The notes under the pieces: generated by a model
What the model was told of the DNA's origin: nothing
Seen by the model: the letters and a program-made list of their open reading frames with translations, nothing else
The model's database searches: none
In this document: positions 1-39,019 of the stretch, piece by piece
How the letters are laid out: each line of letters starts with the position of its first letter
How positions within the stretch are numbered: position 1 is the stretch's first letter
Translations under genes and position numbers: made by a program
From: Muribaculaceae bacterium
GTDB taxonomy: Bacteria > Bacteroidota > Bacteroidia > Bacteroidales > Muribaculaceae
Length of the DNA: 39,019 nt
Assembly: GCA_029051525.1 (NCBI GenBank)
Contig: JAIDKG010000004.1
Location: forward strand, 1-39,019
Reading direction: 5' to 3'

Positions 1-467
1 ACCCCCTTTCTGGCTGTCTCGGGGCCCCCGCGATCTGTATCACCCCCCGGTGGGGGGGGGGCGCCGGTTAGTTCTGGGGTCTGCATCTCTACCCCTTCGA
101 TGGTCATTATGTCGATGTCGAGGAAGCGGTCGGCGTAGCCCCCTTCGGGGGTGCGGTGGCAGTCGTGGGGAGTATTTGCGCCGGTGGCTGCGGGGATGAA
201 GCGGGCAGCGTTCTCGGCTGCGAGTCGGTCGCCCAGCTCGCGTTCGATTTTCTGAAGGGCATGAAGGATGTCGAGCGGCGCCTCCTCCGAGCGGAACACC
301 ATCGCCACATTCAGGAATTTATTGGCCGACTCATAGCCCCAGGGCTCCGATTCGACTACATGAGAGATTTCGAAATATCCGAATCGGCGTCCCACCTCAG
401 TGACCGCCCGCGACAGATTGCGCCGGCGGTCACCGAGATTGGTGCCTATATTGATAAATACCAACAT
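1..467 (-). CDS. folK: 2-amino-4-hydroxy-6-hydroxymethyldihydropteridine diphosphokinase (HPPK), 3' end off window
   Basis: The minus strand from the ATG at 467 reads MLVFINIGTNLGDRRRNLSR, the HPPK N-terminus (G-T/S-N-L-G-D). Near residues 111-117 it reads RFLDIDI, the family's R-x-L-D-x-D-I metal- and ATP-binding motif, followed by TPEL. HPPK transfers pyrophosphate from ATP to the pterin alcohol in folate synthesis, in the cytoplasm. About 155 codons are visible with no stop before the window edge; family members are about 130-170 residues. After TPEL the usual L/I-P-H-P stretch is not seen: the frame instead runs through a C10 homopolymer into Gly/Pro-rich sequence. The extreme C-terminus may be divergent, frameshifted or poorly sequenced. 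The gene lies 53 nt downstream of infB on the same strand and may be read through from it. Confidence 0.88.
   Translation of the reverse strand, partial: MLVFINIGTNLGDRRRNLSRAVTEVGRRFGYFEISHVVESEPWGYESANKFLNVAMVFRSEEAPLDILHALQKIERELGDRLAAENAARFIPAATGANTPHDCHRTPEGGYADRFLDIDIMTIEGVEMQTPELTGAPPPPGGDTDRGGPETARKG
52..61. repeat. Homopolymeric G10 (C10 in folK sense) tract
   Basis: Ten consecutive G residues on the plus strand, inside the 3' part of the folK reading frame. A run this long in a coding region is prone to slippage. Deleting one base would give a different open reading frame containing P-H-R just where HPPK normally has P-H-P. It could be a sequencing or assembly error, or a real variable tract. 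Confidence 0.7.
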
Positions 468-520
468 TGTGTGTGTCTTAAGACAGTTCTAAATGTCAAG
501 CGTCTTACAGATGCCGGGCA

Positions 521-3382
521 TCAGAGGGTTTTCTTCACCTCGACCTCCTCGAAGGCCTCGATGATGTCGCCCTCGTGGATGTCGTTGTAGCCCTGCACGG
601 AGAGTCCGCAGTCGTAGCCGCTCACCACCTCCTTGACATCATCCTTGAATCGCTTGAGCGAACCGAGTTCGCCGGTATATTTCACAATACCGTCGCGCAC
701 TACGCGCACTTTCGACTTCGATTTGATTTTGCCATCGCGCACGATAGCACCGGCGATAGTGCCCACCTTTGAGATGTGATAGGTCTGGAGCACCTCGGCG
801 TTGCCGGTGATCTCCTCGCGGATTTCGGGTGAGAGAAGACCCTCCATAGCATCCTTCACCTCCTCGATGGCCTTGTAGATCACGGAGTAGAGACGGATTT
901 CCACACCCTCCTTATCGGCCTCGCGTCGGGCAGCTGCCGACGGGCGCACCTGGAAGCCGATGATGATTGCATCAGAAGCCGCAGCCAGAGTGACATCCGA
1001 CTCCGAGATGGCGCCCACACCCTTGTGGAGCACATTGACCTGAATCTCCGGTGTGGAGAGCTTGATGAGAGAATCCGAAAGAGCCTCGATCGAGCCGTCT
1101 ACGTCGCCCTTGACCACGAGGTTAAGCTCATGGAAGTCGTTGAGGGCACGGCGGCGGCCGAGTTCCTCAAGACCGGGACGCTTCTTGGTGCGCAGGCTCA
1201 GCTCGCGCTGCAGCTGCTCACGCTTGCCGGCAATCTCACGGGCCTCCTGTTCGGTCTCAAGCACATTGAATGTGTCGCCTGCCTGCGGGGCACCGTTCAG
1301 ACCCAGGATAAGCACCGGCACGGCCGGGCCGGCCTCGGTGATGCGCTGGTTACGCTCATTGAACATAGCCTTCACCTTACCGTAATGCGTGCCGGCCAGA
1401 ATCACATCGCCCACACGCAGAGTGCCGTTCTGCACGAGCACAGTGGCCACATAGCCGCGACCCTTGTCGAGACTCGACTCGATCACCGAGCCGATGGCCA
1501 GACGGTTGGGGTTGGCCTTAAGGTCGAGCATCTCCGCCTCGAGGAGCACCTTCTCCATGAGTTCGTCGACACCGATCCCCTTCTTGGCCGAGATATCCTG
1601 ACTCTGATACTTGCCGCCCCATTCCTCCACGAGATAGTTCATGTTGGCGAGTTCCTGCTTGATATTGTCAGGGTTGGCGGCGGGTTTATCGATCTTGTTG
1701 ATGGCGAAGACCATAGGCACACCGGCAGCCGAGGCATGGTTGATGGCCTCGATGGTCTGCGGCATCACATTGTCGTCGGCAGCCACGATGATGATGGCAA
1801 GGTCGGTCACCTTGGCTCCACGCGCACGCATCGCGGTGAATGCCTCGTGGCCCGGGGTGTCGAGGAATGTGATATGGCGGCCATCGGCCAGCTTCACATT
1901 ATAAGCACCGATATGCTGGGTGATACCTCCGGCCTCGCCGGCGATCACATTGGCATTGCGGATGAAGTCGAGGAGCGAAGTCTTACCGTGGTCCACGTGA
2001 CCCATCACGGTCACAATCGGCGGACGCGCCACGAGATCCTCCTCGCGGTCCTCCTCGGTGGCGATAGCCTCCGACACTTCGGCCGACACATATTCAGTGG
2101 TGAAGCCGAACTCCTCGGCCACGATATTTATAGTTTCCGCGTCGAGGCGCTGATTGATCGACACCATCACACCAAGGTTCATGCAGGTGGCGATAATCTG
2201 GTTGACCTGAATATCCATCAGGTTGGCCAGATCGCTCACGGTCACAAACTCAGTGATCTTGATGATGCGGCTTTCGGCTGCCTCTCGCTCGGCCTCGGCC
2301 AGCACGCGGTTGTGGGCCTCATCGCGCTTCTCCTTACGCCACTTCACGCTCTTCTTGGTGGTCTTGTTGGTGAGGCGAGCCAGAGTCTCCTTGACCTGCT
2401 TCTGCACATCCTCGCTGCGCACTTCGGCAGCGGGTTGCGAGCCCCGGTTGCCCCGGTTGCGGCCTCGCGAAGCGCCTGCGCCCTGCCCCTGACGGTCGGC
2501 GCCACCCTGACGGTTGCGGCCACCCTGCTGGGCGCCCTGCTTGTCGGACTTGGCGCGGCGGTCCTGACCGGGACCCACCTGCTGACCAGCCTTTTCCACA
2601 TCGACTTTCTCCTTGCCGATGCGGGCGCGTTTGCGGTTACCGGCTGCGCCGGCGTTCTGTCCGGACTGAGCCGAGCCACCCTGCTGGCCACCCTGCGAGC
2701 GCGACTTTTCGATGCGTTCGCGGCGGCGGTCCTCCTTCGATTTCTTCTTGGGGCGAGTGTTCTGATTGATTGCCGAGAGGTCGATTTTACCTACCACACG
2801 GAGCTGGGGAGTCTCCGGCACCACGGTTTCCATGTGGGCGCCGCCGATAGTCTCCTGAGTAGCCTCCTTCTTAGGTTCATGGGGGCGAGGCTGGGGTGCG
2901 GCCTCCCGGGCTTTGGTCTGCTTGGCGCGGGCATCGGCTTCAGCTTTCGCCTTAGCCTCAGCCTCGGCCTTAGCCTTAGCGGCGGCTTTGGCGCGGGCTT
3001 CCTCCTCGGCCTTCAACTGGGCGCGCAGGCGAGCCTCCGCTTCGGCTTCGGCCTTTGCTTTTGCCTCGGCGGCCTCGCGTGCTGCCTTTTCGGCAGCGGC
3101 CTTTTCGGCGGCGGCCTTCTCACGCGCGGCCTTATCGGCCGCACGTTCCTCCTCGCGAGCCTCGGCGGCCGCGGCTCGCTTCATCTGACGCTCCTTATCG
3201 ATCGAGGCTTTCATACTTGCATCCTTCGAGAACTCCTTCTGGAGCAGAGCGATGGCACGGTCGTCGATTCGGGCATTGAGATCGCTTGAATCCACCTCTA
3301 TGCCGTTCTTACGCAGGTAGTCGGCCGCAGTGGATACGCTGACGTTTAATTGTTTAGCTAACTGGCTTATCTTTTGTCGCAT
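521..3382 (-). CDS. infB: Translation initiation factor IF-2
   Basis: A 953-residue GTPase that brings initiator fMet-tRNA to the 30S subunit and drives subunit joining. The N-terminal IF2N-type helix motif is residues 1-35. A long Ala/Glu/Lys-rich region, probably helical, covers about 65-160. A Gly/Gln/Arg-rich linker covers about 205-320, and a second IF2N domain about 370-430. The G domain has G1 GHVDHGKT at 461-468, switch I GGITQ at 485-489, G3 DTPGH at 508-512, G4 NKID at 562-565 and G5 SAK near 598. Domains II, III and C2 follow to the end. The length, with its extended low-complexity N-terminus, is usual for Bacteroidales. The start is the ATG just after a 62-nt gap from nusA, and the stop is TGA at 521-523. 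It is the third gene of the rimP-nusA-infB operon. Confidence 0.98.
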
Positions 3383-3444
3383 ATATTCTTTTTAAGTGTC
3401 TCCCCCGGCAATCCTATCCGTCGTGGCCCCGGAGTGAGAGGGGG

Positions 3445-4692
3445 TTAATCTTCAAACTCTGCGCGGAGCACAGTCTTCACATGCTCCAGTGTCTCATCCT
3501 CCAGGTCGGCCTGTTCGAGCACTTTCGGGTCGGCGTTGAGCACAGCCTTGGCGGTGCCAAGACCCAGATTCTTGAGGGCTTCGATTACCCAGCCCTCGAT
3601 TTCATCGCGAAACTCATCGAGGTATATATCCTCCTCGCCCTCCTCGAGGTCGCGGTATACATCGATTGTATATCCGGTGAGCTGAGTAGCCAGGCGAATG
3701 TTGAGGCCACGCTTACCGATGGCCAGGCTCACCTCCTCCGGATGGAGGAATACCTCGGCCTTCTTCTCCTCCTCATTGATGCGGATGCTTGAGATTTTGG
3801 CCGGGCTGAGGGCGCGCTGTATGAAGAGAGAGGGATTGGAGGTGTAAGAGATCACGTCGATATTCTCATTGCGCAGTTCGCGCACGATGCCATGGATGCG
3901 CGAACCCTTGATACCCACACAGGTGCCCACCGGGTCGATGCGGTCGTCGTAAGACTCCACGGCCACCTTGGCGCGCTCGCCCGGCTCGCGGGCCACGGCG
4001 CGGATTGTCACCAGCCCGTCGTGAATCTCCGGCACCTCCTGCTCGAAGAGGCGGCGCATGAAGCGCTCATCGGTGCGGCTCACGATTACCTTCGGATTTG
4101 TGGTGGGATTGTCCACACGCTTCACGATGGCACGCACCATATCACCCTTATGGAAGAAATCGCCGGGAATCTGTTCCTCCTTGGGCATGAGCAGCTCATT
4201 GTTTTCATCATCGATCAGGAGCATTTCGCGTTTCCAGATCTGGTGCACCTCGCCCGAGATGAGTTCACCCTCCTTTTCCTTGAATTTATTGCAGAGGGCC
4301 TCCTTCTGAAGGTCGAGGATTTTAGAGGAGAGAGTCTGGCGAAGAGTCAGGATAGCGCGGCGTCCGAACTGCTCGAAGAAAATCTGCTTGGTCACATCCT
4401 CTCCCACCTCGCATTCGGGGTCGATCACGCGGGCATCGGTGAGGCCGATCTGGCGCACAGGGTTTTCCACATTGCCATCTTCCACGACCTCGAGGTTCTG
4501 ATAGATGTCGCAGTCACCCTTGTCGGGGTTCATGATGACGTCGAAATTCTCATCTGAGCCAAACATTGTGCTGAGCACTTTACGGAAGGATTCTTCGAGT
4601 ACGGAGATTACGGTTGTCTTGTCGATGTTCTTCATTTCTCTGAACTCGGCGAAACGGTCAACCATATTCACGCTTTCAACTTTTTTTGCCAT
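3445..4692 (-). CDS. nusA: Transcription termination/antitermination protein NusA
   Basis: A 415-residue RNA-polymerase-associated factor that controls pausing, termination and antitermination. The N-terminal polymerase-binding domain covers about 1-130 (starting MAKKVESVNMVDRFAEFREM). An S1 domain lies at about 135-205 (EGELISGEVHQI). Two KH domains follow at about 210-345, with VGTCVGIKGSRI in the first and SLAIGKRGLNIRLA as the G-x-x-G RNA-binding loop of the second. An acidic C-terminal segment ends DETLEHVKTVLRAEFED. The long acidic repeats of enterobacterial NusA are absent, as expected in this phylum. It sits between rimP and infB, the classic order. The ATG at 4692 is followed directly by the conserved N-terminus. 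Confidence 0.98.
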   Translation of the reverse strand: MAKKVESVNMVDRFAEFREMKNIDKTTVISVLEESFRKVLSTMFGSDENFDVIMNPDKGDCDIYQNLEVVEDGNVENPVRQIGLTDARVIDPECEVGEDVTKQIFFEQFGRRAILTLRQTLSSKILDLQKEALCNKFKEKEGELISGEVHQIWKREMLLIDDENNELLMPKEEQIPGDFFHKGDMVRAIVKRVDNPTTNPKVIVSRTDERFMRRLFEQEVPEIHDGLVTIRAVAREPGERAKVAVESYDDRIDPVGTCVGIKGSRIHGIVRELRNENIDVISYTSNPSLFIQRALSPAKISSIRINEEEKKAEVFLHPEEVSLAIGKRGLNIRLATQLTGYTIDVYRDLEEGEEDIYLDEFRDEIEGWVIEALKNLGLGTAKAVLNADPKVLEQADLEDETLEHVKTVLRAEFED

Positions 4693-4787
4693 TCTTATTT
4701 ATTGCTTTGCTGCGCGGCGGTCACACGGCAGGTGTAGTCCTTGCTGAGGTGTGGCCGGCAGCGGTTGGGTTAATTTATTTTTAGAGG

Positions 4788-4808
4788 CCGGGCCATGCAG
4801 TGGCCCGG
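4788..4808 (-). other. GC-rich hairpin in the rimP-nusA intergenic region
   Basis: CCGGGCCA (4788-4795) and TGGCCCGG (4801-4808) form a perfect 8-bp stem with a 5-nt loop, within the 197-nt gap between rimP and nusA. On the minus (transcribed) strand it is followed by CCTCTAAAAATAAATT rather than a U-run, so it is a poor intrinsic terminator. It could be a processing or stability element in the operon mRNA. The rest of the gap, including a purine-rich stretch at 4850-4885, shows no gene. Confidence 0.5.
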
Positions 4809-4889
4809 GCAGTTGTAAAATAGGGGGAGAGACTTTCAATTAAGCAATTAAGTGAGAGAGGGAGAGGAGAGTGAGATGGGTGGAGAAGG

Positions 4890-5354
4890 TCAGAACTTCA
4901 GATCATAGCAAGCGCGCTTCACATCGGCAAAAGGAATCTCCATGCGGAGCACCTCCACCACAGGGCGCTTCATACCCTCGCGGCGCACCTTCTGCTCAGA
5001 CTCCACCACCGCAGCATCATCGGTGAGGTCTACCAGTCGGCCATAGAGCTTCTTGCCATCGCGGGTGAGCATCTCGATATCATTGCCCACATTCTTTTCC
5101 CACTGGCGGCGCACCTTGAAAGGAGCCGTGATACCGGCCGAACCCACTTCGAGAGTGTAATCCTCGTCATCGCGCGGAAACGCCTCCTCGATGCGGCGCG
5201 ACAGCGCGCTGCAGAAATCTATATCGATCGATCCATCTGAATCAATCTCCACCACAATGTCATTGTCGGCAGAGACGGTGAGGTCGGTCAGAAAGCAGTC
5301 AGTATCGGCCAATACACCACTGATGAAATCGGTAAGTTTCTCTTTATCAATCAT
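4890..5354 (-). CDS. rimP: Ribosome maturation factor RimP
   Basis: A protein of about 154 residues starting MIDKEKLTDFISGVLADTDC. The frame is open further upstream, but that extension is unlike RimP and would cover the promoter and leader hairpin, so the ATG at 5354 is chosen. Family features are the N-terminal alpha/beta domain with VVEIDSDGSIDIDFCSALSR (about 35-54), the LEVGSAGITAPFK segment (the family's V-S-S-P-G position), and a C-terminal SH3-like barrel (about 85-154) ending KRACYDLKF. RimP assists maturation of the 30S subunit. It is the first gene of the rimP-nusA-infB operon. The leader carries a stem-loop and there is no clear Shine-Dalgarno sequence. Confidence 0.94.
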   Translation of the reverse strand: MIDKEKLTDFISGVLADTDCFLTDLTVSADNDIVVEIDSDGSIDIDFCSALSRRIEEAFPRDDEDYTLEVGSAGITAPFKVRRQWEKNVGNDIEMLTRDGKKLYGRLVDLTDDAAVVESEQKVRREGMKRPVVEVLRMEIPFADVKRACYDLKF

Positions 5355-5415
5355 TATAATAGCGTTATGCCCGTCCAGATCCATCCGCACCAGGCAAGTG
5401 AATATATATAAAATT

Positions 5416-5439
5416 CGGAGGAGACTTGCGTCCCCTCCG
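5416..5439 (-). other. Stem-loop at the 5' end of the rimP-nusA-infB transcript
   Basis: CGGAGGAGAC and GTCCCCTCCG pair as a 10-bp stem with one A-C mismatch and a TTGC loop. It lies 10 nt downstream of the -7 promoter box, so it would form at the very start of the operon mRNA. On the transcribed strand it is followed by AATTTTATATATATT, so it could also act as a weak terminator or attenuator or block RNA decay. Function is inferred only. Confidence 0.55.
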
Positions 5440-5449
5440 GAAATCACTG

Positions 5450-5457
5450 CAAAGATA
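5450..5457 (-). promoter_or_regulatory. Promoter -7 box for rimP-nusA-infB
   Basis: The minus strand reads TATCTTTG, an exact match to the Bacteroidota -7 consensus TAnnTTTG. The expected -33 TTTG is not well conserved upstream (a TTTC-like sequence lies about 16 nt away). Initiation would be at about 5443-5446, giving a leader of about 90 nt before the rimP ATG. Confidence 0.6.
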
Positions 5458-5511
5458 CTAAAAATTAACGTGGAAACATATACTTTTAGCTACCTTGGAT
5501 GTTAAAAATAC

Positions 5512-6111
5512 TTAAAAATCATATTTCAGCAATTCGGCAATCCGCTCAGAGAGAGGCAGGATAAGAGCCGGGTCGAGATTGAGGAGCACCTCATCGTCGG
5601 CATCATAGCGCGGCAAGGCCACATAATTGGCCTCCAGCGGAGTGGCAGCGGTGGGCGGCCCGAAGCGGAGCGTGGCGCCCGAATCGCGGTGCATGATCCG
5701 CAGCCAAGGGCGCAGCCTCTGCGAGGCCAGCCATCCCGGAGCCATCTCCCCCAGAGCCACACGCAGCGGATCGGCCGCATAATCCTCCGATAGAGTGGCG
5801 CCCCAACCCTCCAGCCGCAGCGAATGCAAGCGGCAGAAATCCTCCGGCAGATCCACCTCGGCATATCCCTCCTCACCCCAATCGGTATTGACCCGGATAT
5901 GTTGGCGCATATCGCTGAGGGTAGAGAAATGGGCCAAAGGCAACTCCTGGGTAAGGCTGCAGGCCACCGGCTCCATCAGCACAGCCACCATCTCCCGAAG
6001 AGAGGTGCCTGCCCGCGCCGAGGGGGAGAGGGAGAGCCGGCATTCCGGGAATTGATCCAGGCGTAGGCCCACCAGATCGGAGATCTCCCGCAGTGTGGCA
6101 CCCTGCTTCAT
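5512..6111 (-). CDS. Putative phage head/head-tail-connector-type protein (199 aa)
   Basis: A 199-residue soluble protein starting MKQGATLREISDLVGLRLDQ and ending ERIAELLKYDF. I do not recognise a named family. It has no signal peptide or membrane segment, and is rich in Leu, Arg and acidic residues. Its ATG overlaps the stop of the 71-residue gene (ATGA), so the two are translationally coupled. It is the last gene of the leftward capsid arm, the position often held by head-completion or connector proteins. That role is inference from position only. The stop lies about 55 nt from the rimP promoter with no terminator between, so readthrough into rimP is possible. Confidence 0.6.
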   Translation of the reverse strand: MKQGATLREISDLVGLRLDQFPECRLSLSPSARAGTSLREMVAVLMEPVACSLTQELPLAHFSTLSDMRQHIRVNTDWGEEGYAEVDLPEDFCRLHSLRLEGWGATLSEDYAADPLRVALGEMAPGWLASQRLRPWLRIMHRDSGATLRFGPPTAATPLEANYVALPRYDADDEVLLNLDPALILPLSERIAELLKYDF

Positions 6112-6323
6112 AGCAGGCGGATGCGCTGCGACCGGTAATGCTGCGACCGCTCGATGAGGCGTTGCATCACAGGGTCGTCGGTAGAATAGGTAGCCGGGCG
6201 GATGCCGAATCCTGAGAGTTGGCCGCCGGTGAAATGCACATCCACAGAGGTGCCACCCACCGGGATGCGGGCCAGATATTCCATCAGGCCATAGATGGCA
6301 TAAGTCTTCATATTGCGTTTCAT
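6108..6323 (-). CDS. Small phage-type protein of unknown function (71 aa)
   Basis: A 71-residue protein beginning MKRNMKTYAIYGLMEYLARI; a second ATG at codon 5 could be the true start. It contains GGTSVDVHFTGG and SGFGIRPATYSTDDPVMQRL, which look like short beta strands joined by glycine turns, followed by a basic C-terminus (SQHYRSQRIRLL). Its stop overlaps the start of the 199-residue gene by 4 nt. It lies downstream of the capsid gene across a 59-nt gap that holds a tandem repeat. Small proteins directly after capsid genes are often capsid decoration or head-joining proteins, but nothing here proves that. Confidence 0.55.
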   Translation of the reverse strand: MKRNMKTYAIYGLMEYLARIPVGGTSVDVHFTGGQLSGFGIRPATYSTDDPVMQRLIERSQHYRSQRIRLL

Positions 6324-6330
6324 ATTATTT

Positions 6331-6374
6331 CAGTTTTGCGCCGGGGCGCGTTCTCAGTTTTGCGCCGGGGCGCG
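6331..6374. repeat. Two-copy tandem repeat with short hairpins, 24-bp period
   Basis: A 20-bp sequence (6331-6350) is repeated exactly at 6355-6374 after a 4-bp spacer. Each copy contains GCGCC-GG-GGCGC, a small inverted repeat. It fills the gap between the end of the capsid gene and the small 71-residue gene, so the polycistronic mRNA would carry two adjacent GC-rich hairpins there. Confidence 0.8.
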
Positions 6375-6382
6375 GGAGGATG

Positions 6383-7852
6383 TTATCCCTCCACGCGCTG
6401 CCAGCGGATTACCTCCTTGAGATCGGCACCCGTGCCGATTTTTACCTTCTCGCCGGTCCAGATCTGACCCATTTTGGCCTCATTGCTCATCTCCGGGCAA
6501 TCGCAGAGCAGGTAGAACTGCTTCTCGGCCTGATCATCATCCGGTGCCGTTGTGGAATCCCACATCATAATCGTGGTGTCGCCCGGGGCGCCACCCTCGC
6601 CATCGATCCAGATATGGCACGACCCCTTCAGGGCCACGGCGTCCCAGATCAGTATGCCGTTGCGGGTGGCCTCCTCGCCCCCCACTCGGTCGGAGAAGGA
6701 ATGTTCGGCCGAATACACATAATGCACCAGACGGTCTTCGCCGATCAGTGCGCCGGAATTGCTCCAGCCGAGTCGGTCGAGGGTGGGCTCACGCTTGATC
6801 TCGATATCACCGAATACGGTGTGGAAATTGGTCACCACCCACCCCATGGAATTCTGCTTGGTAGTGATCTGAATCTCCGGATGAGCCGAATAGTCGATAC
6901 ACTGTATCTGCTCCAGAAGATTCTTACCCGCCAGCAGGAGAGCCGTCTTAGGCACATCCTCGCCGGTGAAGAACATCTTGGCCAGACCTATGATACGCTC
7001 CACCGTCCAGCGCCCCGAATGCTGCAGCTCACGCTTGAACTGCCAGCGCAGGCCCTCGGTGGTATAGATATACTGCATCCCCATCTTCGGCACATTCACC
7101 TTGAACTTCCCCGGGCGCCCTGCCCAGAGGGTGCGATTGCCGCGCACCTTGAAATTGGCGATTGCTTGCTCCGCGATAACCGCCTTCGAGAAGGGGAGAC
7201 GCTTGCGCTGCGACTCGAAATAGTCGCTCACCACCTGATTCATGCCGCGCTTCTGAAGGTACACCCTCGAAGGCTGGGGCACGATGATATCGGGGTCGAC
7301 CTCCTTCTGGGTCTCATAGAGCGAATTGGCCAGGATGGTCACTGTGGTGCCCCCCGGAATACGCGGCACGGTGGTAAACTCATCCGAGGCGTTATTGCGC
7401 GGACCGTTGATAGAGCGCACGATAGGATTATTGGTGGTGGGATCATGGTCGACCACGAAGAGCATCAGCCACTTTCCCGGGGTGATGGTGGAGCCATCCT
7501 CGGAATAGCCATTCACGCCGTGCACGAGCAGAGTGCTGTAGGGACGCACGATATTCTGCTGGTTGGCCTCCAGAGGGAGCACTACCTGGGTCTGAGTGGT
7601 GGCATTGACAGCCGATATGGTCTTGAGCGAAGCGATCGGCTCGTCGATCATGAAATGGTCTACCTCCGGCGAATTGACCTTCACGCGCTTGGCGCGGAGC
7701 ATGAGGTTCATCAGCGGGGTGTCGTCGGAGTTGAATCGGAAGAGCTGCTCATCGATTTCAGTCTCCACGAAGTGTCCGGCGTCGATACCGCCGGTAGCGT
7801 TGGCAAGGGCCGATACAGTGGCCGGAGTGCCGGGTTGGTTTGATTTGTTCAT
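6383..7852 (-). CDS. Phage major capsid protein, SU10-like / HK97-fold candidate
   Basis: A 489-residue protein with no signal peptide, starting MNKSNQPGTPATVSALANAT. The N-terminal part has ETEIDEQLFRFNSDDTPLMN followed by RAKRVKVNSPEVDHFMIDEP (about 50-72), resembling the N-terminal region of SU10-type podovirus capsid proteins. The middle holds segments such as GTTVTILANSLYETQK and KFKVNVPKMGMQYIYTTEGL. The C-terminal part (GRWTVERIIGLAKMFFTGED onward) resembles the axial domain of HK97-fold capsids. The length suits an HK97-fold subunit. It lies directly downstream of an acidic scaffold-like gene, the usual order. The ATG is preceded by a weak GAAGAGA. The assignment rests on general resemblance, not on a search. 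Confidence 0.72.
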   Translation of the reverse strand: MNKSNQPGTPATVSALANATGGIDAGHFVETEIDEQLFRFNSDDTPLMNLMLRAKRVKVNSPEVDHFMIDEPIASLKTISAVNATTQTQVVLPLEANQQNIVRPYSTLLVHGVNGYSEDGSTITPGKWLMLFVVDHDPTTNNPIVRSINGPRNNASDEFTTVPRIPGGTTVTILANSLYETQKEVDPDIIVPQPSRVYLQKRGMNQVVSDYFESQRKRLPFSKAVIAEQAIANFKVRGNRTLWAGRPGKFKVNVPKMGMQYIYTTEGLRWQFKRELQHSGRWTVERIIGLAKMFFTGEDVPKTALLLAGKNLLEQIQCIDYSAHPEIQITTKQNSMGWVVTNFHTVFGDIEIKREPTLDRLGWSNSGALIGEDRLVHYVYSAEHSFSDRVGGEEATRNGILIWDAVALKGSCHIWIDGEGGAPGDTTIMMWDSTTAPDDDQAEKQFYLLCDCPEMSNEAKMGQIWTGEKVKIGTGADLKEVIRWQRVEG

Positions 7853-7888
7853 TCTCTTCAGATAATAGGATTTAGTTTGTTTCGGCGG

Positions 7889-8668
7889 TTATCGTGCCAT
7901 TTCGGCCAGGTCGAAGATTGATGTCGCACTGCGGCGCGAGCGGGCTATCGGTGTGCCGGCCAGATCAGGGGCTCCCACCGGGGGAGCCACGAGTTGCTCC
8001 TCGATCACGGCATTTCGACCGGCAATCTCCCCCTCGGCGCGAGCCACCTTGATAGCCTCATAAGCCTTGGCGGCATCCATGAGGGGTATGAAGCGGTCGG
8101 CCGGGAGTCGGCCGGTGAGGAGTCCCATCACCAGGCCGAGCAGAATCACCGCGAGATTCTCGCGTCGCTCCAGGAGTCCTTCCGGGGTGAGCGGCACCCC
8201 ACCCGAAGTCAGGAACCGCTCTGCGAATCGCGATCCCCCTTCAGCATCCGGATTATCCATCTGATCGGGTTGCGGCTCTTGCGGGTGGTCGGGGTCGGCA
8301 TCACCTCCGGGTTCTCCCTCTCCGTCGGGTTGAGGGTCGTCGGGTTCTCCTGAAGGAGGGTTTTCTCCGCTTCCGTCAGTTCCTGACTCTCCTGTACCGG
8401 CGGTGTCGGATCCATCGGGCTCACCGGTGGTTGATCCTGCCCCGGACTCACCGGCAGGAGGCGCAGTATCAGCTGAATCAGCTGCATCGCCCGGGTCAGA
8501 GTGCGCACCATCTGAGGTGAGGCCCCCTTGCGGGTGAGCCACCTCACTGCCATCAGCAGCAAGCGCTGCCGCAGCGCTGAGCTCTTCAGCAGTCGCTGCA
8601 AGAGCTGTCGGCATTTCTGCCGGAGGGACTGTAGTGAAGTCGGATTCTTCATTGCGTCGTGTCTCCAT
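7889..8668 (-). CDS. Acidic, low-complexity phage scaffold-like protein
   Basis: A 259-residue protein, first in the leftward arm and just upstream of the capsid gene, the usual place for a scaffolding protein. Residues about 15-60 are Ala/Glu-rich. Residues about 60-150 are a highly acidic Gly/Ser/Asp/Pro/Thr-rich stretch expected to be disordered. Residues about 160-235 look helical (LLERRENLAVILLGLVMGLL, then PLMDAAKAYEAIKVARAEGE). A basic tail contains ARSRRSATSIFDLAEMAR. A disordered acidic middle and a short basic helical C-terminus are typical of scaffolds that bind capsid subunits. No protease motif is seen. The function is inferred from position and composition. A long overlapping frame on the same strand (8209-8652) is taken as a shadow. 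Confidence 0.6.
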   Translation of the reverse strand: METRRNEESDFTTVPPAEMPTALAATAEELSAAAALAADGSEVAHPQGGLTSDGAHSDPGDAADSADTAPPAGESGAGSTTGEPDGSDTAGTGESGTDGSGENPPSGEPDDPQPDGEGEPGGDADPDHPQEPQPDQMDNPDAEGGSRFAERFLTSGGVPLTPEGLLERRENLAVILLGLVMGLLTGRLPADRFIPLMDAAKAYEAIKVARAEGEIAGRNAVIEEQLVAPPVGAPDLAGTPIARSRRSATSIFDLAEMAR

Positions 8669-8744
8669 AATTTTTTGAGGTTAAATAATAGTTAATGATG
8701 CTTTGATTGTCAATGCGTTGAATAATTCTCCGCTAACGACACTG

Positions 8745-8752
8745 CAAAATTA
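8745..8752 (-). promoter_or_regulatory. Promoter -7 box for the leftward capsid arm
   Basis: The minus strand reads TAATTTTG, matching TAnnTTTG, 76 nt upstream of the scaffold-like ATG at 8668. No good -33 TTTG lies at the expected 18-21 nt spacing. The surrounding 275-nt divergent region is AT-rich and has no convincing gene. Confidence 0.5.
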
Positions 8753-8799
8753 CCACGAAAAAAGTCAATGATTATCGTAAGTGTTGACAAAAATTTGAT

Positions 8800-8807
8800 T
8801 AACTTTG
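8800..8807 (+). promoter_or_regulatory. Promoter -7 box for the rightward packaging arm
   Basis: The plus strand reads TAACTTTG, an exact TAnnTTTG match, 136 nt upstream of the 161-residue gene. A TTGAC-like sequence lies upstream, but only 13 nt away. A 6-bp hairpin, GCCTGC/GCAGGC at 8858-8876, lies in the resulting leader. With the -7 box at 8745-8752 it forms a divergent pair about 50 bp apart. Confidence 0.5.
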
Positions 8808-8943
8808 CGGCAGGAAAATAAAAGCAACGCTTAGGTTTAATAATAAGCCACTCCATTGCCTGCCGATTCCGCAGGCTGGGATTATTATCCTGCAAATCGC
8901 AAACCGACAACAAATTAATACATCAATCTAAAAGACATACATT

Positions 8944-9429
8944 ATGAAAAAACAAGGAAGTGTATGCGACTACACAGCAGCACGCAATGCCGAACTCGTG
9001 AGAAACTTCAACGCTGCTATACGCGCAGCTAAAATACTGGATCTCGACAAAATCTGTGGCGAGGTAGCCAACTCACCCGCCAGTCGCTTCTTCATCTCCG
9101 AAGAGCGAGCCTACGAACTCATCATCGCCCGCCGCCGCCGCGGGCACTGGACCATCAGCATCCCCCTGCGTGTGGAGATGATTGAGGAGATAGAGCGCAG
9201 AGCCGAGAGCAGACTGAGGAGCGGCAAAGCCGCCACCCTCCGCGATGCCGTGCATGAAGCGGTCAATTCCCCCGCCCCCCGATTCTATCTCACTCCGCGC
9301 AGTTGTCGCACCCTCGTGTATGCCACAATCCATGAATCGCACATGCGCCGCCTGCGCGAGCGTATAGAGAATGCGAAAACCGCTCTTATCTCCGCCCACA
9401 CCACAACCCCAACCTCCCCCAACCGATGA
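8944..9429 (+). CDS. Internally duplicated protein preceding terminase; possible small-terminase analogue (161 aa)
   Basis: A 161-residue basic protein starting MKKQGSVCDYTAARNAELVR. It contains a motif twice: EVANSPASRFFISEERAYEL (about 40-59) and EAVNSPAPRFYLTPRSCRTL (about 102-121). Each copy is followed by a basic helical segment (ARRRRGHW in the first, HMRRLRERIENAK in the second). I do not recognise a named family. Its stop overlaps the ATG of the large terminase gene by 4 nt (CGATGATT), so the two are translationally coupled. A small basic protein in this position is often the small terminase subunit, which recognises DNA; here that is inference. Confidence 0.62.
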   Translation: MKKQGSVCDYTAARNAELVRNFNAAIRAAKILDLDKICGEVANSPASRFFISEERAYELIIARRRRGHWTISIPLRVEMIEEIERRAESRLRSGKAATLRDAVHEAVNSPAPRFYLTPRSCRTLVYATIHESHMRRLRERIENAKTALISAHTTTPTSPNR

Positions 9430-11510
9430 TTACCTCCCATCACGACATACTCGCTGCCGATGCTCGCCGCATGGAGGAGCTGGGCAGGCCGGTCGATCCC
9501 ATCACCGGGCTCAACTCCGTAGGCGAGCGATTTCCACTCCATCTGTCGGACTGTCTGCTCGGCTGCCAATACCTTCCGGTGGCCATGCGCACCGACCCGC
9601 TGATCGACACGCTGCTGGCCACCGGATCGGTGGCCGAGACCGCCCGCCGGTTTCACCTCACCCCCGACGAGACCATCGACCGGATGCTGCGTCTGCGGCT
9701 GCGCCACGATTTCCCCTTCTGGGCCGCCCTAACCGCCCTGATAAAATGCAAAGGGGGTGGAGCCGACGTGCACTTCCGCCTCAACAGGCCGCAGCGATCT
9801 CTCGTGGAGAGTTTCGAGCGCGCCCGGGTGGCCGGTCAGCCCATACGCATCATCCTCCTGAAAGCACGCCAATGGGGTGGCAGCACCTGCACCCAATTAT
9901 ACATGGCCTGGCTCCAGCTCATGCACAGCATCGGACTCAACTCCCTAATCATCGCCCATCAAGGGGCCGGGTCGGATGAGATCAAAGATATGTTTGACCG
10001 CATGATAGGAGCCTACCCCCTCCAACTACTCTACACCCCCGCGCAACTCAAAGAGTTGCGCGGCGATCCCGCCAAAATCCGCAAAATGGAGGGGGTGGGG
10101 CGGAGCGGAGCCATATTCCGGGTGCCACAGCGCAACTGCAAGGTAAAGATAGGCACCGCCGAGCGTCCCGACTCATGTCGCGGAGGCGACTACAACCTCG
10201 TGCACCTCTCCGAGGTGGGGATATGGCGTGCCACCGACGGGAAATCGCCCGAAGACATAGTGCGCAGCGCCTGCGGCGGTGTGCTTCTCAAGCCCCTCAC
10301 CATGATAGTCTACGAAAGCACCGCCAATGGCACCGGCAACTTCTTCCATCGCGAATATCTCGCCGCCTCGCGCGGTGAATCGCAATTCCGCCCCCTCTTC
10401 ATCAGCTGGTATCAGATCGACACCTACACCCTCCCTCTTACTCCCGAAGAGCGCGAGGCGCTCGCCCTGCGCATCTGGGAAGGGCGCGAATCGGATGCCG
10501 AGACGGCCCGAAGCGTTTCCGGCCGATATCTATACTCCCTATTCGAGCGCGGCGCCACACTCGAGGCCATCAACTGGTATATCGCCGAGCGGATGAAATA
10601 TAACGACAATGCCCGCATGGCCGCCGAATATCCCACCGATGATGTGGAGGCCTTCGCCCATTCAGGTTGCCGCGTGTTTGACCGCTACGATGTGGAACGA
10701 CTGCGCGAGGGTTGCCGCGACCCTCAGCTCTGCGGCGATGTGGTATCGGCCGCCGGCGACACCGGAGCCGAATCGCTCGAATCGCTCCGCTTCAATCCGT
10801 CGCCCGGCGGCGGGATGCAGATATGGAGCACTCCGGCCGCCGACGGCATGAGCCACCGTTACCTCGTGGTGGTCGATGTGGGTGGCCGCTCGGCCAAAGC
10901 CGACTGGAGTGTGATCACAGTCATAGACCGCGGTCCGATGGCCGACGGCAATCCCCCCGAGATTGCCGCCCAATGGCGTGGCCATTGCGACACCGATCTC
11001 CTGGCATGGCGCGCAGCCCGCATCGCCACCTACTACGACCGGGCACTGCTCGTGGTGGAGAGCAACACTCTCGAGACCCGCGAGCGCGACCGTGGAGTAG
11101 ATGAAGGACAGATGCCCTACATCCTGCTTCAGATCCGCGACGCATATCCCAATCTCTACATGCGCGCCGGGAGCGCCGAGAATCTGCGCGAACAGAGCCG
11201 GTGGAAACTCGGCTTCCACACCAACACCGTAACCAAACCGATGGTGATAGCCACCCTGGTGAGAGTGGTGCGCGACGCTCTATATGTGGAGCGCTCGCAG
11301 GAGGCACTCGATGAGTTGATCAGCTACGAGCGCCGCGACAACGGCAGCTACGGAGCCATAGCCGGAGCTCACGATGACATGCTGATGACCCGCGCCATCG
11401 GTCTGCACATCGCCCTCCATGAGATGGAGCCGCCGCGCCGACCGGTGGCCCGATCTGACGCGCGGCGTGTGAGGCGCAGAGACCGACCCATGTCGGAAGC
11501 CACATTCTGA
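9426..11510 (+). CDS. Phage terminase large subunit (ATPase-nuclease)
   Basis: A 694-residue protein. An N-terminal segment (about 62-92, LLATGSVAETARRFHLTPDE) resembles a helix-turn-helix. The ATPase domain has a Walker-A-like LKARQWGGSTCT at 145-156 and a Walker-B-like YNLVHLSEVG near 258. It also has VYESTANGTGNFFHREYLAA (about 297-316), a terminase-like coupling segment. The nuclease domain is RNase-H-like: RYLVVVDVGGRSAKADWSVI (about 478-497), then LLVVESNTLE, then AGAHDDMLMTRAIGL near the C-terminus, together giving the usual acidic triad. Such enzymes cut concatemers and pump DNA into procapsids through the portal. All key motifs appear intact although the rest of a phage is absent. 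It overlaps the preceding gene by 4 nt and is followed by the portal gene after 65 nt. Confidence 0.85.
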   Translation: MITSHHDILAADARRMEELGRPVDPITGLNSVGERFPLHLSDCLLGCQYLPVAMRTDPLIDTLLATGSVAETARRFHLTPDETIDRMLRLRLRHDFPFWAALTALIKCKGGGADVHFRLNRPQRSLVESFERARVAGQPIRIILLKARQWGGSTCTQLYMAWLQLMHSIGLNSLIIAHQGAGSDEIKDMFDRMIGAYPLQLLYTPAQLKELRGDPAKIRKMEGVGRSGAIFRVPQRNCKVKIGTAERPDSCRGGDYNLVHLSEVGIWRATDGKSPEDIVRSACGGVLLKPLTMIVYESTANGTGNFFHREYLAASRGESQFRPLFISWYQIDTYTLPLTPEEREALALRIWEGRESDAETARSVSGRYLYSLFERGATLEAINWYIAERMKYNDNARMAAEYPTDDVEAFAHSGCRVFDRYDVERLREGCRDPQLCGDVVSAAGDTGAESLESLRFNPSPGGGMQIWSTPAADGMSHRYLVVVDVGGRSAKADWSVITVIDRGPMADGNPPEIAAQWRGHCDTDLLAWRAARIATYYDRALLVVESNTLETRERDRGVDEGQMPYILLQIRDAYPNLYMRAGSAENLREQSRWKLGFHTNTVTKPMVIATLVRVVRDALYVERSQEALDELISYERRDNGSYGAIAGAHDDMLMTRAIGLHIALHEMEPPRRPVARSDARRVRRRDRPMSEATF

Positions 11511-11575
11511 GCAGTGCCGGAATTTTTTCAAAAAAAAGAACAATCACCGAACCAATACGAATTTCGATAGTAACC

Positions 11576-13066
11576 ATGAGTGAAAAATGCAATATCGATG
11601 CCACGCGCACCGATTTCGATACCCTCTCGGCCGCCGCATCCCACTGGAGCGCAATGGCCGACTTCCGCAGCCAACGCGAACGCTGCAAACGCTACTGCTA
11701 CGGCCGCCAGTGGGACGATATGATCCGCGTAGAGGGGCGCATGATGCGCGAAGAGGACTACATCCGTAGCCAAGGCAACATCCCGCTGAAAAACAATCTG
11801 ATACGCCGCATGGTGAGAAGTGTGCTCGGTGTGTTTCGCAATCAGTATGCCTATCCCGCCGCCGAGCGTCTCGACCTCCCTACGCATGGGGCTGCCGCCG
11901 AGGCATTCTATGGCCGCCTCACCGACAATGCCCGCTACAACCGCATGGAAGAGCTGCATGCCCGCACCATGGAGGAATTTCTGATTTCCGGACTGGCGGT
12001 GCATCGCAAGAGCACCGCCGGCGCCATGCTCGGCCGCCGTCCCGGCGACCGTATGGCCGGTTATCTGCGCACCGATTATGTGGCCCCCGACACATTCTTC
12101 CTCGATGTGGCCACACGCGACTTCCGCGGCTGGGATGTGAGGATGGTAGGGCAGACCCACGACCTCGACTTCACCTCCCTCTGCGGTGCGCTGGCCCGCA
12201 ACGAGGCCGATTGCCGTGCTCTGCGTGAGATATATCTGGCCCAGTCGGCTCCCGGAGCCGGTTCGGCCATCGGGGCCGGAGGATTCGGCACAGTGCGCAA
12301 TTCCCCTCATGGGGATTTCCTCTCACCTTCGGCTCCCGGGCTATGCCGTGTGATCGAGGTATGGACCCGCGAGAGCTGCGAGCGCTACCGCGTGCATGAC
12401 CGCGCGGCCGGACGCATCTACAAAGTGGATGCCTCCATGCGCGACTCCCTGCCGCGTGGCGCCGAGCCGATGTGGATGCTCGATGAGGAATGGCATTACC
12501 GATATCTCTCACCTTCCGGTCACGTGCTCGCCGAGGGAATCTCGCCGCTCCCCGGCGGCGGACACCCCTACGTGTGGAAAGCCTATCCATTTATCGACGG
12601 CGAGATACATAGTTTCGTGGCCGATGTAATCGACCAGCAGCGCCACACCAACCGCCTGATTACACTCTACGACTGGGTGCTCCGCTCCACAGCCAAGGGT
12701 GTGCTCCTCTTCCCCGAATCGGCTCTCCCCGATGGGGTGGAAATCGACGACATCAGCGAGGAATGGAGCCGCTTCAACGGTGTGATACTCTTCCGCCCCA
12801 AGGCGGGAATGCCGCTGCCGCAGCAGGTATGCGGCAATGCCTCACAGGTGGGCATCACCGATCTGCTCGACATACAGCTGAAGATGTTTGAGGATGTGAG
12901 CGGTGTGACCGGAGCCTTGGAGGGTAAACTCACCAGCGGCGCCGTGAGCGGCACCCTCTACAACCAGCAGACGCGTCAGGCCATGACCGCCCTGCTCGAC
13001 ATTCTGGAGAGCTACAACAGTTTCATCCTCGAGGGAGCCATCCTCGATGCGCGCCTTCTCTCCTGA
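11576..13066 (+). CDS. Phage portal protein, possibly shortened at the C-terminus
   Basis: A 496-residue protein that would form the DNA-entry ring of the capsid. The N-terminal part has RERCKRYCYGRQWDDMIRVE and GNIPLKNNLIRRMVRSVLGV, typical of P22/SU10-type portals. The middle has DVIDQQRHTNRLITLYDWVL (stem region). Near the end comes GVTGALEGKLTSGAVSGTLY then NQQTRQAMTALLDILESYNS, the usual late-stem motif. The frame stops 14 residues later, whereas such portals normally continue with a wing or C-terminal helical region, giving about 600-700 residues. Neither other forward frame carries a long continuation before the terminator. It could be a truncation or a naturally short form. It is the last gene of the rightward arm and converges on the capD-like gene. 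Confidence 0.75.
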   Translation: MSEKCNIDATRTDFDTLSAAASHWSAMADFRSQRERCKRYCYGRQWDDMIRVEGRMMREEDYIRSQGNIPLKNNLIRRMVRSVLGVFRNQYAYPAAERLDLPTHGAAAEAFYGRLTDNARYNRMEELHARTMEEFLISGLAVHRKSTAGAMLGRRPGDRMAGYLRTDYVAPDTFFLDVATRDFRGWDVRMVGQTHDLDFTSLCGALARNEADCRALREIYLAQSAPGAGSAIGAGGFGTVRNSPHGDFLSPSAPGLCRVIEVWTRESCERYRVHDRAAGRIYKVDASMRDSLPRGAEPMWMLDEEWHYRYLSPSGHVLAEGISPLPGGGHPYVWKAYPFIDGEIHSFVADVIDQQRHTNRLITLYDWVLRSTAKGVLLFPESALPDGVEIDDISEEWSRFNGVILFRPKAGMPLPQQVCGNASQVGITDLLDIQLKMFEDVSGVTGALEGKLTSGAVSGTLYNQQTRQAMTALLDILESYNSFILEGAILDARLLS

Positions 13067-13155
13067 CCGGGATGGTGATAGTAACTTCTCTGAGCCATCA
13101 GCATAGATAGGCCACAGATAGCAGGCTTCGCCACTCAGAATCAAGAGAGGAACCA

Positions 13156-13210
13156 AAAAGCATCAGCCCATACATCTGTAATGGTCAGACGTATGGGCTG
13201 ATATGCTTTT
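13156..13210. terminator. Bidirectional intrinsic terminator between convergent genes
   Basis: AAAAGC plus ATCAGCCCATAC (13156-13173) pairs with GTATGGGCTGAT (13191-13202) and GCTTTT (13205-13210), with a 2-nt AT bulge and a 17-nt loop. That gives 12 bp plus 6 bp of stem flanked by A and T runs on both sides, so it can stop transcription from the portal (plus) and from the capD-like gene (minus). It marks the right border of the phage-derived island. Confidence 0.82.
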
Positions 13211-13255
13211 GCCGGCGCAGTATTCTCACCGGCCACAGGTTATTGGGCAGGGGGT

Positions 13256-15223
13256 TCAGGCAGTGCGGTTGTCGCTCTCCTCGGTGAGCGACTCCGGCTT
13301 AGGGTCCTTTCGGTCGTAAATCTCGAATACCGAATGACGCGAGATAAACTCAGGCACGGTGCGCTTCATCAGCTTCACCATATCGGGGATCTCCACACGG
13401 GAGGCCAGATCATAGAGCTCATCAGATGTGGCGCGGGCATTCTCATATTCATAATCGCGCACCTTGGCCACAAAGATTCGGTCATGGTCGGTGGGGATGG
13501 TATTCTCCTTGGTGGCGAGCACCTCCTCATAGAGTTTTTCGCCCGGACGCAGACCTGTGTATTCCACTGCGATATCCTTATCGGGCACGAAACCGGCCAG
13601 CGAAATCATGCGGCGTGCAAGGTCGTCGATTTTGATGGGGGTGCCCATATCGAATACGAAAATCTGTGTGCCGGTGGCTATTGTGGCAGCCTCCATCACC
13701 AGTCGGCAGGCCTCCGGGATAGTCATGAAGAAGCGGCGTATCTGCGGGTCGGTCACAGTCACCGGGCCTCCGCGCTCGATCTGCTCAGTGAATCGCGGTA
13801 TAACCGAACCATTTGATCCGAGCACATTGCCGAAGCGTGTGGTCACAAACTGCGTCTTACCCTTCACCAGCCCCTTTTCGATAGCCAGGCCGAGCGACTG
13901 CACATAGATTTCGGCCAGACGCTTCGTGCAGCCCATGATATTGGTGGGATTCACCGCCTTGTCGGTAGAGATCATCACCATCTTCTCAGCCTCATACTCT
14001 ACGCATTTATCGGCCACATTGCGCGAGCCCTGCACATTGGCCATCACAGCCTCACAGGGATTCTCCTCCATCAGAGGCACATGCTTATAGGCAGCGGCAT
14101 GGAACACCACCTGCGGGCGATACTTGCGGAATACATAGTCGAGGCGCGCAGGCTGACGCACATCGCCGATCACCGGAGTGAAATAGAGGTTGGGGTATTT
14201 ATCTTCAAATTCGAGGCGCACATTGTGGAGCGGAGTCTCGCCATTGTCAAACATCACCAGATGCTTCACACCCAGACCGGCCAGCTGGCGGCAGAGTTCC
14301 GAGCCGATCGAACCGGCAGCGCCGGTCACCAGCACGGTCTTACCCTGGAAATTATCGCGAATCTCCTTCATATTGATCTTGATCTCCGAGCGACCCAAAA
14401 GGTCTTCAATCTTGATCTTACGGATGGTCGGAGTGGCCATTTTGCCATCGGTCATCTCATCGATAGAGGGGGCGATAAACATCTTCAGGCCCAGATTCTG
14501 GCAATACGGTATCAGGCGGTCCTGCTCCTCATGCGCATCAAGATGATAAGCGAAGAGGATGCCCTTGGCGCGCGACTTGGAGGCCACGAATTTCACACCC
14601 TCCTCATCGTGGAAATAATAGATCGGTTTCCCCATCAGGAGAGTATCCTTGATCACATCGTCGGGGGCAAGGAATCCCACCACGCGATAGTGGGGAGATG
14701 TGCGCAGGCGCGTAAGCACAGAGGCCGACTTCGCACCGATGCCATACACCAATACATCGATCGTCTCATCCTCGGCATGCTCTGAAGGGCGGGCGCGGCT
14801 CACCAGATAATATATCCAGAGCATCAGCACTCGCACCAGCAGCAGGGCGCCCACAGTGATCAGGAAATCGAGGGCAAGCATCGCCGATACAAGCCGGAAG
14901 GAATAGGAACCTTCGAATATCCCCATGCCGATCACCATCAGTATCTCCTTGGCAATCACAGCAAGACACACCCGCGAAAGCTCACGGATGGTAGAGAATC
15001 GAATCACGAGCTGATACACACGTGTGAAATAGAACGCAATCAGCGAAGCAATGCCGGCGGTGGTAAGCCAGACCCCCAGCATGTGCGATGATCCGATGGC
15101 ATTATTGCCTTTTATGTAATATCCAAACAGCAGCACCAGAGCGGAAGCCAAAATCGATGTCACTGTGTCGATACCGAGCACTATGGTTGAGCGCAGGTAC
15201 TTCTCGGAGGTAAATTTAAACAT
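13256..15223 (-). CDS. Membrane-bound nucleoside-diphosphate sugar 4,6-dehydratase, CapD/FlaA1/WbpM-like
   Basis: A 655-residue protein. The N-terminal part has four hydrophobic segments (about 15-35, 50-70, 88-105 and 115-142). A CoA-binding-like domain follows at about 150-260 (VLVYGIGAKSASVLTRLRTS). The C-terminal Rossmann domain has VTGAAGSIGSE at 299-309. The family catalytic stretch STDKAVNPTNIMGCTK is at 419-434, with Met430 replacing Tyr as in other large FlaA1/WbpM enzymes and Lys434 kept. Relatives convert UDP-GlcNAc to a 4-keto-6-deoxy sugar, the first step to QuiNAc, FucNAc or bacillosamine in capsule and O-antigen synthesis. The substrate here is unknown. It has its own strong promoter and ends at a bidirectional terminator, so it is probably monocistronic. 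It could feed the neighbouring glycan cluster. Confidence 0.9.
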   Translation of the reverse strand: MFKFTSEKYLRSTIVLGIDTVTSILASALVLLFGYYIKGNNAIGSSHMLGVWLTTAGIASLIAFYFTRVYQLVIRFSTIRELSRVCLAVIAKEILMVIGMGIFEGSYSFRLVSAMLALDFLITVGALLLVRVLMLWIYYLVSRARPSEHAEDETIDVLVYGIGAKSASVLTRLRTSPHYRVVGFLAPDDVIKDTLLMGKPIYYFHDEEGVKFVASKSRAKGILFAYHLDAHEEQDRLIPYCQNLGLKMFIAPSIDEMTDGKMATPTIRKIKIEDLLGRSEIKINMKEIRDNFQGKTVLVTGAAGSIGSELCRQLAGLGVKHLVMFDNGETPLHNVRLEFEDKYPNLYFTPVIGDVRQPARLDYVFRKYRPQVVFHAAAYKHVPLMEENPCEAVMANVQGSRNVADKCVEYEAEKMVMISTDKAVNPTNIMGCTKRLAEIYVQSLGLAIEKGLVKGKTQFVTTRFGNVLGSNGSVIPRFTEQIERGGPVTVTDPQIRRFFMTIPEACRLVMEAATIATGTQIFVFDMGTPIKIDDLARRMISLAGFVPDKDIAVEYTGLRPGEKLYEEVLATKENTIPTDHDRIFVAKVRDYEYENARATSDELYDLASRVEIPDMVKLMKRTVPEFISRHSVFEIYDRKDPKPESLTEESDNRTA

Positions 15224-15340
15224 TGTATGCCAAAAAAGAGTTGCAAGTTTCGTTTCAGGGTGTTGTCACAAAATGTAATCTGTAATATCACCCGGAAGGA
15301 GGGGTAATAGGATTCTGATGGTTGATTATGGGTTTCTCTG

Positions 15341-15372
15341 CAAAGTTACACCCAAAAATCTAAACCACCAAA
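15341..15372 (-). promoter_or_regulatory. Promoter of the capD-like gene
   Basis: On the minus strand TTTG (15372-15369) is followed after exactly 20 nt by TAACTTTG (15348-15341). This is a near-perfect Bacteroidota housekeeping promoter. Initiation at about 15336 gives a leader of about 110 nt. Confidence 0.8.
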
Positions 15373-15429
15373 TTTTCATCCATAATTGTGATAATTATAG
15401 TGAAGTGCTTCTCTCCCGGGGGCCTGATT

Positions 15430-15449
15430 GTGATATATGCGCATATCAC
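15430..15449. other. Palindromic site downstream of the CotH-like gene
   Basis: GTGATAT-ATGCGC-ATATCAC is a 7-bp inverted repeat with a 6-nt centre, and also contains the perfect 12-bp palindrome ATATGCGCATAT. It lies in the 269-nt gap between the end of the CotH-like gene and the capD-like promoter. It could be an operator or a weak terminator hairpin; it has no T-run directly adjacent. Nothing else is seen in this gap. Confidence 0.45.
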
Positions 15450-15492
15450 ATAGGCTAATACTTCTCACACAAAAAAATGTTAAAAGTATTAT

Positions 15493-17208
15493 CTAAGGTA
15501 TAACGCATTTCAATAGCCCGGGGTTCACGCCTATGGTCGCATTCTTTGGGGTGGCACGCAGAATAGCCATGCCGTGAGTATCCGACGGGAGCATCCGGCT
15601 GAGGTCGGTGAGGCTTTCCCCCTCGCTGAGGGTGGTGGTGAGCAGGGTTGTGCCATCGGGGAGAATCGCTTCCAGTACGGCCCCTCCGGCCGGTGCCAGG
15701 CAACGCAGGGTCAGCCCCGAGAGCGACATCGGCACCGCGCCTGCGTGGCGGTCGGCCTCCACACCCTTCACGCCAACCGAAATCTGGTAATCCCAATGCT
15801 TGCGGGCATCAATCCAGAGGGCGTTGTGGCGCAGATTATAGCGCAGTTGGGCCACCTTCTCCTCAAGAGTGTAATTCTCCTCCGGCCAACGGAGTGTGTT
15901 GGCCCGGTCGGCTTCGAGATAAGTGGCCTCGATATCATCGATGAAATCGAATATCTCCGAGTAGCGCCCCTTGAAGAAGGTATCCCATTCCTGCACGAAA
16001 GCATCATTGAGCCTGGCCGACATTCTCATGAAAGGGATCCAGTTGAGAATCGACCAGCGGCCGTAGTCCCAGATCCAATCCGACTTGGGGTCTGACCATA
16101 TCTCAAGATCCCACATCGGCCCGGCCACCCAGATATCCGAGCCCAGATTGCGATGGAAGTACTGGCTGCCCGAATAGCCGTCGACATCATGGAGCAATTC
16201 GCGTATCACCATATAGCGCGCTATCGACCGGATATCGAAATGATCCGTCCAGTCGTCGTCGGGATGAAACAGAGGGTTCTCGATGAGGTCGTTGAGGTAG
16301 GTGAATTCCTGAGTGAGCCAATCGAGCTGCTGCTGCGAGAGGAGTTCAGGTTCTTTGTAGGTGACACGCAGCCGCCCCACCTTATTCTGAGCAGGAATTG
16401 AAATCTGGTATTCATCATCCTGATTGTCGAGTTCTACGAGCCAACCGGAGCTTACCGTCTCGGGATCGTCCGACTCCTCCTCCTGCACGGTGATATCCAG
16501 TCGGTTGGAATCAATCTTGATCGACTCCACGAGCAGGTATATCCCGCGGTATTCCCCATTGAGCACCACTTCCACCGGCTCCATGCGCGGCACCCACACC
16601 GGCTGCACCAGTCGGCTCACCTGCATCCCCACGAGCGGGGCGAGCCACATCGAGGTGTAGAAAGGGTCGTAGCATATCAGGGCGTAATGCTTGTTTTTCG
16701 GCATCGCCAGCACCGATGTCTTCTTCGAGAATTTCAGTTTATATGCTTTTTTCGGGAGGTTATACCAGGTGTGATTACCTCGTCCGCGGATTTCGAGGCT
16801 CACCGGAGAGAGAGCCGATCCCAGAGCTTCCCAACGATTCTGCCCCTCCGGCACATCGAGCCAGCACCCGGCATCGATATAATTGATTTTATCGAGGATA
16901 GGGCGCAGTTGATCGGTATTGATATGCAGAGTGGGGATGGTGCCCGAGGCCATGGTGTAGGGCCATTCGGGATGCACCGGGATCCCCCCCGGGCCGAGAG
17001 CGACAGTATCGACCGGCACGCTGTCGGGAGCTGCGGTATCCGATAGTACAGGCTCCTCATCGGGCGAAGAGGGGAAATCCTCGCTGCTCCGCGAGGCGAT
17101 TGCCATCGGAGAGCAGAGGAGAATCATGAGGGCAAGGAATATGTAAAGAAGCGATTTCAAGAGAGAAGGCAGTTTATCTATATAAGAGAAAAATTTCTCA
17201 ATCTCCAA
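15493..17208 (-). CDS. CotH-family atypical protein kinase-like exported protein
   Basis: A 571-residue protein. A hydrophobic N-terminal segment (about 14-39, LPSLLKSLLYIFLALMILLC) suggests export or membrane anchoring. CotH motifs are SLEIRGRGNHTWYNLPKKAY (family: R-G-R-G-N, then K-K-x-Y), VVLNGEYRGIYLLVESIKID, LLHDVDGYSGSQYFHR and AGPMWDLEIW (family: G-P-x-W-D-x-D). In spore-coat CotH the corresponding residues bind ATP and metal. A beta-rich C-terminal tail (about 495-571) follows. The start appears to be TTG at 17208, overlapping the GH3-like stop by 11 nt; no ATG occurs before codon 28, which would destroy the signal. CotH proteins in this phylum are of unknown role, and whether it phosphorylates a surface protein is unknown. 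It is the last gene of the glycan operon. Confidence 0.82.
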   Translation of the reverse strand: MEIEKFFSYIDKLPSLLKSLLYIFLALMILLCSPMAIASRSSEDFPSSPDEEPVLSDTAAPDSVPVDTVALGPGGIPVHPEWPYTMASGTIPTLHINTDQLRPILDKINYIDAGCWLDVPEGQNRWEALGSALSPVSLEIRGRGNHTWYNLPKKAYKLKFSKKTSVLAMPKNKHYALICYDPFYTSMWLAPLVGMQVSRLVQPVWVPRMEPVEVVLNGEYRGIYLLVESIKIDSNRLDITVQEEESDDPETVSSGWLVELDNQDDEYQISIPAQNKVGRLRVTYKEPELLSQQQLDWLTQEFTYLNDLIENPLFHPDDDWTDHFDIRSIARYMVIRELLHDVDGYSGSQYFHRNLGSDIWVAGPMWDLEIWSDPKSDWIWDYGRWSILNWIPFMRMSARLNDAFVQEWDTFFKGRYSEIFDFIDDIEATYLEADRANTLRWPEENYTLEEKVAQLRYNLRHNALWIDARKHWDYQISVGVKGVEADRHAGAVPMSLSGLTLRCLAPAGGAVLEAILPDGTTLLTTTLSEGESLTDLSRMLPSDTHGMAILRATPKNATIGVNPGLLKCVIP

Positions 17209-18727
17209 ATTGCAGGAGGTCGTCGATTATGGTGCGGTCGTTGTGGAGGCGTGGTATCTTGCGCTGGCCGCCGAGTTTGCCGCTGCCCTGATGAGCGAGC
17301 CACCGGTCGAAGCTTCCGGTCGGGAGAGTGATGATTTCGGGAGAATCGAGGAAGATGTTGCCACCTCGTTTGGCGGCATAGTCTGAATTCACCTCCTTGA
17401 GGGCGGAGTCGAGGGCTGAGGCGAAGGCAGTGGTATCAGCCGGAGGATTCCCCTCCCACTCGATGAGCCACTGATGGCGCCCCTTCCGGTTGCCGCAGGC
17501 ATAGAGGGGGCCGGCGGTATAATTGCGCACCTGAGCGCCGGTGATGCGCGAGGCCTCGGCGATTGCCTGGTCGGCATTGGATTCCATCAATTCCTCTCCG
17601 AATGCATTGATAAATGAATGGGTGCGTCCGGCCACACGGATCTTCACCGGATTGACCGATGTCACCTCCACCGTATCACCTATTCGGTAGCGCCACAAGC
17701 CATTGCAAGAGCTTATGATCATCTCATACACATGGCCCGGCTCCACCTCATCCACGCCAAGCGGAGTGGTATCGGGCGTGGCGTCGAGGGGTAGAAATTC
17801 ATAGAATATGCCTCGGTCTATGAGGAGCAGCATCCCGTCGTTCTGGCGCGATGCCTGGGTGGCGAAGAAACCCTCCGAGGCGTTGTAGGTCTCAAAATAG
17901 TGCATCTTCGAGGGGTCGCACAGACGTTCATACTCAGCGCGATATGGCTCGAATGATATGCCGCCGTGGAAAAATACCTCAAGGTTGGGCCAGAGTTCAT
18001 AGGCATAATCCCGACCCGAGATTTCCAGGGCATGGCGTATCACACGCAGAAACCATGACGGCACACCGCTGATATTGGTGATATCGGCGCCGATTGCCGC
18101 GCGCGCCAGCAGATCGAGTTTTACATTCCAATCGGCCAGCAGGGCTGTCTTCTTATCCGGCACACGGAAGGCATTGGCCATCTCCGGAATCATATCGATA
18201 AGAGTGGCCGAGAGGTCGCCCACCTTCACATTATGTCCCTTCGGATGGAGTCGGGTCTCGAACGAGCCCCCTAATATCAGCCCCTTGCCTGCGAAGAGCC
18301 GGCTCTCCGGGAAATGGCGCAGATATTGCGCCACCACATCCGAGCTGCCCGGGAAATGATTCACCTTCAGCGATTCCGATGTGATAGGGATATACTTTGA
18401 GCGGCCACCCGAGGTGCCGCTCGACTGGGCGAAATTATGGCAATGACCCGGCCAGAGCACATCGGCCTCGCCATCGGTCATGCGCATCACCAGCGGGCGC
18501 AGATCCTCATATTGCACCAGCGGCACCGTGGCTGCATAGGCCTTGACAGGATCCGACGACCGGAGAACCTCCTCAAACATATGAGTGCGACCATACTCAG
18601 CCGTGGCTCCACGGAAGAGGAGCCATCGCAGCTGGCTGAGCTGGATTTCGGTGCCATGGTCGCGCCATCGGTCGGTGCGCCGACCACGGTTGCGGAATAT
18701 GATGCGTGCTGCCGGAGTATAGTTCAT
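17198..18727 (-). CDS. GH3 auxin-responsive-promoter family acyl-adenylating enzyme
   Basis: About 509 residues from the ATG at 18727; the frame is open 13 codons further upstream. GH3 proteins belong to the ANL adenylating superfamily and, in plants, join amino acids to carboxylic acids. Motifs visible are the phosphate-binding SSGTSGGRSKYIPIT at 102-116, YFETYNASEGFFATQ (adenine/acyl loop), WRYRIGDTVEV (the Y-R-x-G-D ATP motif) and GRTHSFINAFGEEL at the hinge to the C-terminal domain. All core motifs are intact. Bacterial members are common in Bacteroidota, but their substrates are largely unknown. It lies 48 nt downstream of the MATE gene and overlaps the CotH-like gene, so it is probably in the same operon. 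A link to glycan modification is inference. Confidence 0.88.
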   Translation of the reverse strand: MNYTPAARIIFRNRGRRTDRWRDHGTEIQLSQLRWLLFRGATAEYGRTHMFEEVLRSSDPVKAYAATVPLVQYEDLRPLVMRMTDGEADVLWPGHCHNFAQSSGTSGGRSKYIPITSESLKVNHFPGSSDVVAQYLRHFPESRLFAGKGLILGGSFETRLHPKGHNVKVGDLSATLIDMIPEMANAFRVPDKKTALLADWNVKLDLLARAAIGADITNISGVPSWFLRVIRHALEISGRDYAYELWPNLEVFFHGGISFEPYRAEYERLCDPSKMHYFETYNASEGFFATQASRQNDGMLLLIDRGIFYEFLPLDATPDTTPLGVDEVEPGHVYEMIISSCNGLWRYRIGDTVEVTSVNPVKIRVAGRTHSFINAFGEELMESNADQAIAEASRITGAQVRNYTAGPLYACGNRKGRHQWLIEWEGNPPADTTAFASALDSALKEVNSDYAAKRGGNIFLDSPEIITLPTGSFDRWLAHQGSGKLGGQRKIPRLHNDRTIIDDLLQFGD

Positions 18728-18775
18728 GAAGTGAATATCAAGTGATAAGATGTATCGATACGCCAATGGTCCGGC

Positions 18776-20155
18776 TCAATTCAGAGCCGGTGCCGGACGC
18801 TGGCGTATGCGGCGTATCTGCCATATTAACATTATCGTGGTCACAATAGTTGCCACAACATCCGAAATAGGGAATGCGCTCCACACTCCGTCGAGTCCGA
18901 AGATCGGAGGGAGAATGAAGAGCAGCGGCACCATGAATATAATCTGGCGCGTCAGACTCAGGAATACCGCCTTGCCTGCCATGCCGAGGCTCTGGAAGAA
19001 GTTGGTGGCCACTACCTGAAATCCCACCATCCAGAAACTGATTGTGGCAATCTTGAGGCAATTCACAGCCTCGGCAATCTGATTCTGATCGGTCATGAAC
19101 ATTCCGGATATCTGGCGGGGGAAGAGATGTGCCACAGCGCAGCCTATGGTGGTGATTATCACCGCCGAGATGGCTGCCAGCCGGAGAGTGCGGAATAGTC
19201 GGTCATACTTCCCGGCACCATAGTTATAGCCCAAAATCGGCTGCATACCTTGGCAGATGCCGATCACGATGAAGATGAAGATCGTCACCACGCGGTTGAA
19301 CACCACCACGGCGGCGATGGCATTATCACCACCATAGTGCAGCAGCGAATTATTGACAATCGCATTGATCACCGAGCCACACACATTGATCAGAAAGGGC
19401 GCCATACCGATATAGAGCACCGAGCGGATCACCGGCCAATCAAACGAGAATGTGCCACGGGTGAAATGCAGCGTATTCTTCTTGTTGAAGAAATGGCTCA
19501 TCACCCAGATGCAGGTCACGAGCATCGACAGGTCGGTGGCCAGAGCCGCTCCGCGTATTCCCCAATTGAATCCGAAGAGGAAGAGCGGGGCAAGGATGGA
19601 ATTCAGCACCGCACCTATCATATTGGTATACATCGCCTTGGCCGGATAGCCCGATGCCCGCATCACATTATTGTAGGAGAATGTGAGATTTATGAGCACC
19701 ATGCCCGGGAGCACCCAGAGCACGAACTCCCGCGCATAGGGGAGTGTGGCCGGCGAGGCTCCGAACATCATAAGGATCGGATCGATGAAAATCGCGAAAC
19801 ACAAGGCATACAGCAATCCGATGATGATACTGAGCTGCACACTATTGCCCAATATCACCTCAGCCCGGTGCAGATCCTTCTGGCCGAGCACAATCGATAC
19901 GCGAGTGGCCGCACCGGCACCGATCAGCATGCCCAGCGCCGTGGCCAGAGTCATCACCGGGAATGTCACGGCGATACCTGCCACCACATTGGGGTCGGGT
20001 ATGGCGTGGCCTATCACGATAGAGTCAATGATATTATAGAGGGCGCTTACTACAGTGCCGGTCACAGCCGGCAGACTGTACTTCACCAGCAGACGCCCTA
20101 TAGGGGCTGTGGCGAGTTCGCGCAGCCGGATATCGTCGTCATGGGTATTCTGCAT
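18776..20155 (-). CDS. MATE-family multidrug/polysaccharide transporter
   Basis: About 459 residues starting MQNTHDDDIRLRELATAPIG. The open frame extends into the neuA gene, but the ATG at 20155, 4 nt after the neuA stop, fits the family N-terminus and usual length (about 450). Twelve hydrophobic segments are visible in two halves; the first half has SLPAVTGTVVSALYNIIDSI and the repeat-equivalent segment of the second half is ICGSV/INAIVNNSLLHYGG-like. Cation-coupled MATE proteins export drugs and metabolites, and the related MVF/Wzx group flips lipid-linked sugars. Placement directly after neuA makes a role in exporting or flipping a nonulosonic-acid-containing intermediate attractive, but the sequence resembles general MATE/NorM proteins and the substrate cannot be read. 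Confidence 0.9.
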   Translation of the reverse strand: MQNTHDDDIRLRELATAPIGRLLVKYSLPAVTGTVVSALYNIIDSIVIGHAIPDPNVVAGIAVTFPVMTLATALGMLIGAGAATRVSIVLGQKDLHRAEVILGNSVQLSIIIGLLYALCFAIFIDPILMMFGASPATLPYAREFVLWVLPGMVLINLTFSYNNVMRASGYPAKAMYTNMIGAVLNSILAPLFLFGFNWGIRGAALATDLSMLVTCIWVMSHFFNKKNTLHFTRGTFSFDWPVIRSVLYIGMAPFLINVCGSVINAIVNNSLLHYGGDNAIAAVVVFNRVVTIFIFIVIGICQGMQPILGYNYGAGKYDRLFRTLRLAAISAVIITTIGCAVAHLFPRQISGMFMTDQNQIAEAVNCLKIATISFWMVGFQVVATNFFQSLGMAGKAVFLSLTRQIIFMVPLLFILPPIFGLDGVWSAFPISDVVATIVTTIMLIWQIRRIRQRPAPALN

Positions 20156-20159
20156 AACT

Positions 20160-20867
20160 TCAAGAATTGGCTTGCATCGCCTCCTCGGCGCGGCACCAGT
20201 CGGCCGGCGTGTCGAGGTCGATGCTTCGGGTGGAGGGCATCTCCACCGGTATGATGTGGCGCAGGCGTGAGATCTCCTCCTTGGCAATTGCCTTGGCATT
20301 GATCACATACACCGCCCCATTGAATTCCCATACCTTCGGGGCATCCTGGCGGCGCGTGTAGTGGCCGTCGCCCTTCGAGATGTGGAGAAATCCCATCTCA
20401 TCGGTCTCGAATGCGGAATAGTAGGGATTGGTGCGGGCTTCGCACACTGTGACTGCCATATCCACCTCACGGCCACAGCGCTGCGCCTCCTCATAGGCGG
20501 CTATGGCGCGGCTGATGTCGGAGGGGAGGCGCATCGGCGAGGTGGGCTGCAGGAGCACCACTGCATCGTAATGCACACCAAGGCGCTCCATGCTCTCGAG
20601 CGCGTGGAGTATGGCGAGTCGGGAGGAGGCCGTGTCGGAGGCCAGTTCGGCCGGACGCATGAAAGGCACCGAAGCACCTTCGATTCGCGCCACGGCGGCG
20701 ATTGCCTCATCATCGGTGGTCACTACTACATCGGCTGCATCGGCCACGGCCAGAGCCTGGCGGATGGTATGGCCTATAAGAGGAACGCCGCATAGCGGCT
20801 TTATGTTTTTACCCGGTATCCCCTTACTGCCGCCGCGGGCGGGGATGAGGTAGAGGTATCTGTACAT
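20160..20867 (-). CDS. neuA: CMP-nonulosonic acid cytidylyltransferase (NeuA/LegF-like)
   Basis: A 235-residue cytidylyltransferase that activates a nonulosonic acid with CTP to give the CMP-sugar. The N-terminus has YLYLIPARGGSKGIPGKNIK (about 5-22), the CTP-binding A-R-x-G-S-K signature. Further motifs are VVLLQPTSPMRLPSDI, NPYYSAF, TRRQDAPKVWEFNGAVYVI and the metal-binding RSIDLDTPADW near the C-terminus. The motif set separates it from KdsB. It follows neuC by 13 nt and precedes the MATE gene by 4 nt. Whether the substrate is N-acetylneuraminic or legionaminic acid is not certain; the R-R-Q-x-A-P stretch resembles LegF/PtmB enzymes as I recall them. Confidence 0.9.
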   Translation of the reverse strand: MYRYLYLIPARGGSKGIPGKNIKPLCGVPLIGHTIRQALAVADAADVVVTTDDEAIAAVARIEGASVPFMRPAELASDTASSRLAILHALESMERLGVHYDAVVLLQPTSPMRLPSDISRAIAAYEEAQRCGREVDMAVTVCEARTNPYYSAFETDEMGFLHISKGDGHYTRRQDAPKVWEFNGAVYVINAKAIAKEEISRLRHIIPVEMPSTRSIDLDTPADWCRAEEAMQANS

Positions 20868-20880
20868 CGTTTCCTATGTG

Positions 20881-22044
20881 TTATGTTGTGGCCTCGGGCG
20901 CTCCGGGGGGATAGGTGTGGAAGTGCTTGGAGGGGTATGGATGGAAGTGGGAGGAGAGTATCGTGCGGGTCATCACCCCGGGGGTGTCGGGGTGGTGATA
21001 GGGGTTGATGCGCCTGGCGGCGAGTTGCTGCATGGAGGGGGAGAGGAGCTGCTCCAGTGCGGCGGCGATTTCGGGGCGAGAGGTGCCGCAGTGTATCACG
21101 GAGGGGCCATGTTCGCGTCCCGACTGGCGGGTGCCGATATCCACCGCCGGGGTGCCGAGCGACGGCACCTCCACCAGCGCACTTGAGCTATTGCCCACCA
21201 CGCCGCGTGCCAGGGCCACAGCCGAAAGATAGCGCACTCTACCCAGCGATGGGATCACCAGCGCGCGCCCCTTCATCCGGGCGGCGAAGTCATGGAGCGA
21301 GGCGATGAGGGGAGCCGGATCCACATCACTGTTGGGATAGGTGAGAATCATCCGCATCGGCTCAGGAAGTGCTTCCAGAGCTGCGAGCATATTCTCCTGC
21401 ACTTCAAGCGGATTGCCATCGGCCAGAGTAGCGGCATGGAGGGTGACTACCAGGAAATCGGTGCCCGGATCCCAGCCGCCGAGTGATGCAGTGAGAGCCT
21501 CGCGGTGCATCAGACTGACGGTCATGGTATTGCTCACCCCCAATGCTCCGGCTGTGACTACCCGCGCCGGGTCTTCCCCCATGCGGAGCAGACGCTCCGC
21601 GCAGGCCCGGGTCTCCGGGAAATGCAGTGTGGCCATCTTGGTGATGGCATGGCGCACCGAATCATCGAAAGCTCCTTCCGAGACTGTGCCTCCCGCCACA
21701 TGCACCACCGGCACTCCACATAGCAGCGCCGCCGAGGCCACACCCAGCATCTCGCAGCGGTCGCCGAGTATCACCAGCGCATCGAGCGCATGGCGCGGGA
21801 GCGCATCGGCAAATCCTGCCGCAGCCATAGCCATGATCCGGGCGGCGCTCCCTTCGGCCGGGATACGCTCGGCCGGTGTGAAACCGTCGGCTATGATTTC
21901 GGCCACGGTATCGCCCATATCGGGCATAAGATGCTGATGGGTGGCGAATACCCTGATCTCGGCCCCATGCTTGCGCAGCGATGAGGCGAGGGGCTGGAGC
22001 AATCCCCAGTCGGCGCGTGTGCCGGTGGCAATCCCGATTCTCAT
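20881..22044 (-). CDS. neuC: Hydrolysing UDP/GDP-sugar 2-epimerase (NeuC/LegG-like), altered active-site loop
   Basis: A 387-residue GT-B-fold epimerase that inverts C2 of an NDP-HexNAc and releases NDP, giving the ManNAc-type precursor for NeuB. It starts MRIGIATGTRADWGLLQPLA. Conserved features are LGDRCE (Asp95), HVAGGTVSEGAFDDSVRHAI (115-134), VTLHAATL (His203), LTYPNSD, and GNSSSALVEVPSLGTPAVDI with the following TRQSGRE. The loop usually reads G-G-E (or G-G-D), but here Glu is replaced by Thr120; in characterised NeuC/SiaA enzymes this Glu is catalytically important. The downstream Asp127/128 remain. Its ATG overlaps the neuB stop by 4 nt. The last 30 or so residues are His/Pro-rich and look like a lineage-specific tail. 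Confidence 0.88.
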   Translation of the reverse strand: MRIGIATGTRADWGLLQPLASSLRKHGAEIRVFATHQHLMPDMGDTVAEIIADGFTPAERIPAEGSAARIMAMAAAGFADALPRHALDALVILGDRCEMLGVASAALLCGVPVVHVAGGTVSEGAFDDSVRHAITKMATLHFPETRACAERLLRMGEDPARVVTAGALGVSNTMTVSLMHREALTASLGGWDPGTDFLVVTLHAATLADGNPLEVQENMLAALEALPEPMRMILTYPNSDVDPAPLIASLHDFAARMKGRALVIPSLGRVRYLSAVALARGVVGNSSSALVEVPSLGTPAVDIGTRQSGREHGPSVIHCGTSRPEIAAALEQLLSPSMQQLAARRINPYHHPDTPGVMTRTILSSHFHPYPSKHFHTYPPGAPEATT

Positions 22045-23072
22045 ATCTCTATGAGTTGGTCGGTGTCGAAGTCGGCGATGGCGGGGGTGCCGATCACCTT
22101 ATCCCAAAGCATGGGCGACACTCCATTGCCGGGGCGCTTCACCGTGATATTCTCTTCTGTCAGTATCTCACCCTTGCTGATGGGGCGCAGAGCCACGATG
22201 CTCTTGCGGGCCACCACCATATTGGGTTGCTCCGAGGGGCTCACCTGCTTGTGGCCGTGACCCAAGGCGGCATCGATATTTCGGATAGAGCTTACGAGCA
22301 GTCGCAGCTCATGCGGCTCGATCGAGGCCTTATGGTCAGGCCCCGGCAGTGAGCGGGAGAGGGTGAAATGCTTCTCCACCACCTCGGCTCCGAGAGCCGC
22401 GGCGGCGAGGCTCACCTCAATGCCTTGTGTATGATCCGAATAGCCCACACGCACACCCAGACGGTCGCGGATTTCGAGCATCGCGCGGAGATTCACATCG
22501 GTGTAGGGGGTGGGGTACTGGGTGTTGCAGTGCAGCACGATGATGTCATCGCGTGTGAGTGAGGATTGCGAGGGATAGTCGGGATGGGAGCCGGTGAGAA
22601 TCTTCACGGCATCCTCCACCTCATCGAGGGTGGCCATGCCGCATGAGAGTATCACCGGGCGGCCGGTAGCGGCTATGCGGCGCAGATAAGGAAGATTGGT
22701 AATCTCACCGCTCGGCACCTTGAACCAGTCCTGTCCCAGCTCGGCCAGAAGCTGAATCGACACAAGGTCGAACGGAGTCGACATGAATCCGATTCCCACC
22801 TCCTCACACAGGGCCTTGAGTCCGGCATAATCGGAGAGGGGAAGATGTATGGCCTTGCACATTTCCAGCTGCGACTGGGCGCTCCCTGTGGTCTCCTTCT
22901 GATATTCCGCCTTCGGGGCATAGGTGGAGATCACCAATTCCGGCACAGCGGTCTGGAATTTCACATAATCGGCGCCTGCCTCTTTGGCTTTGAGCACCAT
23001 CTCTCGGGCCATGGCGAGGTCGCCGTTGTGATTGACGCCTGCCTCGGCTATGATAATGGTATGTTTCTCCAT
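22041..23072 (-). CDS. neuB: Nonulosonic acid synthase (NeuB; LegI-like features)
   Basis: A 343-residue enzyme condensing a 6-carbon 2-acetamido sugar with phosphoenolpyruvate to form a nine-carbon acid. The TIM-barrel domain (about 1-280) has AEAGVNHNGDLAMA, KFQT, FMSTPFD, KVPSGEITNLPYL, LHCNTQYPTPYTDVNLRAM, GYSDHT, EKHFTL and GPDHKASIEP. The C-terminal SAF (antifreeze-like) domain (about 285-343) contains VARKSIVA and KRPGNGVSPM. Compared from memory with E. coli NeuB (AEIGCNHNG, SGELLNLPYL, DHLAS), the residues AEAGVNHNG, SGEITNLPYL and DHKAS match legionaminate synthases better. It overlaps neuC by 4 nt and follows the ATP-grasp gene by 82 nt. Confidence 0.92.
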   Translation of the reverse strand: MEKHTIIIAEAGVNHNGDLAMAREMVLKAKEAGADYVKFQTAVPELVISTYAPKAEYQKETTGSAQSQLEMCKAIHLPLSDYAGLKALCEEVGIGFMSTPFDLVSIQLLAELGQDWFKVPSGEITNLPYLRRIAATGRPVILSCGMATLDEVEDAVKILTGSHPDYPSQSSLTRDDIIVLHCNTQYPTPYTDVNLRAMLEIRDRLGVRVGYSDHTQGIEVSLAAAALGAEVVEKHFTLSRSLPGPDHKASIEPHELRLLVSSIRNIDAALGHGHKQVSPSEQPNMVVARKSIVALRPISKGEILTEENITVKRPGNGVSPMLWDKVIGTPAIADFDTDQLIEI

Positions 23073-23154
23073 GATGTAGGGGGGATACCCTCCCCGGCCA
23101 CTGCGGCATCACGCAGAGTGGTGTGTATCCGGTGGGATGGGGGGGGAGGGGATA

Positions 23155-24111
23155 TTATTTCTGTTGATTGAAGAATATTACCTCCTTCTGATAGCGTGCC
23201 ATCAGAGTGTTGTCGCTCCAGTCGTCGGTGGGATGCACCGCAGAGCCGAGCGACTCCAGGATGATATAATCCGTAATCGGTGCGCCGGCGAAGATGGAGC
23301 ATATTACTCCTCCTCCCAGGCGGGGATTGATTTCCATCAGAAGGAAGCGGCCGGTGTCGGTGTCTTCGAGAAACTGTAGAGTCACCGGACCGCGGAATCC
23401 GAACACGGTGAGCACCTCGCGACTCATGTCGGTCAGAGTGGCGCTGCGCACGGTGCGTGTGCGGGTCACCTCACCCCCCATCACCTCCATTCGCAGGCGG
23501 GGCACTGTGACCAGTATCTCACCCTCCTGCGACACATAGCAGTCGACCGTATACTCGCGGTTGTGCTCGATATATTCCTGCACCAGATAATCCTGTAGAT
23601 TCTCGAGGTGCATCAATTCATCGATATTGTGGAATACTTTAATGCCGCGCGATGCCGAGCCGTGGCGAGGTTTGGCGATGGCCGGCATCTCGGCGTTGAT
23701 GGCGGTATATGTGCGGGGAATCGGCAATTTTGCCTCCTTGAAGAGTTTGGCGGCCTCGATTTTGTCAAACATATTTCCGGCCAGCCCGCTCTGCACCACA
23801 GGCACAAACACTCCCGGGAGTTTCTCGCGGCAAAGCGAAGCCACCTCGATGGCGCCGTCGACGAATGGGAGGATGATTGACACCTCGCGGTCGCGGCAGA
23901 GGTTGCAGATGTCGTCGACCACATCAGGGTCGTTCCATTTAAGCCCCACCACCACTTCGGCAGCCACGGCTATGGGCACCTCCTTGAGGAGCTCGTAGCT
24001 GATTAGTTTCACATCGTGGCCGAGGCGTGCGCCTGAGCGTATGAGCTGTTCGGCCATTGATACCCGGCGTGCTCCGCCGAGCATGAGGATAGTGATAGTC
24101 TTTTGGTTCAT
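23155..24111 (-). CDS. ATP-grasp family protein in the nonulosonic acid cluster
   Basis: A 318-residue protein of the carbamoyl-phosphate-synthase-like ATP-grasp type. The N-terminal Rossmann-like domain (1-105) begins MNQKTITILMLGGARRVSMA. The ATP-grasp core (about 110-310) has AIAKPRHGSASRGI (ATP-binding lysine and glycine-rich loop), YLVQEYIEHNREYTVDCYVS, and LLMEINPRLGGGVICSIFAG with the metal-binding E-x-N-P-R. ATP-grasp enzymes form amide or ester bonds through acyl-phosphate intermediates. The carboxylate and amine here are unknown. Its ATG overlaps the legB stop by 4 nt, so it is embedded in the pathway operon and may act on the sugar or a related amino-acid donor (inference). Confidence 0.88.
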   Translation of the reverse strand: MNQKTITILMLGGARRVSMAEQLIRSGARLGHDVKLISYELLKEVPIAVAAEVVVGLKWNDPDVVDDICNLCRDREVSIILPFVDGAIEVASLCREKLPGVFVPVVQSGLAGNMFDKIEAAKLFKEAKLPIPRTYTAINAEMPAIAKPRHGSASRGIKVFHNIDELMHLENLQDYLVQEYIEHNREYTVDCYVSQEGEILVTVPRLRMEVMGGEVTRTRTVRSATLTDMSREVLTVFGFRGPVTLQFLEDTDTGRFLLMEINPRLGGGVICSIFAGAPITDYIILESLGSAVHPTDDWSDNTLMARYQKEVIFFNQQK

Positions 24112-25085
24112 ACGTTGTAGATGCCTGTCTTATATCGTGAAAGATTTTCGGGTCGGGTAAACCAGTCGATTGTGCGTCGCAGCCCCTCCTCGAGCGAGAT
24201 TTCGGGGCTCCAGCCGGTGAGGCGCTTGAGTTTGGAATTGTCGCCACAGAGTCGGAACACCTCACTTGCCGAGGGGCGGATACGGGCCTCATCGCGCTCC
24301 CAGGTCACATCGGCACCCATCAGGGAGGCGATAGTGTCGAGGGTCTGCTGCATTGTCACCTCGCGGCCGGTGGCTATGTTGACCTCCTCGCCGATTGTGA
24401 GCGGCGAGCGTGCAATCTCGATAAATCCGCGGCAGGTGTCGGTCACATAATTGAAGTCGCGTGTCGGGGTGAGGTCGCCCACCTTGATGACTCTCTCTCC
24501 GGTGGCTATCTGGGAGATGATGGTGGGGATGATGGCGCGGGCCGACTGGCGCGGGCCGTAGGTATTGAACGGGCGCACAAGAGTGACCGGCAGTCCGAAG
24601 GCATTGTGGAAGCTCAGCGCGATGGCATCGGCGCCTATCTTGGAGGCCGAATAGGGCGACTGAGGCTGCTTGGGATGGGTCTCATCGATAGGCACACGCA
24701 TGGCAGTGCCGTAGACCTCCGAGGTGGAGGTGACCAGCAGGCGTTCCACTCCCGCATCGCGGGCGGCCTGGCAGATGTTGAGAGTCCCCTTTACGTTGGT
24801 GTCGATATATGAATCGGGTGCCACATAGGAGAAGGGGATGGCTATCAGGGCAGCCAGATGAAACACGGTGTCGGCATCGCGCACAAACTCGCGGCAGAAA
24901 TTGGGGTCGCGCACATCACCCGTGACGACCTGCAGCTCGGGATGGCTCACCTGTTCGAGCCAGCCCCAGTCGTTGAAGGAGTTGTACTGCGCGAGAGCCT
25001 TTACATGATAACCCTCCTGAAGGAGGGCTTCCGTGAGATGGCTGCCGATAAACCCGTCGGCACCTGTGATAGCTATATTTTTCAT
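24108..25085 (-). CDS. legB: NDP-GlcNAc 4,6-dehydratase, LegB-like SDR
   Basis: A 325-residue extended short-chain dehydrogenase. NAD-binding TGADGFIGSH is at 7-16, HLAALIAIPFSYVAPDSYID at 76-95, the acid/base triplet region TSTSEVYGT at 119-127, and the catalytic YSASK at 145-149. RPFNTYGPRQSARAIIPTII follows, and the C-terminus reads EVFRLCGDNSKLKRLTGWSP. The overall pattern, especially KALAQYNSFNDWG and GPRQSARAIIPTII, matches LegB (GDP/UDP-GlcNAc 4,6-dehydratase) as I recall it, rather than a plain GalE. LegB makes the 4-keto-6-deoxy intermediate of legionaminic acid synthesis. LegC and LegH, which usually accompany it, are not in this window. It is the first sugar gene after the GNAT gene, with an 82-nt gap. 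Confidence 0.85.
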   Translation of the reverse strand: MKNIAITGADGFIGSHLTEALLQEGYHVKALAQYNSFNDWGWLEQVSHPELQVVTGDVRDPNFCREFVRDADTVFHLAALIAIPFSYVAPDSYIDTNVKGTLNICQAARDAGVERLLVTSTSEVYGTAMRVPIDETHPKQPQSPYSASKIGADAIALSFHNAFGLPVTLVRPFNTYGPRQSARAIIPTIISQIATGERVIKVGDLTPTRDFNYVTDTCRGFIEIARSPLTIGEEVNIATGREVTMQQTLDTIASLMGADVTWERDEARIRPSASEVFRLCGDNSKLKRLTGWSPEISLEEGLRRTIDWFTRPENLSRYKTGIYNV

Positions 25086-25167
25086 ATCAATTGCATGTGG
25101 GTTGATGATTGGTCGGGATGGAGAGAGATAGCTTTGTGGCGCCGTGGCGGGCGCTGATTATGAGGGC

Positions 25168-26106
25168 TTACTGTCCGGCCGAGGGTACGAATGTGCCGAT
25201 ATGCCGGCGCTTCTTCTCCTCGAAGATGTCGGAGATGCGCAGGAAGATACCGGTCTCCTCTACATCGCCGAATTCATAGTTGATCGCAGTGCCGAATATG
25301 CGCATCGTGGGCGACAACGACATATAGGCATTCACCAGCGGCGGGATATTCTTGCCGCTGGCGCGTATCAGGGAGTGCAGGATCTTGTAGTCTTCGCGGA
25401 AGTCGGCCCCGGTGAATAACTCGCGCACCTCCGGCCGGTCGGCATTGCAGGGCAGCGGATGGCGGGGACTGACGAGTCGGTCGGGGTCGGGGAAGTGCTT
25501 TTTGAGGAAGCAGAGTATCAGGTCGCGCTCGCGGGCACCGAATGAGGGATACATCGTGACCTTGCCGAAGAGATAGTGTATCTGCGGATAGATCACGGTG
25601 AGCGCCCCCAGTCCGTCCCAGAGGTTATCGAGCACGTAGAGCCCTTTCTGGCCGTTGGAGCCGGAGGCCTGATAGTCGGTGGCCACGAAAGATCTGCCCA
25701 ATTCCAATGTATGGGGGAGAAGGGAATTGATGAATTCCTCAGAGAAATCAAACATATGGGAGGTGGCAATGCGCGGTCGGCCATCGGCCATGCGCACATT
25801 CTGCCCGAGGATAAACCGATAGCCTCCGGCAATCTCCTGATGCTCCGGATCCCAGACTATGAGCTGGCGGCAGGGAGGGTCCATGAGGTCGAATTCATCA
25901 ATATCGCAGCTTTTTCCGGTACCGCCGCCGGCGGCACGGAATGCAATCTCCCTGAGGCGCCCGATTTCGCGCATCGTATGGGGGGCGCAGTGGGCATCCA
26001 CCACGTAGAGGCGGTTGTGGGCCTTATTGGTATGGCGTAGCAGTCGATCCTCGGTGAGCTCGGTGAGGATGAGGCTTCGGTCGATTTTCGGTATTATTTC
26101 CTCCAT
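25168..26106 (-). CDS. GNAT-family acyltransferase, hemolysin/OlsB/GlsB-like
   Basis: A 312-residue protein starting MEEIIPKIDRSLILTELTED. Key segments are MREIGRLREIAFRAAGGGTG, DEFDLMDPPCRQLIVWDPEH, ELGRSFVATDYQASGSNGQK and GKVTMYPSFGARERDLILCF. These are typical of Bacteroidota hemolysin-like GNAT proteins, a group that includes OlsB and the GlsB subunit proposed to N-acylate glycine for glycine lipids. No signal peptide is seen; it would act on acyl carriers at the cytoplasmic membrane. The ATG at 26106 lies only 4 nt beyond a strong promoter -7 box, so the mRNA is probably leaderless. It is first in the operon that continues with legB. Assignment to GlsB rather than another acyltransferase is moderate. 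Confidence 0.78.
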   Translation of the reverse strand: MEEIIPKIDRSLILTELTEDRLLRHTNKAHNRLYVVDAHCAPHTMREIGRLREIAFRAAGGGTGKSCDIDEFDLMDPPCRQLIVWDPEHQEIAGGYRFILGQNVRMADGRPRIATSHMFDFSEEFINSLLPHTLELGRSFVATDYQASGSNGQKGLYVLDNLWDGLGALTVIYPQIHYLFGKVTMYPSFGARERDLILCFLKKHFPDPDRLVSPRHPLPCNADRPEVRELFTGADFREDYKILHSLIRASGKNIPPLVNAYMSLSPTMRIFGTAINYEFGDVEETGIFLRISDIFEEKKRRHIGTFVPSAGQ

Positions 26107-26110
26107 ATGG

Positions 26111-26142
26111 CAAATTTAGCAATAAATGCCGACATAAGCAAA
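26111..26142 (-). promoter_or_regulatory. Promoter directly abutting the GNAT start codon
   Basis: On the minus strand TTTG (26142-26139), 20 nt, then TAAATTTG (26118-26111): a full Bacteroidota consensus. The last base of the -7 box is followed by CCAT and then the ATG at 26106, so initiation is expected at or next to the A of the start codon. It probably drives the GNAT-legB-neu-MATE-GH3-CotH operon. Confidence 0.78.
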
Positions 26143-26187
26143 CTTAAGTATTGCCATCGGCATCCTGCGCTGCGGCCTGTGGCCGGC

Positions 26188-27435
26188 TCAGCGCTGCCAG
26201 GTGAAATGAGATTTACGTTGGGTGCGGTGATTTATGTTGAATACCACATTGCCGATGGGGCGCCATAGCATGAATGGCACCACGCTCCAGCAGAGTCGGG
26301 CTCCATGCAGAGCCCGGGCCATGCGGCGGTAGGTGAGGGTCTCCAATATCCATGTGCCTGCCAGGACCACCATGGCGAGCGAGGCGAGTATGATCGAGGG
26401 GCCCTGGCCGTGGGTGATGATGAGATGAGCCACACCGCTCAGCATCGGGTAGTAGTCGATAAGGGTCTCACTCTCCTGAATGTCGAACAGAGCCGACATC
26501 CCTGTGAGCAATGTGCAGATGAGCAGCAGCCACTGGGCGCATGACAGCATCCCCTGGCGCAGGAAGGGGCGCTTCGGGAGATAGCGGCGGGTGAACATGC
26601 GGCGGTCCTTGAGATCGTGGTGGCGCTGGTTGGCATCTTCTCCCCAGCAGGTGTCTACAATCGATTCCGGGCGGATCTGGAGATGCACATCACCGTAGCG
26701 GGAGAGCTCGCGGATGAAGATATCATCATCGCCATCCATGAGGGGATTGATTGAGGCATAGCCCTTATTCTCGAAGAATAGGGAGCGGCGCAATGCCATA
26801 TTGCAGCCGTCGCCACGATAGGCATGATTGTGAAGGGCGCTGTACATCCAGGAGGCCGTGTCGACCAGATGGTCGAAGAGACGGTACCATCGGCCCGGTC
26901 CGGTGTAATCGGTGGCCACGGGGCGTGCATATCCCAATGTCACGGCCACCGAGCTATCGGCGATAAATGGCTCGGCCATGGCGCTGACCCACGACTGTGA
27001 GGCGGGCACCACCGAGGTGTTGGTGATGATCACCACATCGCCTGTGGCGGCCTTGATACCGACGGTCTGGGCCAGTTTGCGGCGGCTCAGATTGTGGGAG
27101 CCGGGGGGGATGAAGGTGATATGCAGATGCTCCACATTCTCGAATCGCTCGGCGATGGTGGCTGTGGCCTCGGCCGAGGCATCACACACGATCACGACCT
27201 CGAGCAGCGGATAGTCCTGATTCAGGAGAATGTCGATATATTCCGACAGACTGTCGGTGTCGCGGAGCACATAGCTCACCACCGACACCTTGGGGAGTGC
27301 CGGTGCAGAGCCGTCGTAATGGGGCAATGGGGTGTCGGCGCTCTCGGAGGCGGCATCGGCCACCCCGCGCCATACGCGCATTCCGCGCGTGGCGATCCAT
27401 AAGGCCGTCAGGATGAGGAGGGCTAAGAACAGCAT
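26188..27435 (-). CDS. Membrane-associated family 2 glycosyltransferase
   Basis: About 415 residues from the ATG at 27435 (MLFLALLILTALWIATRG). The frame runs upstream to a TTG, but that extension lacks family character. An N-terminal membrane segment is at 1-18. The GT2 domain (about 48-290) has KVSVVSYVLRDTDSLSEYID, LLEVVIVCDASAEATATIAE (nucleotide-binding D), VVIITNTSVVPASQSWVSAM and INPLMDGDDDIFIRELSRYG (acceptor-side acidic residues). Three hydrophobic C-terminal segments (about 305-325, 345-365, 372-390) are followed by a basic tail. Relatives transfer sugars to lipid or polysaccharide acceptors at the inner membrane; donor and acceptor are unknown. It lies 81 nt upstream of the GNAT gene and 125 nt downstream of pldA. 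Confidence 0.87.
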   Translation of the reverse strand: MLFLALLILTALWIATRGMRVWRGVADAASESADTPLPHYDGSAPALPKVSVVSYVLRDTDSLSEYIDILLNQDYPLLEVVIVCDASAEATATIAERFENVEHLHITFIPPGSHNLSRRKLAQTVGIKAATGDVVIITNTSVVPASQSWVSAMAEPFIADSSVAVTLGYARPVATDYTGPGRWYRLFDHLVDTASWMYSALHNHAYRGDGCNMALRRSLFFENKGYASINPLMDGDDDIFIRELSRYGDVHLQIRPESIVDTCWGEDANQRHHDLKDRRMFTRRYLPKRPFLRQGMLSCAQWLLLICTLLTGMSALFDIQESETLIDYYPMLSGVAHLIITHGQGPSIILASLAMVVLAGTWILETLTYRRMARALHGARLCWSVVPFMLWRPIGNVVFNINHRTQRKSHFTWQR

Positions 27436-27560
27436 GGTAAGAAACTCTTGGAGAAGTGATGTGATGTGTGGGTGTGTGCCATCCCCATGCCGGAGCATTC
27501 TATCCCGGCTCCGGCAGTGGAGCGCGGGGAGGATAATTCCGGCTGCGGAGGCAAGTGGAA

Positions 27561-28403
27561 TCAATAATCCGAGAATAGGTGGGGCTTAAACACCAGTCCT
27601 ACTCTCAGTCGGGAATGAAATTGATTGTAATCGAGCAGATTCTCGCCATATCCGTTGTAGTATTGGGCGAAAAGATTCACATTGGCCTTCTCGCTTACCT
27701 TCCACGACACTTCGGCTATGGTATTCCAATTAAAGACATTCCCTTTGCGTTTCACCAGACTGAGATTCCCCTGCCATCGCTTATTGCGTGATGTGAGGGT
27801 GAATCCCACTCTGAAGAGGCCGGCATAGCGGAGTATGTCTTTATTGTTCATGCTGTCGATGATGGGAATCCAGAACTTGCCATGCACCATCAGCCAGTCG
27901 GTCACCACGGCCGAGCCGGCGAGGGCCACACGGTTCCAGGATCGGGATTCGTCGCCGTCGCGGCCATTGCTCTCATGCTCCACTATGAGGGTCATCTTAC
28001 CAATGTAACGGTCTTTGGAGAAGAAAGGTTTGGTCCAGCCGATACCCGGATTGAAATTCATGTCGCGCATGGGCATGGAGTCCTGGAATACATTCCAGAA
28101 GGTGAGCTGCGTGTAGAATAGGTAAAGGTAGGTATTCCAGGGGAGAGTGGCATTGGAGAGACGGATCGATAGGGAAATCTGGAATTTCACATCAGAGTTG
28201 AGAGCCGACGGTTTCTGGCCGACCGCTGAGCCAACGGTGAAATAATTATCCTTATATAATCCGAAAAATGGACCATAGTCGAATTCCTTCTTGATTGAAT
28301 CGGTCATCTCTTCCAGGTTGTCGGTGCCCAGAATCTGGGCCGATGCTTTGGCTGGAAGCAGCAGTGCGGCGGCTGTGATAATCAGTGGCAGAAGGTATCT
28401 CAC
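27561..28403 (-). CDS. pldA: Outer membrane phospholipase A (OMPLA)
   Basis: About 280 residues. A GTG at 28403 gives a clean signal peptide (MRYLLPLIITAAALLLPAKA, cleavage near ASA-Q); a TTG at 28433, 6 nt past the mrp stop, is the alternative. The catalytic region reads EHESNGRDGDESRSWNR. His, Ser and Asn have the same spacing as E. coli OMPLA His142, Ser144 and Asn156 (14 residues between the His and the SRSWNR Asn). A late strand, QYYNGYGENLLDYNQ, matches the family's Y-N-G-Y-G-E-x-L-x-D-Y. The beta-barrel hydrolyses phospholipids that reach the outer leaflet and protects membrane asymmetry. It seems complete. It probably shares a transcript with mrp. Confidence 0.9.
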   Translation of the reverse strand: MRYLLPLIITAAALLLPAKASAQILGTDNLEEMTDSIKKEFDYGPFFGLYKDNYFTVGSAVGQKPSALNSDVKFQISLSIRLSNATLPWNTYLYLFYTQLTFWNVFQDSMPMRDMNFNPGIGWTKPFFSKDRYIGKMTLIVEHESNGRDGDESRSWNRVALAGSAVVTDWLMVHGKFWIPIIDSMNNKDILRYAGLFRVGFTLTSRNKRWQGNLSLVKRKGNVFNWNTIAEVSWKVSEKANVNLFAQYYNGYGENLLDYNQFHSRLRVGLVFKPHLFSDY

Positions 28404-28439
28404 AATGATATGGGTGGTGGGGGGATTGTACAATTCGGG

Positions 28440-29582
28440 TTATTTTTTGTTGACTTCCACTTTATGGGTAGGAGGAAGGGTGTCGTTGCGGCGATCCACG
28501 GCCTTGACCACACCATCGGCCAACTGCGAGAATGCCTCGGCCTCGGGGGTAATCCAGGAGGTGGCGCCGGTGAGCTGTGCGGCCTCAAGCTTGAGCGAGG
28601 AGGGTTGGCCGGAGTCGGCGTCGGAGCATATGTCGGCTACCAGAGGGATTTCGGCAAGGAAGTCTACACCGAGTTCTTCGGCCAGTCGGCGTGCCCCCTC
28701 ACGGCCGAAGATGTAGTAGCGCTCTTCGGGATGAGGTGCGGGTGTGAAATATGCCATATTCTCCACGATGCCGAGGATGGGCACATTTACCTTGTCGCCA
28801 CGGAACATCGCGATCCCCTTCCGGGCATCGGCCAGAGCCACCTGCTGAGGAGTGCTCACCACCACCACACCGGTGATGGGGAGAGTCTGCACGAGGGTGA
28901 GGTGGATATCGGAGGTGCCGGGAGGCATATCGATCAGGAAATAATCGAGGTCGCCCCACCATGCATCGGTGATGAGCTGTCGCAGGGCATTCGAGGCCAT
29001 CGAGCCGCGCCAGAGCACAGCCGATTCCTTATCCACTACAAAACCGATGGAGAGCATCTTCACCCCATATTTCTCCACGGGCTCGATATAATCGCGGCCA
29101 TCGTGATTCACCATATAGAGGGGTTCATCTTCCACTCCAAACATCTTGGGCATCGACGGGCCGAAGATATCGGCATCGAGCAGTCCCACCTTATAGCCCT
29201 TGGCGGCCAGAGCCACGGCCAGATTGGCCGAGACGGTGGATTTCCCCACACCACCTTTGCCCGAGGATATACCGATGATATTCTTCACTCCCGGGAGGGG
29301 ATTCTCGGGAGCCTCCTTTACGGGCTTGAGGTATTGCACACCGATATTACCTTTGATATCGAGTTCGGGGCCGATGGCCTGTTGCAGGGCGGCTTCGGCT
29401 GAGCGCACCACTGAGCGGATGAAGGGGTCGGTGGGCTTTTCGAAGATGAGCGAGAATGTCACCTTATTACCGTCGATACGCATGTCGTCGGCCACCATTT
29501 CATTCTCCACCAGGCTTTTGCCATTGCCCGGATAGCGCACATTGCGCAGCACATCGAGTATAAGATTAGGATATAGTGTCAT
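28440..29582 (-). CDS. mrp: Mrp/ApbC-family iron-sulfur cluster carrier ATPase
   Basis: A 380-residue protein. The N-terminal MIP18/DUF59-like domain (about 1-85) begins MTLYPNLILDVLRNVRYPGN. The deviant Walker A GKGGVGKST is at 108-116, followed by GLLDADIFGPSMPKMFG. Other motifs are DYFLIDMPPGTSDIHLTLVQ and VVSTPQQVALADARKG. The C-terminal CxxC found in many Mrp/Nbp35 proteins is replaced here (ENMAYFTPAPHPEERYYIFG), as in other Bacteroidota homologues I know. Mrp proteins bind and transfer Fe-S clusters to apo-proteins in the cytosol. It lies 15 nt downstream of trmB and 6-36 nt upstream of pldA, depending on the pldA start. Confidence 0.94.
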   Translation of the reverse strand: MTLYPNLILDVLRNVRYPGNGKSLVENEMVADDMRIDGNKVTFSLIFEKPTDPFIRSVVRSAEAALQQAIGPELDIKGNIGVQYLKPVKEAPENPLPGVKNIIGISSGKGGVGKSTVSANLAVALAAKGYKVGLLDADIFGPSMPKMFGVEDEPLYMVNHDGRDYIEPVEKYGVKMLSIGFVVDKESAVLWRGSMASNALRQLITDAWWGDLDYFLIDMPPGTSDIHLTLVQTLPITGVVVVSTPQQVALADARKGIAMFRGDKVNVPILGIVENMAYFTPAPHPEERYYIFGREGARRLAEELGVDFLAEIPLVADICSDADSGQPSSLKLEAAQLTGATSWITPEAEAFSQLADGVVKAVDRRNDTLPPTHKVEVNKK

Positions 29583-29597
29583 AGATATAGTCGAGGG

Positions 29598-30377
29598 TCA
29601 GGATATAGAGTCGTATTTCGGGTTGGGTTTGATTTCTTCGTTGGGGTTGAAGCGCGGTATGGCGCGGTAGTCGTCTTTGTCGAGATCGCTCACGTCGGGC
29701 TCGGAGAGGGGGGATGATCCGATTCGGAAAGAGATATATTTGATTGTTTTGCCGCGCGAGAGCCATTGCGATTCATAGAATGTCTTGATGGCTGTGGTGG
29801 CATCGGTGCGCCCCTCGCCATGCAGGTCGGTGCTGAGGTCGAGAATCTCGAGGCCGTTGAGTTCGGCCAGGCGGCGGGTATACTCAAAGAGGAATGGAGA
29901 GTCGGTCTTGAGATTCACCACCCCCTGCGGGGGCATGATGCGGCGGTAGGAGTTGAGAAATCGGGTGGAGGTGAGTCGCTTGTTGACCTTCTTCATCTGT
30001 GGGTCGGGGAATGTGATCCAGATTTCGCTCACTTCGCCGGAGGTGAAGAAATGGTCGATGAGCTCGATTTCGGTGCGCAGGAATGCGGCATTGGGTATAT
30101 TGCGGTCGAGCGCCTGGCGGGCTCCGGTATACATGCGTGCGCCCTTGATATCGATACCGATGAAATTGGCGTCGGGGCGCAGCGTGGCGAGTCCCACGGT
30201 GTATTCACCCTTTCCGCATCCGAGTTCGAGCACGATAGGGTGAGGCGCAGCGAAGAAGTCGCTGCGCCAATTGCCTTTGAGGGGGAATCCTCCGGCCAGA
30301 AGGAGGTCGCGCGGGCATTCCACCACATTAGGCATCTCCTTCATCTCGGCAAATTTCCTTAACTTGTTTTTACCCAC
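29598..30377 (-). CDS. trmB: tRNA (guanine-N7-)-methyltransferase TrmB
   Basis: A 259-residue class I SAM-dependent enzyme that methylates G46 in the variable loop of tRNA. The start is GTG at 30377, giving MGKNKLRKFAEMKEM, the usual Bacteroidota N-terminus. The SAM-binding motif ELGCGKGEYTVGLA is near 73-86, then FIGIDIKGARM, and the catalytic/tRNA-binding EIWITFPDPQMKK. A C-terminal extension of about 30 residues rich in charged residues follows SSPLSEPDVSDLDK. It lies upstream of mrp in the same direction with a 15-nt gap. Confidence 0.95.
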   Translation of the reverse strand: MGKNKLRKFAEMKEMPNVVECPRDLLLAGGFPLKGNWRSDFFAAPHPIVLELGCGKGEYTVGLATLRPDANFIGIDIKGARMYTGARQALDRNIPNAAFLRTEIELIDHFFTSGEVSEIWITFPDPQMKKVNKRLTSTRFLNSYRRIMPPQGVVNLKTDSPFLFEYTRRLAELNGLEILDLSTDLHGEGRTDATTAIKTFYESQWLSRGKTIKYISFRIGSSPLSEPDVSDLDKDDYRAIPRFNPNEEIKPNPKYDSIS

Positions 30378-30435
30378 TGTATTTCTGTATTCTTAGAGGT
30401 CGTTGTAAAATAGGTTATGCAGTCTGGCTGCGAGG

Positions 30436-31833
30436 TCAGTTGAGGAGTTTGAGGCGGCGTGAGTTTCCGCCGGGGCCCTGCAGGTCGATGAGCAGTAGGC
30501 CGGAGGGGAGGTCGGCAAGGCGCAGGGAGATGGTGGCATCGGCCGTAGAGGTGCGGGCCACACGGTGCCCCTCCAGATCGTAGACGCTGAGGGTCAGACC
30601 GGCCGAGCCATCGGCACGACCTATGATTTCACCCCCGCCCACGGTGAGCGAGAGAGCCGACTCATCATCAATCGGGAAGCTGGCCACATTGGTCGTGGCA
30701 TTGACAATGTTGAATTTACTCCACACCGGATGGCTGCGCCATGCATCCTCACATCCATCGGCCACCACGAGAGTCACATCGGTGGTCACCACGCCGGAGA
30801 ATGTAGAGGCATCTACATCGGGAATGAATGATTGGAGCTCCTTTACATCGATTAGGCTCAGAGCGTGGCATCCGGCAAATGCATAGGGTGAGAGATATGT
30901 AAGATTGCGCCCTATCACGAGGCTTGATGCTCCGGTATTGGCAAAAGCGAATTCACCCACTCCCGAAGCGGTGCTTACGGCTGCCGAGGGTGAGAATGTG
31001 GTGCAATTGGCCGCGAATAGGTCGGGCACGATATCGGGCACACCGCGCAGTTCGCGCATCGAGCTGTTGTCCATAAGGAGGCCGCGGTCGAAGATGGCAT
31101 CATCGCGCAGCGAAACAGTGGCCACGGTCTGCATCCCGGCCAGGGCGAAGGGGGCAAACTCGCGGCATTGCGGCAGGAAGATATGCACTATCCCCGAGCC
31201 GGCGAAGACTTCGCGCCCCAGCTTGGTGATATTTGTGAGATTCACCCCCTTGAGCGATTCGGCTCCTGCCAGACACCCGTCGGGGAGGTGGCGCACCACT
31301 GTGGCCTCCAGATTGACCGAAGTCAGGCTCGGGCATGAGGCGATGGCATTCGCTCCGAGCGATGCCAGAGTGGAGGGGAGGGTGAGAACGGTGAGTTGCC
31401 GGGAGTCGTAGAGGGCATTGTCGGCGATGGCTGTCACACCCTCGGGGATGGTGAGAGTGCGCACGGCCGTGCCGGCCAGAGCGGCGGCTCCAATCTTATT
31501 GAGCCGGGAGGGGAGGGTGATATGCTCGGCGCTCATGCCGAAGAGAGCGCACTCCGGCAGAGTGGCTGCCGCGAAATATGTGCGCCCGGGGAAGAGGGGG
31601 GTGGTAGATGAATATTCAGCAATCTCCACCTGCGAGAGGTCGAGGGTCGTGAAGCAGTCGAGATCTCGCAGGGTGGCGAAGTCGCGTGCGTCGATGCTGC
31701 CGCGCAGAGTGAGCTCGGCCGGAGGTGTGGAATTTTCAAGCTCTCCGGCCAGAGAGCCCGGCGTCACATCGATGGTGCGGGCCGTGGCGGTGAGAGCGGC
31801 TGTGATAAATAGCAGAACTATGGATAGTTTCAT
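30436..31833 (-). CDS. Secreted leucine-rich-repeat (BspA-like) protein
   Basis: A 465-residue protein with a signal peptide (MKLSIVLLFITAALTATART). Residues about 60-370 hold irregular LRR_5/BspA-type repeats, for example IGAAALAGTAVRTLTIPEGV, IADNALYDSRQLTVLTLPST and LSPYAFAGCHALSLIDVKEL. A C-terminal beta-sandwich-like region (about 395-465) reads LTLSVYDLEGHRVARTS and ends LLLIDLQGPGGNSRRLKLLN. That end resembles a type IX secretion C-terminal sorting domain, but lacks the clear final K-V-x-K. BspA-like proteins often mediate adhesion. It lies 28 nt downstream of the PorZ-like gene in the same direction. Surface location through T9SS is inference. Confidence 0.8.
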   Translation of the reverse strand: MKLSIVLLFITAALTATARTIDVTPGSLAGELENSTPPAELTLRGSIDARDFATLRDLDCFTTLDLSQVEIAEYSSTTPLFPGRTYFAAATLPECALFGMSAEHITLPSRLNKIGAAALAGTAVRTLTIPEGVTAIADNALYDSRQLTVLTLPSTLASLGANAIASCPSLTSVNLEATVVRHLPDGCLAGAESLKGVNLTNITKLGREVFAGSGIVHIFLPQCREFAPFALAGMQTVATVSLRDDAIFDRGLLMDNSSMRELRGVPDIVPDLFAANCTTFSPSAAVSTASGVGEFAFANTGASSLVIGRNLTYLSPYAFAGCHALSLIDVKELQSFIPDVDASTFSGVVTTDVTLVVADGCEDAWRSHPVWSKFNIVNATTNVASFPIDDESALSLTVGGGEIIGRADGSAGLTLSVYDLEGHRVARTSTADATISLRLADLPSGLLLIDLQGPGGNSRRLKLLN

Positions 31834-31861
31834 GGGCGTCAGGGTAGTGGAGTGGGTAAGA

Positions 31862-34342
31862 TTAATTCATCACGAGCACTTTGCCCACACGAGTATCACC
31901 ACCCGATTCCGAAGTGGGCGACACGAGGATGTAATACACTCCCGTCTGCACGCGGCGGTACTGGAGATTATTCACATCCCACTGCACCGATCCCCCCTCG
32001 GCGCGGCCGAGTTCGCGCACGATTGTGCCGCGGGAGTCTACGATTTTCACAAGTGAGTTTTCGGGAAGCCCGTCGATTGTCACCCAGCCGTAATAGTCGG
32101 GTGCCACGGGGTTGGGGTAGGCTCTCACCGCGTCGGCCGATGAGCTGCCACCTGCCACACCGCCGATGAAGAATTCCACCAGACCCTTGGAGGTCGACAT
32201 CATGATGCTGTTGCTCTCCGGGTTGTAGGCCAGATAGTAGATGGTATTGGAGGGGAGTGCGGAATTCTCGGCGCTGAATTCGGCATAGACAGTGCGGCCG
32301 TCGGCCGAGGTCACTATCACACCGCCACCGGTTGTGGCGATCCACATGCGGTTGGCGCCATCGCGGCAGATGGCATTGACAGTCACACCGTTGAGCAGAT
32401 AGTCGGCCAGAGAGGTGCCGTCGTTGCGCGATACCTTCACACGGTTGAGCACCGCCTGCCCCTGCAGCAGATTGCGGGGAGTCACATAGAAAATACCCTC
32501 CGAATTGCAGATCCACACCACTCCGGTGGCGGTATCCTCATAGAGGAAGCCGGGAGCCGAGAGATTGATGGAGTTGCCATCCTGGTCGGTGAGTTTGGAG
32601 ATGGTCTTTATGGTATCGTCGGATGTATTGTCGGGGGTGCCGTTGTGGTCGGCTACCAAAATACCGTAGGGCCCCATGTAGAGGAGCATGTTGCGATTCA
32701 CCGAATTGGTGAGTGCCAGGAATTTGCCATGCATATGGGGCATATCGGTCACGGTGTAGACCAGATCTTTCCAGGGGCGTGCGGTGGCGGCCGAAGTTGT
32801 GGCGCGGCGGTCGGCGGCCGGCCAGTAGCGGAACACTACCTTGTTGCGGTTGTCATAATCATAGTGGTAGGTCCAGAGGGTTTTGTCGGCGTCAAACTGC
32901 GGGTCGACGTGTGGAAACATGCGTGCCCATCCCTCGCAGTCGTCGTCGAGCTTTACGTAGCCGGGCTTCGCGGAGATCGGATCGCCGGGGTGCGAGAAGC
33001 AGATCACATCGTAGGGGTCGTCGAGATTCATGCGCATCACACCACCCTGGATCGAACCTACATAGAGATATTTGTCATCATCCGGGTCGATGGCCATACC
33101 TATCGGGTCGATGGCGGCATGGGTGTAGTGGGCATTGGTGTAGCAGTAACTGCGGGGAGTCCAGAAGCCACCCTTATATGATGACACGAGGCAGGCTTCG
33201 GTGAGTTCGTTGAAATTAAACACACGGTCTATGCCGAATGAGCCGGTGATCAACCCATGGCGCGGGTGCGCCACCATGCTGCGGCTATAGAAGGGAGTGG
33301 GGGCGTTGGGGAGCATATACTCCCGGCTCACCTCAAACTTATTGTCGGCATTGAGCGTATATTCGCGCAGACCCTTGCGCGGCAGAGCGTTGTAGAAACT
33401 GCGATCCCACCCGGCTCCGATGTGCTGTCCCTTCTCATCATCCGGGAGGCCGATAAACTGGAGCTTGCCATCATTATAGGTCATATTAGTGATACTGCCA
33501 TAGCTGATGGCGCTGTAGCCGGCCTTGCATGGGAGCACACGGTAGATATAATCGATATCACGGTCTGCGATCATAGTCATCGCCGAGCCGCTCACGCTAT
33601 AAGAGGCGATACGTCCCTTTGCTCCCTCGCCCGGAATCCAGGCCATCACCGTAGATGGGCCGAGCACATAGAATGTGGTGGCGGCGTTGAAGTCGGTTGC
33701 CGGCTGATAGTCGCTCAGAGAGCGGCGGCCATCGGCCACCGGGGCTTTGCCGATGGATGAACCGTAGGAGATATAGAGATCATCACCCACGCGGGCCGCC
33801 ATTTCGAGCGGTGTGCCGTAGTTGCGCGAGTCGGTCACCTCCATCCGCTCATCGTTGAGCTGGATATATCCGAAATCGGTGGCGATCCATACGGCATCGT
33901 TGTATGGATCGAAGCTTATTCCATTGATCGCTTTCGAGCCAGTGATCGAGGCATTTCTCAGTGCGCCCACATTGCGCACCGAGCCGTCGTCGAGCAGGAA
34001 GTCGATATCCTGATTGTCGTAGGTGATGAGAAGGTAGCCCTTCTGGGGATTATAGTCGATGGTGCGCACCAGAGGCGACGACAGGTCGTGTCGCTGCGGG
34101 GCGCTCACTATCTCCTCTCCCTCCTTGTCGAAGTAGAAGAGGGAGCAGTCGGTCGATGCCTTGACCGGCACCGATGACTGTACGGTCATGGGATAGCCCA
34201 TGAAATATGTGCGGGTGGGTGTATCCACCACCTTCACCACCGAATTATCGAATGAAGGGTGGCAGAACCATTGGCCCGTGAGGGCTGCGGCCGCCGGGAG
34301 AGCGGCGGCTACGAGTGTGCAGGAAAGGAGTATATTTCTCAT
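31862..34342 (-). CDS. porZ: PorZ-like two-propeller protein with T9SS C-terminal domain
   Basis: An 826-residue protein with a signal peptide (MRNILLSCTLVAAALPAAAA). Residues about 35-730 have repeated propeller blades such as INGISFDPYNDAVWIATDFG, ATGVVWICNSEGIFYVTPRN and DGANRMWIATTGGGVIVTSA, typical of two-component-regulator propellers. The C-terminal domain (about 745-826) begins VRAYPNPVAPDYYGWVTIDG, has VKIVDSRGTIVREL, and ends VQTGVYYILV then VGKVLVMN, a type A T9SS sorting domain. PorZ (776 residues in Porphyromonas gingivalis) belongs to the attachment complex that joins cargo to lipopolysaccharide at the surface; the architecture here matches. A distant propeller homologue is the alternative. 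It is followed by an LRR protein 28 nt downstream. Confidence 0.72.
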   Translation of the reverse strand: MRNILLSCTLVAAALPAAAALTGQWFCHPSFDNSVVKVVDTPTRTYFMGYPMTVQSSVPVKASTDCSLFYFDKEGEEIVSAPQRHDLSSPLVRTIDYNPQKGYLLITYDNQDIDFLLDDGSVRNVGALRNASITGSKAINGISFDPYNDAVWIATDFGYIQLNDERMEVTDSRNYGTPLEMAARVGDDLYISYGSSIGKAPVADGRRSLSDYQPATDFNAATTFYVLGPSTVMAWIPGEGAKGRIASYSVSGSAMTMIADRDIDYIYRVLPCKAGYSAISYGSITNMTYNDGKLQFIGLPDDEKGQHIGAGWDRSFYNALPRKGLREYTLNADNKFEVSREYMLPNAPTPFYSRSMVAHPRHGLITGSFGIDRVFNFNELTEACLVSSYKGGFWTPRSYCYTNAHYTHAAIDPIGMAIDPDDDKYLYVGSIQGGVMRMNLDDPYDVICFSHPGDPISAKPGYVKLDDDCEGWARMFPHVDPQFDADKTLWTYHYDYDNRNKVVFRYWPAADRRATTSAATARPWKDLVYTVTDMPHMHGKFLALTNSVNRNMLLYMGPYGILVADHNGTPDNTSDDTIKTISKLTDQDGNSINLSAPGFLYEDTATGVVWICNSEGIFYVTPRNLLQGQAVLNRVKVSRNDGTSLADYLLNGVTVNAICRDGANRMWIATTGGGVIVTSADGRTVYAEFSAENSALPSNTIYYLAYNPESNSIMMSTSKGLVEFFIGGVAGGSSSADAVRAYPNPVAPDYYGWVTIDGLPENSLVKIVDSRGTIVRELGRAEGGSVQWDVNNLQYRRVQTGVYYILVSPTSESGGDTRVGKVLVMN

Positions 34343-34473
34343 TGTGATGTCGCGGTCAGATCGGGGTTGTCGATATGTGATTAGCCTCGGTGCCGGTGGC
34401 TTGGCTCACTCTCTCCACTCGCTCGCACACGCATGGTCGCGGTAGAGGGGAAGTGGTGCCGGCGCGGATGCGG

Positions 34474-35064
34474 TCAGATGGCTGATAGATGGTCGAATAG
34501 CTTCCGGATGGCGCGGCCACGATGGGAGATGGCATTCTTGGCATCCGCATCCATCGAGGCGAAGGTCTTGCCGGTCTCGGCAGCTATAAATACCGGGTCG
34601 TAGCCGAATCCCGAAGCGCCGTCGCGCTCGGTGGCAATCTCTCCCTCCACTTCACCGGTGAAGGTGAAAGTTTCGGAGCCCATGATCAGAGTCACCACGG
34701 TGCGGAAGCGGGCGTGGCGGTCGGCCACCCCCTCCATGCGCTTGAGCAGCAGGGCCATATTTGCCTCCGGGTCGCACTCCTCGCCGGCGAAGCGCGCCGA
34801 CTTTACGCCGGGCGCCCCATCGAGGGCGTCGACGAGCAGGCCGGTGTCGTCGGCAAAGCAATCGTAGCCATACTTATCCTTTATCCAGCGAGCCTTGATC
34901 AGGGAATTCCCCTCAAGAGTGGCGGCAGTCTCCGGTATGTCGTCGTGGCATCCGATTTCCTCCAGAGAGAGAATCTCGAAGCGGTGGCCTGCCATGCGGC
35001 GGATTTCTGAGAGTTTGTGCGCATTGTTGCTGGCAAATACCAAACGGCGTGGTGAGTCAGTCAT
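34474..35064 (-). CDS. rdgB: Non-canonical purine NTP pyrophosphatase (RdgB/HAM1)
   Basis: About 196 residues from the ATG at 35064 (MTDSPRRLVFASNNAHKLSE); a TTG two codons earlier is less likely. Motifs: VFASNNAHKLSEI (S/T-x-N-x-x-K), the catalytic FADDTGLLVDALDGAPGVKSARFAG region, GASGFGYDPVF and the late NAISHRGRAI. The enzyme hydrolyses dITP, ITP and XTP to monophosphates so that deaminated purines stay out of DNA and RNA. The length fits the family (about 190-200). It lies between leuS and the PorZ-like gene, with a 131-nt gap downstream that holds no clear element. Confidence 0.96.
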   Translation of the reverse strand: MTDSPRRLVFASNNAHKLSEIRRMAGHRFEILSLEEIGCHDDIPETAATLEGNSLIKARWIKDKYGYDCFADDTGLLVDALDGAPGVKSARFAGEECDPEANMALLLKRMEGVADRHARFRTVVTLIMGSETFTFTGEVEGEIATERDGASGFGYDPVFIAAETGKTFASMDADAKNAISHRGRAIRKLFDHLSAI

Positions 35065-35092
35065 AATCAATTGAGGTCTTATATCTTAACGA

Positions 35093-35127
35093 TGCGCGCG
35101 TGGTTTTTAGTATGAATCACGCGCGCA
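35093..35127 (-). other. Long GC-rich hairpin between leuS and rdgB
   Basis: TGCGCGCGTG (35093-35102) and CACGCGCGCA (35118-35127) form a perfect 10-bp stem with a 15-nt loop. On the transcribed strand it is followed by TCGTTAAGATATAAG, not a U-run. It lies 29 nt upstream of the rdgB ATG. It may reduce readthrough from leuS or protect the mRNA. Confidence 0.55.
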
Positions 35128-35195
35128 CCGGTTAATTGGGGTTGTGGAGAGCCGTGAGGCCGACCGCTGCGGGCATTCGGCCCGAAGTCAGGCAA

Positions 35196-37961
35196 TCAGC
35201 CCACCACGATATTGACAATCTTGCCGGGCACCACGATGATCTTTCTCACCGACTTCCCCTCCAGCCACTTCGCGGCAGCCGGGTCGGCCAGTGCCAGACG
35301 CTCCACCTCCTTGATATCGGTGCCTGCGGGCACCTCCATCACGAAGCGCGACTTGCCATTGAAACTTACGGGATATTTCACCACATCATCCTTGATTGCG
35401 GCCTCATCCCACTCGGGCCATTTGGCATCGGCCACAGTGGTGTCGTGGCCCAGACGATGCCAGAATTCCTCGGCAAGATGCGGGGCGAAGGGGGCGAGGA
35501 GCACTGTGAAGAGTTCCATGGCCTCGGCCGATTGCGATTTGAGTGCAGTGAGTTCGTTGAGGGCGATCATGAAGGCTGCCACGGTGGTATTGAACGAGAA
35601 ATTCTCGATATCCTGCGTAACCTTCTTGATGAGCTTATGCATGGATTTGCGCTCCTCCTTGGTCATGGGCGCGCGGTTGGCGAGGTCGGCCTTGGAGAAG
35701 AGTCCCACGAGTTTGCGCAGGAAGCGGTTGACACCGTCGATGCCATTGGTATCCCATGGTTTCGACTGCTCGAGCGGGCCGAGGAACATCTCGTAGAGTC
35801 GGAGTGTGTCGGCTCCGTAGCGCTCCACGATATCATCCGGATTGACAACGTTAAACATTGATTTCGACATCTTCTCCACCGCATACCCGCAGTGGTAGCG
35901 GCCATCCTCGAGTATAAACTCGGCGTCGGCGAAGTCGGGGCGCCATGCGCGGAAGCGCTCGGTGTCGAGTATGTCGTTGTTGACCATGCTGATATCCACT
36001 CGGATCGGAGCCACTTCATACTGATCCTTCAGCCCGTGGCTCACGAAAGTATTGGTGTCTTTGATGCGATACACGAAGCTTGTGCGACCCTGAATCATAC
36101 CCTGATTCACAAGTTTGCGGAAGGGCTCCTTGCGCACCACCAGACCGAGGTCGTAGAGGAATTTATTCCAGAAGCGGGAGTAGATGAGATGGCCTGTGGC
36201 ATGTTCGGCACCACCGATGTAGAGGTCTACATCCTGCCAATATTCATCAGCTTCGCGGCTGACGAGAGCCTCCGTGTTGTGAGGATCCATATAGCGCAGG
36301 TAATAGGCCGACGATCCGGCGAACCCGGGCATCGTGCAGAGCTCGATGGGGAATCCGTCGGGAGTGGTCCAATCCTTGGCGCGACCCAGCGGGGGCTGTC
36401 CGTCGGCTGTGGGGAGGTAGCTGTCCACCTCCGGGAGCATAAGCGGAAGCTCTTTCTCCTCCATCAGATAGGGGATACCCTCCTTGTAATATACGGGGAA
36501 GGGCTCGCCCCAATAGCGCTGGCGCGAGAAGATGGCATCGCGGAGGCGGTAGTTGACCTTTACCTTGCCGAGTCCCTTCTCTTCGATAAACTGCTTGGCG
36601 CGGGCCATAGCCTCCTTCACCTGCAGGCCGTTGAGGTTGAGTTCGGGTCCTTCGGAGTTCATCATCACACCCTCTTTGGCGTCAAAGCTCTCTTCGCTCA
36701 CATCGGCACCCTCGATGAGGGGAATCACCGGGAGATTGAAATGGCGGGCAAAGGCGTAGTCGCGCGAGTCATGAGCCGGCACGGCCATGATGGCACCGGT
36801 GCCATATCCGGCCAGTACGTAGTCGCTCACATAGATGGGTATCTCCTTGCCGGTGAGAGGATTGATTGCGTAGGCTCCGGTGAATACACCGCTCACTCGC
36901 TTATCAATCTGGCGCTCGCGCTCGGTCTTGTGCTTTACCTCATCGAGATAGCTCTCCACCTCCTCTTTGCGGTCGGGTGTGGCGAGTTGGCGCACATAGG
37001 CCGATTCCGGTGCGAGCACCATGAATGTCACACCGAAGATAGTGTCGGGGCGGGTGGTGAAGATCTCCAGTTCCACCTCGGAATCCTTTACGCCGAAACG
37101 CATCTCGGCACCCTCGCTGCGTCCTATCCAGTTGCGCTGTGTCTCCTTCAGCGAGTCGCTCCACTGCAGCTCCTCCATATCGGCGAGCAGGCGCGGAGCA
37201 TAGGCCGACACGCGGAGACACCACTGATTCATCACGCGCTGTTCCACCGGATGGCCGCCACGCACGCTCACACCCTCCGACACCTCGTCGTTGGCCAGCA
37301 CTGTGCCCAGAGCCGGACACCAGTTCACCATTGTCTCACCCTGATAGGCGATGCGGTAGTTCATCAGCACCTCGCGGCGACGGCGCTCGTCCCAGGCGTT
37401 CCATTCCTCGGCAGTGAAATCGAGCTCCTTGCCGCAGGCGGCCTGCACACCCTCCGAGCCATGGGCTGCGAAGTGCTTCTCGAGGTCGGCTATGGGGAGA
37501 GCCTTGTGGGCCGCGCGGTCGTAATAGTGGTTGAACATCTGCATGAAGGCCCACTGGGTCCACTTGTAGTATTCCGGATCGCAGGTGCGCACCTCGCGGC
37601 TCCAGTCGAACGAGAAGCCGATCTTGTCGAGCTGGCTGCGATAGCGGGCAATGTTCTCAGTGGTGGTCTTTTCAGGATGCTGGCCTGTCTGGATGGCATA
37701 CTGCTCGGCCGGCAGACCGTAGGCGTCATATCCCATGGGATGCAGCACATTGAAGCCCTGCAGGCGCTTGAAGCGCGAATAGATATCGCTGGCTATATAG
37801 CCGAGCGGGTGCCCCACGTGCAGCCCCGCCCCGGAGGGGTAGGGAAACATGTCGAGCACATAGAATTTCTTTTTGGCCGGATTGATTTCGGTCTTATAGA
37901 TGTTGTTGTCGCGCCAGTACTGCTGCCAGCGGCTTTCAATCTCTTTATGGTTATATTCCAT
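35196..37961 (-). CDS. leuS: Leucine-tRNA ligase
   Basis: A 921-residue class I aminoacyl-tRNA synthetase, starting [20 protein letters not shown]. The HIGH signature is HVGH at 48-51, within [16 protein letters not shown]. The CP1 editing domain (about 230-440) contains [20 protein letters not shown] (T-R-P-D-T) and [18 protein letters not shown], both needed for clearance of mischarged tRNA. The KMSKS motif is at 697-701, followed by the anticodon-binding helical domain (about 740-860) and the C-terminal domain ending [12 protein letters not shown]. An extended zinc/insert region is present, as is common in Bacteroidota. A long antisense frame across the gene is ignored. A promoter -7 box lies 42 nt upstream. 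Confidence 0.98.
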
Positions 37962-38003
37962 CGGGATGATGATGTTGGGTTGGTTTCAAACTTATTCAAC
38001 TTA

Positions 38004-38011
38004 CAAAGTTA
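38004..38011 (-). promoter_or_regulatory. Promoter -7 box of leuS
   Basis: The minus strand reads TAACTTTG, an exact TAnnTTTG match, in AT-rich sequence. A TTTG occurs upstream but at only 12 nt; at the usual 19-20 nt spacing the sequence is TGTG. Initiation at about 37998 gives a leader of about 40 nt. The rest of the 286-nt divergent gap up to the carbonic anhydrase gene shows no gene. Confidence 0.6.
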
Positions 38012-38222
38012 TAAAAAAAACTGCAAATCTCACAGATTCTGATATATAAAATCGGTCTGCGCATGAGATTGCACGGCTGATACGGCATGTGGTTCAACCG
38101 GGAAAGTGGTGATTTCGCGTAATAGAGCATAAAAGGCTCTGCAAGGATATGATATTTGATGGAATATAGCGTTAGTAAGTAGTAACTATCATTGACGTTT
38201 TCTCTTAGACAACTTCAATAGC

Positions 38223-38237
38223 CGGGGATACGCCCCG
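38223..38237 (+). other. Small hairpin just upstream of the carbonic anhydrase start
   Basis: CGGGG-ATACG-CCCCG, a 5-bp GC stem ending 10 nt before the ATG at 38248, followed by AAGAGAAATT. It would lie across the ribosome-loading region of the mRNA and could influence translation. No TAnnTTTG box is evident on the plus strand of this gap. Confidence 0.4.
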
Positions 38238-38247
38238 AAGAGAAATT

Positions 38248-38787
38248 ATGATTGACGAAATACTTAAATTCAACCGCGATTTTGTGGCCTCAGAGGGTTA
38301 TCGCTCTTATGCCACATCGAAATATCCCGACAAGAAAATTGCCATCGTGACATGTATGGATACACGTCTGGTGGAACTCCTTCCCGCTGCATTAGGAATC
38401 CGCAACGGCGATGTGAAGATGATAAAGAATGCCGGGGGCACAATCACCAATCCTTTTGATTCCACAATGCGCTCGCTGCTTGTGGCTGTCTATGAACTTG
38501 GTGTGGAGGAGATTATGGTCATAGGTCATACCGGATGCGGCGTGCAGGGGATGAATGCGGCCGAGATGCTGCATCTGATGCAGAGCCGTGGGGTCGACGA
38601 TGAGCATATCTCGCTGATGCGCCATTGCGGCATCGACCTCGACAGCTGGCTGCATGGATTCGACGATGGTAAGGAGTCGGTGTGTGAGACAGTCGACCTT
38701 ATCCGTAATCATCCCCTGATGGCCAAGGATGTGCGTGTGGCCGGCTATATTATGGATTCCGAAACGGGCGCTCTGGAGTGCATCTGA
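38248..38787 (+). CDS. Beta-class carbonic anhydrase
   Basis: A 179-residue cytoplasmic zinc enzyme interconverting CO2 and bicarbonate. The zinc site is clear: Cys36-x-Asp38-x-Arg40 in VTCMDTR, then His94 and Cys97 in VIGHTGCGVQGM. KMIKNAGGTITNPFDSTMRS lies between them. The small size and the long helical region after Cys97 match the short beta-CA type of Firmicutes and Bacteroidota (YtiB-like). The C-terminus VRVAGYIMDSETGALECI is the usual last strand. It is divergent from leuS. The ATG is preceded by GAAGAGAAATT. Confidence 0.93.
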   Translation: MIDEILKFNRDFVASEGYRSYATSKYPDKKIAIVTCMDTRLVELLPAALGIRNGDVKMIKNAGGTITNPFDSTMRSLLVAVYELGVEEIMVIGHTGCGVQGMNAAEMLHLMQSRGVDDEHISLMRHCGIDLDSWLHGFDDGKESVCETVDLIRNHPLMAKDVRVAGYIMDSETGALECI

Positions 38788-38839
38788 ATCAGCCTGGTCG
38801 CTTTATTGCCCCTCATACCCCTCATATTGGATGGCGGGT

Positions 38840-38870
38840 TTTGCTCACATGCGAAATTTTGCTAATTTTG
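38840..38870 (+). promoter_or_regulatory. Promoter in first tandem repeat copy
   Basis: TTTG (38840-38843), 19 nt, TAATTTTG (38863-38870): full Bacteroidota consensus reading rightward, out of the carbonic anhydrase 3' region and off the window. The second repeat copy has TTTG (38926-38929), 18 nt, TAATTTTG (38948-38955). Confidence 0.72.
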
Positions 38871-39019
38871 CAGTGAGTCAAAGTGCCTTCGGCACCGTGC
38901 ACCGGCCTTTGGCCGACTTGCACTCTTTGCTCACATGCGAAATTTGCTAATTTTGCAGTGAGTCAAAGTGCCTTCGGCACCGTGCACCGGCCTTTGGCCG
39001 ACTTGCACTCTTTGCTCAC
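38841..39019. repeat. Tandem 85/86-bp direct repeats, third copy cut by window edge
   Basis: Copy 1 is 38841-38926 (86 bp), copy 2 is 38927-39011 (85 bp), and a third begins at 39012. Copies 1 and 2 differ by a single T in a T-run. Each unit holds a promoter, then a GTGCC-TTC-GGCAC hairpin (38883-38895 in copy 1), then a longer hairpin GTGCA-c-CGGCC-TTT-GGCCG-act-TGCAC (38897-38923). There are no variable spacers, so it is not a CRISPR array. No open frame of note runs through it. Confidence 0.9.

Follow-up and report, generated by a model that had tools for sequence, protein, structure and literature searches.

A phage-derived capsid and DNA-packaging block retained beside rimP in Muribaculaceae, probably part of a gene transfer agent

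Seven open reading frames in two divergent arms occupy positions 5512–13066 of the window (the whole 39,019-nucleotide stretch of Muribaculaceae DNA analyzed here), between rimP and a capD-like gene. We conclude that this block probably supplies the capsid and the DNA-packaging machinery of a system that derives from a phage and has been retained by its host, likely a gene transfer agent (GTA); a tail gene is predicted at another place in the same genome. The best reading of the source of this dispersed, GTA-like system is a podovirus of the P22/SU10 type. The leftward arm runs from a scaffold candidate through the major capsid protein (MCP) and h71 to an adaptor, and the rightward arm from g161 through the large terminase (TerL) to the portal. 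The names rimP and capD are our assumption from the sequences of the flanking genes; the gene, motif, nozzle and promoter-box names, presumed in part at the outset, were then compared with search results. The reading frames bear out the layout given in a first-pass annotation, that of seven open genes in two arms between rimP and a glycan-type gene. The features are as follows.

5512–6111, minus strand: SU10-type head–tail adaptor, at the far end of the capsid arm; Pfam SU10_adaptor match at E 5e-5, below the Pfam cut-off
6108–6323, minus strand: h71, small head gene; family c6, with 49 members in islands and phages
6383–7852, minus strand: major capsid protein; homology and a profile match to a solved capsid
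7889–8668, minus strand: candidate scaffold protein, encoded immediately ahead of the capsid gene; member of family c4, which also occurs in phages
8745–8752, minus strand: -7 promoter box toward the capsid arm; TAnnTTTG with matching spacing, in 10 of 10 species
8764–8788, between the promoters: dyad-like candidate operator; inspection by eye showed TCAA...TTGA arms in nine of the ten species
8800–8807, plus strand: -7 promoter box facing the terminase arm, present in all ten species
8944–9429, plus strand: g161, candidate small terminase by position, overlapping the TerL start; phrog_27246, function unknown
9426–11510, plus strand: large terminase; phrog_2, ATPase and nuclease motif residues intact, profile match to T4 gp17
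11576–13066, plus strand: portal, short form without the C-terminal end; P22_portal at 5e-23, profile positions 7–428 of 594
13162–13202, between the converging portal and capD ends: inverted repeat, candidate bidirectional terminator; 17-nt arms, 94% complementary, 7 nt apart

The capsid, terminase and portal identities proposed in the first-pass annotation were upheld by the P22_portal match, by matches of TerL and the portal to PHROG head-and-packaging families, and by PF17236, which we take to be the SU10-type capsid protein and which is precomputed on many of the 120 listed among 1519 capsid homologues. The capsid profile also matched 9in6, a solved 'major capsid of VP1' (2e-7), and the portal profile matched three solved portals. 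The adaptor follows the capsid gene at the same place in phages and islands, and the phage homologues of h71, at about 145–260 aa, are longer than h71. The candidate scaffold protein, which matched nothing in Pfam and nothing clearly in PHROG, was assigned this role by its position. Likewise, g161 is a putative small terminase from its position; its predicted model is all-helical (pLDDT 94.5) and had no PDB match at E <= 0.001. Residues K146, R148, E263, D484, E545, D650 and D651 of TerL, which we presume to belong to the ATPase and nuclease motifs, were invariant among 34 aligned sequences. In class-2 islands (L093, L095, L096 and L203), the TerL match covers the ATPase part only, in frames of 306–551 aa, and loss or divergence of the nuclease part are candidate readings; in other genera, TerL matches nearly end to end among the matches listed. 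A 67-aa frame at 8710–8913 overlaps the promoter region and was rejected as a gene. Rfam and tRNA scans of the window gave no matches. An exact 21-nt direct repeat, with two copies 24 bases apart, lies between h71 and the capsid gene (window 6330–6374).

The first-pass annotation had proposed comparing the rimP–capD interval across relatives, computing dN/dS for the capsid and terminase, and looking for the block elsewhere. In a genus sample of 111 genomes, rimP was found in 94, and the ten closest by rimP are the window genome (G000), G021, G065, G081, G080, G073, G007, G017, G035 and G066. Head genes directly adjoin rimP in all ten, with the block split over two contigs in G021 and G017. The capD gene lies at the other end in eight of them; the G007 contig ends there, and capD of G066 was not seen in the fetched stretch. 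Head genes were found at none of 33 more distant rimP loci, several of which are cut by contig ends.

Between G021 and G065, dN/dS was 0.041 for MCP, 0.057 for the portal and 0.098 for TerL; the other block genes gave 0.059 (h71), 0.118 (g161), 0.186 (adaptor) and 0.350 (scaffold candidate), and the host genes 0.059 (rimP), 0.045 (capD) and 0.019 (nusA). Island dS (0.50–1.06) was set against a host range of 0.59–0.72. Among G000, G021 and G065, values for MCP, portal and TerL were 0.04–0.14, and they reached 0.13–0.21 for the more distant pair G080–G081; synonymous sites are saturated in several distant pairs. The scaffold candidate (0.28–0.42) and the adaptor (up to 0.66 in other pairs) evolve fast. 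Apart from TerL of G019, which runs into a contig end, the block frames compared between species are full length; this is the informative part, since freedom from stops follows from choosing open frames. Stops were flagged in some capsid matches; those of G081 and G073 precede the open frame. Purifying selection thus maintains the block genes in the ten-species clade.

To compare descent, we set a host tree (NusA plus RimP, 54 genomes) beside a portal tree (65 rows, midpoint root). Both contain the rimP-site clade, {G020 plus the rimP-site clade}, {G036,G099,G101}, {G013,G071,G015,G116,G131} and {G026,G062}; G080, G011 and G088 are placed differently. Distances correlated with host distances for the portal (r 0.70, 37 genomes), TerL (0.75, 26) and MCP (0.80, 21), each with a permutation P of 1e-4 and class-2 rows left out. 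Vertical descent is thus well supported at the tips, as judged from these trees, and the common site in ten species together with the correlations of 0.70–0.80 indicates that the block is inherited with its host, within the genus that the trees cover. Class-2 portals form one clade and class-2 hosts are split in the host tree, where deep branches are weak. The first-pass annotation had held that related complete prophages would count against its view of the block. Such prophages exist in the genus. Their portals are a single clade that the tree draws inside the island portals: 14 phage and prophage portals group with support 100, beside a 15-row island group (support 84). Given this placement, the tree is compatible with one domestication or with several, and the genes may have been domesticated repeatedly or exchanged with phages.

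The two arms share a back-to-back promoter region, present in all ten species, from which both could be regulated. Its boxes conform to TAnnTTTG, which we assume to be the -7 promoter consensus, and lie 54–56 bases apart in the ten rimP-site species; shuffling gave an expectation of 0.02–0.50 such boxes per strand. Dyad symmetry of the candidate operator fell below 0.05 relative to shuffles in only four of ten species and was 0.24 in G000. A weight matrix was built from capsid-arm promoters, trained each time without the genome in question and compared with 645 background sites; 4 of its 25 training sites are prophage copies, the relatives are not independent, and the box used for G065 differs from the conserved one. 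Among 35 portals that stand first in a run, 16 with a -7 box were scored and 19 without one were not. Eleven of the 16 ranked at or under 0.05 of the background sites; with the four prophage copies left out, nine of 12 lay in the top 5%. These scores suggest that a promoter element is shared between the capsid arm and separately transcribed portals. A repressor-like gene adjoins some islands (G016, G022, G033, G061 and G092), and one such gene, when scanned, matched CI/LexA-type families. At L081, L083, L189 and L205, two or three related small genes (about 150–220 aa) accompany a repressor-like gene beside the head genes; one of them, when scanned, matched phrog_19255, and such small genes also occur in prophages.

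As stated in the first-pass annotation, no integrase is present among the frames of the block (frame list, Pfam and PHROG). Its further description of the island as lacking tail and lysis genes is correct locally, where the frames include no lysis gene, but fails genome-wide: G000 carries a nozzle-family frame on C42, found by a profile match, and amidases on C54 and C132. Together with the adaptor in the block, the C42 frame is a candidate for the encoded tail and delivery parts. The nozzle family occurs in 77 of 111 genus genomes, G000 included and prophage copies counted. The predicted fold of one member, a class-2 relative from G018, matched T7- and P22-type tail proteins best, with propellers unrelated to phages ranking close behind; membership of the C42 frame rests on the profile match. 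A protein search with the nozzle profile returned 34 matches, and a PDB sequence search with it returned nothing useful. The G000 amidases are unlinked to the block; they, and amidases of the clade more generally, are perhaps of prophage origin. In 13 genomes, an amidase lies within 1.5 kb of the capsid gene, and in five of these a candidate holin gene, so labeled from position and hydrophobicity, lies between adaptor and amidase. The candidate holin had no family match, and neither G000 nor G065 yielded a copy. No gene for a fibre or a receptor-binding protein was identified.

We also compared the block with phages of the genus, using 44 IMG/VR loci (L021–L064) and prophage regions in G007, G061, G119, G131 and others. 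Like the block, these SU10/P22-like phages carry homologous capsid, TerL, portal, adaptor, g161 and scaffold candidate, and several have the nozzle family. Beyond the genes of the block, the prophages taken together have fibre-like genes, genes with a CotH domain, one resembling T7 gp14, and very long frames. The first-pass annotation had contrasted the two arms with full prophages whose head genes run in one direction, a contrast that does not hold here: in most of the 44 loci, too, TerL and g161 point away from scaffold and capsid, and the portal is reversed (exceptions: L045, L046, L050 and L054). An island and a prophage-type copy occur together in G007 and in G021. In the G061 prophage region (L192), one open frame of >6600 residues lies beside the prophage portal. 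In the window, the frame adjoining the capD-like gene (15493–17208) is, we presume from its sequence, CotH-like; a related prophage has a CotH domain in one of its tail-region genes. The glycan gene run adjoining the block includes frames at 20160–23072 that, from their sequence starts, we take to resemble a sialic-acid-type synthesis set (neuA, neuC, neuB).

Alignment A3 showed that all 27 aligned island portals stop in the same zone, five of them retaining about 45 more residues, and that six aligned phage portals, 648–680 aa in length with the C-terminal end kept, extend about 100–140 residues beyond this point. In the P22 portal, the crown spans residues 525–600 and the barrel residues 600–725, according to the available text of PMC5290284; that of PMC4992974 proposes parts of the barrel as binding sites for ejection proteins and describes the final 50 residues as dispensable. 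By analogy, the crown and barrel would be absent from island portals. The T7 gp14-like gene of a genus prophage (PF24072, 24.8 bits, cut-off 27) has no counterpart in the block. At least nine genomes (G007, G021, G061, G070, G081, G090, G097, G119 and G131) have a prophage-type portal frame of at least 620 aa, and each also lists a short portal. The missing portal end, together with the lack of ejection-protein and fibre genes in the block, suggests that DNA delivery differs from that of the ancestral phage.

The term 'orphan' used in the first-pass annotation proved inapt, as relatives occur genus- and family-wide. Good genomes were those with a completeness of 90% or more and a contamination of 5% or less, and the genus and family tallies count prophage copies too. 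In the genus, the portal was found in 87 of 111 genomes (45 of 46 good ones) and MCP in 87 of 111 (43 of 46). In the family, the portal was found in 358 of 397 genomes (212 of 222 good ones) and TerL in 181 of 198 (133 of 140), each in 29 of 30 genera, with the TerL match missing in 17 of the 198. Around loci chosen by TerL or portal, the seven window families each recur in 19–50 host genomes, whereas 11 such genomes have the family that comes next. In several genomes, the portal gene is not linked to TerL; the two lie, for example, at 180 and 2731 kb on contig C1 of G189 and at 1073 and 1307 kb in G257. At L271 and L277, the locus read has a portal only, and at L274 and L278 a portal with one small gene in the adaptor position. 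In the order, 22 of 295 genomes had a portal match, 18 of them outside the family: 17 long frames (622–724 aa) and one fragment. The G057 portal lies among frames resembling host genes; that of G712 lies 4–7 kb from genes related to the pair beside TerL of G057 (L281, L282, L090). The gene pairs at L281 (G712) and L090 (G057) are homologous (206/208 aa and 680/864 aa) and stand close to a long portal or next to TerL; they are candidate ejection-type genes with no clear family match.

These observations allow several explanations to be weighed. A decaying prophage remnant might be expected to show a shortened portal, a block without integrase and fibres, and a fast-diverging adaptor and scaffold; but full-length open frames, dN/dS of 0.04–0.14 for MCP, portal and TerL, host-like dS and a truncation zone common to 27 of 27 island portals make this reading scarcely credible. 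Recent decay, one of two possibilities raised in the first-pass annotation, was rejected on the selection data and the common truncation, and the other, retention, is favored by the same site in ten species, the full-length frames, the low dN/dS and the distances that follow the host. A complete prophage would have integrase, replication, tail and lysis genes contiguous with the head genes, a layout that the block does not have. The earlier suggestion of a satellite found no support, and a phage satellite of the capsid-forming PICI type, making its own heads and borrowing tails, is very improbable. The block has its own capsid, terminase and portal and no fibres, potential helper prophages are present, and some islands have a CI/LexA-like repressor gene as a neighbor. 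Yet such a satellite would be a mobile unit with integrase and att site, and here the frames of the block include no integrase, no direct repeat flanks both outer ends (among 20 of 41 repeat families), the closest species give no sign of mobility, and several genomes carry portal and TerL at separate places; the conserved site and host-tracking distances led us to reject it.

An anti-phage device, in which the short portal and small head proteins poison the assembly of related SU10-type phages infecting the genus, is unlikely. Related prophages do occur in the genus, all aligned island portals are shortened, and h71 is shorter than its phage counterparts, but a poison needs no catalytic TerL residues (here invariant), scaffold candidate, nozzle or linked lysis genes, and G007 and G021 carry an island together with a related prophage-type copy. 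We give an equally small chance to a capsid-only compartment serving storage or another cell function after packaging was abandoned. The portal-only and portal-plus-one-gene loci of the family and the absence of delivery genes from the block would suit such a role; against it, 133 of 140 good family genomes have a TerL match, elsewhere in the genome and with prophage copies included, and most of the listed matches cover nearly the full protein, and lysis genes are linked in relatives.

The gene transfer agent lead of the first-pass annotation was right in kind, with packaging itself a prediction. As in GTAs, the structural and packaging genes derive from a phage, the genes lie at several loci, and the structural locus has no integrase or replication genes. 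A GTA would further have a small terminase that lacks a DNA-binding domain, a role for which g161 is the candidate, and particles with host DNA in pieces too short to cover the entire gene set. In the cycle that we propose, the common promoter region, whose boxes were observed, would fire both arms; scaffold, capsid and portal would assemble a procapsid, into which TerL, with its motif residues in place, and the candidate small terminase would load host DNA. The adaptor and the nozzle encoded elsewhere, both found as genes, would seal the head with a short tail. An amidase and a candidate holin, linked in relatives and tentatively assigned in G000, would lyse the producer, and the packaged DNA might then be transferred. 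Tentatively, as a possibility short of a probable one, we propose a GTA lineage throughout Muribaculaceae and the domestication of relatives of the podovirus ancestor in several Bacteroidales families; in Muribaculaceae, the inner end of the portal and the ejection proteins would have been lost together and the delivery route thereby altered.

If this is a true GTA, almost all of the genera sampled in a leading gut family contain a gene-exchange machine. Even without transfer, selected phage head genes at one place in ten species, with family-wide relatives, call for explanation. Most of the genomes are metagenome assemblies, and the genes are also present in records titled as isolates, Muribaculaceae bacterium Isolate-036 and Isolate-037 (Harlan); packaging and transfer are therefore directly testable.

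Capsid-forming PICI satellites carry their own head and packaging genes and have no tail genes in the block; the present block differs from them in its lack of an integrase, its conserved site and its dispersed relatives. Well-studied GTAs are few and mostly alphaproteobacterial, and FpGTA added a gut case in Bacillota, according to the accessible part of PMC12946183. No description of a GTA in Muribaculaceae or another Bacteroidota was found among the titles and abstract openings listed for open-access PubMed Central, a scope that excludes preprints, and the available part of PMC10892684 contains nothing on such a system. RcGTA-type agents of Alphaproteobacteria, and GTAs in general as outlined in the accessible text of PMC11841831, resemble the present system in that structural and packaging genes of phage origin are spread over several loci and pass down with the host. 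The system differs from the RcGTA type in its podovirus-type portal, adaptor and nozzle, in its host phylum, and in that transfer is predicted. By description, the nearest precedent would be FpGTA I/II of Faecalibacterium, which form particles of about 40 nm with 8.4–8.9 kb of host DNA. Operon I was present in all twelve Faecalibacterium genomes examined, and a podovirus-like type was suggested (PMC12946183, same part). The host there is a member of Bacillota and particles were observed, whereas here the genes alone are. FpGTA resembles the block in that one compact operon encodes the head proteins TerS, TerL, portal, scaffold and capsid, for the first and fourth of which the block has candidates, and some strains have a second locus with tail and lysis genes, comparable to the dispersed candidate genes described here (PMC12946183, as excerpted).
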